Part shown: in pieces, positions 1-33,595 of the stretch
How positions within the stretch are numbered: the first letter of the stretch is position 1
Layout of the letters: each line of letters begins with the position of its first letter
IMG/VR virus record: IMGVR_UViG_3300005613_000241
Coordinates: 1-33,595 of that record
Length of the DNA: 33,595 nt
Source of the DNA: a virus
Direction: 5' to 3' (one strand)
Position numbers and translations under genes: made by a program
The notes under the pieces: generated by a model
Told to the model about the DNA's origin: nothing
Database searches by the model: none
What the model saw: the letters and a program-made list of their open reading frames with translations, nothing else

Positions 1-62
1 TCAACCGAGTTTATCAAACCGATATATTGTTCATCAGGAAACCCAGTGTCAAATTCACTCAT
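1..62 (-). CDS. Start of an unidentified gene, cut by the window edge
   Basis: Only the first 20 codons are inside the window. The minus-strand reading begins MSEFDTGFPDEQY and stays open to base 1. The ATG at 62-60 is preceded by AAAGGA at a good distance, the same ribosome binding site used by other genes here. It lies 41 bp downstream of the replication initiator-like gene and in the same direction, so it probably belongs to the same replication operon. A helicase or helicase loader would be usual at this place, but the visible residues do not identify it. Confidence 0.6.
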   Translation of the reverse strand, partial: MSEFDTGFPDEQYIGLINSV

Positions 63-103
63 AAAAATCCTTTGTTTCATTCTTGTTATTTGACTTATAT
101 ATA

Positions 104-1033
104 TTATTTATTATAATTGCAATATTTTTCTCTATATTTTCTTAATTCTTTCAATCTTTCTTCTGTACTCTGCTCAACATATTCGGATTTCTCGCTTTTG
201 ATATAATCAGATATCTCAAATAAATCTGGTAGAAATTGCTCATATTGTGGTTTTCTCCCATTTAGCCCGTAAAATGCCTGTAATGACACTTTGTCTTTCA
301 TCCATGTGTTTGCATGCTCCCCAACCTTAACCCTGTTATTTGCCGCCATTTTTAAGTCTTCTGGGTATTCTCCGTTTAATTCTCTTTCACTTATGAACTT
401 AGATAGTCTAAAAAGTATAGACTGATTAAAATTGCACTTAGTCATACTTGTAGTATTCCAGTGATCAATTATTTCTTTTGCTGATAAAGTAATATCCTTT
501 TCAGGGGGGGATAATTTTTCCGATCTTTGTATTTCTTCTTTCTTTTCATTTGACTCAGTGAATTCAAAATTCCCTCCCCCTTTCTTTATTTTATTCTTTA
601 TTTCTATATGATGATTTGGCGATCTGGACAAGTCCATGGAGCAATCTGACCTAGCGATAGATTTCAATGGCTTAGGTTTTTCGTATGTATTATTAAGAGA
701 TATTCTTTCTTGGTATTCACTGGGTGTAAACGTGTACCAAAGTGTATTATTATACGGAGAGTCATTGAGGTCTGATCTTGTTTCAATGACCCCCTCATCT
801 CTCAATTTTTTTGTTATTCTCTTGAGGGATGAATCACTAATGTATGGCATTACTTTTGCTATTTCATGCCTTGGCGAATAAGACCAGTATCTTCCATCGT
901 GAAAAACATATTCTTTCCTGCTTATGCAATTGTTGTTTATTAAGTACTCCAAGCGCATGATAAACAAAGCTGCGTTAACTCCGTATCTCTGTGCGTCTTC
1001 AACATCAATATAGTGTAGCTGTCTTTTTGGCAT
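104..1033 (-). CDS. Replication initiator/replisome organizer-like protein (winged helix)
   Basis: This is a 309-residue cytoplasmic protein. Residues 1-110 look like a winged-helix DNA-binding domain: a helical start followed by ISDSSLKRITKKLRDEGVIE, the usual recognition helix and wing seen in phage O-like and DnaD-like initiators. The middle (about 120-180) is charged and of low complexity. The last 120 residues contain EIIDHWN and a YEQFLPDLFE-like ending that resembles the C-terminal domain of phage replication proteins (TIGR02220-type). The start has a strong GGGGGGAAATA ribosome site. The gene is the first after a terminator-rich non-coding region, a common place for an origin. The initiator role is inferred from domain shape, not from a search. 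Confidence 0.62.
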   Translation of the reverse strand: MPKRQLHYIDVEDAQRYGVNAALFIMRLEYLINNNCISRKEYVFHDGRYWSYSPRHEIAKVMPYISDSSLKRITKKLRDEGVIETRSDLNDSPYNNTLWYTFTPSEYQERISLNNTYEKPKPLKSIARSDCSMDLSRSPNHHIEIKNKIKKGGGNFEFTESNEKKEEIQRSEKLSPPEKDITLSAKEIIDHWNTTSMTKCNFNQSILFRLSKFISERELNGEYPEDLKMAANNRVKVGEHANTWMKDKVSLQAFYGLNGRKPQYEQFLPDLFEISDYIKSEKSEYVEQSTEERLKELRKYREKYCNYNK

Positions 1034-1083
1034 TATTTCCCCCCGTTAATTTTAATGTGAATTTTGATTGTAGCTGTAGAATT

Positions 1084-1097
1084 AATGCATGTGCATT
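1084..1097. repeat. Short inverted repeat upstream of the initiator gene
   Basis: Arms AATGCA and TGCATT are separated by two bases. The site is about 50 bp upstream of the initiator-like start codon, where an operator or autoregulatory site would be expected. Six-base arms can occur by chance in AT-rich DNA. Confidence 0.3.
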
Positions 1098-1216
1098 TTT
1101 TTATTTTCCAGACTAATTTTGTTTGATGATTTTTTATGAAATTTTTGATAGGCTTTATCCTTGTTGTTTAGTTTTTTGAATCCTAAGTTTAATAAACTTT
1201 TGATAAAAAAGAAATT

Positions 1217-1258
1217 AAAAAAACTCGGCCTTTACAATCCTTTGTGCCGAGTTTTTTT
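1217..1258. terminator. Rho-independent terminator hairpin (T1)
   Basis: A 13-bp perfect stem joins an A-run plus ACTCGGC with GCCGAGT plus a T-run, around a 16-base loop. The A and T runs on either side let it act in both directions. It sits about 185 bp upstream of the initiator-like gene. Confidence 0.85.
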
Positions 1259-1315
1259 TTGCCAATTTTTTAAATAGTAAACCACGTTATAGTGATATCA
1301 GTTAATTTCTTTACA

Positions 1316-1337
1316 TAGTCATTAAATAGTCATTAAA
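1316..1337. repeat. Two tandem 11-bp repeats
   Basis: TAGTCATTAAA occurs twice in direct succession. It lies between terminators T1 and T2 in AT-rich non-coding DNA. Short iterated sequences of this kind can be initiator binding sites, but two copies are too few to decide. Confidence 0.45.
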
Positions 1338-1348
1338 TAATTTGATGT

Positions 1349-1373
1349 ATCATTTTAATTCTATTAAAATGAT
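1349..1373. repeat. Perfect inverted repeat, 11-bp arms, 3-base loop
   Basis: ATCATTTTAAT, then TCT, then ATTAAAATGAT. It has no GC-rich stem and no T tract, so it is not a typical terminator. It could be a protein-binding site or a hairpin in a transcript that ends at terminator T2. Confidence 0.5.
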
Positions 1374-1403
1374 TAAACCTTTATAATGAGAATAGTTAAT
1401 ACT

Positions 1404-1432
1404 AAAAAAGCGGCCGCCAGTTCCGCTTTTTT
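1404..1432. terminator. Rho-independent terminator hairpin (T2)
   Basis: The arm AAAAAAGCGG pairs with CCGCTTTTTT around a 9-base loop, with a long T run on the plus strand and an A run on the other side. No protein gene ends just before it on either strand, so a non-coding transcript is the simplest client. Confidence 0.8.
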
Positions 1433-1517
1433 TTTGTTTAAAATAAATTATTTTTAATATACATTTCTAAAATCACTATCCCGAGTCGGTTTTGTGATGA
1501 TTTGATATTAGTTTTCT

Positions 1518-1580
1518 AAAAGAGCGGCCAACCATTTATTTTAACAAATAAGCGACACAAACTAGTTCAGCCGCTCTTTT
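1518..1580. terminator. Terminator of the recombination operon (T3)
   Basis: An 11-bp perfect stem pairs AAAAGAGCGGC with GCCGCTCTTTT across a 41-base loop that itself contains a small TTTATT/AAATAA hairpin. It begins 3 bp after the stop of the 105-aa gene on the minus strand, as expected for the end of the ERF operon. A and T runs flank both sides. Confidence 0.8.
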
Positions 1581-1582
1581 TT

Positions 1583-1900
1583 TTAATCTCTTCTCTTGTT
1601 AGAAACAAAGACTTTCCTAATCTGCAACCCAGTAGATGCCTTATGACAATTTTCAACAGCAAAAACCTCAGCGGCCTGGTAGCTTTTGAATATTTTAATA
1701 ATTTTATTTTCACCAGATTTGCAATTGTACACTGCGAAAACCACTGACGCATTGTTCTTCTTCAGAAGATCCACCAAGTTTTTTGCTTTTTGAACTAATG
1801 CCATTGTTTTTGCGGTGTGTGTCGGTGACTTCTTTTTTTGTTTCCTTGCTTTTTGTTCTGGTTTTTTCTTGTATTGTTCTTGAATAAATTCGCCTTCCAT
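1583..1900 (-). CDS. Small basic protein of unknown function
   Basis: The protein has 105 residues. The first 40 are highly charged and rich in Lys and Gln. The second half looks like a small alpha/beta domain (ASVVFAVYNCKSGENK, then AAEVFAVENCHKA). The ATG has an excellent AGGAG ribosome site 7-8 bases upstream. It is the last gene of the ERF operon and is followed at once by a terminator. No family is recognised. A recombination or replication accessory role is suggested only by position. It overlaps the open frame of the zinc-ribbon ORF upstream. Confidence 0.7.
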   Translation of the reverse strand: MEGEFIQEQYKKKPEQKARKQKKKSPTHTAKTMALVQKAKNLVDLLKKNNASVVFAVYNCKSGENKIIKIFKSYQAAEVFAVENCHKASTGLQIRKVFVSNKRRD

Positions 1901-2039
1901 TTCTCAACTCTCCTAATCTTTTTTTAAATTTTTTGTAGCAATAGAGACACATGTATTTACTAACTCTATTATCTGCATACCCTTCGCCACATTTTTCACA
2001 AATATTACTCAAATATGTTGATCCTGTTTGCTCTCCCAT
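1710..2039 (-). CDS. Zinc-ribbon ORF, possibly frameshifted and really about 41 aa
   Basis: The frame encodes 109 residues, but only the first 45 look like protein: Cys14, Cys17, Cys31 and Cys34 form two CxxC knuckles of a small zinc ribbon. The ATG overlaps the ERF stop as TAATG, so it is coupled to that gene. From about residue 45 the frame runs through the gene at 1583-1900 and becomes Lys/Ser/Thr-rich filler. A run of seven A just before this point suggests an indel. Shifting one base at the run ends the protein at a TAG that directly precedes the AGGAG of the next gene, which is a normal operon junction. The zinc ribbon is probable and the tail is doubtful. Confidence 0.5.
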   Translation of the reverse strand: MGEQTGSTYLSNICEKCGEGYADNRVSKYMCLYCYKKFKKRLGELRNGRRIYSRTIQEKTRTKSKETKKEVTDTHRKNNGISSKSKKLGGSSEEEQCVSGFRSVQLQIW

Positions 2040-2620
2040 TATCTATTACCATAAGTCATTCTTTGAGAGTTTCCGTAGTTTTGGCCAGGAACCTGTGGTC
2101 TTTGCTGCTGTGGTCTTTGCTGCTGTGGTCTTTGCTGCTGTGGTCTTTGCTGCTGTGGTTGGTTTTTATCAACAATACTTTCATTCTTTCTCAAAGCTGT
2201 GTGATCTGGATCAACTTCTTTGTTTTCAACAACTGGAATCGAAAAAAGCTGAAAGTATAGATATTTATGAGCTATAGACATTGCTTTTGATACTGACTTA
2301 TCAGCTGAGTCCATCGCCTCACCATATACTATGGATTCTATATATGAACCGTCGGATGCGTAGATCGTGTACTTAACTTTTAGTGTAGCAAAATATAGCT
2401 TAGATCCTCTTGACGTCACCCTTTCTTCTTTTACTGTTTCCAATACTTCTGGAACCGTAAAAATTCCGTATTTTGCCATTAATGGATTTACTGCGTTGTA
2501 AACGTCGTCAATACCCCTGAAAGTCCATCCTTGCTGACCGTTTCTTTGAACTTTGCCGATTGCACCCAGATCCTTCATTACTAAAGAAATTGCTTTAAAT
2601 ACTTGTTTTCCATCTTCCAT
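2039..2620 (-). CDS. erf: ERF-family single-strand DNA annealing protein
   Basis: This 193-residue protein matches the ERF family of phage recombinases. It starts with a helical segment (VFKAISLVMKDLGAIGK), then GWTFRGIDDVYNAVNPLM, then beta strands, and then the family-typical SADKSVSKAMSIAHKYLYFQLF region. ERF proteins form rings on single-stranded DNA and anneal complementary strands during phage recombination or genome circularisation. The C-terminus (about 155-193) is a disordered tail with four PQQQR repeats. The gene is preceded by GGAGAA at a good distance and overlaps the next start codon by one base. Family assignment is by recognition of the conserved core. Confidence 0.85.
   Translation of the reverse strand: MEDGKQVFKAISLVMKDLGAIGKVQRNGQQGWTFRGIDDVYNAVNPLMAKYGIFTVPEVLETVKEERVTSRGSKLYFATLKVKYTIYASDGSYIESIVYGEAMDSADKSVSKAMSIAHKYLYFQLFSIPVVENKEVDPDHTALRKNESIVDKNQPQQQRPQQQRPQQQRPQQQRPQVPGQNYGNSQRMTYGNR
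2094..2153 (-). repeat. Four perfect 15-bp tandem repeats in the ERF gene
   Basis: The unit TGTGGTCTTTGCTGC (plus strand) occurs four times without a change and is followed by a partial copy. It encodes PQQQR units in the disordered tail. Perfect copies suggest recent slippage, and copy number may vary between relatives. Confidence 0.95.
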
Positions 2621-2621
2621 T

Positions 2622-2777
2622 TTATTCTTCTCCTTTGTATTTGAGACAAGCTTTTACAATCAATTTACTAACAACACCGTCGGTAAATTTATTAGCTTGC
2701 TTTTGTATTTTTTTACGGTCACTTTCTGTCATTGAAAAAGTGTACACTTTCGATTTTTCTTTTTCTTTTTTCTGCAT
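2622..2777 (-). CDS. 51-aa ribbon-helix-helix-like protein, first gene of the ERF operon
   Basis: A short complete gene: ATG at 2777-2775, stop TAA at 2624-2622, one base before the ERF start. AGGAT lies 8 bases before the start. After a Lys/Glu-rich start (QKKEKEKSK), the sequence VYTFSMTESDRKKIQKQA followed by TDGVVSKLIVKACLKY has the strand-helix-helix pattern of small Arc/CopG-type DNA-binding proteins. As the first gene of the operon it could be an autoregulator. The fold is inferred from pattern only, while the coding status is well supported by the operon spacing. Confidence 0.65.
   Translation of the reverse strand: MQKKEKEKSKVYTFSMTESDRKKIQKQANKFTDGVVSKLIVKACLKYKGEE
2737..2750. promoter_or_regulatory. 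14-bp perfect palindrome, candidate operator
   Basis: AAAGTGTACACTTT reads the same on both strands. It lies inside the 51-aa gene, about 65 bp from the divergent start of the metalloprotease-like gene and about 30 bp inside the minus-strand gene. A dimeric repressor, for example the ribbon-helix-helix protein encoded here, could bind it. No binding evidence exists. Confidence 0.35.
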
Positions 2778-2812
2778 TATACTATCCTTATTTAACGTAA
2801 ATAATATGAGGA

Positions 2813-2841
2813 ATAATATGCAAATTTATCCAGCAAGTAAA
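2813..2841 (-). promoter_or_regulatory. Putative promoter of the ERF operon
   Basis: On the minus strand, TTTACT (2841-2836), 17 bases, then TATTAT (2818-2813), a good sigma-70-like match. Transcription would begin near 2806 and give a leader of about 28 bases to the 51-aa gene. The -10 box overlaps the start codon of the plus-strand gene at 2818, so the two divergent genes could interfere with each other. Confidence 0.45.
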
Positions 2842-3282
2842 TCAAAAAAATTAAATAATATATGTAAAAAATTATCTCTGATTATCAACTCAGAAAAATT
2901 CGAAAAAGAACTTAGGTCAATGGGTGACTTTGATTTTTCTTCTGATAGTGATGGTAGGGTAAACGGTGCCGAGGTCTGGTTATCTTTCGTAAAATGCCGG
3001 TGGGATGCAAGGGTTAGGTTTTACAAGCCGTGGTGGCCATGGAGTAAAGTAAATGGGTATTACAATCCATCCAAAGGGTTAAAATACATTTTTATAAATT
3101 CTCGTAGGTTTTACAAAAGATCAGAAAGATCATGCGCAGAAACAATATTGCATGAAGTTATACACCTTATAGACTATGCCGATAAAACGAGGTTTTTTGG
3201 TCATGGCGACAACTCTCCAATAGGAAAATCAGAGAGTGCGCCTTGGAAAATTTCAGAAATAATTATTAAGAATTTTTATTGA
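2818..3282 (+). CDS. Putative zinc metalloprotease-like protein (HExxH)
   Basis: The protein has 154 residues. His112-Glu113-Val-Ile-His116 is a zincin HExxH motif inside a helix (CAETILHEVIHLIDY), followed by GHGDN with His129 as a possible third metal ligand. The layout resembles SprT-like and other phage-encoded minimal zincins, but I cannot place it in one family. A Trp-rich stretch (KPWWPWSKVNGYYNP) lies before the motif. The ATG at 2818 is chosen because AGGA lies 6 bases upstream; an in-frame extension to 2635 would run through the opposite gene and is unlikely. No signal peptide is visible, so it probably acts in the cytoplasm. It is a single plus-strand gene between minus-strand operons, as accessory (moron-like) genes often are. 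Substrate unknown. Confidence 0.6.
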   Translation: MQIYPASKSKKLNNICKKLSLIINSEKFEKELRSMGDFDFSSDSDGRVNGAEVWLSFVKCRWDARVRFYKPWWPWSKVNGYYNPSKGLKYIFINSRRFYKRSERSCAETILHEVIHLIDYADKTRFFGHGDNSPIGKSESAPWKISEIIIKNFY

Positions 3283-3589
3283 GTTTTTCTTTGAGTTTTT
3301 CTAGTGCTTTTAACTCTTCAGCTAAGCGATTTCTTTCTTCTCTCTCCCATGGTTTTTCTCTATATATATCAAGTCTGTGCTTTGCTGCCATTGCTCGATA
3401 ATCTTTCCATTCTCTATATAAGTCAAAGCTAGATCTTGACTCAATTCTTCCAGATATTCGTCCATCCAATACATCTCCAAATCGTCCATACTTGCCCCAT
3501 TTGCATTTGCAATTAGGCGAATATGTATTGCACTTGTCACAAATCTCAGGTTTTGATTCCCATGATCGATAAAAGTCTTTTGGCATCAT
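3266..3589 (-). CDS. Cys-rich small protein of unknown function
   Basis: The protein has 107 residues. Near the start Cys17, Cys20, Cys27 and Cys29 could bind one zinc ion. The rest is very rich in Arg, Lys and Glu, and the last 35 residues should form a helix or coiled coil (EERNRLAEELKALEKLKEKL). The ATG at 3589 is preferred to the upstream in-frame GTG because AAGGTGA lies at the right distance. The gene meets the metalloprotease-like gene head-on, and their 3' ends overlap by 17 bp. Function unknown; nucleic-acid binding is possible. Confidence 0.6.
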   Translation of the reverse strand: MMPKDFYRSWESKPEICDKCNTYSPNCKCKWGKYGRFGDVLDGRISGRIESRSSFDLYREWKDYRAMAAKHRLDIYREKPWEREERNRLAEELKALEKLKEKLNKNS

Positions 3590-3630
3590 TTTATTCACCT
3601 TTTTTTGCGTGATTGATATTAGTTGATTCT

Positions 3631-3659
3631 TATATATGTTATTTAAAATTTCTTGTAAA
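3631..3659 (-). promoter_or_regulatory. Putative promoter for the Cys-rich gene
   Basis: On the minus strand, TTTACA (3659-3654), 17 bases, then TATATA (3636-3631), about 40 bases upstream of the start codon at 3589. The match is good, but the DNA is very AT-rich, so chance matches are common. Confidence 0.4.
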
Positions 3660-3729
3660 GTTTTTTATTTACATTATTTATTATCTTTACATTATATTTT
3701 ACTTGATGTATTTTCTTTTTTGTTATTTA

Positions 3730-3780
3730 TGGCGGCGAATGAATGGGTATCCTCCCCCTTTGTCTGTTCATTTTCCGCCA
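3730..3780 (+). promoter_or_regulatory. Long imperfect hairpin in the leader of the pentapeptide gene
   Basis: The arms TGGCGGCGAATGAA (3730-3743) and TTCATTTTCCGCCA (3767-3780) pair at 12 of 14 positions across a 23-base, C-rich loop (CCTCCCCC). It is a local GC-rich island in DNA that is otherwise nearly all A and T, and ends 24 bases before the start codon. There is no T tract, so it is not an ordinary terminator. It could be a leader structure or a protein-binding site. Poor promoter-like boxes (TTTACA at 3686, TATTTT at 3709) precede it. Confidence 0.4.
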
Positions 3781-3804
3781 ATTATTTAAACAAAGGATTA
3801 TATA

Positions 3805-4110
3805 ATGATGGTAGAACAAAGTACTTTTGACAGAAGGCTAAAAATTCACAACTTAGATCTTAAAAGAACAGAGACATACTTAGAATTTAACAACGATTAT
3901 TTTGAATGGATTGATTTTACAAACATCAAGCTAAAGAATGTTGTTTTTAACGGTTGTATATTTGAAGAATGTGTTTTTGTTGAGACTGATTTTGAAAATT
4001 GCAATATTATGGGAAGTGAATTTTTTAGTTGTAACTTCACTGATTGCACTGAAAATAGAAATTTTAGTTTGAGTAATGATTTCTCTCATTGTGACGGTAG
4101 ATTTGATTAA
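3805..4110 (+). CDS. Phe/Cys-rich pentapeptide-repeat protein
   Basis: The protein has 101 residues. From about residue 27 it shows a five-residue periodicity with a Phe, Leu or Ile in the central position (WIDFTNIKLKNVVFNGCIF, then ECVFVETDFENCNIMGSEFF), which predicts a right-handed quadrilateral beta helix of about two to three turns. Proteins of this fold can mimic DNA, for example inhibitors of gyrase, but many have no known role. Seven Cys residues are unusual for a cytoplasmic phage protein. AAAGGA precedes the start at a good distance and a strong terminator follows within 5 bases, so this is a self-contained one-gene transcript. Confidence 0.75.
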   Translation: MMVEQSTFDRRLKIHNLDLKRTETYLEFNNDYFEWIDFTNIKLKNVVFNGCIFEECVFVETDFENCNIMGSEFFSCNFTDCTENRNFSLSNDFSHCDGRFD

Positions 4111-4112
4111 AA

Positions 4113-4138
4113 AAAATCCCCTTTGATTAGGGGATTTT
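4113..4138. terminator. Terminator of the pentapeptide gene
   Basis: A 9-bp perfect stem AAAATCCCC/GGGGATTTT with an 8-base loop, followed by a T-rich run on the plus strand and preceded by A on the other. It begins 2 bases after the stop codon. Confidence 0.9.
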
Positions 4139-4150
4139 TATTTTTTACCC

Positions 4151-4170
4151 AATATTCCAATTAGAATATT
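4151..4170. repeat. Small inverted repeat between the pentapeptide and amidase genes
   Basis: AATATTC and GAATATT arms surround a 6-base loop. It lies downstream of the amidase on the minus strand, but without GC pairs or a T tract it is a weak terminator at best. Confidence 0.3.
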
Positions 4171-4224
4171 ACAAATTAACTAACCTTTAGACTCACATCA
4201 AAAAAGTTAATAATAGATTATAGG

Positions 4225-4620
4225 TTATATTAAACTTGTTATTTTGGAAATATCAAAGTTTGGGCAGGTTTTACTCTTGTCGAAAAAGTGGTGAGGAAAA
4301 ACATCTTCTTTACCAAGATCAAAAATATCTAGTAAATTCCTGACTATCTTTGATGTAGATTCAAATTGTTCTCTCGTAAAATTATTTTTACCAGCACAGC
4401 AAATACCAATGGATGATGTGTTATTGCTGAAAGAGTGCGCTCCAATCGTTTTTAGCTGTCTGCCAATTTCGATTGTTCCGTTTTTTCTGACAAAATAATG
4501 ATAACCAATATCCCTCCATCCATTGGCCAAGTGCCATCTTCTGATTGCTTCTATGTTGTCGTGCTTTTCGTCTATGTCGCTATCGCTGCAATGTATTATG
4601 ATCTTTGAAATTTTTCTCAT
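4225..4620 (-). CDS. N-acetylmuramoyl-L-alanine amidase (T7 lysozyme type), endolysin
   Basis: This 131-residue protein follows T7 lysozyme along its length. It cuts the bond between muramic acid and L-alanine in peptidoglycan. The expected residues are present: His10 (IIIHCSDS), Tyr40 (DIGYHYF), His111, Lys117 and Cys119 (HHFFDKSKTCPNF). His10, His111 and Cys119 would hold the zinc. It lacks a signal peptide, so a holin or similar pore is needed for release. T7 lysozyme also inhibits T7 RNA polymerase, but no phage RNA polymerase is seen in this window. The ATG overlaps the stop of the lipoprotein gene (TAATG). Confidence 0.92.
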   Translation of the reverse strand: MRKISKIIIHCSDSDIDEKHDNIEAIRRWHLANGWRDIGYHYFVRKNGTIEIGRQLKTIGAHSFSNNTSSIGICCAGKNNFTREQFESTSKIVRNLLDIFDLGKEDVFPHHFFDKSKTCPNFDISKITSLI

Positions 4621-4934
4621 TAATAAATTCTTTTTTCATTAATGAGTACAAATCCGGCATCTCTTATTTTTGAGAAGTCTTCATTTGAATCTAGTATATC
4701 CGTTTTCCAGATCTTACAATTTTTTGCTTCGTGCTTTCTCCATACTTTATATTTTGCGCAATATCTCCAACAAAAAGTAATCCTATCCGATTTAGGTCTA
4801 AACTTTTTAATCTCTTCAACTGTGCAAGGCCTATACCTTCGCTCTTGGAACTTTAAAACAATACTTGGTGTAGTTGAACAGCTACCAGTTAAAGTGATGA
4901 ATACGAGTAATAACAGAGTATATTTAATCTTCAC
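4620..4934 (-). CDS. Small lipoprotein in the lysis region, possible outer-membrane spanin
   Basis: The protein has 104 residues from the GTG at 4934, chosen because AGGTGG lies 5 bases upstream and the start MKIKYTLLLLVF gives a proper signal peptide. The segment LTGSC ending at Cys19 resembles a lipobox, though the -3 position is Thr rather than Leu. After cleavage about 86 residues would lie in the periplasm, anchored by lipid; they include several Cys (CWRYCAKYK). Lying beside the amidase and overlapping the preceding small gene by 11 bp recalls Rz/Rz1 spanin pairs, but it is longer than most Rz1 proteins and not proline-rich. The spanin role is an inference. Confidence 0.6.
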   Translation of the reverse strand: MKIKYTLLLLVFITLTGSCSTTPSIVLKFQERRYRPCTVEEIKKFRPKSDRITFCWRYCAKYKVWRKHEAKNCKIWKTDILDSNEDFSKIRDAGFVLINEKRIY

Positions 4935-5172
4935 TGGAACCACCTATTTCTTTTTTAAATTCTGACATAAACAGTAATAGCTTATCTCGATATATTCCAA
5001 CTTTGTTATCATCTCGCAAAGGATAACTCTGTTTTTTTTCGTTTTCGTATTTCTGTCTAAGATTGTAAAACTCTTTTCTTTTGCGTTGATCATAGTTCGG
5101 TAAAACGTCCATAAGCTTATCAACTACCGATATTAACAAAGCAAAAGTATCAATTATCTGGGAGAGTGGCAT
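4924..5172 (-). CDS. Small helical protein of the lysis region
   Basis: The protein has 82 residues. The first 25 (LSQIIDTFALLISVVDKLMDVL) form a mostly hydrophobic helix interrupted by Asp and Lys, so it could be membrane-associated but is not a clean transmembrane segment. The rest is charged and helical (QRKRKEFYNLRQKYENEKK), possibly a coiled coil. If the following lipoprotein is an outer spanin, this is the natural candidate for its inner partner. AGGT lies 6 bases before the ATG and directly after a hairpin with a T tract (5188-5239), which may control its expression. Confidence 0.55.
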   Translation of the reverse strand: MPLSQIIDTFALLISVVDKLMDVLPNYDQRKRKEFYNLRQKYENEKKQSYPLRDDNKVGIYRDKLLLFMSEFKKEIGGSSED

Positions 5173-5187
5173 AAATTACCTGCTTTA

Positions 5188-5239
5188 AAAAAATCCCCAC
5201 GCAAGAAGCTATTTTTTGTTGAGTCCGTGGGGATTTTTT
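5188..5239. terminator. Strong bidirectional hairpin before the 82-aa lysis gene
   Basis: A 14-bp perfect stem AAAAAATCCCCACG/CGTGGGGATTTTTT with a 24-base loop. On the minus strand it follows the 98-aa gene by 26 bases and is followed by AAAGCAGGTAATTT and the ATG of the 82-aa gene. It can therefore terminate upstream transcription or act as an attenuator for the lysis genes. Confidence 0.88.
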
Positions 5240-5265
5240 CTTTCTTAGGATTCTTATATTGTTTA

Positions 5266-5562
5266 TTAGTTTTCTTCTTTTTTCAAGCTTTTCAAAAGAT
5301 CTTGAACACCGTCACCGAGTGGAGCAATTATTGCTACCGCAGCTTTAACAGGTTCTTGAACAAACTCTTCTGGTAATTCATCAAGACCGTTTATTGCGCT
5401 AGCAAGATTTGCAATAGCTGATGTAATAATTACGGGTATGTCTTGCCCTGGTTGGAAACCATCTTTGAGAGCAGCGCCAATTGCTCTTATCATTTCACCA
5501 AGCGCATATCCGACCTCGTAAGTCTCCTTTGGGTACTGTGTTTTATAGTCTAAATAATTCAT
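5266..5562 (-). CDS. 98-aa protein of unknown function
   Basis: The protein is acidic and Ala-rich. Most of it (VGYALGEMIRAIGAALKDG, then IITSAIANLASAINGLDELP, then EPVKAAVAIIAPLGDG) should form amphipathic helices. There is no signal peptide or clean membrane segment. The start codon has a good AAGGGAAATTT ribosome site and a likely promoter lies 36-63 bases upstream. It is followed by a strong terminator, so it may be a one-gene transcript. I do not recognise the family. Confidence 0.65.
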   Translation of the reverse strand: MNYLDYKTQYPKETYEVGYALGEMIRAIGAALKDGFQPGQDIPVIITSAIANLASAINGLDELPEEFVQEPVKAAVAIIAPLGDGVQDLLKSLKKEEN

Positions 5563-5597
5563 AAATTTCCCTTTTCAAAAAAGTTTCTGTTAACAAG

Positions 5598-5625
5598 ATA
5601 ATATTACAACTATCCGTAAAATCAA
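5598..5625 (-). promoter_or_regulatory. Putative promoter of the 98-aa gene
   Basis: On the minus strand, TTGATT (5625-5620), 16 bases, then TATTAT (5603-5598), about 36 bases before the start codon. It is a good sigma-70-like match in the divergent control region 5563-5713. Confidence 0.5.
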
Positions 5626-5654
5626 ATTATTAATAACTTAGTCTTTCACTCTTA

Positions 5655-5683
5655 TTAACTATACTGTTTTTAATATATATTAT
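5655..5683 (+). promoter_or_regulatory. Putative promoter of the 5714-6627 unit
   Basis: TTAACT (5655-5660), 17 bases, then TATTAT (5678-5683), about 30 bases before the ATG at 5714. It is divergent from the promoter at 5598-5625. Confidence 0.45.
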
Positions 5684-5713
5684 TTTAAAAAAACTTTAAT
5701 CGTGGGGATAAAA

Positions 5714-5932
5714 ATGCAAGAAAGTGATTATGTAAAAATCAAAGAAGATATTGCTACAATTAAAACTAAACTAGATGTTGAACTCACTGCAATAAAAGAA
5801 TCAGTAATAAGAATTGAAAAACATAGCTGCCCTAAAAAAGAAAAGATAAACACTAATAGAAAACTTATCTATTTTTTAGGGCTAAGTATAATAGGCATTA
5901 TATCCTATTTAACAGGGATTAAATTAATATGA
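5714..5932 (+). CDS. Small membrane-anchored coiled-coil protein, XhlA-like; holin candidate
   Basis: The protein has 72 residues. Residues 1-38 form a charged helix (KIKEDIATIKTKL, then ELTAIKESVIRIEKH), and residues about 50-69 form one hydrophobic membrane segment (LIYFLGLSIIGIISYLTGI). This is the plan of XhlA-type hemolysin and holin accessory proteins and of some small phage membrane proteins. The ATG at 5714 is chosen because GTGGGGAT lies upstream; an in-frame GTG at 5702 falls inside that ribosome site. It overlaps the next gene by 4 bp (ATGA). It lies near the amidase but on the opposite strand, which is unusual for a holin, so that role is only a possibility. Confidence 0.6.
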   Translation: MQESDYVKIKEDIATIKTKLDVELTAIKESVIRIEKHSCPKKEKINTNRKLIYFLGLSIIGIISYLTGIKLI

Positions 5933-6627
5933 CAGACTTTAGAGATAGTTTTGAACTAATTACATCAGAACCAGATTCGGAACTAGAAGAAAACTCGCTA
6001 CTGTTTACAATTGAGCATTACTTTTTATTAAAAGAACTAGGTGTTGATCCGAAAAAAGAGCGAAATATCATCAATTCAGCATTGTTTACTTGTGATCGAG
6101 GTAAAGGAATTTTTAGGCAGCACCCTGCTGAGCTGACAGGGCACGATCGATATATGTCCCATGACCAATTGACTGCAATAGTAGCATATAGTAAGAGTGA
6201 AAACTTAAAATATCATAAAGAGATTTGGCAAGAAATAAAAAGACAGTTATTAAGATATAACAATATCGAAATACCAATAACCGCAAAAGAAAAAATACTT
6301 AACAATCGATTCTTGCACCCGAGAGATATAATCTTTTATGGCATTTGCAATAACAATTTTTTTTGTTGGTTAATGTTACCTATTTTAATTTTAATCATGT
6401 TTATTTCTTGCTGGTCGAAAAGAAAAGTTATTGCTTATGGCGCTCCCGCTCTTAAGACCGACGGCAAGCTTCTAACGTTTGTAAGAGTAAGGGCAATTAG
6501 TTATAAGTGGTTAATTATTTTTTTTGATTGGGTAATTGAGGAAAGGTTTGGAAGTTGGAGTGCTATTTTCAAGGTTTATTTTCGTTATTCACAACACCCC
6601 AACGTAATACACAGTATTTTAATTTAA
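5929..6627 (+). CDS. Membrane protein of unknown function with a conserved-looking HPAELTGHDRY motif
   Basis: The protein has 232 residues. The N-terminal 130 are soluble and include QHPAELTGHDRYMSHDQLTA (about 64-83), a dense motif of His, Asp and Arg that looks functional and that I associate loosely with uncharacterised phage proteins. A strong membrane helix follows at about 144-162 (FFCWLMLPILILIMFISCW). The C-terminal 70 residues contain aromatic stretches (YKWLIIFFDWVIEERFG). It is translationally coupled to the XhlA-like gene. Its 3' end overlaps the end of the tail-fibre gene by 4 bp head-on. The pair may act in lysis or host surface change, but this is a guess from membrane topology. 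Confidence 0.6.
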   Translation: MTDFRDSFELITSEPDSELEENSLLFTIEHYFLLKELGVDPKKERNIINSALFTCDRGKGIFRQHPAELTGHDRYMSHDQLTAIVAYSKSENLKYHKEIWQEIKRQLLRYNNIEIPITAKEKILNNRFLHPRDIIFYGICNNNFFCWLMLPILILIMFISCWSKRKVIAYGAPALKTDGKLLTFVRVRAISYKWLIIFFDWVIEERFGSWSAIFKVYFRYSQHPNVIHSILI

Positions 6628-9600
6628 GAGGTGGCAGCAGCATAAATTGCACTTACTTCTGAGTCGCTTAAATCTTGGTCGTAAACATTTAGTAATTTTA
6701 TTGTTCCATTTAGACCATATTTAAGACCTAGAGATGCACCTATTCTAATATCATTTGTTGAGGTTAGATTTGCCATCAAAGTTGTAGCACCAGCACTTAC
6801 CACAGTTTTTGAATTATTTATAAATATACTAGCTCCGCTTGTTGTTCCCCATCTCATCACAACGTGATAAGTATTACCTGTTGTAAAAGTCGCGGTTGAT
6901 GTGTCGCTCACTTCAGACCCACCGGATGAAAAGTAAAACTGACCAACATCAGAACTTGAGATTCTAAAAACCATGTAGTCTGCTCCATTTACATTTTCTT
7001 TTTGGAAAACAAACGCCTCAACTAATGGTGTACCGTCATAAGTAAAATACGCCTCTACTGTGATACCATCCCAAGTATTCACAGTATCAAGTAGTGTTGC
7101 TTGATATAATCCTTGCTGGTTTGCCGTTCCATCACCTGCATAGTTCATTTCAACACCAGCAGCGGTTGACGATAAAACGTCAGGATTGGATAAAGTATAT
7201 GCATTGCCAGAATCATCATTTGTTATGTTTCCGTCAGTAAAATCATACGATGCTTCCGCTGCTGGCAAAAGTGTCGCTGCTGTCGTAAAAGATGTAACGG
7301 CACTATAGCTTGAGTATCCATATACTTCATCTTTGTGTCTTGCTCTGAAAAAATATTCAGTACTTGTGGAAAAATCCGATGGATAAAATTGATAAGATAC
7401 TTTGTTGGTAGTATCGTTAGTAATGTCTTTAACTAGGCCAGTAAAAGCTGCATCAGTCGCTATTTGCCAATCTGTACCCTCGTGACTTCCCGACACTGAC
7501 TGTTCATTGCTCAAGTTGAATGCCGATGTTGTAAATGGATCAGCAAAATCCTCACCTGTGGAATCATCTACTGGGTTAGATATAGTCGGAGTATCAACAC
7601 TCGGAAAAGCTGCTGGAGTTTTTGCATTGATGTAAGGTGACCATAAACTGTCACCAGACGAATTTCCGTTGTGCCTACATCTTATTAAATATTGCGTATT
7701 TGCTGTTAACAAAGAGTTATCAAAATTTCTTGATACTTTGTCGGTTGTATTATCATATGCACTTGCATCAACAACACCCGTGGATGCGTATAACATTTCC
7801 CAGTCTGAGTGAACGTGTGTTTCTCCACCTGAGCTAGAAAATGCACTTGATGTAATAGCATCACCCATAGGTTCAAAGTCTGTTTCTCCCTCCGCTGGGT
7901 TGCTAATTGATGGCGTGTCTACATGAGGGAGAGTTGCTGCGGTAGTAAAATAAACAAAATCAGACCACTGCGACTCACCGTACGTTTGCCCAATATGCCT
8001 TACCCTTAACTTGTAAGTTTTGCTTGCTGTAAAGTCTGCTGATGAAATGTTTAGACTAACAAGGTTTGTCTTATCTTCATATGATGAAAAAACAAGGTTA
8101 TCTAGTTGATCTCTAATTTCCCACGTTGTTGACTCGTGAATGTCAGAACCAGAAGTTACACCAAAAGCTGATGTAGTAATATTGCTAGAAAAATTTATTC
8201 CATTTGCTCCATTGGCTGGAGCTGATATTGTGGGTTGGTTTACAAATATTGTCGCCTCGACCAATGTGTTATCTACATAAGCTTTTATCGATTGTTGTGT
8301 TGCTAATGCTGTTGCACTGTTTGAAGCCATGTTATCTTCATCTAGTATGTTGTTAGCGGTAACCGTCGATGCAGCTAATTTAATACCATTTGAAAAATCT
8401 TTGACGCCAGCAATTGATTGTGCCAGTGCATTTATGTGTCCGTGTAAAACTCCTGTCCCTGCATCTTCCAGGCCAGATAAGTTTGCATGGTTGGTAGGCG
8501 CTGCACCGCCTGTAACTTCTGTTTCTCTCCAATCTACATAATCACCACCACTATCTGTTGATATTACTCTCGCCTTCACGCTGTTAGTGTAGTTATCTCT
8601 TGTTTGATAAATTATTGTTCCTGATGCAACAATTTCTGGAAGAGGTAACGCACTAACAATGCTATTTATTTCTTGCTCGGCCCCTGCCCTTGCATCTGAA
8701 ACCGTTGAGTATATATTCTGCCCAACTACTGCTGCCCATTGTTGACCGCCAGAAATTCCATTGATAGCAAAGACGTGACACAAAACATGCTCGCCGTTAG
8801 GGCCAACCGCTAACTGCCATGCTCCACCAGTAAATTGATTATATACTAACCTGCCACTAACTCCTACACCCGATGTTGTGTCAGTCAAAACAGAAAAACC
8901 TGCTTCTGTATATTTTCTCAGATTAGCACCAGCACCATCTAAAGCATAAATATCAAGCCCAACTGTTGAAGCTATTGATGGAACAATGTGGTCAATATCC
9001 TCATCATAAATAACACCAGATGAAACGCTAAATTGTGCATGACTGTCTAATGACCCTGCTTCATCGGCAAGTATATCGCCAATACCAAGGCCGGAACCGT
9101 ATTGCGCCCCTCTGGTTAAGTGCAAATATGCGTGAGTCCTTGGACTCATTGAAATACCATGTCTTTCGTCGCCTAAGTAAATACCAGAAGAAGCTACGGC
9201 GTCCCAATATATTAAAGCAACAAAAGAATGATTTATCACTATATCTTCAAATTGCGATTCTGTAGCATTAGCTATTGAAGTCAGTGTTCCACCATCAAAA
9301 TATATTGAGTGCATCCCTTCCGTGTCATCAATTACAACACTTTGTGCTGATGTTTTTTCATACTTTGTTCCACCTTCATAGAAATGAAACATTGAACCAG
9401 ATGGCGTTATTGTAAAAGTTCTCGTACCATCAACAAACGATAGAGTTGTGTTTGTTCGTTCAATGTCTGGGAATCCATTAGTGTCATTAACTTCTACTGT
9501 TAAATCGCTAGCGTTTGGATTAACAAAAATAACTCCATTTGCAGCATCTGAAACTAATACCCTGCCAACAGACACTGTAAAAGAACCGTCATTAGGCCTT

Positions 9601-10322
9601 GTATTAGATAACTCTCCGTCGGTGTCAGTCAAGTAAGCATCTCCAACAGATAGCCCACTTGTATCTATATCTCTTACCAACCCATATGATGAAACAAAAC
9701 CAGATCCACTATCAGCAATATCCATTGTTGTTAAGCCAATGCACCTAGACTGTACCTCAATGTGTGCTTGTGCTTTTGCTATTGTTGGAACTCCGGCAGA
9801 GTCACCGTTGATATATACTGGTGTACCGTTGTCAATCTGTGCGCCTGTGTTGTTTTTGACATAAACATATATCTCTTGTCCTACTTGTAAAACAGTTCCC
9901 CCCAGGCCTGTTTGTATATCCATTGTTTTTTCTGTACTGTTCCAGCTTGTATTACCTTCTGCATAAGTTGGTGAAGACATTGTTGGATCATAATTTATTG
10001 GATCTTTTGAAAGTATCCTTCCTTTTGTTGCGTCACTCGTTGATTCAAGCGTTAAGTTCTCTCCTGAGCTGCTGCCACCTTGGATTGTCTGACCACCAGA
10101 AACCCCAACACTAAGAATAACTGGATTCCAATCTGTATCTGCTGCACCATATTTTGTGAAACACTTGCCCTCGTTTGTTAGCGCAAATGATCCAACTGGG
10201 GCAACAACGCCTGCTGCTATATTAGCGTTTGTTATATTACTAATTACTTCTTTCTCTGATTTGAACCGCAAAATATCTTTAAGGATCTTCACGGTTCCTT
10301 TGTTGAAAATCGATGCTGGCAT
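6624..10322 (-). CDS. Tail fibre with three FN3-like repeats and a C-terminal lectin-like domain
   Basis: The 1232-residue virion protein is the last gene of the late operon. The N-terminal part has GGQTIQGGSSSGENLTLEST, a pattern common in phage fibres, then long beta-rich spans. Around 670-690 SNSATALATQQSIKAYVD is a typical fibre shaft motif. Three related domains of about 100 residues follow (about 693-790, 792-900, 905-1010), each opening with a P-S/T-I-S-x-P motif and carrying a YxxRxRH segment, like fibronectin type III. The last 210 residues resemble a LamG/concanavalin-like lectin fold (YDFTDG, then YHVVMRWG, ending in LLNVYDQDLSDSEVSAIYAA). The tip probably binds host glycans. The ribosome site is AAGGGGGC. 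Confidence 0.88.
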   Translation of the reverse strand: MPASIFNKGTVKILKDILRFKSEKEVISNITNANIAAGVVAPVGSFALTNEGKCFTKYGAADTDWNPVILSVGVSGGQTIQGGSSSGENLTLESTSDATKGRILSKDPINYDPTMSSPTYAEGNTSWNSTEKTMDIQTGLGGTVLQVGQEIYVYVKNNTGAQIDNGTPVYINGDSAGVPTIAKAQAHIEVQSRCIGLTTMDIADSGSGFVSSYGLVRDIDTSGLSVGDAYLTDTDGELSNTRPNDGSFTVSVGRVLVSDAANGVIFVNPNASDLTVEVNDTNGFPDIERTNTTLSFVDGTRTFTITPSGSMFHFYEGGTKYEKTSAQSVVIDDTEGMHSIYFDGGTLTSIANATESQFEDIVINHSFVALIYWDAVASSGIYLGDERHGISMSPRTHAYLHLTRGAQYGSGLGIGDILADEAGSLDSHAQFSVSSGVIYDEDIDHIVPSIASTVGLDIYALDGAGANLRKYTEAGFSVLTDTTSGVGVSGRLVYNQFTGGAWQLAVGPNGEHVLCHVFAINGISGGQQWAAVVGQNIYSTVSDARAGAEQEINSIVSALPLPEIVASGTIIYQTRDNYTNSVKARVISTDSGGDYVDWRETEVTGGAAPTNHANLSGLEDAGTGVLHGHINALAQSIAGVKDFSNGIKLAASTVTANNILDEDNMASNSATALATQQSIKAYVDNTLVEATIFVNQPTISAPANGANGINFSSNITTSAFGVTSGSDIHESTTWEIRDQLDNLVFSSYEDKTNLVSLNISSADFTASKTYKLRVRHIGQTYGESQWSDFVYFTTAATLPHVDTPSISNPAEGETDFEPMGDAITSSAFSSSGGETHVHSDWEMLYASTGVVDASAYDNTTDKVSRNFDNSLLTANTQYLIRCRHNGNSSGDSLWSPYINAKTPAAFPSVDTPTISNPVDDSTGEDFADPFTTSAFNLSNEQSVSGSHEGTDWQIATDAAFTGLVKDITNDTTNKVSYQFYPSDFSTSTEYFFRARHKDEVYGYSSYSAVTSFTTAATLLPAAEASYDFTDGNITNDDSGNAYTLSNPDVLSSTAAGVEMNYAGDGTANQQGLYQATLLDTVNTWDGITVEAYFTYDGTPLVEAFVFQKENVNGADYMVFRISSSDVGQFYFSSGGSEVSDTSTATFTTGNTYHVVMRWGTTSGASIFINNSKTVVSAGATTLMANLTSTNDIRIGASLGLKYGLNGTIKLLNVYDQDLSDSEVSAIYAAATS

Positions 10323-10332
10323 GGTTGCCCCC

Positions 10333-10758
10333 TTATCCTATAAAATTTAATGCAAGTTTGCCTGATGTTATCGCCGTATTTTCCATTGCTCTTAATGACA
10401 ACCTTGTGCCTGACGGGATTGCCAAATCAATGACAGCACCGCCACCAAGGGGAAGAACACAAGCAAGTGTTTCTGATAAGGCCGCACCAGTGTAAAGACC
10501 AATATACTCACCAATATCGTCAATAGGATATACTCTTGAAATTGCTGCTGCTGTTGATGCTATTATTTCAACTGGATTCCCTGACGATGCTGGGATATTA
10601 GTTGATGAAGTGTCAAGCAATGCACCAGCATCCATAATATCTACTACAGACAATCCAGCACCAAGCGCACTAATTATATCATCTTGCTTTGCTTCGGTTG
10701 CTAGACCTAAACCAGAAACGCTTACGACTGATGGGATTGGATATTTAAAATATGACAT
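10333..10758 (-). CDS. Small virion-associated protein with the ATEAKQDDI motif
   Basis: The 141-residue protein contains GLGLATEAKQDDIISALGAG (18-37), a motif found often in small phage tail or tail-fibre-associated proteins. The rest is rich in small and hydrophobic residues in beta strands (GEYIGLYTGAALSETLACVLP). It has no signal peptide. It lies between a beta-sandwich protein and the tail fibre in the late operon, consistent with a minor structural protein at the tail. The motif gives fair support for a virion role but not a precise one. Confidence 0.65.
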   Translation of the reverse strand: MSYFKYPIPSVVSVSGLGLATEAKQDDIISALGAGLSVVDIMDAGALLDTSSTNIPASSGNPVEIIASTAAAISRVYPIDDIGEYIGLYTGAALSETLACVLPLGGGAVIDLAIPSGTRLSLRAMENTAITSGKLALNFIG

Positions 10759-11106
10759 TTATGCCCCCTTTGTTGTTCCTTTAACTTCTATTAATAAATC
10801 AGTATCACCGCTTGAAAATGTTACCTTAGGGCGCACATAAACAAAATTAGGTTCAATATCAACTCGATGAACCCCAGAAGCACCAGAAATTGAAATAGTG
10901 CCGCTAAATACTAAATCTCTCCACTCTGTTTTATCGTTTGAATACTCAAAAACAACAGTAGCAACGGGCGTGTTTCCGTTTGACCAAATAATATCGTAGC
11001 TAACTAAGTCCACATTTTCGCAATATGTAGCTGCTCCGGTAGTCGTTGTGTCCAGGCCTGTTTCATCTATGATATCTTTAGGCCCTATTAATAATTTCCT
11101 TCCCAT
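10759..11106 (-). CDS. Small beta-sandwich virion protein (paralogue of the gene at 30201)
   Basis: The 115-residue protein is mostly beta strands: VATVVFEYSNDKTEWRDL, then HRVDIEPNFVYVRPKVTF, then SSGDTDLLIEVKGTTKG. It aligns by eye from end to end with the 110-aa protein at 30201-30533 (shared TGxDxTT, SNDxE/N...DL, ASG, GDxDL, TKG). The fold looks like a small carbohydrate-binding or head-decoration sandwich. It ends one base before the next gene. It has a good AGGGGCAAAA ribosome site. A virion role is inferred from its place among tail genes. Confidence 0.65.
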   Translation of the reverse strand: MGRKLLIGPKDIIDETGLDTTTTGAATYCENVDLVSYDIIWSNGNTPVATVVFEYSNDKTEWRDLVFSGTISISGASGVHRVDIEPNFVYVRPKVTFSSGDTDLLIEVKGTTKGA

Positions 11107-11141
11107 TTTTGCCCCTCGTAGGTTAAAGGTTGTAACTTTGG

Positions 11142-14100
11142 CTAAACCCTGTTGCTAATATTATTCATTCTCGTCTGACTTCTTTTATCCATCTCCAAAG
11201 AATTAAGTCCTGTTTGTTTCAGATTATCAGTTCCCTGACCTGCGTTCTGACCACTCTCCGCTTTTGTTTGAGCTATTTGCTGTTGCTCTTGATCTGCTAG
11301 CGGTGATTTCATATTTTGATACATCATTGTTTTATCATGCCTGTAAATGTCTAATGGGTTTACATAGAAATGCTTTGCTAGCTGGAATCTCTTGGTGGGA
11401 CTCAGTTTTTTGTATGCCTCCTTATCCATAACTTCTTCATAAATACTTTCTGATATTCTATCAAATAATGCTGGGTGAATCTTTTTAAGAGTCTCAACGC
11501 CTTCTGGTGAAATATAACCATTTTCCATGTCATCAAAAAACTTTGACGGTGTGTAAGTGTATTCAATATACTTCTTAAATTTTTCTAGCTCGTATACCGA
11601 AGGTTCCCATTCATCATAAATGTCTGTTAACGGCTGTTTGGGAAATTTACTAACAATAAATTCTGCTGCTCTTATATTCTTCTGCCTGAAATTCTCCATT
11701 ATGTTCGGCAGCACTGGGAATATTACGTCATTAATATCTTCAACACCGTCCATATAAAGAACTTTTGATGCTTCTATCTTTTCAACATCTTCCCTAAGTT
11801 CCCTGTAGGTCTTTTTATCAAACTCTTTTTCTGTTCTGTTTAACGGGATTCCGCTTTTAATTGGTCTTTTAATATAAGAATCCGCAGTCTTTTTTATCTT
11901 TCCAACCATTCTTTTATTAAACTTGTCTACAATTTCCTTTGCTTTGTTTGCCTCATAAAGAAATTTCTTAGATGCTTCATTATAGGGAAGAGCGTCCACG
12001 GCTTCTTTTGTAATCTTAGATGCTGTTATGTTACCGTCAATTTCGGAAAGTCTTCTCAATAGTTTTAGAGTTATCTTAGGTCCATAGGTATCAATTATTG
12101 CACCTATTGCGTACCCTAACCCTCTACTAAATATAGCACTAACCATACCGGCCATAGGGCCGCCAATACCTGTACCAACTAATGCAGTCGCACCGTAAAA
12201 TATTCCAGACCACAAATTTACATTTCTTGAACCTCTTGTAAACTTTCTATTAAAAACGTGCTTTAATCTTAGTAGTTCAATCCAAGAAACAAAATCCTTA
12301 ATCTCATCTGGTTTAGATAGACTACCTATAAACGAAAATACTTCTTTCACTGCACGACTCTCAGCCCTTGATAGCTCAGTTTTAATAATATCTCTAGTAG
12401 AATCAACCGTTTTAAATGGAGATATTTTCTTAAGATCTTTTTTTGCTTCAGCAAGGATTCTACTTTTGCCTGAAAGTTTTCTTTTTGATGCGCTTATTTC
12501 ATGGTCAGCTACCCATTTTAGTTTTTTTTCTAAATATCTTCTAGCATTTTCACTTGTCAACGGGCCGTATTTCTGACCAGCATAATTTAAAGTTTCAATA
12601 TCTTTTGATAATTCAAGCAGCCTTTTAGTCTCATTAGGAAATTGTCTATACTTTAACTGTTCTGCTGATTGTGCAGCAGTATCCATTCTACGAACAGCAG
12701 AACTATCAACATAAACTCTTCCTGTTTCAGGATTGTATCTTTTAATAACAGGGACATATCCTTCAATTCTGGCCTGCTTTGCTAGTAGCTGTTTTGTTGC
12801 AGCAACTTCTAAATCTCTACCAATGTTTTCCCCGTAAGCATTTGCCAAAGACTTTAGATCTTTAACATAATCTTGATTTAATCCATTGTGCAAATTTTTG
12901 AGCTTCATGTTTACTGCATCTCTATTAGCACCATATTTTAATACACGATCACGAATACCCATCATTTCGCTAACTGGTTCCATTGCCTCTTTGTATCCAA
13001 CCACTCTTTCTTTTAGTAGTTGGTCAAAACCCCTTCTAACTTCTTTGTATCCGCTGCCAATAACATCATCAAATTCTAGTGTATTTCTTGTGTAGAACTT
13101 CTTAGAGTCTTCATCTAACCCTTGTATAATATGCTTGGCCGTTGCTGGATTTATAGATTCGCCAACATTTGACAAAAGATAATCTCTTGAAGCTTCAAGT
13201 TTCTTAATTGCTTTTTTCGATGATTCTGAGGTCGGAAAACCACTAACGCCTTTATATCTTTCGATTGCATTATTATAAATTGCTTTAATCTCTGCACGAG
13301 TAATTGCCTCTTCAACATCAGATTCAATTAAAATGTCATAGGCCCTTTTTGAAGACTGAGATATTCTTCCATTTAAACCATCAATATAACCATCAATTTT
13401 TGCAACCAATTCTTCAGGAACAGGATTTCTTAAATTTTCCTTCCTCCATTTCTCAAGAGAACTTTTTAATTCTTTTTGAGCTTCCTTAAAGATATCCTTC
13501 TTTTCTTTAATCTTTTGCCCTAAAGCAATTTCTTGATCTTTTATAATCTTTTCAAGTTCTGCTACGTTTTCGCCAGTTTCCTCTACTTGATCAGCTACCC
13601 TCTGATACCTTGATGTTAATTCAGAGACAAGTTCCTCTTCACTTCTAATGTTCGTCAATCCATCAGGATTCATTAAGAATTTACGCTGACTCTCCGGTGT
13701 AACTCCTGAAGCAACCTCAAGGCCTTTCAATCCAACATCTGGATATTTCCTAGCAATTTTCTCCGCTGCCGACCCAATACCTTCAGTTAAAAAACCACCA
13801 ACTGAACCAAAAATACCACCCCAAATTGCTCCGTTTTGAAGGTAATTACCAAGATTTGATGCAGAAAAATCAGCGTCACCTATTTGTTGTTCAGCAAAGT
13901 ATCTACTACCCTCTCTAACTAACCCCTCTACCGCTCCGCTAGCTCCAACAATTCCAGCACCAAGCGCACTTCTGCCAATAATACTATCAACCGGAACTCT
14001 TTTGCCAAGCTTGTTAAGAAGGAACTTTTCACCTTTAGCAGCATACTTACTTACCTGATAAGATGGTGTTAGGCTTGAGATTTTCTTAAGACCTCTAGTG

Positions 14101-14600
14101 ACGCCAGCCCCTTTCTTTGCTGCCGATGCAGCTTTTACACCGTATCCAGCACCAGCACCAAAAAGAGAGGTGACAATATCACCTGCTAACCCTGAGAATA
14201 AGTCAACGTCAGGATTCGCTAGCCTTCTTTTCTCTAACTCTTCCCTTGTGAAGTCTTCCATTCCTAAAGCTTTGCCAAGACCATTTATGAGCAACCAATC
14301 AGACCCACCAAAAGTCACGCTTCTAGCAGCAGACTCTAATCCTGTTTGAATATTCTTGGCATCGTTTTCTTGTTGTTCTTTATGAAAATCAATGGTTTTT
14401 TGGTCAGCTAAATTATATCCGTTCTCAATAGCATCAAATAATTGCGATCCATCGACTCCAACAAGCCTACCGCTAGGATCGGTCATGTTGTAAGTCTTGC
14501 CTTGCTCTACGGTATACCTACCGCTTTGTAGGGCCTGCATAGCTTGCCCACTATCAAAAATATCTTCTTTATCGTTTTGAACGTCGTAAAGTTTATACAT
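11142..14600 (-). CDS. Large internal virion (ejection) protein
   Basis: The protein has 1152 residues, mostly helical. Gly/Ala-rich hydrophobic stretches occur at about 137-163 (SLFGAGAGYGVKAASAAKKG), 207-228, 252-274 and 790-835 (GIFYGATALVGTGIGGPMAG), while about 318-395 is a charged coiled coil. This mix is typical of podovirus proteins that leave the head and form a channel across the host envelope. I see no transglycosylase or protease catalytic motif. It is the third of three consecutive helical virion proteins after the tail hub, matching the position of the P22 gp7/gp20/gp16 trio. Assigned by size, composition and position, not by homology. Confidence 0.75.
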   Translation of the reverse strand: MYKLYDVQNDKEDIFDSGQAMQALQSGRYTVEQGKTYNMTDPSGRLVGVDGSQLFDAIENGYNLADQKTIDFHKEQQENDAKNIQTGLESAARSVTFGGSDWLLINGLGKALGMEDFTREELEKRRLANPDVDLFSGLAGDIVTSLFGAGAGYGVKAASAAKKGAGVTRGLKKISSLTPSYQVSKYAAKGEKFLLNKLGKRVPVDSIIGRSALGAGIVGASGAVEGLVREGSRYFAEQQIGDADFSASNLGNYLQNGAIWGGIFGSVGGFLTEGIGSAAEKIARKYPDVGLKGLEVASGVTPESQRKFLMNPDGLTNIRSEEELVSELTSRYQRVADQVEETGENVAELEKIIKDQEIALGQKIKEKKDIFKEAQKELKSSLEKWRKENLRNPVPEELVAKIDGYIDGLNGRISQSSKRAYDILIESDVEEAITRAEIKAIYNNAIERYKGVSGFPTSESSKKAIKKLEASRDYLLSNVGESINPATAKHIIQGLDEDSKKFYTRNTLEFDDVIGSGYKEVRRGFDQLLKERVVGYKEAMEPVSEMMGIRDRVLKYGANRDAVNMKLKNLHNGLNQDYVKDLKSLANAYGENIGRDLEVAATKQLLAKQARIEGYVPVIKRYNPETGRVYVDSSAVRRMDTAAQSAEQLKYRQFPNETKRLLELSKDIETLNYAGQKYGPLTSENARRYLEKKLKWVADHEISASKRKLSGKSRILAEAKKDLKKISPFKTVDSTRDIIKTELSRAESRAVKEVFSFIGSLSKPDEIKDFVSWIELLRLKHVFNRKFTRGSRNVNLWSGIFYGATALVGTGIGGPMAGMVSAIFSRGLGYAIGAIIDTYGPKITLKLLRRLSEIDGNITASKITKEAVDALPYNEASKKFLYEANKAKEIVDKFNKRMVGKIKKTADSYIKRPIKSGIPLNRTEKEFDKKTYRELREDVEKIEASKVLYMDGVEDINDVIFPVLPNIMENFRQKNIRAAEFIVSKFPKQPLTDIYDEWEPSVYELEKFKKYIEYTYTPSKFFDDMENGYISPEGVETLKKIHPALFDRISESIYEEVMDKEAYKKLSPTKRFQLAKHFYVNPLDIYRHDKTMMYQNMKSPLADQEQQQIAQTKAESGQNAGQGTDNLKQTGLNSLEMDKRSQTRMNNISNRV

Positions 14601-14607
14601 GTAAGAC

Positions 14608-16296
14608 CTATAGGTTTGGTTTTTTCACATTTATAAAATAATGTTTTTGTTTCAAATTTGCTGGCAACCACCTATTAAGCGCACCTTTTTCAGGGAATCT
14701 ATTAATAAGTGCTTCCATTAATCTTTGTTTTTTAGTTTCAAGCTGTGATGGTGTATCAGTCTTGTATGGTATTAATGGGAATAATGTTTCAAGTTCACCT
14801 TTAGTTACTGCCTCAGCAATTAAAGCTTTAAATGGTGCGAATAATGTCGCCATTGCTGTCAATTGATCAGTTTTGCTTTTAGTATAAGGTATTTTGGAAA
14901 AGTATCCACCTGCAAAGCTACCTGTCTCTCTTTCGTTTATAAAACGATCATAAACACTATTTACCTGCTTCAGTGTGTTCTTTTCTTGGTTAAACTCGTC
15001 TAGCTTGTCAAGAGCTTCTTTTCTTTCTTTCGGCTGAGCAAATCTTGTTTGCCAAATTACTTGACGTGATAATTCATCAGCATTTTGCATCATACTTGCA
15101 GTATTTAATTGTGACTGCTGGAACTTAGAAAGCTCTGTTACGTTCTTTTTCATTCCACTTAAGATTTGAGCTTTTAATAGTTCAAGCTTCCCCATCTCTG
15201 CTTGTGTTTTCGCTTTTCTTATTTGTGCATCGATCGTGTCAATAACTTTTCTTTTCTGCATCAACGAAAGTGCGTTTTCAGCAGCAACGTCAGAATTATA
15301 TTTCTGAGTTAAGATTGCAAGTTGGTTTTTCTTGCCAGTTATAGCAAATCTCTTTCTTTTCATTTCTTCTTTTTGTGCTTGGATATCTCTATCGATAGCT
15401 TTCTCTATAATTCCAATTGTGTTCTTAGTAGCAGAGTTGCTAAAAGCACTTAAGAACATACCGATTCCTAGCAGGATCTTTCTTCCTGTGCCCATGTTGT
15501 TAAAAAGTCTATTGTTGTCTATTTTCTCATTCTCAAACTCTTTGTATTGATTATCAATACCTCTAAGCAACTCTGCGAACTTGTCGTTAAACCCTTTAAC
15601 CTTGTTGCCTTGATCGTCTATATATCCTTCTCTCAGTTTTCTAACGCCTTCAATTTCTTTTTGCTGAACATCTCCAAGATCTCTTTTTAGGTCATCGTAA
15701 AGCTTTGCTTGTCCCGACAACGCATCTTGTTGCTTTTTAATGCCTGAATTAATTAATTGCTGAATTCTATCTTTATCTTTTTGTCTTGCCTCAATTTCCT
15801 TCTGGTAAGGTAATTCCCTTCGATCTAGTACCTGACCTGCTTGCGCTTGGCTTATCGATGGTGGGATCGGAACATATCTCTTTATTGGTGAATCACCTTT
15901 TCCACCTCCACCTTTTTGACCGTTTTTGCTTTTATATGTGTCCCATCTCTTACTAAAAACACTGTCATCCCTCACATCTTCTCTTGTCTGTGTTGGCGTG
16001 ATAGTCGTAGGGCCAAACATAACATCACCCTCATATTGAGCTGGATCAATTGAAGGATATTCTCGATAATATTGCTCTGTTTGCTCAGGAGTTACTGGCT
16101 GAACATAATTTCTTGGCTGAACAACTGGTGTTGGTGCTGGCTGAACATAATTAACAGGAGGTTGTTGCACAGGAGGTTGTTGCACAGGAGGTTGTTGCAC
16201 AGGAGGTTGTTGCGGAATCATCTCAACATAGTTAGGGCGATACCCTGCTGCTGCCATTTCATCTAAGGTCATTTGGTCGATTGTTGTATTAGGCAT
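14608..16296 (-). CDS. Ejection-type virion protein with a Pro/Gln-rich N-terminus
   Basis: The protein has 562 residues. Residues 25-75 are disordered and hold QQPPV repeats (15-bp DNA repeats at 16156-16215). From about 160 the protein is a long helical coiled coil (EIEARQKDKDRIQQLINSG, then IRKAKTQAEMGKLELLKAQI). Residues about 270-300 contain a hydrophobic Gly-rich segment (KILLGIGMFLSAFSN). Helical proteins with one or a few membrane-active segments in this operon position are ejection proteins in P22-like phages. Start overlaps the previous stop by 8 bases and has a GAGGTGAG ribosome site. Confidence 0.68.
   Translation of the reverse strand: MPNTTIDQMTLDEMAAAGYRPNYVEMIPQQPPVQQPPVQQPPVQQPPVNYVQPAPTPVVQPRNYVQPVTPEQTEQYYREYPSIDPAQYEGDVMFGPTTITPTQTREDVRDDSVFSKRWDTYKSKNGQKGGGGKGDSPIKRYVPIPPSISQAQAGQVLDRRELPYQKEIEARQKDKDRIQQLINSGIKKQQDALSGQAKLYDDLKRDLGDVQQKEIEGVRKLREGYIDDQGNKVKGFNDKFAELLRGIDNQYKEFENEKIDNNRLFNNMGTGRKILLGIGMFLSAFSNSATKNTIGIIEKAIDRDIQAQKEEMKRKRFAITGKKNQLAILTQKYNSDVAAENALSLMQKRKVIDTIDAQIRKAKTQAEMGKLELLKAQILSGMKKNVTELSKFQQSQLNTASMMQNADELSRQVIWQTRFAQPKERKEALDKLDEFNQEKNTLKQVNSVYDRFINERETGSFAGGYFSKIPYTKSKTDQLTAMATLFAPFKALIAEAVTKGELETLFPLIPYKTDTPSQLETKKQRLMEALINRFPEKGALNRWLPANLKQKHYFINVKKPNL
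16156..16215 (-). repeat. 15-bp tandem repeats encoding QQPPV units
   Basis: AGGAGGTTGTTGCAC (plus strand) occurs three times perfectly, then once with two changes at the end. Unit length equals that of the ERF repeats, but the sequence is different. Confidence 0.92.
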
Positions 16297-17542
16297 TTCT
16301 CACCTCGATTGGCTTATTTTTCATCTTCTTATTGTAATATTCATCAAGCATTTGCTTATTTGTTGGCCCACTGTAACTCAACATCTCTTGTATATGTGGA
16401 TATTCTTGTAAGTATTCTTGCTCGTTAAAATTCTCTGCTGGTGGAGTATATTGAGTTTGAGTATTCCCATAAATATCCGTATATGTACCCATACCGCCTT
16501 CTTTCATCTGCTGCATCCAAGCTTCTGCAAATTTCTTTTTAGACGCCCTTTCTGCCAATTCTGGATTGATCATAGCTGGATTTATTTGTTGTCTCATAAA
16601 TCTTTCGTTTTCATCATTAAGCTTGTAGTTTTGATCCCAACCAACTTGATTATATCTTTCTGCATTAGGCAAAGTGTATAAACTATTTTGCAAATTCATG
16701 TTGCTCGATACTGGGCTGCCTTGATAAACAGCATTTTCACCACTTACTGCTTGCTGCCCCATCTGTATCGGCAACGGCTTAGCTCCACCGACTGCTTGCT
16801 GCCCCATCTGTGACAGCAACGAATTAGCTCCACCGATAGGCATAGATTTATTATTTAATCCGATATTTTCTTGCTGCATTGGCATTGATTTATTCCTAAC
16901 ACCAATCCCACTATTTGATTGACCGCCTACTTGATTTCCAACATTACCACTTGTCGCCATTCCTGATTCTGCTGCTGATGATGCTCCACCAGTTTGAGCG
17001 GAGGCCACCATTGAACCAACGTTACCAGCTAGCTCCCACCATTTTGCTTGCTCAGCTTGATCTAGTGCCGATTGAGATTGTTGAGCGTTCATTAAAGCAT
17101 TTGCGTAACTATTGGTTGCTCCGCTTTCGATAGCTTGCTGTTGAATCAAGGCTTCTCTGTTTTGTTCTAAAGCGTTTAAAAGTGATTGCCGTCCTCTTTC
17201 TCTTTCAAGGATAGCTTGCTCGCCTGCCCTGCCTGCAATCTCTGCCTGAGTAACTGCGCTTTGATCTGCTGCCATCTTTGCCGCCAATGCTGGATTCATA
17301 CCCCTCTGTGACGCCATTAAAGAAGCTGCATTTCTTGATGCCGCCGCCGCCTGTCTTGTACCTGCTCTCTCTGCTACCGTAGGCCCTTGGCCTTGTGTTA
17401 TGTCGTAGAGGTCTGCCACCGTTTCTTGGTATGCTGGATCAGGTAAATATGCATTAGGATTAAAATTGTATTTTTCTGGTGTGGAAACACCTGAAGGACT
17501 GCTAAACATCGTTTTCCAAGTATCAACTAAAAAATTGCCCAT
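16289..17542 (-). CDS. Ala/Gln-rich virion protein, probable ejection protein
   Basis: The protein has 417 residues. Residues 55-190 are Ala/Gln-rich helices (AAAASRNAASLMASQRGMNP, then ALMNAQQSQSALDQAEQAK), followed by a short hydrophobic stretch (ELAGNVGSMVASAQTGG). About 190-300 is low-complexity and contains near-repeats: NKSMP occurs twice, and QMGQQAV occurs twice. The composition resembles the small ejection protein of P22 (gp7) and similar proteins. It follows the tail-hub gene directly. Assigned from composition and order. Confidence 0.65.
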   Translation of the reverse strand: MGNFLVDTWKTMFSSPSGVSTPEKYNFNPNAYLPDPAYQETVADLYDITQGQGPTVAERAGTRQAAAASRNAASLMASQRGMNPALAAKMAADQSAVTQAEIAGRAGEQAILERERGRQSLLNALEQNREALIQQQAIESGATNSYANALMNAQQSQSALDQAEQAKWWELAGNVGSMVASAQTGGASSAAESGMATSGNVGNQVGGQSNSGIGVRNKSMPMQQENIGLNNKSMPIGGANSLLSQMGQQAVGGAKPLPIQMGQQAVSGENAVYQGSPVSSNMNLQNSLYTLPNAERYNQVGWDQNYKLNDENERFMRQQINPAMINPELAERASKKKFAEAWMQQMKEGGMGTYTDIYGNTQTQYTPPAENFNEQEYLQEYPHIQEMLSYSGPTNKQMLDEYYNKKMKNKPIEVRNA

Positions 17543-17544
17543 AA

Positions 17545-20500
17545 CTACCCCTTGTTACTTTCTGATAATTTATAAAATCCAACCTTTGAACCAAGCCTAA
17601 CTGATATACCAGTAAGCTCCAAGCTTTCACCTGAACCACCTGTTGGCGTGTCCCATATTTCTATTTTAAATGCTTGGCATTTTTGTTTCGATGGTTTTAC
17701 TGCAAATTCGTAAATATTTATAGAAGTCACGTCAAAAGTATAATCATCATAGTCAGTGTCATCATAATCATAATAGACTCTAATATTTAGAGTATGGTCG
17801 CTTTTATACTCTCCCAAAACAACAACTTCATAAAGCCTACCAAAACCAGTGATACCCTTCATTTTATACCATGGAGTAGCTATCTTCATTGATATAGCAG
17901 CACTGTCATCTGTATAAATAGAATCATTTTGATAATAAACAAATCCATCAGACTTCAAAACAGCTAGATTGTCTTTCCATATGCAAGCGGATTTTCCTCC
18001 AAGATATGTGTTTGTTGACCAATTGTTTTGAAGATAATTATAAATCATCATTCTATTATCTGTTTGAAAATATACTTCGTTCCTTGTTTTTGAAACCGCT
18101 GATCCGTTTATAGTTTCATTGTTATATTCTTCTACTGGTGCACCGATGTAGCTTACTTGAAGAGATCTATCAATCAAATAAATTCCCTTCTTCCCCTTGA
18201 ACATAATACCTCTTGGAGTGGCAACAATTGACTGCTTTTCAGAACAACCAATTTCTTGAGATACAACACTAGGTGAGGTGAATGTGTTCTGCTCTCCGGT
18301 TCTCAATGGCCCATCACCTGAAATATATAAACATGAATCGTTTTTCAATATCACCATTTTGTCGTCTAAATTCTCAACGCCTACGGCTTGACCAATATTT
18401 TTTCCATGACCGTCAACCCTAAAGAACAATGCTTCGCTCCATTCAATAGCGTTTTCAACAATTCTTTTTTGTGAGTAATAAATCTTGTTTCTATCTTCCA
18501 GTGACACACCAAACATTCTGTCCAGGCCTGAAGATATATAAGAAAACGGTGGGACTATGTTATTACTTAAGACACCGCCTGATGTGTATATTTGCTCGTT
18601 TGATGTTATTACTGAATCCGTGTATATATCACTAAATGATGTATCAGAAGAGTCCATTGACCCAACATAATAAAATGGACCGCTTTGGTTTACTGCTGTT
18701 CTATAAATAGCTATTTCAGCAATAGCATCTTTTTCCACATTTAAATCAAACTCATTTGCTGGACTCTTTGTAATAACAACTGATTGACTTGTTGTAGTTA
18801 CTGAATCAATTGAAGATGTACCAGAAAAATGAATCTCACCATTATTATCAAAATATTTAAATATAAGCTGATATAAATATGTCCCATCATCAATCGGGTT
18901 GGATGCTGATGTTGTGTAAGTAACATACGGCACACGTTGGAAACCGCTGTACCGTAAAGATGTGCCGTCGTATTCTTTAACAACAGAACTTGAAAGATGA
19001 GTCGATTGAGACAATCTGCTTGTAACAAAGTCTAAGTCATCACCGATGCTTAAAGAAACACTTGCATTTTTTACGGAATAGTACGGAAATGCCGTTGTAA
19101 AACTATTACCTTTACCAATCAAGTCTGCTTTTACTATGCAAGGGAAATATAGCTTATCGTCTTTTCCAATTACTAAACTATTCAGCAATGACATATAAGT
19201 ATAGTTATTGGTTGAGTTGTAATATGTTTCATATTCCTTCGTATATATATCAACCGCATTGTTATTGAAAAATTTAGTTACTATTGAAATATTAAAATCA
19301 GTCCCATAACTAAATTTTACTAAGTTAAAAGTTGAATCTTCTGCTGATTGGGTCGATGTTGTCATCACATAGTAAAATACCCTTAAATCTGTTGGATAAT
19401 TAGAATATCCTTTTGACGCAATTTCTGAACCAGATATAGGGTTTTGTGTAATTAGGTTAACCAAATAAGAGGACTGCCAAAAAATATTAACAACATTTGT
19501 TATTGGATAAATATTATCTTTGCCTGATAGAGTGTATTTTTCATACCCACTAGCAGCGACAATCAATATATCAGATGATGATGGTATTGGAGCTTCAAAC
19601 ACATCCACCTTATAGTAAATAGAAGGATAAACAGTTTTGTCTATAGCTTTTTGTTCTGTTTTTGACACTGAAAGATTAGACTTTGAAACACCTACTATAA
19701 AAACATCTCTATCAGAAAAAATTTGATATTCTGGAAAAACGATATATATATTGTTACCACTTTCGCAGCAAGAAATATTTGCTCTCTTGGATACCCCAGT
19801 ACCATCCCACGGAGAAAAGAATATATTAATACTAACACTAGGAGTATATGTTGTTGAGACACTAATGGCCCCTGAAGTTGTTACATATCCATAGTCTATA
19901 GAAGTTGTACTTACTGCTCCTGCGTAAAACAACCCAGATGTTTCAACATATATTGCATCAATGGATGGGATTAAACTCGTTGCGGTTGTGTCACTAGTTA
20001 AAGTGACCGTTGAGCCAACTTGAGTAATGTATTTATCAAATGTATAACATAAAACCCTATCAGCATTCCCAGATGCGCCAGCACCAACCTGAACAACAAT
20101 AACCCAAATAATCGGATCAGTAGCGTCATCCTTACCAATTACTTTTATTTCATACGAGTCATAAGTGGTATCTGGTTCAAAAATCTGTTCTTCGCCTGTC
20201 TCATAATCTATTTTAGTTAACCTGAATGGCGAAGTACCGTCTGCTTTATAAACTATTGTTCCAAATATTCTAAAGCCTGCAAGAGGAAATTCAGCAAGAG
20301 AAGAACTCGAACAATTTAGATAGTCAGCTGAGTCTTGATCGACCTCAATATCAACAGGAACAAATGTTTGACCACCATTATTTTTTGCTTTCCATTCTGC
20401 CTCATTAGCAGAATAAGAGTAAATATCTTTACTGCCCTGTTTTCCTAAAGTGATAATCTCATCATTGTGAGAAAATATCCTTGAAGACACATCATTTAAG

Positions 20501-20685
20501 TCATCTGTTTGATTTGTTGAAGCAGTAAGTTTTGTTGTCCCTGTTGACTTTCTTAGTGTTCCTATCTTGCGGTAATCAACATTTTCAGTTATTAGCATCT
20601 TCTGGTCTGGAACAATCTTTCTGTCTGTCTTTGTGTCGATACCCCCAGAAACGACTAGAGGTACTTCTATTTTCTGTAATGCCAT
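17545..20685 (-). CDS. Tail hub / packaged-DNA stabilisation protein, P22 gp10-like
   Basis: The protein has 1046 residues, nearly all beta strands. The N-terminus contains VVSGGIDTKTDRKIVP and ENVDYRKIGTLRKSTGTTKL, the signature of a large podovirus family that closes the portal and adaptor and forms the tail hub. The C-terminal half includes IAIYRTAVNQSGPFYYVGS, YISSGLDRMFGVSLEDRNKI and FKGKKGIYLIDRSLQVSYIG, typical of this family. It is longer than P22 gp10 (about 470 residues), so extra domains are present in the middle (about 150-600). It lies between the 97-aa protein and the ejection proteins as in other podoviruses. Confidence 0.78.
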   Translation of the reverse strand: MALQKIEVPLVVSGGIDTKTDRKIVPDQKMLITENVDYRKIGTLRKSTGTTKLTASTNQTDDLNDVSSRIFSHNDEIITLGKQGSKDIYSYSANEAEWKAKNNGGQTFVPVDIEVDQDSADYLNCSSSSLAEFPLAGFRIFGTIVYKADGTSPFRLTKIDYETGEEQIFEPDTTYDSYEIKVIGKDDATDPIIWVIVVQVGAGASGNADRVLCYTFDKYITQVGSTVTLTSDTTATSLIPSIDAIYVETSGLFYAGAVSTTSIDYGYVTTSGAISVSTTYTPSVSINIFFSPWDGTGVSKRANISCCESGNNIYIVFPEYQIFSDRDVFIVGVSKSNLSVSKTEQKAIDKTVYPSIYYKVDVFEAPIPSSSDILIVAASGYEKYTLSGKDNIYPITNVVNIFWQSSYLVNLITQNPISGSEIASKGYSNYPTDLRVFYYVMTTSTQSAEDSTFNLVKFSYGTDFNISIVTKFFNNNAVDIYTKEYETYYNSTNNYTYMSLLNSLVIGKDDKLYFPCIVKADLIGKGNSFTTAFPYYSVKNASVSLSIGDDLDFVTSRLSQSTHLSSSVVKEYDGTSLRYSGFQRVPYVTYTTSASNPIDDGTYLYQLIFKYFDNNGEIHFSGTSSIDSVTTTSQSVVITKSPANEFDLNVEKDAIAEIAIYRTAVNQSGPFYYVGSMDSSDTSFSDIYTDSVITSNEQIYTSGGVLSNNIVPPFSYISSGLDRMFGVSLEDRNKIYYSQKRIVENAIEWSEALFFRVDGHGKNIGQAVGVENLDDKMVILKNDSCLYISGDGPLRTGEQNTFTSPSVVSQEIGCSEKQSIVATPRGIMFKGKKGIYLIDRSLQVSYIGAPVEEYNNETINGSAVSKTRNEVYFQTDNRMMIYNYLQNNWSTNTYLGGKSACIWKDNLAVLKSDGFVYYQNDSIYTDDSAAISMKIATPWYKMKGITGFGRLYEVVVLGEYKSDHTLNIRVYYDYDDTDYDDYTFDVTSINIYEFAVKPSKQKCQAFKIEIWDTPTGGSGESLELTGISVRLGSKVGFYKLSESNKG

Positions 20686-20979
20686 TTAAAACACCCATAT
20701 ATCAGCTTCAACGCTAGCACTGGATGATAAATTAATTAGAGTGTTGGTTATATCACCGTTGTAAATGACTGCATTTGAGTCTCTTCTAACAACAATATAA
20801 CCAATCGGTAATCTACCTAGTTTATGCTCTAACGCAAAAGTTGTGTTGATAGTAATTTCTTTGTGAAGTATTCCATCTAACAGGAAATTCCCAGCTTGTT
20901 GTGTGAAAAACTGAGTTAGATTCTCTTGAATTTGGTCAACTTCTCGGTTGCCTGTTCTGATTTTCTTGAAAGATTTCAT
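20686..20979 (-). CDS. Small conserved-type podovirus virion protein
   Basis: The 97-residue protein has two parts: an N-terminal helix (NREVDQIQENLTQFFTQQ) and a beta domain (ALEHKLGRLPIGYIVVRRDS). The pattern HKLGRxPxGYIVV is widespread in small proteins encoded between adaptor and tail hub genes in podoviruses. The start overlaps the adaptor stop by one base (TAATG). It is probably a minor head-tail or tail component. The exact role is not known to me. Confidence 0.7.
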   Translation of the reverse strand: MKSFKKIRTGNREVDQIQENLTQFFTQQAGNFLLDGILHKEITINTTFALEHKLGRLPIGYIVVRRDSNAVIYNGDITNTLINLSSSASVEADIWVF

Positions 20980-21659
20980 TAATATCCTTCATAATTTTCT
21001 GCACCGTCGTAAAAATATCGTGAAGATGTATCCTTTACTTTCATCCCGTTTGCTGCATCTCTATTTCTTTTCTTAGCGTCCAACCTTCTGACTAATATTG
21101 CTCTATCCCTCTCTAGTTCGGTTGTGTCGCTCTCTTCTTTTCTCAAAGCTTTGATAGCAGCATCTATGATAATAAACTCTTCCCAACCATTGAAACCTTT
21201 AAGCTCGTCTGTCGAGTTGACTAAATTGGTTGCCAATGGAATATACCATAACTTAACAGTCGTTCCCGTTGATGGATTAGGAGTAAAATGGATATTGTCA
21301 CCGATCAATCGATACTTATATACGTTGTAATACCTGTTATAAAACCCTCTCCCTCTGTTTCTAAGTGAGAATCTATCAAGAGGAATGTATTCGCTGCCAC
21401 CAATATCAAGCTCAACACTTACAACTTTATAAAAATCAGATGGCAAAGAATAAGTATCTGTCCCACTGATAAGAGTAATATCATGATCAGTAGTATAGTA
21501 ATCTTCTCCATAAGCAGAAATTAAATGATCATAGAGAACATCTTTAGATTTGTTTATGTATTTTTCCCAAGTTGAATCAGAAACAAAAGAAGAGCCAACC
21601 ATGTCGGCCCTATCTTTTGATTCGTCAATCAAAGCTTGGAAGGTAACGTTACCTGACAT
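20979..21659 (-). CDS. Head-tail adaptor protein
   Basis: The 226-residue protein matches the layout of podovirus adaptor proteins (P22 gp4 / T7 gp11 group). It has an N-terminal helical domain (TFQALIDESKDRAD, then STWEKYINKSKDVLYDHL), the strand TYSLPSDFYKVVSVEL, then IHFTPNPSTGTTVKLWYIPL, then a C-terminal helix (EEFIIIDAAIKALRKEE). Twelve copies would bind below the portal and extend the DNA channel. It lies downstream of the capsid and upstream of the tail hub, as expected. Confidence 0.82.
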   Translation of the reverse strand: MSGNVTFQALIDESKDRADMVGSSFVSDSTWEKYINKSKDVLYDHLISAYGEDYYTTDHDITLISGTDTYSLPSDFYKVVSVELDIGGSEYIPLDRFSLRNRGRGFYNRYYNVYKYRLIGDNIHFTPNPSTGTTVKLWYIPLATNLVNSTDELKGFNGWEEFIIIDAAIKALRKEESDTTELERDRAILVRRLDAKKRNRDAANGMKVKDTSSRYFYDGAENYEGY

Positions 21660-21668
21660 TTTATGCCC

Positions 21669-21938
21669 CTATGCTTTGATTTCTATTTCTGTTCCGCCCT
21701 TTCTTCTTTCAATCTCCATAATGAAGCAAAGAATCTTAGCGGCTTTTTTGGAATCCTTTTCATGTACTGATTTGATGAACTCTTCCATCATCATCTCAAC
21801 TGGATTATACATGTCTTTGTCATCCATCTCTTTACCTTCTCCATAGGTTTTGTCATAAGACTTATCACCCATCTTACCGGAGGCGACAACAACAGTACTT
21901 GATTTCTTGTCGTTGCCCAACATTCCCAATCCTAACAT
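21669..21938 (-). CDS. Small protein between head and adaptor genes, unknown role
   Basis: The protein has 89 residues from the ATG at 21938, chosen because TAGGGG lies 6 bases upstream (an in-frame TTG at 21944 is possible). A Gly/Lys/Asp-rich first half precedes an acidic helical part (NPVEMMMEEFIKSVHEKDSKKAAKILCFIMEIE). Proteins of this shape with an acidic helix are common beside the adaptor gene in podoviruses, but I cannot name a function. Nine bases separate it from both neighbours. Confidence 0.6.
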   Translation of the reverse strand: MLGLGMLGNDKKSSTVVVASGKMGDKSYDKTYGEGKEMDDKDMYNPVEMMMEEFIKSVHEKDSKKAAKILCFIMEIERRKGGTEIEIKA

Positions 21939-21947
21939 AAACAACCC

Positions 21948-22727
21948 CTAAATTACTGTTGTGTTTTTCAAAGTAATCTCACCTAAAATAATGTCGCCAT
22001 CATTAAGTTGTGTTTCTGTTCCAGCAGTAAGAACATAAATTGTTATATATGCCCGTCCTGTTGTTGGGTTAATGTCGTACTCTTTTACCTGAAAAGTAAA
22101 GTCTCTTGCTGTTGAACCAACAACCATAAAGTTTGCATAATTAAACTTTACATATTTGTCCTCAAGCTCAATTTTATACTCTCCGGTTGACTCTTGAGTA
22201 ATGTCATAGATTCCAAACTTTCTAGTCATTGTGAAATCTTGAGTTACTCCGCCAGAAAGAGTTGCTACTTCTCCATCACCTTCACCACCTGCTGCCAATG
22301 CTGTTGCGTCGCCACCAGTAGCTGATATTTCATCTAGCAAGCTAGAAGCGTCTGTTAGTGTGACAGTTAAGGCTGCAATGTCTCCTGTGGCAATCAATTC
22401 TCTTAATTGTGCCGTTGTAACATTAACAGGAGTCGCACCGTTATTTGTACCATCGTTTGGAGTAATAGCAATAGCAATAGCTGTGGCCGATCCAGTTACT
22501 TCTGCTAAAACAGTGTCCGTTGGATTGTCTGCTGCCGCATTAACTGTCAAAGTTATGGTTGTTCCATTGGGTGTATCACTCAACGTTGTTGCCGATGTGA
22601 TAGTAATGTCTGCTGTCAAATCGAGAGTTCCGCTAGCTGTAGCTGCCGCAACATAAGCTGCTTCAAAATTTAGCTTTTTGATTTGCCTCTCAAGTGACTG
22701 CATATAATCAAAGTTTCTATTAGCCAT
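21948..22727 (-). CDS. Capsid-associated protein with an inserted or added Ig-like domain
   Basis: The protein has 259 residues. The first 35 (MANRNFDYMQSLERQIKKLN) and the last 90 (FGIYDITQESTGEYKIELED, then LNDGDIILGEITLKNTTV) look like one small virion protein. Between them, about 40-165, lies an Ala/Thr/Gly-rich beta domain (TITLTVNAAADNPTDTVLAE, ITPNDGTNNGATPVNVTTAQ, GGDATALAAGGEGDG). This middle is markedly richer in G and C than its neighbours. The domain resembles modules I have seen attached to various phage virion proteins. The gene follows the capsid gene, consistent with a head-decoration or head-fibre protein. Confidence 0.65.
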   Translation of the reverse strand: MANRNFDYMQSLERQIKKLNFEAAYVAAATASGTLDLTADITITSATTLSDTPNGTTITLTVNAAADNPTDTVLAEVTGSATAIAIAITPNDGTNNGATPVNVTTAQLRELIATGDIAALTVTLTDASSLLDEISATGGDATALAAGGEGDGEVATLSGGVTQDFTMTRKFGIYDITQESTGEYKIELEDKYVKFNYANFMVVGSTARDFTFQVKEYDINPTTGRAYITIYVLTAGTETQLNDGDIILGEITLKNTTVI

Positions 22728-22749
22728 TTGTAAGTCCTTATTAAGAGAA

Positions 22750-22767
22750 AGGGGGATTTATCCCCCT
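22750..22767. terminator. Hairpin after the major capsid gene
   Basis: A 7-bp perfect stem AGGGGGA/TCCCCCT with a 4-base loop, followed on the minus strand by TTCTCTT. It lies 19 bases after the capsid stop. A leaky terminator here would leave capsid mRNA more abundant than the downstream tail mRNA. Confidence 0.65.
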
Positions 22768-22785
22768 ATTCATTTAAAGAAAAAA

Positions 22786-24006
22786 TTAAGCAAGCTTAAG
22801 CCTGATGTTCCATCCTGGGGCACGGCAACCAAGTTGGGCATAGTAACCAGTTCTAACTTCTACACCATCCTCGTCACTTTCTCTTAAAACTCTATTTCCA
22901 TCATGCATAAGCATTTTTGGAGCTTCGCCTAGTGAGTAAAGTTTCCAAACGTTAAGCTGTAGCATCCACGCTACATCGTCAGGACAGTTTTGATCAGCTA
23001 TAACAGTCACTGCACCTTTAGAGGTATTAAGCTTAATACCTCTAAATCCAATTCCAACGTCCGACATTAGGTCAACATATTGAACCTTAGAGCCTAAAGA
23101 TTTCTCTAAGATCCCATAACGATTATAAGACATAAAAGTATGAGTTGGATTTCCACCTTCTCTTTGGACTCTTTTCGCTCCATCAATAAGACCTTCTTCT
23201 AGTGGCATTGAAGAAATATCTTTTCTTAGTCCAGCAAGTCTTGTGTCTACTGATCTATCAACGCCAAAAAAGCTATCGCCTGATGATGGCATTGTTGCTG
23301 GTATCCATGCATCTAGTCCCTTAACTTTTGAATCATAGTCACCTTGAACAAATAGATAATCATCAGCGGCCCAATCGTTTGAAGTAAATGAGTCATATGC
23401 TGCTGACATTGTTAATACGCCTAAATCTCTATCAACTGCAACAACTGACAAAGTGTTGTCAACTGAAGCTGTTTGCTTAACAGATCCACCACCAGCGGCT
23501 GTTGATGCTACTAATTTCATTCCTACTTCAAAGTTAGTTACTTCTTCAGTATCCTTCAAAGTAATATAAATAGTTGATGCTGACCCGATTTGGCCAATAG
23601 CACCTGAACCATTTCTAAATTCTGCTGTTGAAAGTGAACGTGTCACTGATTCAAAAGTACCGTCTATTTCTGTTGCCATTGCTTCCATGAAAGCGTTTTT
23701 GTCGCCTTTGGAAGCATCGATAGTTTCGCCATCAATTGAACAAAGACCGTAATCTTTTGCTCTGGTTAAAACAAAGTCAGTGTAGCGTCCAGCAACTTTA
23801 TTGCTTTTTGCTGTTGAGAATGTAGAAGAACGACCTTGGGGATTTCCATAGATGATTGGAACAGGTAAATTCTTTCCACCAAACATTGTCATTTTAGGGA
23901 CGAGAGCGTGAAACGGGTTGTCCTGATAAGTCATTCTCTTGACCATATCATTAGTATAGTGCTGCTTAAGAGCTGCATCAAATGAAGTTAAATTTAAAGC
24001 TGTCAT
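22786..24006 (-). CDS. Major capsid protein
   Basis: The protein has 406 residues. Features of HK97-fold capsid proteins of podoviruses are present: an N-terminal arm (HYTNDMVKRMTYQDNPFHAL), the substrate-like stretch PVPIIYGNPQGRSSTF, DYGLCSIDGETIDAS, a central helix with VTRSLSTAEFRNGSGAIGQI, and a beta-rich C-terminus (GAVTVIADQNCPDDVAWMLQ, then GCRAPGWNIRLKLA). It is placed between scaffold and hairpin, and its gene is likely the most highly expressed. The fold is inferred from order and recognisable family segments. Confidence 0.85.
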   Translation of the reverse strand: MTALNLTSFDAALKQHYTNDMVKRMTYQDNPFHALVPKMTMFGGKNLPVPIIYGNPQGRSSTFSTAKSNKVAGRYTDFVLTRAKDYGLCSIDGETIDASKGDKNAFMEAMATEIDGTFESVTRSLSTAEFRNGSGAIGQIGSASTIYITLKDTEEVTNFEVGMKLVASTAAGGGSVKQTASVDNTLSVVAVDRDLGVLTMSAAYDSFTSNDWAADDYLFVQGDYDSKVKGLDAWIPATMPSSGDSFFGVDRSVDTRLAGLRKDISSMPLEEGLIDGAKRVQREGGNPTHTFMSYNRYGILEKSLGSKVQYVDLMSDVGIGFRGIKLNTSKGAVTVIADQNCPDDVAWMLQLNVWKLYSLGEAPKMLMHDGNRVLRESDEDGVEVRTGYYAQLGCRAPGWNIRLKLA

Positions 24007-24027
24007 TTATGTAATTCCTTTTTGTTA

Positions 24028-25050
24028 TTATTCGTTATACTGCAAAATTTCAGCCGCTCTTCTAATTGATTCTGATCTATCCATAGGCCTATTGCTCGCA
24101 GGCGGATTAGAAGTAGTGAAGCTACTATTTAATGTATTGGGGGAATTACTAGGCTGGAAGGACTCTGCTTTGTGCTGTGCTTGATCCAGAAATGATTCAG
24201 TAGCTGTTGGCGTCTGACCATCTCCGGATTGTCCATATTTCCCGAATTTCTTGTATTTTATCACTCGTTGCAGTATTTGTTCAAGGTTTTTTTCAACTTT
24301 ATCCATTGCTTGCTTAGGATCAATGATCTTCCCAGTTTGCTGGTACTCTTTTTCCATTTCATTAAAGACAAGCTGGTAAGCTTTTTCACCCTGAATCAGC
24401 TCATATTTTGGAGTACCATCTGGGTCTTTTTCTTCAGCGGCAATATTCTCAAAAGTTTTCATTAGTTGACTAACTTGCTGTTGCTCTTGCTGCTTCTGGT
24501 ACTTCAGCCTTTGCTCCTCTTCTGCTTTCTTTTGATTTTCAAAAAACTCTGTTTGCTTCTTCTCAAGATCTTGAACTTTTTTCATAAGCTCTGCTTCTCT
24601 TCGAGAAGATGGCATTTTGTCGTCACGATATCTCTCTTGGATATCGCCAAAATCAAGGCCAAGCTCCTCTATCGCCGCCATTGGATCTTGCTCTTTAAGA
24701 TTGTAAGCTTGCTCAAACTTGGAATACTTCTCCTTTAACCTAATGGCTTCTTCTTCCATTTGCTTTGCTCTCATCTCTCTTTCTACTGCTGCCCTCTCTG
24801 CTTTTGCGATCCTTTCGAGCTTTTGATACACATCCTGATCATTGTTATTGTTCTGATTGCTCTCAACCCCAACGACGTCACTGGTTTGCTGTCTCTCAGG
24901 ATCAACTTGCTGTTGTTGCCCTTCTTTCTGGCCAGACTGCTCAATTTGCTCATACTTTGTTGCCAAGCTTTCAAAATATCCACCTTGGTTTTCTTGTGAC
25001 TGCTGACCTTCTACTGGTGCTTGCGCTTCTTGTCCTTGTCCTTGTTCCAT
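24028..25050 (-). CDS. Scaffold protein
   Basis: The 340-residue protein is highly charged and Gln-rich. A disordered N-terminus (GQGQEAQAPVEGQQSQENQG) leads into long coiled-coil helices at about 70-220 (LERIAKAERAAVEREMRAKQ, then ELMKKVQDLEKKQTEFFENQ), and a basic C-terminal region follows (QRVIKYKKFGKYG). Phage scaffolds have this composition and lie between portal and capsid genes. It would guide capsid assembly and leave the shell during maturation. No protease domain is visible. Confidence 0.82.
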   Translation of the reverse strand: MEQGQGQEAQAPVEGQQSQENQGGYFESLATKYEQIEQSGQKEGQQQQVDPERQQTSDVVGVESNQNNNNDQDVYQKLERIAKAERAAVEREMRAKQMEEEAIRLKEKYSKFEQAYNLKEQDPMAAIEELGLDFGDIQERYRDDKMPSSRREAELMKKVQDLEKKQTEFFENQKKAEEEQRLKYQKQQEQQQVSQLMKTFENIAAEEKDPDGTPKYELIQGEKAYQLVFNEMEKEYQQTGKIIDPKQAMDKVEKNLEQILQRVIKYKKFGKYGQSGDGQTPTATESFLDQAQHKAESFQPSNSPNTLNSSFTTSNPPASNRPMDRSESIRRAAEILQYNE

Positions 25051-25064
25051 TTTGCCTCACTTGT

Positions 25065-26960
25065 TTATGTTGGTAATTCTTGATTTTCCATTTGCCCCAT
25101 CGGACTGTCAGGTAACTGATTCAGAAGAGCATCGTCTATGGCCGGAGCTGATTCTGGTATCTCTGACGGAATCAGCTCTTGATTTTCTGGAGCCATATTT
25201 ACTTCTTCTTGCTGACCAAAAAGAATTTCGTAAGCGTCTGACTTCCATTGCTGCAATAAGTTTAACCTATCGATTGGAACTTTCTTGAGTCTTAAGTCAA
25301 GATAATACGCTTGGCAATACTCAATACCTAACGCTAAGTCTTGGTCAGGTTCAGGGGGCAAATACTTACCCTCTTTAACCATAGTAAATATTGTCTTCAT
25401 AATGTCGTCTTGCTTTGCTTTCTTGATATTAATAATCGGCTTAATATCTGGGTAATCAAGCAAAGAGATTGCTTCTTCTTTTGAGAAAAATCCGCTCTTT
25501 GTCATCTCGACAACTGTTGACAACTTACCTGCTGGTTCAGTCGGTAAAAGATTGGTTGGATATAATTGAAGGATATACTCATCATCTTTTAAATTAACAT
25601 CACTCCACTTTATTCTAACAACTCCTTCTGAAGAATCTTTGGTAATAACAGAAAAGCTCTTATCTTCTTCAGATATTTCCTTAGCGATATCCACATATCT
25701 TCTTGCTATCTCTAAGTGAAATTCGTCATATTGCTCTTGCAACACTGCAAATCTTGCTGTCTCAACATCTCTAAATGTCCGAATAGCTTCACCTGAATCT
25801 AGACCTGGCAACTTTGCCCCACCTGCTGACATTTGTGATGCACCAACAATCTCAAAAGCTTTTTGATAAAGGTAATTCAAATGAGAGAAAACCTCTTGCC
25901 CAACAGTTTGTGGTGTGATTACCATTGGTGCATTGCCTTGATACCCAACCATTGACCCAACCTCATTATTCCAATGCTCTTCAACAATGTCTGATCCGTA
26001 TTCATAGAAAACCCGAGGGATTGCCATTAAATGAATAGATTGTTGTATTCTCTTTAATGTTTTGTTTATTTCGTACTGGATTCCAGTTAACAGCTCAGCA
26101 ACACCAACACCCCAGTAACCTATAATTCCCTCTGAAAAAGGAAGTTTAACAAATGGAGAGTACTGATAATCATACGATTCATCCAGTAACATGCAATTAC
26201 TTAAAACAATGCAATGTCTCCCGTCTTTTGCATCTTTCCTTGACGGAAGTCTCCAGGCCTCCACAACCGGAACTAGCTCATTCTCAACCAAATCAAATCC
26301 ACCAAAATATAAATCCTTGTAAACCTCTGATGTAATCTCACCTATTTTACCTGCTTTATCAGAATAAAGTTGTTGCATCCACTTCTTAGATACTAGTTTT
26401 AATTGATAAAAAGTTCTCGGACAATCACCTTCTCTTTCGTCAACTAAAACTTCCTCAGGGTTAACTTTGTCTAAACAAATTTCACTTCCATCTTTATATG
26501 GCTTAACAAAACCATCACCAAACACGCACCCACGCTTTAGAGTTATTGGACTCTTCTTGTAAACATCAGTCATAGAAAACTGACCTGCGGTAAACATGTC
26601 TAACTTCTTCGCTCTCTCTTGCATGTAGTAATCGCCTGAGTTAGTTAAAAATGTTACCTTAGGTTTATTTTTACCGATGTTATTAGTCACTGTGTCGCAC
26701 AAAGATTGAACAACGTTTAAACTCAGCATTTGCATTTTTGACTTTGCTGAAAAGTCGCTTACAAAAACACCCTTGTTTGCATTGTTGTTGTAAAGTCTCA
26801 AGTATCTCAGGTTTTGCTCTGATTTATAAAATTGTCTCTTTTTAATGTCTTTAACTGTGTCAAAAACAGAGTTATATAAATCTTCATCTGACTGAGCTTC
26901 AAACCAATACATTCTCTCTTTTGATTTGCCTGCAAATTTATCATAACTATTAAACGCCAT
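25065..26960 (-). CDS. Portal protein
   Basis: The protein has 631 residues from the ATG at 26960 (MAFNSYDKFAGKSKERMYWF), chosen because GGGGGAA lies 6 bases upstream; an upstream in-frame start at 27002 lies inside the preceding gene. It shows P22-type portal features: FKPYKDGSEICLDKVNPEEV-like residues, a central helical wing and barrel region (GVGVAELLTGIQYEINKTLK), and GLDSGEAIRTFRDVETARFA, which is widespread in this family. The C-terminal 60 residues are Gln/Pro/Asp-rich and likely flexible. Twelve copies form the DNA entry channel. The gene overlaps the previous one by 11 bp. Confidence 0.88.
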   Translation of the reverse strand: MAFNSYDKFAGKSKERMYWFEAQSDEDLYNSVFDTVKDIKKRQFYKSEQNLRYLRLYNNNANKGVFVSDFSAKSKMQMLSLNVVQSLCDTVTNNIGKNKPKVTFLTNSGDYYMQERAKKLDMFTAGQFSMTDVYKKSPITLKRGCVFGDGFVKPYKDGSEICLDKVNPEEVLVDEREGDCPRTFYQLKLVSKKWMQQLYSDKAGKIGEITSEVYKDLYFGGFDLVENELVPVVEAWRLPSRKDAKDGRHCIVLSNCMLLDESYDYQYSPFVKLPFSEGIIGYWGVGVAELLTGIQYEINKTLKRIQQSIHLMAIPRVFYEYGSDIVEEHWNNEVGSMVGYQGNAPMVITPQTVGQEVFSHLNYLYQKAFEIVGASQMSAGGAKLPGLDSGEAIRTFRDVETARFAVLQEQYDEFHLEIARRYVDIAKEISEEDKSFSVITKDSSEGVVRIKWSDVNLKDDEYILQLYPTNLLPTEPAGKLSTVVEMTKSGFFSKEEAISLLDYPDIKPIINIKKAKQDDIMKTIFTMVKEGKYLPPEPDQDLALGIEYCQAYYLDLRLKKVPIDRLNLLQQWKSDAYEILFGQQEEVNMAPENQELIPSEIPESAPAIDDALLNQLPDSPMGQMENQELPT

Positions 26961-27228
26961 ATAGTTCCCCCATTTCCTTGCTATTAATATTTTCTTTACC
27001 AAAAATAAAATCTTTTAATTCATCCTTAGCTGGTTCCTTCTTTTTCTTTTCAGGCAAATCATTAAGTAATGCTTTTTTTTCTAAGATATGCCTAGCAATC
27101 CCCTCTCTTGTTAGCTCTATTTCTATCACTTCATCGCTAACTTTGAGTTTAACAATTTCATTATCTTTCATAAAATCTGATAGGCTTTTTATATGCCCAT
27201 CTATTACCGTACCTCTGTCTACAGCCAT
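26950..27228 (-). CDS. Small protein between terminase and portal, unknown role
   Basis: The 92-residue protein has a short beta section (EIVKLKVSDEVIEIELTREG) and a charged, helical second half with a lysine run (LPEKKKKEPAKDELKDFIFG). It overlaps the terminase gene by 10 bp upstream and the portal gene by 11 bp downstream, and AAGGAG lies before the start, so it is clearly translated with them. No family is recognised. A packaging or portal-assembly factor is possible from position. Confidence 0.65.
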   Translation of the reverse strand: MAVDRGTVIDGHIKSLSDFMKDNEIVKLKVSDEVIEIELTREGIARHILEKKALLNDLPEKKKKEPAKDELKDFIFGKENINSKEMGELYGV

Positions 27229-28625
27229 GCTTCCAACTCCTTTTCTTCTTTTATCTTCTTGACCATTTCTTTTGCTTCCATTTCCTCTTCCATTCTCATA
27301 TATTCATCAGAGTTTTTACTATACTTAATTGGTTCATCTTTAGCTACATAGTGCTTTGCTTCTCTCCATGCGTAAAGACCGGAATCTGAGCAATGATTTT
27401 GACATCTGGGATCTTCTTTTTCTTTGTCCTCATCAACCCATATCAATTGACTCCACTCTGTTTCAAGCTCGTTACACTCTCCCTCCAATATACAAGCATT
27501 ACCCTCTATAAAATCATCCCTCATTAGCCTTAAATATGTCGCCTTTGCAGTTTTCTCTGCTGACTGTAATGGTAAATGCCACCTGTTTCTAAGCTCCATC
27601 ACACCTTGTTTATTTGCTCCATCAATCACAATTCTGAAAAACGGATAATCTTTCTGAAGCTGAGTAATTACCTTACTCACACCTGTAAAATCAAGATTCG
27701 CTTTTTTAAAACTCTTAACGAAAAATACTTTTTTAATATACTTATTAAAAGCAATAATTGTAAAAGCATTTGCATCATTGTAACCAATATCAACACCAAG
27801 AACAAATTGCCATCTGGTTTTAGGGTTAATTTTCGGCAACTCTTTAACTATATTATGATCATCGACTTTTATAATCATCAACTCATCATCAGTACACCAT
27901 TCATTTAAATAATGAGTCCTGAACCATGAAGCAAACTTTGATAGAGGATTTCTTTTGAGTATTTTTTCAATTTGAGCTAGGAAGTTAACTCTAACATGTG
28001 GATTCTCTGCTGCTGTCCATTTATGTACTGACCAACCAGCTTCCCTACCCTCTGTAACTGATTCAAAAAAAGTGTTAGGGATGTTTTCACAAGTCCCAAG
28101 AAGTATTAGCATACCTTTTTGATCGATTAATGTTGGTTCGATCATTTGGTAAACTAACCGCTTCATGTCTATCGTGAAAGATCCGGCCTCATCTATTGCA
28201 ACCTTCTTATATTTTTGCCCTAATATTTTTCTCATTTGCTTTTCAGAACAATCAGCACCTGCCAATTTTATGAGTGACTTGTTTGGGTGCCGCAACTCTG
28301 AGCGTGCTTCATTTGGAACAAATCCGAGATTGTTTCTTTCATTTATTTCTTTTAAATCATCCCAACAAATCCCCCTTGCACTATCTATCGTTAATGCCAT
28401 GTATAAATATTTTGTCTTCGGATTGTTTTTTGCACTCTCAAGAAAGTCAATTACTACTGCAAGCGTCTTACCTGCTCTTCTTGTGCAATTATAAGCTTTA
28501 AGGCTTGATGGATCATTAATAGCTTTGTTCTGAACAGTGAACTCAGGATCTCTTAAATCTACTTTTTCCTCAATGCCTGCTCTGAGAATAATTTCTCTAA
28601 GAATAGCATCAACGCTTACTTTCAT
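27219..28625 (-). CDS. terL: Terminase large subunit
   Basis: The 468-residue protein is the DNA-packaging motor. The ATPase domain has a Walker A-like loop CTRRAGKTLA (47-56, Lys53), Walker B KVAIDEAGSF with Asp145 and Glu146, and a coupling motif LLGTCEN around Thr178. The nuclease domain starts at FVLGVDIGYND with Asp279 and continues with RIVIDGANKQ (Asp335), as in RNase H-fold terminases. It lies between small terminase and portal genes. The ribosome site is weak and the start overlaps the previous gene by 17 bp, suggesting coupled translation. Confidence 0.92.
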   Translation of the reverse strand: MKVSVDAILREIILRAGIEEKVDLRDPEFTVQNKAINDPSSLKAYNCTRRAGKTLAVVIDFLESAKNNPKTKYLYMALTIDSARGICWDDLKEINERNNLGFVPNEARSELRHPNKSLIKLAGADCSEKQMRKILGQKYKKVAIDEAGSFTIDMKRLVYQMIEPTLIDQKGMLILLGTCENIPNTFFESVTEGREAGWSVHKWTAAENPHVRVNFLAQIEKILKRNPLSKFASWFRTHYLNEWCTDDELMIIKVDDHNIVKELPKINPKTRWQFVLGVDIGYNDANAFTIIAFNKYIKKVFFVKSFKKANLDFTGVSKVITQLQKDYPFFRIVIDGANKQGVMELRNRWHLPLQSAEKTAKATYLRLMRDDFIEGNACILEGECNELETEWSQLIWVDEDKEKEDPRCQNHCSDSGLYAWREAKHYVAKDEPIKYSKNSDEYMRMEEEMEAKEMVKKIKEEKELEAWL

Positions 28626-28923
28626 TTGTTTTGTTTAATTCTTTTGTGATTCTTGTCTTTATTTCTGAAGGAATGTTCATTGGGGTCATACATCTAACGT
28701 TTGCCATGCCGCATGCTTTCTTTCTCTTATATGAAAGCTTTTCATCTGAAAGAGCTGGATCAATGCTTATTATATAAACTAAGCTTTGCTCGGGTGCGTA
28801 GAATAACCGATAGTATCTATCCTCTGGCCTATTTAGTGGATCAATAAAATTCTTCTCGTAATTTTCTTTTCCGACTCTAATTGAGCTAGCAAAAGTAATG
28901 TCTGATAGTTCTATTATTTGCAT
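28609..28923 (-). CDS. 104-aa protein of unknown function
   Basis: The protein is a compact alpha/beta one: QIIELSDITFASSIRVGKEN, then RYYRLFYAPEQSLVYIISID, then MANVRCMTPMNIPSEIKTRI. The start has AAGGAGTTAAAAA. It lies between the GNAT-like gene and the large terminase. No family recognised. Confidence 0.65.
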   Translation of the reverse strand: MQIIELSDITFASSIRVGKENYEKNFIDPLNRPEDRYYRLFYAPEQSLVYIISIDPALSDEKLSYKRKKACGMANVRCMTPMNIPSEIKTRITKELNKTNESKR

Positions 28924-28934
28924 TTTTTAACTCC

Positions 28935-29351
28935 TTAAATAAACTCGATTGGTAAGTAATCTATTGGGTATTTTTCGATATATTTCTTCCAGGCCTTGCT
29001 TCTGCTTTTAAAGCAATAATAACTAGGGATACCATTAAATGATTTTTCTACCATCATTTTAAAAAGGCCATTCTCTCGATATATATGCTTAACATGAGCA
29101 TAGATAATAGCGTCTTTTATTGCGTCGTAAATGATATACCCTAATATCTGAAACTCGGCATCTTCTGGACATAAGACAGAAACATTTAACTTTTCTGTCT
29201 TACTATCAAGTAACTTATTCATGTGCTTTTCAAAGTCACAATATTGCATCAACCTATAATCGTTTACCTTGCATCTATATAAACTTTTTTTAATAGTAGA
29301 GTAAACAAAGTTCTTATCTTCTTTGTTCCAGTTTCTAATCTTTATTTTCAT
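28935..29351 (-). CDS. GNAT-like N-acetyltransferase fold protein
   Basis: The protein has 138 residues. The order is GNAT-like: KIKIRNWNKEDKNFVYSTI at the start, then beta strands SVLCPEDAEFQILGYIIYD, then AIIYAHVKHIYRENGLFKMM, which corresponds to the strand, loop and helix that bind acetyl-CoA. The usual Q/RxxGxG/A loop is changed (YRENGLFK), so activity is uncertain. Proteins of this kind often lie beside phage terminase genes, with unknown substrates. The first bases overlap the small terminase by 17 bp. Confidence 0.6.
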   Translation of the reverse strand: MKIKIRNWNKEDKNFVYSTIKKSLYRCKVNDYRLMQYCDFEKHMNKLLDSKTEKLNVSVLCPEDAEFQILGYIIYDAIKDAIIYAHVKHIYRENGLFKMMVEKSFNGIPSYYCFKSRSKAWKKYIEKYPIDYLPIEFI

Positions 29352-29844
29352 TTAACTTCTTAATTGCTTTTTGGGCCAGCTCAATCAACGACCCGTCTTT
29401 TGCAGACTTATAATCAAAATCAATATTAGCTCTATCTCTCCATTGCTCCGGTTGTCTGTTTTTTAACCAAAATATTATGGCGGTGACATCTGGTAAAATA
29501 ACTTTATCAACTTCTTGTGTTGTTGCCATTCCGTTAAAGAATCCCACCTTAGTCTCTTTTACAGTGCACCCGATTGCCCTATTATAAAGGGATCTGACAA
29601 TTTTCTCATCTGCTATGCTCTTCCAATTCTTTAAGGACTCAAAAAAATTTGGGTTAGATTTTTTCCAATTATTTATCGTTTGTTCCTTCACTTCTAAGAT
29701 CGTTGCGACTTGCTTATCAGTGAATCCATAAGAGTAAAGAAGCTCAAATTTCTTCATATCTAATTCATTGAATTTCGTTGGACGACCAACTGGCTTCTTC
29801 TTTTTTACTACTTTCTTTTTTGATGCAGCTATAAGCCCCTCCAT
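29335..29844 (-). CDS. terS: Terminase small subunit
   Basis: The protein has 169 residues. A basic start (KKKVVKKKKPVGRPTKF) leads to a helix-turn-helix at about 35-64 (YGFTDKQVATILEVKEQTIN). The C-terminal VTAIIFWLKNRQPEQWRDRA is a common signature of small terminases. It would recognise the packaging site and recruit the large subunit. The ATG lacks a clear ribosome site upstream, and GGAGGGG lies just inside the reading frame, so the true start could differ by a few codons. It follows the previous stop by 3 bases. Confidence 0.88.
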   Translation of the reverse strand: MEGLIAASKKKVVKKKKPVGRPTKFNELDMKKFELLYSYGFTDKQVATILEVKEQTINNWKKSNPNFFESLKNWKSIADEKIVRSLYNRAIGCTVKETKVGFFNGMATTQEVDKVILPDVTAIIFWLKNRQPEQWRDRANIDFDYKSAKDGSLIELAQKAIKKLNENKD

Positions 29845-29847
29845 GTA

Positions 29848-30126
29848 TTAGCTAATTACTAGCTTTGCTTTTTTTAACTCTGCTAACCTGATTGCTGCTT
29901 GCCTTCTCTTTAGCTCTCTTCTGTACTTTTTTGATAAAGAGTTTTTAATGATCGGCTTGCCATTGTTATAAATCAAATTAAATTCATTTCTCTTGTAAGT
30001 CTTCTGATTATCACGCTTAACACTAAAATCTTTTGCTTTTGTTGATGGCAAAGCAATCGTTGCTCCAATAGTACTTTCTAACCGTTTAAACATCTTTTCA
30101 GAAATAGGGACGGTAACATCAGTCAC
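29848..30126 (-). CDS. Small basic protein, unknown role
   Basis: The 92-residue protein starts at a GTG, with an excellent GGAGG six to seven bases upstream that lies within the last codons of the 24-aa gene (GTGA overlap). The sequence is strongly basic, especially the C-terminal half (SLSKKYRRELKRRQAAIRLA). It may bind DNA or RNA. No family is recognised. Its place directly before the small terminase suggests a role in head or DNA packaging. Confidence 0.65.
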   Translation of the reverse strand: MTDVTVPISEKMFKRLESTIGATIALPSTKAKDFSVKRDNQKTYKRNEFNLIYNNGKPIIKNSLSKKYRRELKRRQAAIRLAELKKAKLVIS

Positions 30127-30197
30127 TTATAACCTCCCTTACCCTTACCTTTACCTTTACCTCCACTACTTTTTCCTTTTCCTTTTCCGCATCCCAT
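30123..30197 (-). CDS. 24-aa Gly/Lys peptide gene
   Basis: A complete very short gene: ATG at 30197, TGA ending at 30123. The peptide begins MGCGKGKGK, has a short Ser-Ser-Gly middle and ends KGKGKGKGGYK. AAAAGGG lies about 6 bases before the ATG. It starts 3 bases after the stop of the 110-aa gene, and its stop overlaps the next GTG start by 4 bases. Such packing strongly suggests translation. Gly/Lys repeats can contact nucleic acid or condensed DNA; alternatively the gene may be a purine-rich leader that couples translation of the next gene. Confidence 0.55.
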   Translation of the reverse strand: MGCGKGKGKSSGGKGKGKGKGGYK

Positions 30198-30200
30198 TAC

Positions 30201-30533
30201 TTACCCTTTTGTTGACAAATAACTATCCAGATCGATATCTCCGCCTGTTAATGTTAAAACTATTTTCATATACGAAAAGCCAGCACAACCGTCATAATTA
30301 AAAAATACTTCCCCACTTGCATCTGACAAAGTTTCTGAATAATCTGTTAAATCAATAAAGTTTTCACCGTCATTTGATATCTGTATTTTGTATGTTCCAC
30401 CAACTGTACCAGAATTTTTTGTCCATTTTCCGTGAAGAGAAAAAGCATAAACTTCCCTTAAGTCAATGACACTGCTTTCTGTAGTTGCATCAATTCCAGT
30501 TCCTGAAAAAACATTATCTTGTGAATGTCTCAT
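30201..30533 (-). CDS. Beta-sandwich virion-like protein (paralogue of the gene at 10759)
   Basis: The 110-residue protein is mostly beta strands (VGGTYKIQISNDGENFIDL, then YMKIVLTLTGGDIDLDSYL) and ends in STKG. It aligns across its full length with the 115-aa protein encoded near the tail fibre. Its gene lies among the first genes of the late operon, before the terminases. GGAGGGG precedes the start. Virion role is inferred from the paralogue. Confidence 0.65.
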   Translation of the reverse strand: MRHSQDNVFSGTGIDATTESSVIDLREVYAFSLHGKWTKNSGTVGGTYKIQISNDGENFIDLTDYSETLSDASGEVFFNYDGCAGFSYMKIVLTLTGGDIDLDSYLSTKG

Positions 30534-31011
30534 TATCCCCTCCGTTAAATTCGTTTAATTTTCTCTGTTGATGCTCTATTGCATTATTCTGAATTGCATC
30601 GTTTATCATTTCTAATTCTTGTTTTGTTGCTCCACTTATTGGAGTGCTATCAACAGGTATCTCCAAATAGCTACCATCCGGAGTTTCAACAGCACCTTCT
30701 CTATCTCTTGCTCTTGCTTCAAATATATCTCTTGCGACGTCAACAGGTGAAGCACCTTTTAATGTTTCCATTATGTATCTTGCTTTTGACTTCTCATCTG
30801 GCATGTCATTAAAAAAATCTTTATACTCTGGATTTTCAAGCATGGCACTGACCATACTCTTTTTGTCTGATACTGCTTCTTGCTTTATTGCTGCCCTATT
30901 TTGAGCGTTCCCATCGCTGTCAAGGCTAATAGTCCTAGGACTTTTCTCTTGAAACCTTGTCGGTGAATTTTCATTCCAATCGATCGGCACATAAGTTATT
31001 CCTTTTCCCAT
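30514..31011 (-). CDS. First gene of the late operon, unknown protein
   Basis: The 165-residue protein is hydrophilic and acidic, with NPEYKDFFNDMPDEKSKARY in the middle and IQNNAIEHQQRKLNEFNGGD at the end. It has no membrane segment or recognised motif. The ribosome site AAGGAG is excellent. It overlaps the next gene by 20 bp. Being first in the late operon suggests a virion or packaging role, which I cannot specify. Confidence 0.65.
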   Translation of the reverse strand: MGKGITYVPIDWNENSPTRFQEKSPRTISLDSDGNAQNRAAIKQEAVSDKKSMVSAMLENPEYKDFFNDMPDEKSKARYIMETLKGASPVDVARDIFEARARDREGAVETPDGSYLEIPVDSTPISGATKQELEMINDAIQNNAIEHQQRKLNEFNGGDNETFTR

Positions 31012-31064
31012 AATTATCTCCTTAAATTGATATTACGCAACATTAACGGAAAAAGAAAGTTAAA

Positions 31065-31114
31065 AAAAAGGACGCTAAGATCGATAACTTTAGTATTGTT
31101 AATGCGCCCTTTTT
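31065..31114. terminator. Terminator hairpin before the late operon
   Basis: AAAAAGGACGC pairs with GCGCCCTTTTT with one mismatch across a 28-base loop. On the minus strand it is followed by a run of eight T. It would stop minus-strand transcripts from the early region on the right, so the late operon must start at a promoter within 31012-31064 or be reached by antitermination. Confidence 0.7.
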
Positions 31115-31149
31115 AAATTCTTTTAGTGTTATTTTATTACATAATTTAT

Positions 31150-31178
31150 TTTAAAAATACTAGACTTTTAAATATAAT
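31150..31178 (+). promoter_or_regulatory. Putative promoter of the 31225-31676 unit
   Basis: TTTAAA (31150-31155), 17 bases, then a consensus TATAAT (31173-31178), about 46 bases before the ATG at 31225. The rest of 31115-31224 is AT-rich with no gene. Confidence 0.5.
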
Positions 31179-31224
31179 GACTATATTCTTATTTAAGTTA
31201 TTTGTAGTTACAAAGGATTTAAAA

Positions 31225-31440
31225 ATGAAAGAGCTGTTGGAATACGATTACAATAAAAGTGCACAAAGGTGGATTCCACAAGTACCAAGCCATCTTGGTT
31301 TGTTTCTAATGAAAATGGAAAGAAGATACCCCGATGCTGCAAAAAAACTTGAGTCTGATATATATGAATGTTTCAATTCTTCTTTCGGTATGCAAGAATT
31401 GACAACTGAAGAACTAGAAGAAGTAAAAAAGGAATTGTAA
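31225..31440 (+). CDS. 71-aa protein of unknown function
   Basis: The start at 31225 is chosen because AAAGGA lies 7 bases upstream and the longer in-frame start (31126) would add only AT-rich filler. The sequence is helical and acidic at the end (GMQELTTEELEEVKKEL). It is coupled to the next gene by TAATG. No family recognised. As a plus-strand gene pair between two minus-strand operons, it looks like an accessory cassette. Confidence 0.6.
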   Translation: MKELLEYDYNKSAQRWIPQVPSHLGLFLMKMERRYPDAAKKLESDIYECFNSSFGMQELTTEELEEVKKEL

Positions 31441-31676
31441 TGGATTTTGAAGGTCTTTATCTTGCATATAACCCAAAAAAAAGATGCTACTTCAACCCAA
31501 AGATGAAGAATCCCAATAAACTTGATTACAATGCTCCGAAGCTATATAAAAATATTAATGCATTAATGGCAAATGTTAAAAAGCACAATCCCGATGTAAA
31601 TGATTGGGAAATTCATAAGGCCTCTATAAAATCAGAAAACCTAAATTTGACTTTTGATTTCTGGGAAGACATTTAA
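31440..31676 (+). CDS. 78-aa protein of unknown function
   Basis: The protein is basic, rich in Lys, Asn and Tyr, with FEGLYLAYNPKKRCYFNPKM near the start and ending LNLTFDFWEDI. It starts inside the stop of the previous gene (TAATG). It has no signal peptide or membrane segment. The pair with the 71-aa protein, one acidic and one basic, could be a small two-component accessory system, but I do not recognise either. Confidence 0.6.
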   Translation: MDFEGLYLAYNPKKRCYFNPKMKNPNKLDYNAPKLYKNINALMANVKKHNPDVNDWEIHKASIKSENLNLTFDFWEDI

Positions 31677-31714
31677 CAACTTTCTAAAACTCATCACACA
31701 CACAACTTGTCTTC

Positions 31715-32131
31715 TCAGAAATTTTTAATTCCTTTTACTTTTTCTAAAGTATCTCTTGAATCGCATGTAAAAAACCCTTTAAACCCAAGTTTTGTCATTT
31801 CATCAATAAATATAATTTGATTTTGTAACCGCCGTTTTTTTTCTACAGTAGAGTTCCCAGATCTTAGTTTCCAGTTTCCATTTTTTATTTCATCGTAGTT
31901 TCTCATTAAATACTTAAACTCTTTCGGTGTCTTGACTTCTATGAAAAACACCTGCCCCTTATAAAAGAAAAAAATATCGCTAATGCCATCCGGCTGAAAC
32001 CGATTATTTGATTTTCTAAATCTATTTAATTTTGGATCGAAAATTGGTGTATTATTTATTCTTAACACTTTACTGTCTGGTATTTTGTATAATGTTTCTA
32101 AAATTTCTTTTTGAACTATTGACTCTTTCAT
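31715..32131 (-). CDS. VRR-NUC domain nuclease
   Basis: The 138-residue protein has the VRR-NUC plan: Glu9 in a first helix (SIVQKEILETL), DGISDIFFFYKG with Asp52, then VFFIEVKTP with Glu65 and Lys67, which together form the PD-(D/E)xK active site. The stretch QNQIIFIDEMTKLGFKGFFT follows. Stand-alone phage VRR-NUC proteins are thought to cut branched DNA such as Holliday junctions. Here it lies among early genes, so a role in replication or recombination with the ERF protein is plausible. The start overlaps the previous stop by 4 bases. Confidence 0.85.
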   Translation of the reverse strand: MKESIVQKEILETLYKIPDSKVLRINNTPIFDPKLNRFRKSNNRFQPDGISDIFFFYKGQVFFIEVKTPKEFKYLMRNYDEIKNGNWKLRSGNSTVEKKRRLQNQIIFIDEMTKLGFKGFFTCDSRDTLEKVKGIKNF

Positions 32132-32337
32132 TTTGCCGTTACTTCGCTATATAATGCATCTCTTTTTAAAAAATCTTCTTTTTCTTTTTCAAGTTTTTCT
32201 TTTTTATCATTAAACTTTTTTAGATGATTTTTATATTTTTCGACTAAACTTTCAAAATCTATAATTGACTTATTTACAACATCGATCTGGATACCAGTAA
32301 CTTTTATATCTCTGTTTATTTCTGATAATTTTCTCAT
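32128..32337 (-). CDS. Small coiled-coil protein
   Basis: The 69-residue protein is one long charged helix (IDFESLVEKYKNHLKKFNDK, then EKLEKEKEDFLKR). AAGGGG lies 6 bases before the ATG, and the gene overlaps the nuclease gene by 4 bases. It may be a partner of that nuclease. No family recognised. Confidence 0.65.
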   Translation of the reverse strand: MRKLSEINRDIKVTGIQIDVVNKSIIDFESLVEKYKNHLKKFNDKKEKLEKEKEDFLKRDALYSEVTAK

Positions 32338-32381
32338 TTTCTACCCCTTAGTTTTGACCTTGTAAAAAGAATCTGGATATT

Positions 32382-32522
32382 TCACTTTCTTCCCCCTTCC
32401 CTTTCCCTTAATATATCGCTTTCAACTTCAAAGACTAATTCCCTCAGCGACTTACAATTCATTGAAATGTATGCCAACACTATCAGCATAAATTTAATTT
32501 TTACGTTCTCACTTATTTTCAT
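32382..32522 (-). CDS. 46-aa membrane-peptide gene
   Basis: A short complete gene: ATG at 32522 overlaps the stop of the pentapeptide gene (ATGA), GGGGAG lies upstream, and TGA ends at 32382. The peptide has a hydrophobic core FMLIVLAYISMNC near the start and a charged tail (FEVESDILREREGGRK). It could insert in the membrane; the Cys is not in a good lipobox. No family recognised. The exact coupling to the previous gene is the main evidence that it is real. Confidence 0.5.
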   Translation of the reverse strand: MKISENVKIKFMLIVLAYISMNCKSLRELVFEVESDILREREGGRK

Positions 32523-33196
32523 TTCTCTTCTCCCCAAAATTCTTTATATCGATGAAAATTCTCTCTTATAAAATCCATTTGATCTTCAGTCGGCTTACAG
32601 TCAGGCGATACTCTAAAAGCATGAGCTAAAAGTTGTGCTTGTAGTTTTTTGCAAAGTTTTACGATTTTTGTAGTGCAAGATAGTGCCCATGATGAATAGT
32701 CGAGGTTTGCACGTCTAAGATCGACATCTCTGATATTGGCATCTTTAAGATCGGCACCCCTAAAATCGGCGCTTCTAAGATCGGCACCACTAAAATCGGC
32801 ACGTCTAAGATCGGCACCACTAAAATCGGCACGTCTAAGATCGGCACCCCTAAAATCGGCGCTTCTAAGATCGGCATCTCTGAAATTGGCACGAACACCG
32901 CCATCTTTATTCAGCCATTTCTTGTGACTATTTAGTATTTCTTTCAGTTTTCTTCCTTCATTTTCACACCCTGTATATTTTTTAACAGCATTATAAAGAA
33001 ATTCGAGTTCTTTCTTTTCAAATTGAACATTAATTCTTGTGTCGATTTTTTCCTTATATCCAGTCATTACAAGTATTTCTTCAGTAATTACCCATGCTGG
33101 AACTGATTTTTTAACACCAGAAAAATTATAAAGCCTTTCAATTTTCTCTCTAGCATCATCAGAATATTTAAAATTATCTTTGATTATTTGCAACAT
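32519..33196 (-). CDS. Pentapeptide-repeat protein with flanking helical domains
   Basis: The protein has 225 residues from the ATG at 33196, chosen for the GGAGAG six bases upstream; an in-frame ATG at 33214 lacks a ribosome site. Residues 1-100 are helical and charged. Residues about 101-165 are regular A(D/N)Lxx repeats (ADLRSADFRG, ADLRRADFSG, and so on), forming a short quadrilateral beta helix. The last 55 residues are helical again (KIVKLCKKLQAQLLAHAF). The repeats are nearly identical in DNA (32757-32876). Such folds may bind topoisomerase or other DNA-binding proteins, but the role here is unknown. Confidence 0.78.
   Translation of the reverse strand: MLQIIKDNFKYSDDAREKIERLYNFSGVKKSVPAWVITEEILVMTGYKEKIDTRINVQFEKKELEFLYNAVKKYTGCENEGRKLKEILNSHKKWLNKDGGVRANFRDADLRSADFRGADLRRADFSGADLRRADFSGADLRSADFRGADLKDANIRDVDLRRANLDYSSWALSCTTKIVKLCKKLQAQLLAHAFRVSPDCKPTEDQMDFIRENFHRYKEFWGEEK
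32757..32876 (-). repeat. Four 30-bp repeats in A-B-B-A order
   Basis: Units of 30 bases at 32757, 32787, 32817 and 32847. The first and fourth are identical (with GGCGCTTCTAAG), and the second and third are identical (with GGCACGTCTAAG). They encode ten residues each, two pentapeptides. Direct in-frame repeats, not a CRISPR array. Confidence 0.93.
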
Positions 33197-33595
33197 TTTC
33201 TCTCTCCATTCCAAATTTTTTTCTTATATGATAAGGATTTTTATTCAAGTTATGAGCCTCAACTAAATAATATCCATTCTTAAAAAGACTTATATCCCAC
33301 GACATACCAAAACCAGATTCTGAGCAAGAACACCTATATGCTTTTTCATAATTAGGATCATCATTCTTCCCAACAAGGACCCACTTACTATCTAAGCATA
33401 AATCACAATTACAACGATTCTTTGTATAATTAACAGGTTTTGGAATACTTTTTGTTGCTTCAACCCAGTCCGGCACTTTCGGAAAATATCGCGAATTCAT
33501 GACTAACTTTTCAACCACAGCATTTAAGTTTTGAATCGGAACCTCTTTCAAAACTTTTATGATGCAATTAAACATGGCCGTTTCATATTTTTTTG
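33174..33595 (-). CDS. Cys-cluster protein, probable replication helicase-loader-like, cut by window edge
   Basis: The frame is open to the window edge, and the ATG at 33575 has no good ribosome site, so the gene probably starts outside. The visible 133 residues after that Met have AVVEKLVMNSRYFPKVPDWV, reminiscent of the helical domain in phage replication loader proteins, then a Cys cluster: Cys55, Cys57, Cys60 and Cys82, Cys84, likely a zinc site. It overlaps the pentapeptide gene by 23 bases. The loader role is a low-confidence inference from pattern and from the neighbourhood of early genes. Confidence 0.55.
   Translation of the reverse strand, partial: KKYETAMFNCIIKVLKEVPIQNLNAVVEKLVMNSRYFPKVPDWVEATKSIPKPVNYTKNRCNCDLCLDSKWVLVGKNDDPNYEKAYRCSCSESGFGMSWDISLFKNGYYLVEAHNLNKNPYHIRKKFGMERENVANNQR

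Follow-up and report, generated by a model that had tools for sequence, protein, structure and literature searches.

An open reading frame (ORF) of 24 residues, mostly glycine and lysine, resembles a real tiny basic gene of a viral packaging and head operon. Similar peptides are encoded by dozens of unrelated bacterial viruses, often at comparable places, which suggests that a class of tiny viral peptides has been overlooked. Judged from codon changes among related sequences, this class includes coding genes under amino-acid-level purifying selection in at least one lineage. The analysed DNA, a linear virus record of 33,595 nucleotides from IMG/VR, is called the window here.

A tiny Gly/Lys ORF packed into the head and packaging operon

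The minus-strand gene order around the ORF is a 165-aa gene, a 110-aa gene, the tiny ORF, a 92-aa gene, the terminase small subunit (TerS), a GNAT-like gene, a 104-aa gene, the terminase large subunit (TerL), a small gene, the portal, a scaffold-like gene and a capsid-like gene. Family matches identify TerS (29335..29844; phrog_309, E 4.7e-39), TerL (27219..28625; phrog_2, E 5.8e-24) and the portal protein (25065..27002; phrog_156, E 5.2e-12), all on the minus strand. The capsid-region gene (22786..24006, minus strand) has no family match and is assigned as major capsid by gene order, coming after the portal and the scaffold-like gene that lies between them (24028-25050, minus strand).

The tiny ORF occupies positions 30123..30197 of the minus strand (read from 30197 to 30123) and encodes MGCGKGKGKSSGGKGKGKGKGGYK, a peptide of 24 residues with a net charge of about +8. 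Besides its Met it contains 11 Gly, 8 Lys, 2 Ser, 1 Cys and 1 Tyr (79% Gly plus Lys) and no acidic residue, with the Cys at position 3, in an MGC start, and the Tyr at position 23, near the C-terminal end. The first-pass annotation had described it as almost only Gly and Lys with one Cys and one Tyr, a description that gets these counts right and omits the two Ser.

The ORF is tightly embedded between its neighbours. Upstream, the 110-aa gene (30201..30533, minus strand), which shows a weak F5/8-type (galactose-binding-like) similarity below the Pfam cut-off (E 0.0011), ends 3 nt before the tiny ORF starts (TAA-GTA-ATG), and the end of this gene contains the ribosome-binding site of the tiny ORF (AAAAGGG, 30204..30210, minus strand), 6 nt before the ATG. 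Downstream, the TGA shares bases with the GTG start of the 92-aa basic gene (29848..30126, minus strand; no family matches) in a GTGA overlap. The coordinates, strand, start, stop, 3-nt gap and GTGA overlap first assigned to the ORF all proved exact. The proposal that it is both a protein and a translation signal for the next gene also agrees with the sequence, as the ribosome-binding site of the 92-aa gene (GGGAGG, 30133..30138, minus strand) sits within the ORF, where GGGAGGT forms the codons K-G-G (AAG GGA GGT) near its end, 6 nt before the GTG. The accompanying view of a tiny basic gene beside terminase holds as far as the packaging and head operon is concerned, but TerS is not adjacent, the 92-aa gene lying between. 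Its position among these genes suggests late expression.

At the nucleic-acid level, an RNA structure or regulatory element was rejected, the mRNA fold being not unusual (z -0.06), as was a promoter or terminator role, for which scans gave chance-level scores; a tRNA search found none.

Several other features of the window were recorded. The 138-aa GNAT-like protein between TerS and TerL (28935..29351, minus strand) was read from its ORF translation and has no PHROGs match; look-alikes, judged by eye, lie upstream of TerL in diverged relatives (L001, L003, L006, L014, L015 and L017). The window's TerL has 468 aa, against 826-836 aa in two capsid relatives (L014:4372-6882 and L015:3454-5934) that carry an intein-like insert close to the N-terminal region of the ATPase. 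The small proteins encoded at 30201-30533 and 10759-11106, one at either end of the structural region, share 28% identity over 98 aa (E 3e-6) and are possibly paired decoration or fibre domains. An ERF-family recombination protein (2039-2620) has a tandem PQQQR repeat near its C-terminal end, and the repeat DNA of a pentapeptide-repeat protein (32519-33214) leaves two further long frames open (32659-32904 on the minus strand and 32736-32927 on the plus strand).

A recurrent class of tiny Gly/Lys peptides

We defined the class as ORFs of at most 35 aa with at least 55% Gly, Lys and Arg and a (GK)3 run, and scanned IMG/VR twice. The first scan, for GKGKGKG with neither a start nor a Cys required, yielded tiny ORFs that include, among the matches listed, MACKGKGKGKGRPK, MGCKKKGKGKGKGK, MKGKGKGKGGGGKKC and MPCSGKGKGKGKGKGGKK; the second, which required a ribosome site (AGGA) and a nearby ATG, gave many more tiny ORFs among the matches listed. 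IMG/VR thereby contains at least 46 non-redundant Gly/Lys peptides of 12-35 aa. Lys accounts for 38.5% and Gly for 35.2% of the residues in these 46 listed peptides; 35 of them are free of acidic residues, and 36 contain no V, I, L, F or W. Cys is present in 30, and in 27 cases it lies among the first four or the last three residues; an M[GAP]C start occurs in 12 of the 46, and six of the Cys-less peptides end in or near Tyr. Ribosome sites precede most listed members, partly by selection since the second scan demanded AGGA, and junctions to neighbouring genes measure 0-4 nt in many. The window's peptide falls within this class, with 24 aa, 79% Gly plus Lys, (GK)3G twice and Cys3 and Tyr23 near its termini, and it shares the head and packaging neighbourhood, with TerS, TerL and portal following in the same orientation. 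The exact MGCGKGKGK pattern had no look-alike in IMG/VR.

A stricter pattern (ribosome site, M-x-C, GKGKGK) occurred at 12 or more loci in the virus sets, where 12 of the 12 listed were tiny ORFs, and gave three matches in 257 Gb of bacterial and archaeal genomes, none of them a tiny Gly/Lys gene. Within the limits of the patterns used, the class looks virus-restricted and is not detectably present in prophages. Searches of Pfam and PHROGs returned no match to the window's peptide, profile searches being weak on low-complexity 24-mers; there was also no PDB match, and we found no paper on Gly/Lys repeat phage peptides. Eukaryote-type acylation, suggested by the MGC start, was rejected, as MAC, MPC and C-terminal Cys forms occur in the class too and the hosts are presumably bacteria. 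Separately, a 62-aa family (MAYTRSADGIAKKGKTEGKN...GGKGKGKGKTNADMLSMGRNLAKIAAQKRG) with the same GKGKGK core was seen in over a dozen contigs (L071, L073, L079, L091, L093, L105, L108, L126, L139, L150, L153, L171 and L173).

Class members often adjoin head genes

The nearest large neighbours of class members, one or two genes per locus, were profiled with PHROGs and compared with 20 random control genes from contigs carrying the motif in long ORFs. Genes with head, packaging or connector functions made up 26/40 of the individually scanned neighbours and 5/20 of the controls (Fisher p 0.006, indicative only because the loci were partly hand-picked by eye for tight packing). The neighbours were portal and scaffold genes in L213, L164 and L251, a scaffold gene in L063, a portal gene in L158, portal and head protease genes in L083, TerL and portal genes in L267, L229 and L282, and a capsid gene in L223, L258 and L109, with head closure, connector or TerL genes next to further members. 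In these other phages the genes adjoin portal, scaffold or capsid, and not terminase in particular.

Some members lie outside head modules, among them one by a tail gene (L252), one near a Sak4-like gene (L255) and one in an accessory region (L133). These, together with the polycationic and Cys-bearing nature of the peptides, would fit a host-directed peptide, active on nucleic acids, ribosomes or membranes and merely travelling in the late operon. We regard this as rather improbable, given the predominance of head-module neighbours described above and the near absence of hydrophobic residues from most listed peptides, unlike in membrane-active peptides.

Amino-acid-level selection in a marine lineage

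Relatives of one peptide-bearing marine contig, L223, were retrieved by capsid (80 in number) and blind to the peptide, a composition filter applied afterwards introducing a mild bias. Most of the closest clade carries the peptide at the same site (MPKGKGKGKGKGGKGY, MPKTKGKGKGKGGKGY, MPKSKGKGKGGKGY, MTKKKGKGGKKY and MSKKQGKGGKKY), its sister clade is missing it, and three more distant relatives have MPKKKPKKGGRGY elsewhere in the module, with a double-base synonymous Arg change. Across the lineage, peptide length drifts in repeat units, and the basic character and terminal Tyr stay. Four comparisons gave synonymous/non-synonymous counts of 5/0, 3/1, 5/0 and 5/0, such that 18 of 19 codon changes were synonymous and one was non-synonymous, with about 23% synonymous expected at random; the binomial test applied to these changes treats them as independent. 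Outside this sum, the MSKKQ form differs from the MTKKK forms by 4-6 synonymous and 2 non-synonymous changes. Amino acids are kept while codons change, and the peptide therefore matters in this lineage.

The ORF of this lineage (L223/L295-L315; uncultured IMG/VR contigs; for example MPKGKGKGKGKGGKGY) is like that of the window in its size, in alternating Gly and Lys, in having a Tyr at the C-terminal end or close to it, in overlapping with neighbouring genes and in lying within a head module. It differs in having no Cys and in following the capsid gene instead of preceding TerS, and the surrounding genes are unrelated in sequence to those of the window as far as tested.

Selection on the amino acids bears on a reading in which the ORF is a translational coupler only, supplying the 92-aa gene with its ribosome site and a signal for re-initiation, with the peptide as a by-product. 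Translation coupling is real at the window's ORF, where the next gene's GGGAGG lies inside the ORF and stop and start overlap, and overlapping junctions of -1 or -4 nt recur in many other listed members. Coupling leaves the amino-acid selection in the marine lineage unexplained, however, as it needs neither Gly/Lys alternation, nor Cys and Tyr, nor amino acids that are conserved while codons change. Furthermore, gaps of 60-240 nt separate some members from the next gene, and the window's mRNA structure is ordinary. Coupling as the sole function consequently appears unlikely to us.

An accessory gene in the window's phage group

Relatives of the window share at most 50% identity in TerL and at most 60% in the capsid, except for L011 (93% in the capsid), an 8-kb contig whose capsid gene lies about 3.4 kb from the upstream end, placing the tiny ORF's site beyond reach. 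Loci of TerL, capsid, TerS and 110-aa-gene relatives held no Gly/Lys tiny ORF, and when 19 whole records, several of them fragments, were searched for a Gly/Lys motif, 17 lacked it; the weak matches in the other two correspond to a longer unrelated ORF and were set aside. Conservation upstream of terS in related phages, put forward in the first-pass annotation as a check, was thus not found: no relative carries the ORF, and the sole close one stops short of the site. The closest synteny is seen in L017, where the 110-aa gene has a homolog of 40% identity at the edge of the head module, followed by a different 45-aa ORF. No relative of the window's capsid turned up in the cultured phage collection, and a search of bacterial and archaeal genomes for capsid relatives gave none; tblastn with a tiny peptide was uninformative, low-complexity masking hiding even the query's own source. 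Because these relatives are without the ORF, the sequence comparisons indicate that the tiny gene is accessory in the window's phage group.

Absence from relatives, together with a length of just 24 codons, is also what would be seen if the ORF were a chance frame and not a gene. This reading is close to refuted, and we give it very little credence. Among 15-60-aa ORFs of 200 first-order Markov genomes the best Gly plus Lys fraction was 53%, compared with 79% in the window's ORF, so that its composition is unreached by chance at the window's base composition; the second-highest fraction among the window's own 15-60-aa ORFs is 0.40. The (GK)3G DNA pattern occurs twice in the window, both times within the tiny ORF, and in none of 100 shuffles. 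Moreover, the operon packing is exact, and the parallel class shows purifying selection.

Comparison with known phage proteins

T7 gp7.3 and gp6.7 are small basic virion proteins encoded next to the portal gene, and gp7.3 has a Lys-rich start; unlike the window's peptide they have about 90-100 aa and are not known to contain Gly/Lys repeats. Closer in size are two hypothetical proteins of Pelagibacter phages, HTVC168P gp29 (MYGKKKAKGKKMLKGGQKKLPMALQKKIMKAKKKK) and HTVC131P gp33, which lie between scaffold and capsid and are likewise tiny, very basic and rich in Tyr, Gly and Lys. They differ in having 34-35 aa, a Lys-dominated composition, a hydrophobic segment, no Cys and few Gly, and both the MYGKK start and the LPxAL..KIM segment of gp29-type proteins are absent from the window's peptide; these proteins may be longer analogues of the class. 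In two pelagiphages a small GLYANIHAKRKRI protein, which has no Pfam match, lies directly 3' of the tiny basic ORF (L376:7391-7540 and L380:7377-7523), and in L129 a protein of this type (MAKQGLYANI) apparently begins after the Gly/Lys ORF, making a conserved pair possible.

Most cultured phages related to the peptide-bearing lineages have no Gly/Lys version in the stretches read, among them Pseudomonas JB8 and tf, the P22-like PfAn1, Microcystis Mae-Yong1326-1, Roseobacter CRP-143 and HTVC010P, and the gene is therefore dispensable in general. Tiny unannotated phage genes as a general category are covered by a catalogue of small phage genes from Fremin et al. 2022 (cited in PMC11364881), whose size floor may exclude peptides of 12-24 aa.

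A model for the role of the peptide

The explanation that we favour, to which we assign an about even chance, is that the window's ORF is a genuine translated late gene for a virus-restricted, disordered cationic peptide that is made together with the head proteins. Its basis is the sequence and packing of the gene, the fact that such a class exists, the head modules around many of its members and the purifying selection seen in one analogous lineage. The ORF would be one member of a class that recurs in unrelated tailed phages, often in their head-morphogenesis modules, and that consists of disordered, strongly cationic Gly/Lys peptides of 12-35 residues; tight coupling would cause its peptide to be co-translated with head proteins. 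While heads are assembled or DNA is packaged, the peptide would then bind polyanions electrostatically, either the DNA being packaged or acidic scaffold and portal surfaces or both, and its terminal Cys and Tyr would anchor or cross-link it. Its charge and location make contact with DNA or the packaging motor plausible; translation of the window's copy, polyanion binding, action in assembly and the role of Cys and Tyr are what we infer.

A strong version of this explanation holds that the peptide resides in the virion and neutralises packaged DNA, as an encoded counter-ion resembling a protamine. A charge of about +8 in 24 residues with no acidic ones, encoded alongside packaging genes, would suit such a role, but an electrostatic effect would presumably require thousands of copies, and the sporadic presence of the gene indicates that phages manage without it; we think it distinctly improbable. 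A broader proposal, offered tentatively and with some doubt, is that these widespread Gly/Lys peptides of 12-30 aa with terminal Cys or Tyr were repeatedly invented as a genetically encoded cofactor, polyamine-like or scaffold-binding, for the assembly or packaging of tailed-phage heads, and would be among the smallest structural genes known, missed so far because gene finders drop such ORFs.

If this is true, head assembly in phages involves a minimal peptide which most annotation pipelines would leave out, and its recurrence across unrelated lineages would suggest a general physical need, such as DNA charge, scaffold binding or head closure. It would also show clearly that very short genes can be under measurable selection at the protein level.
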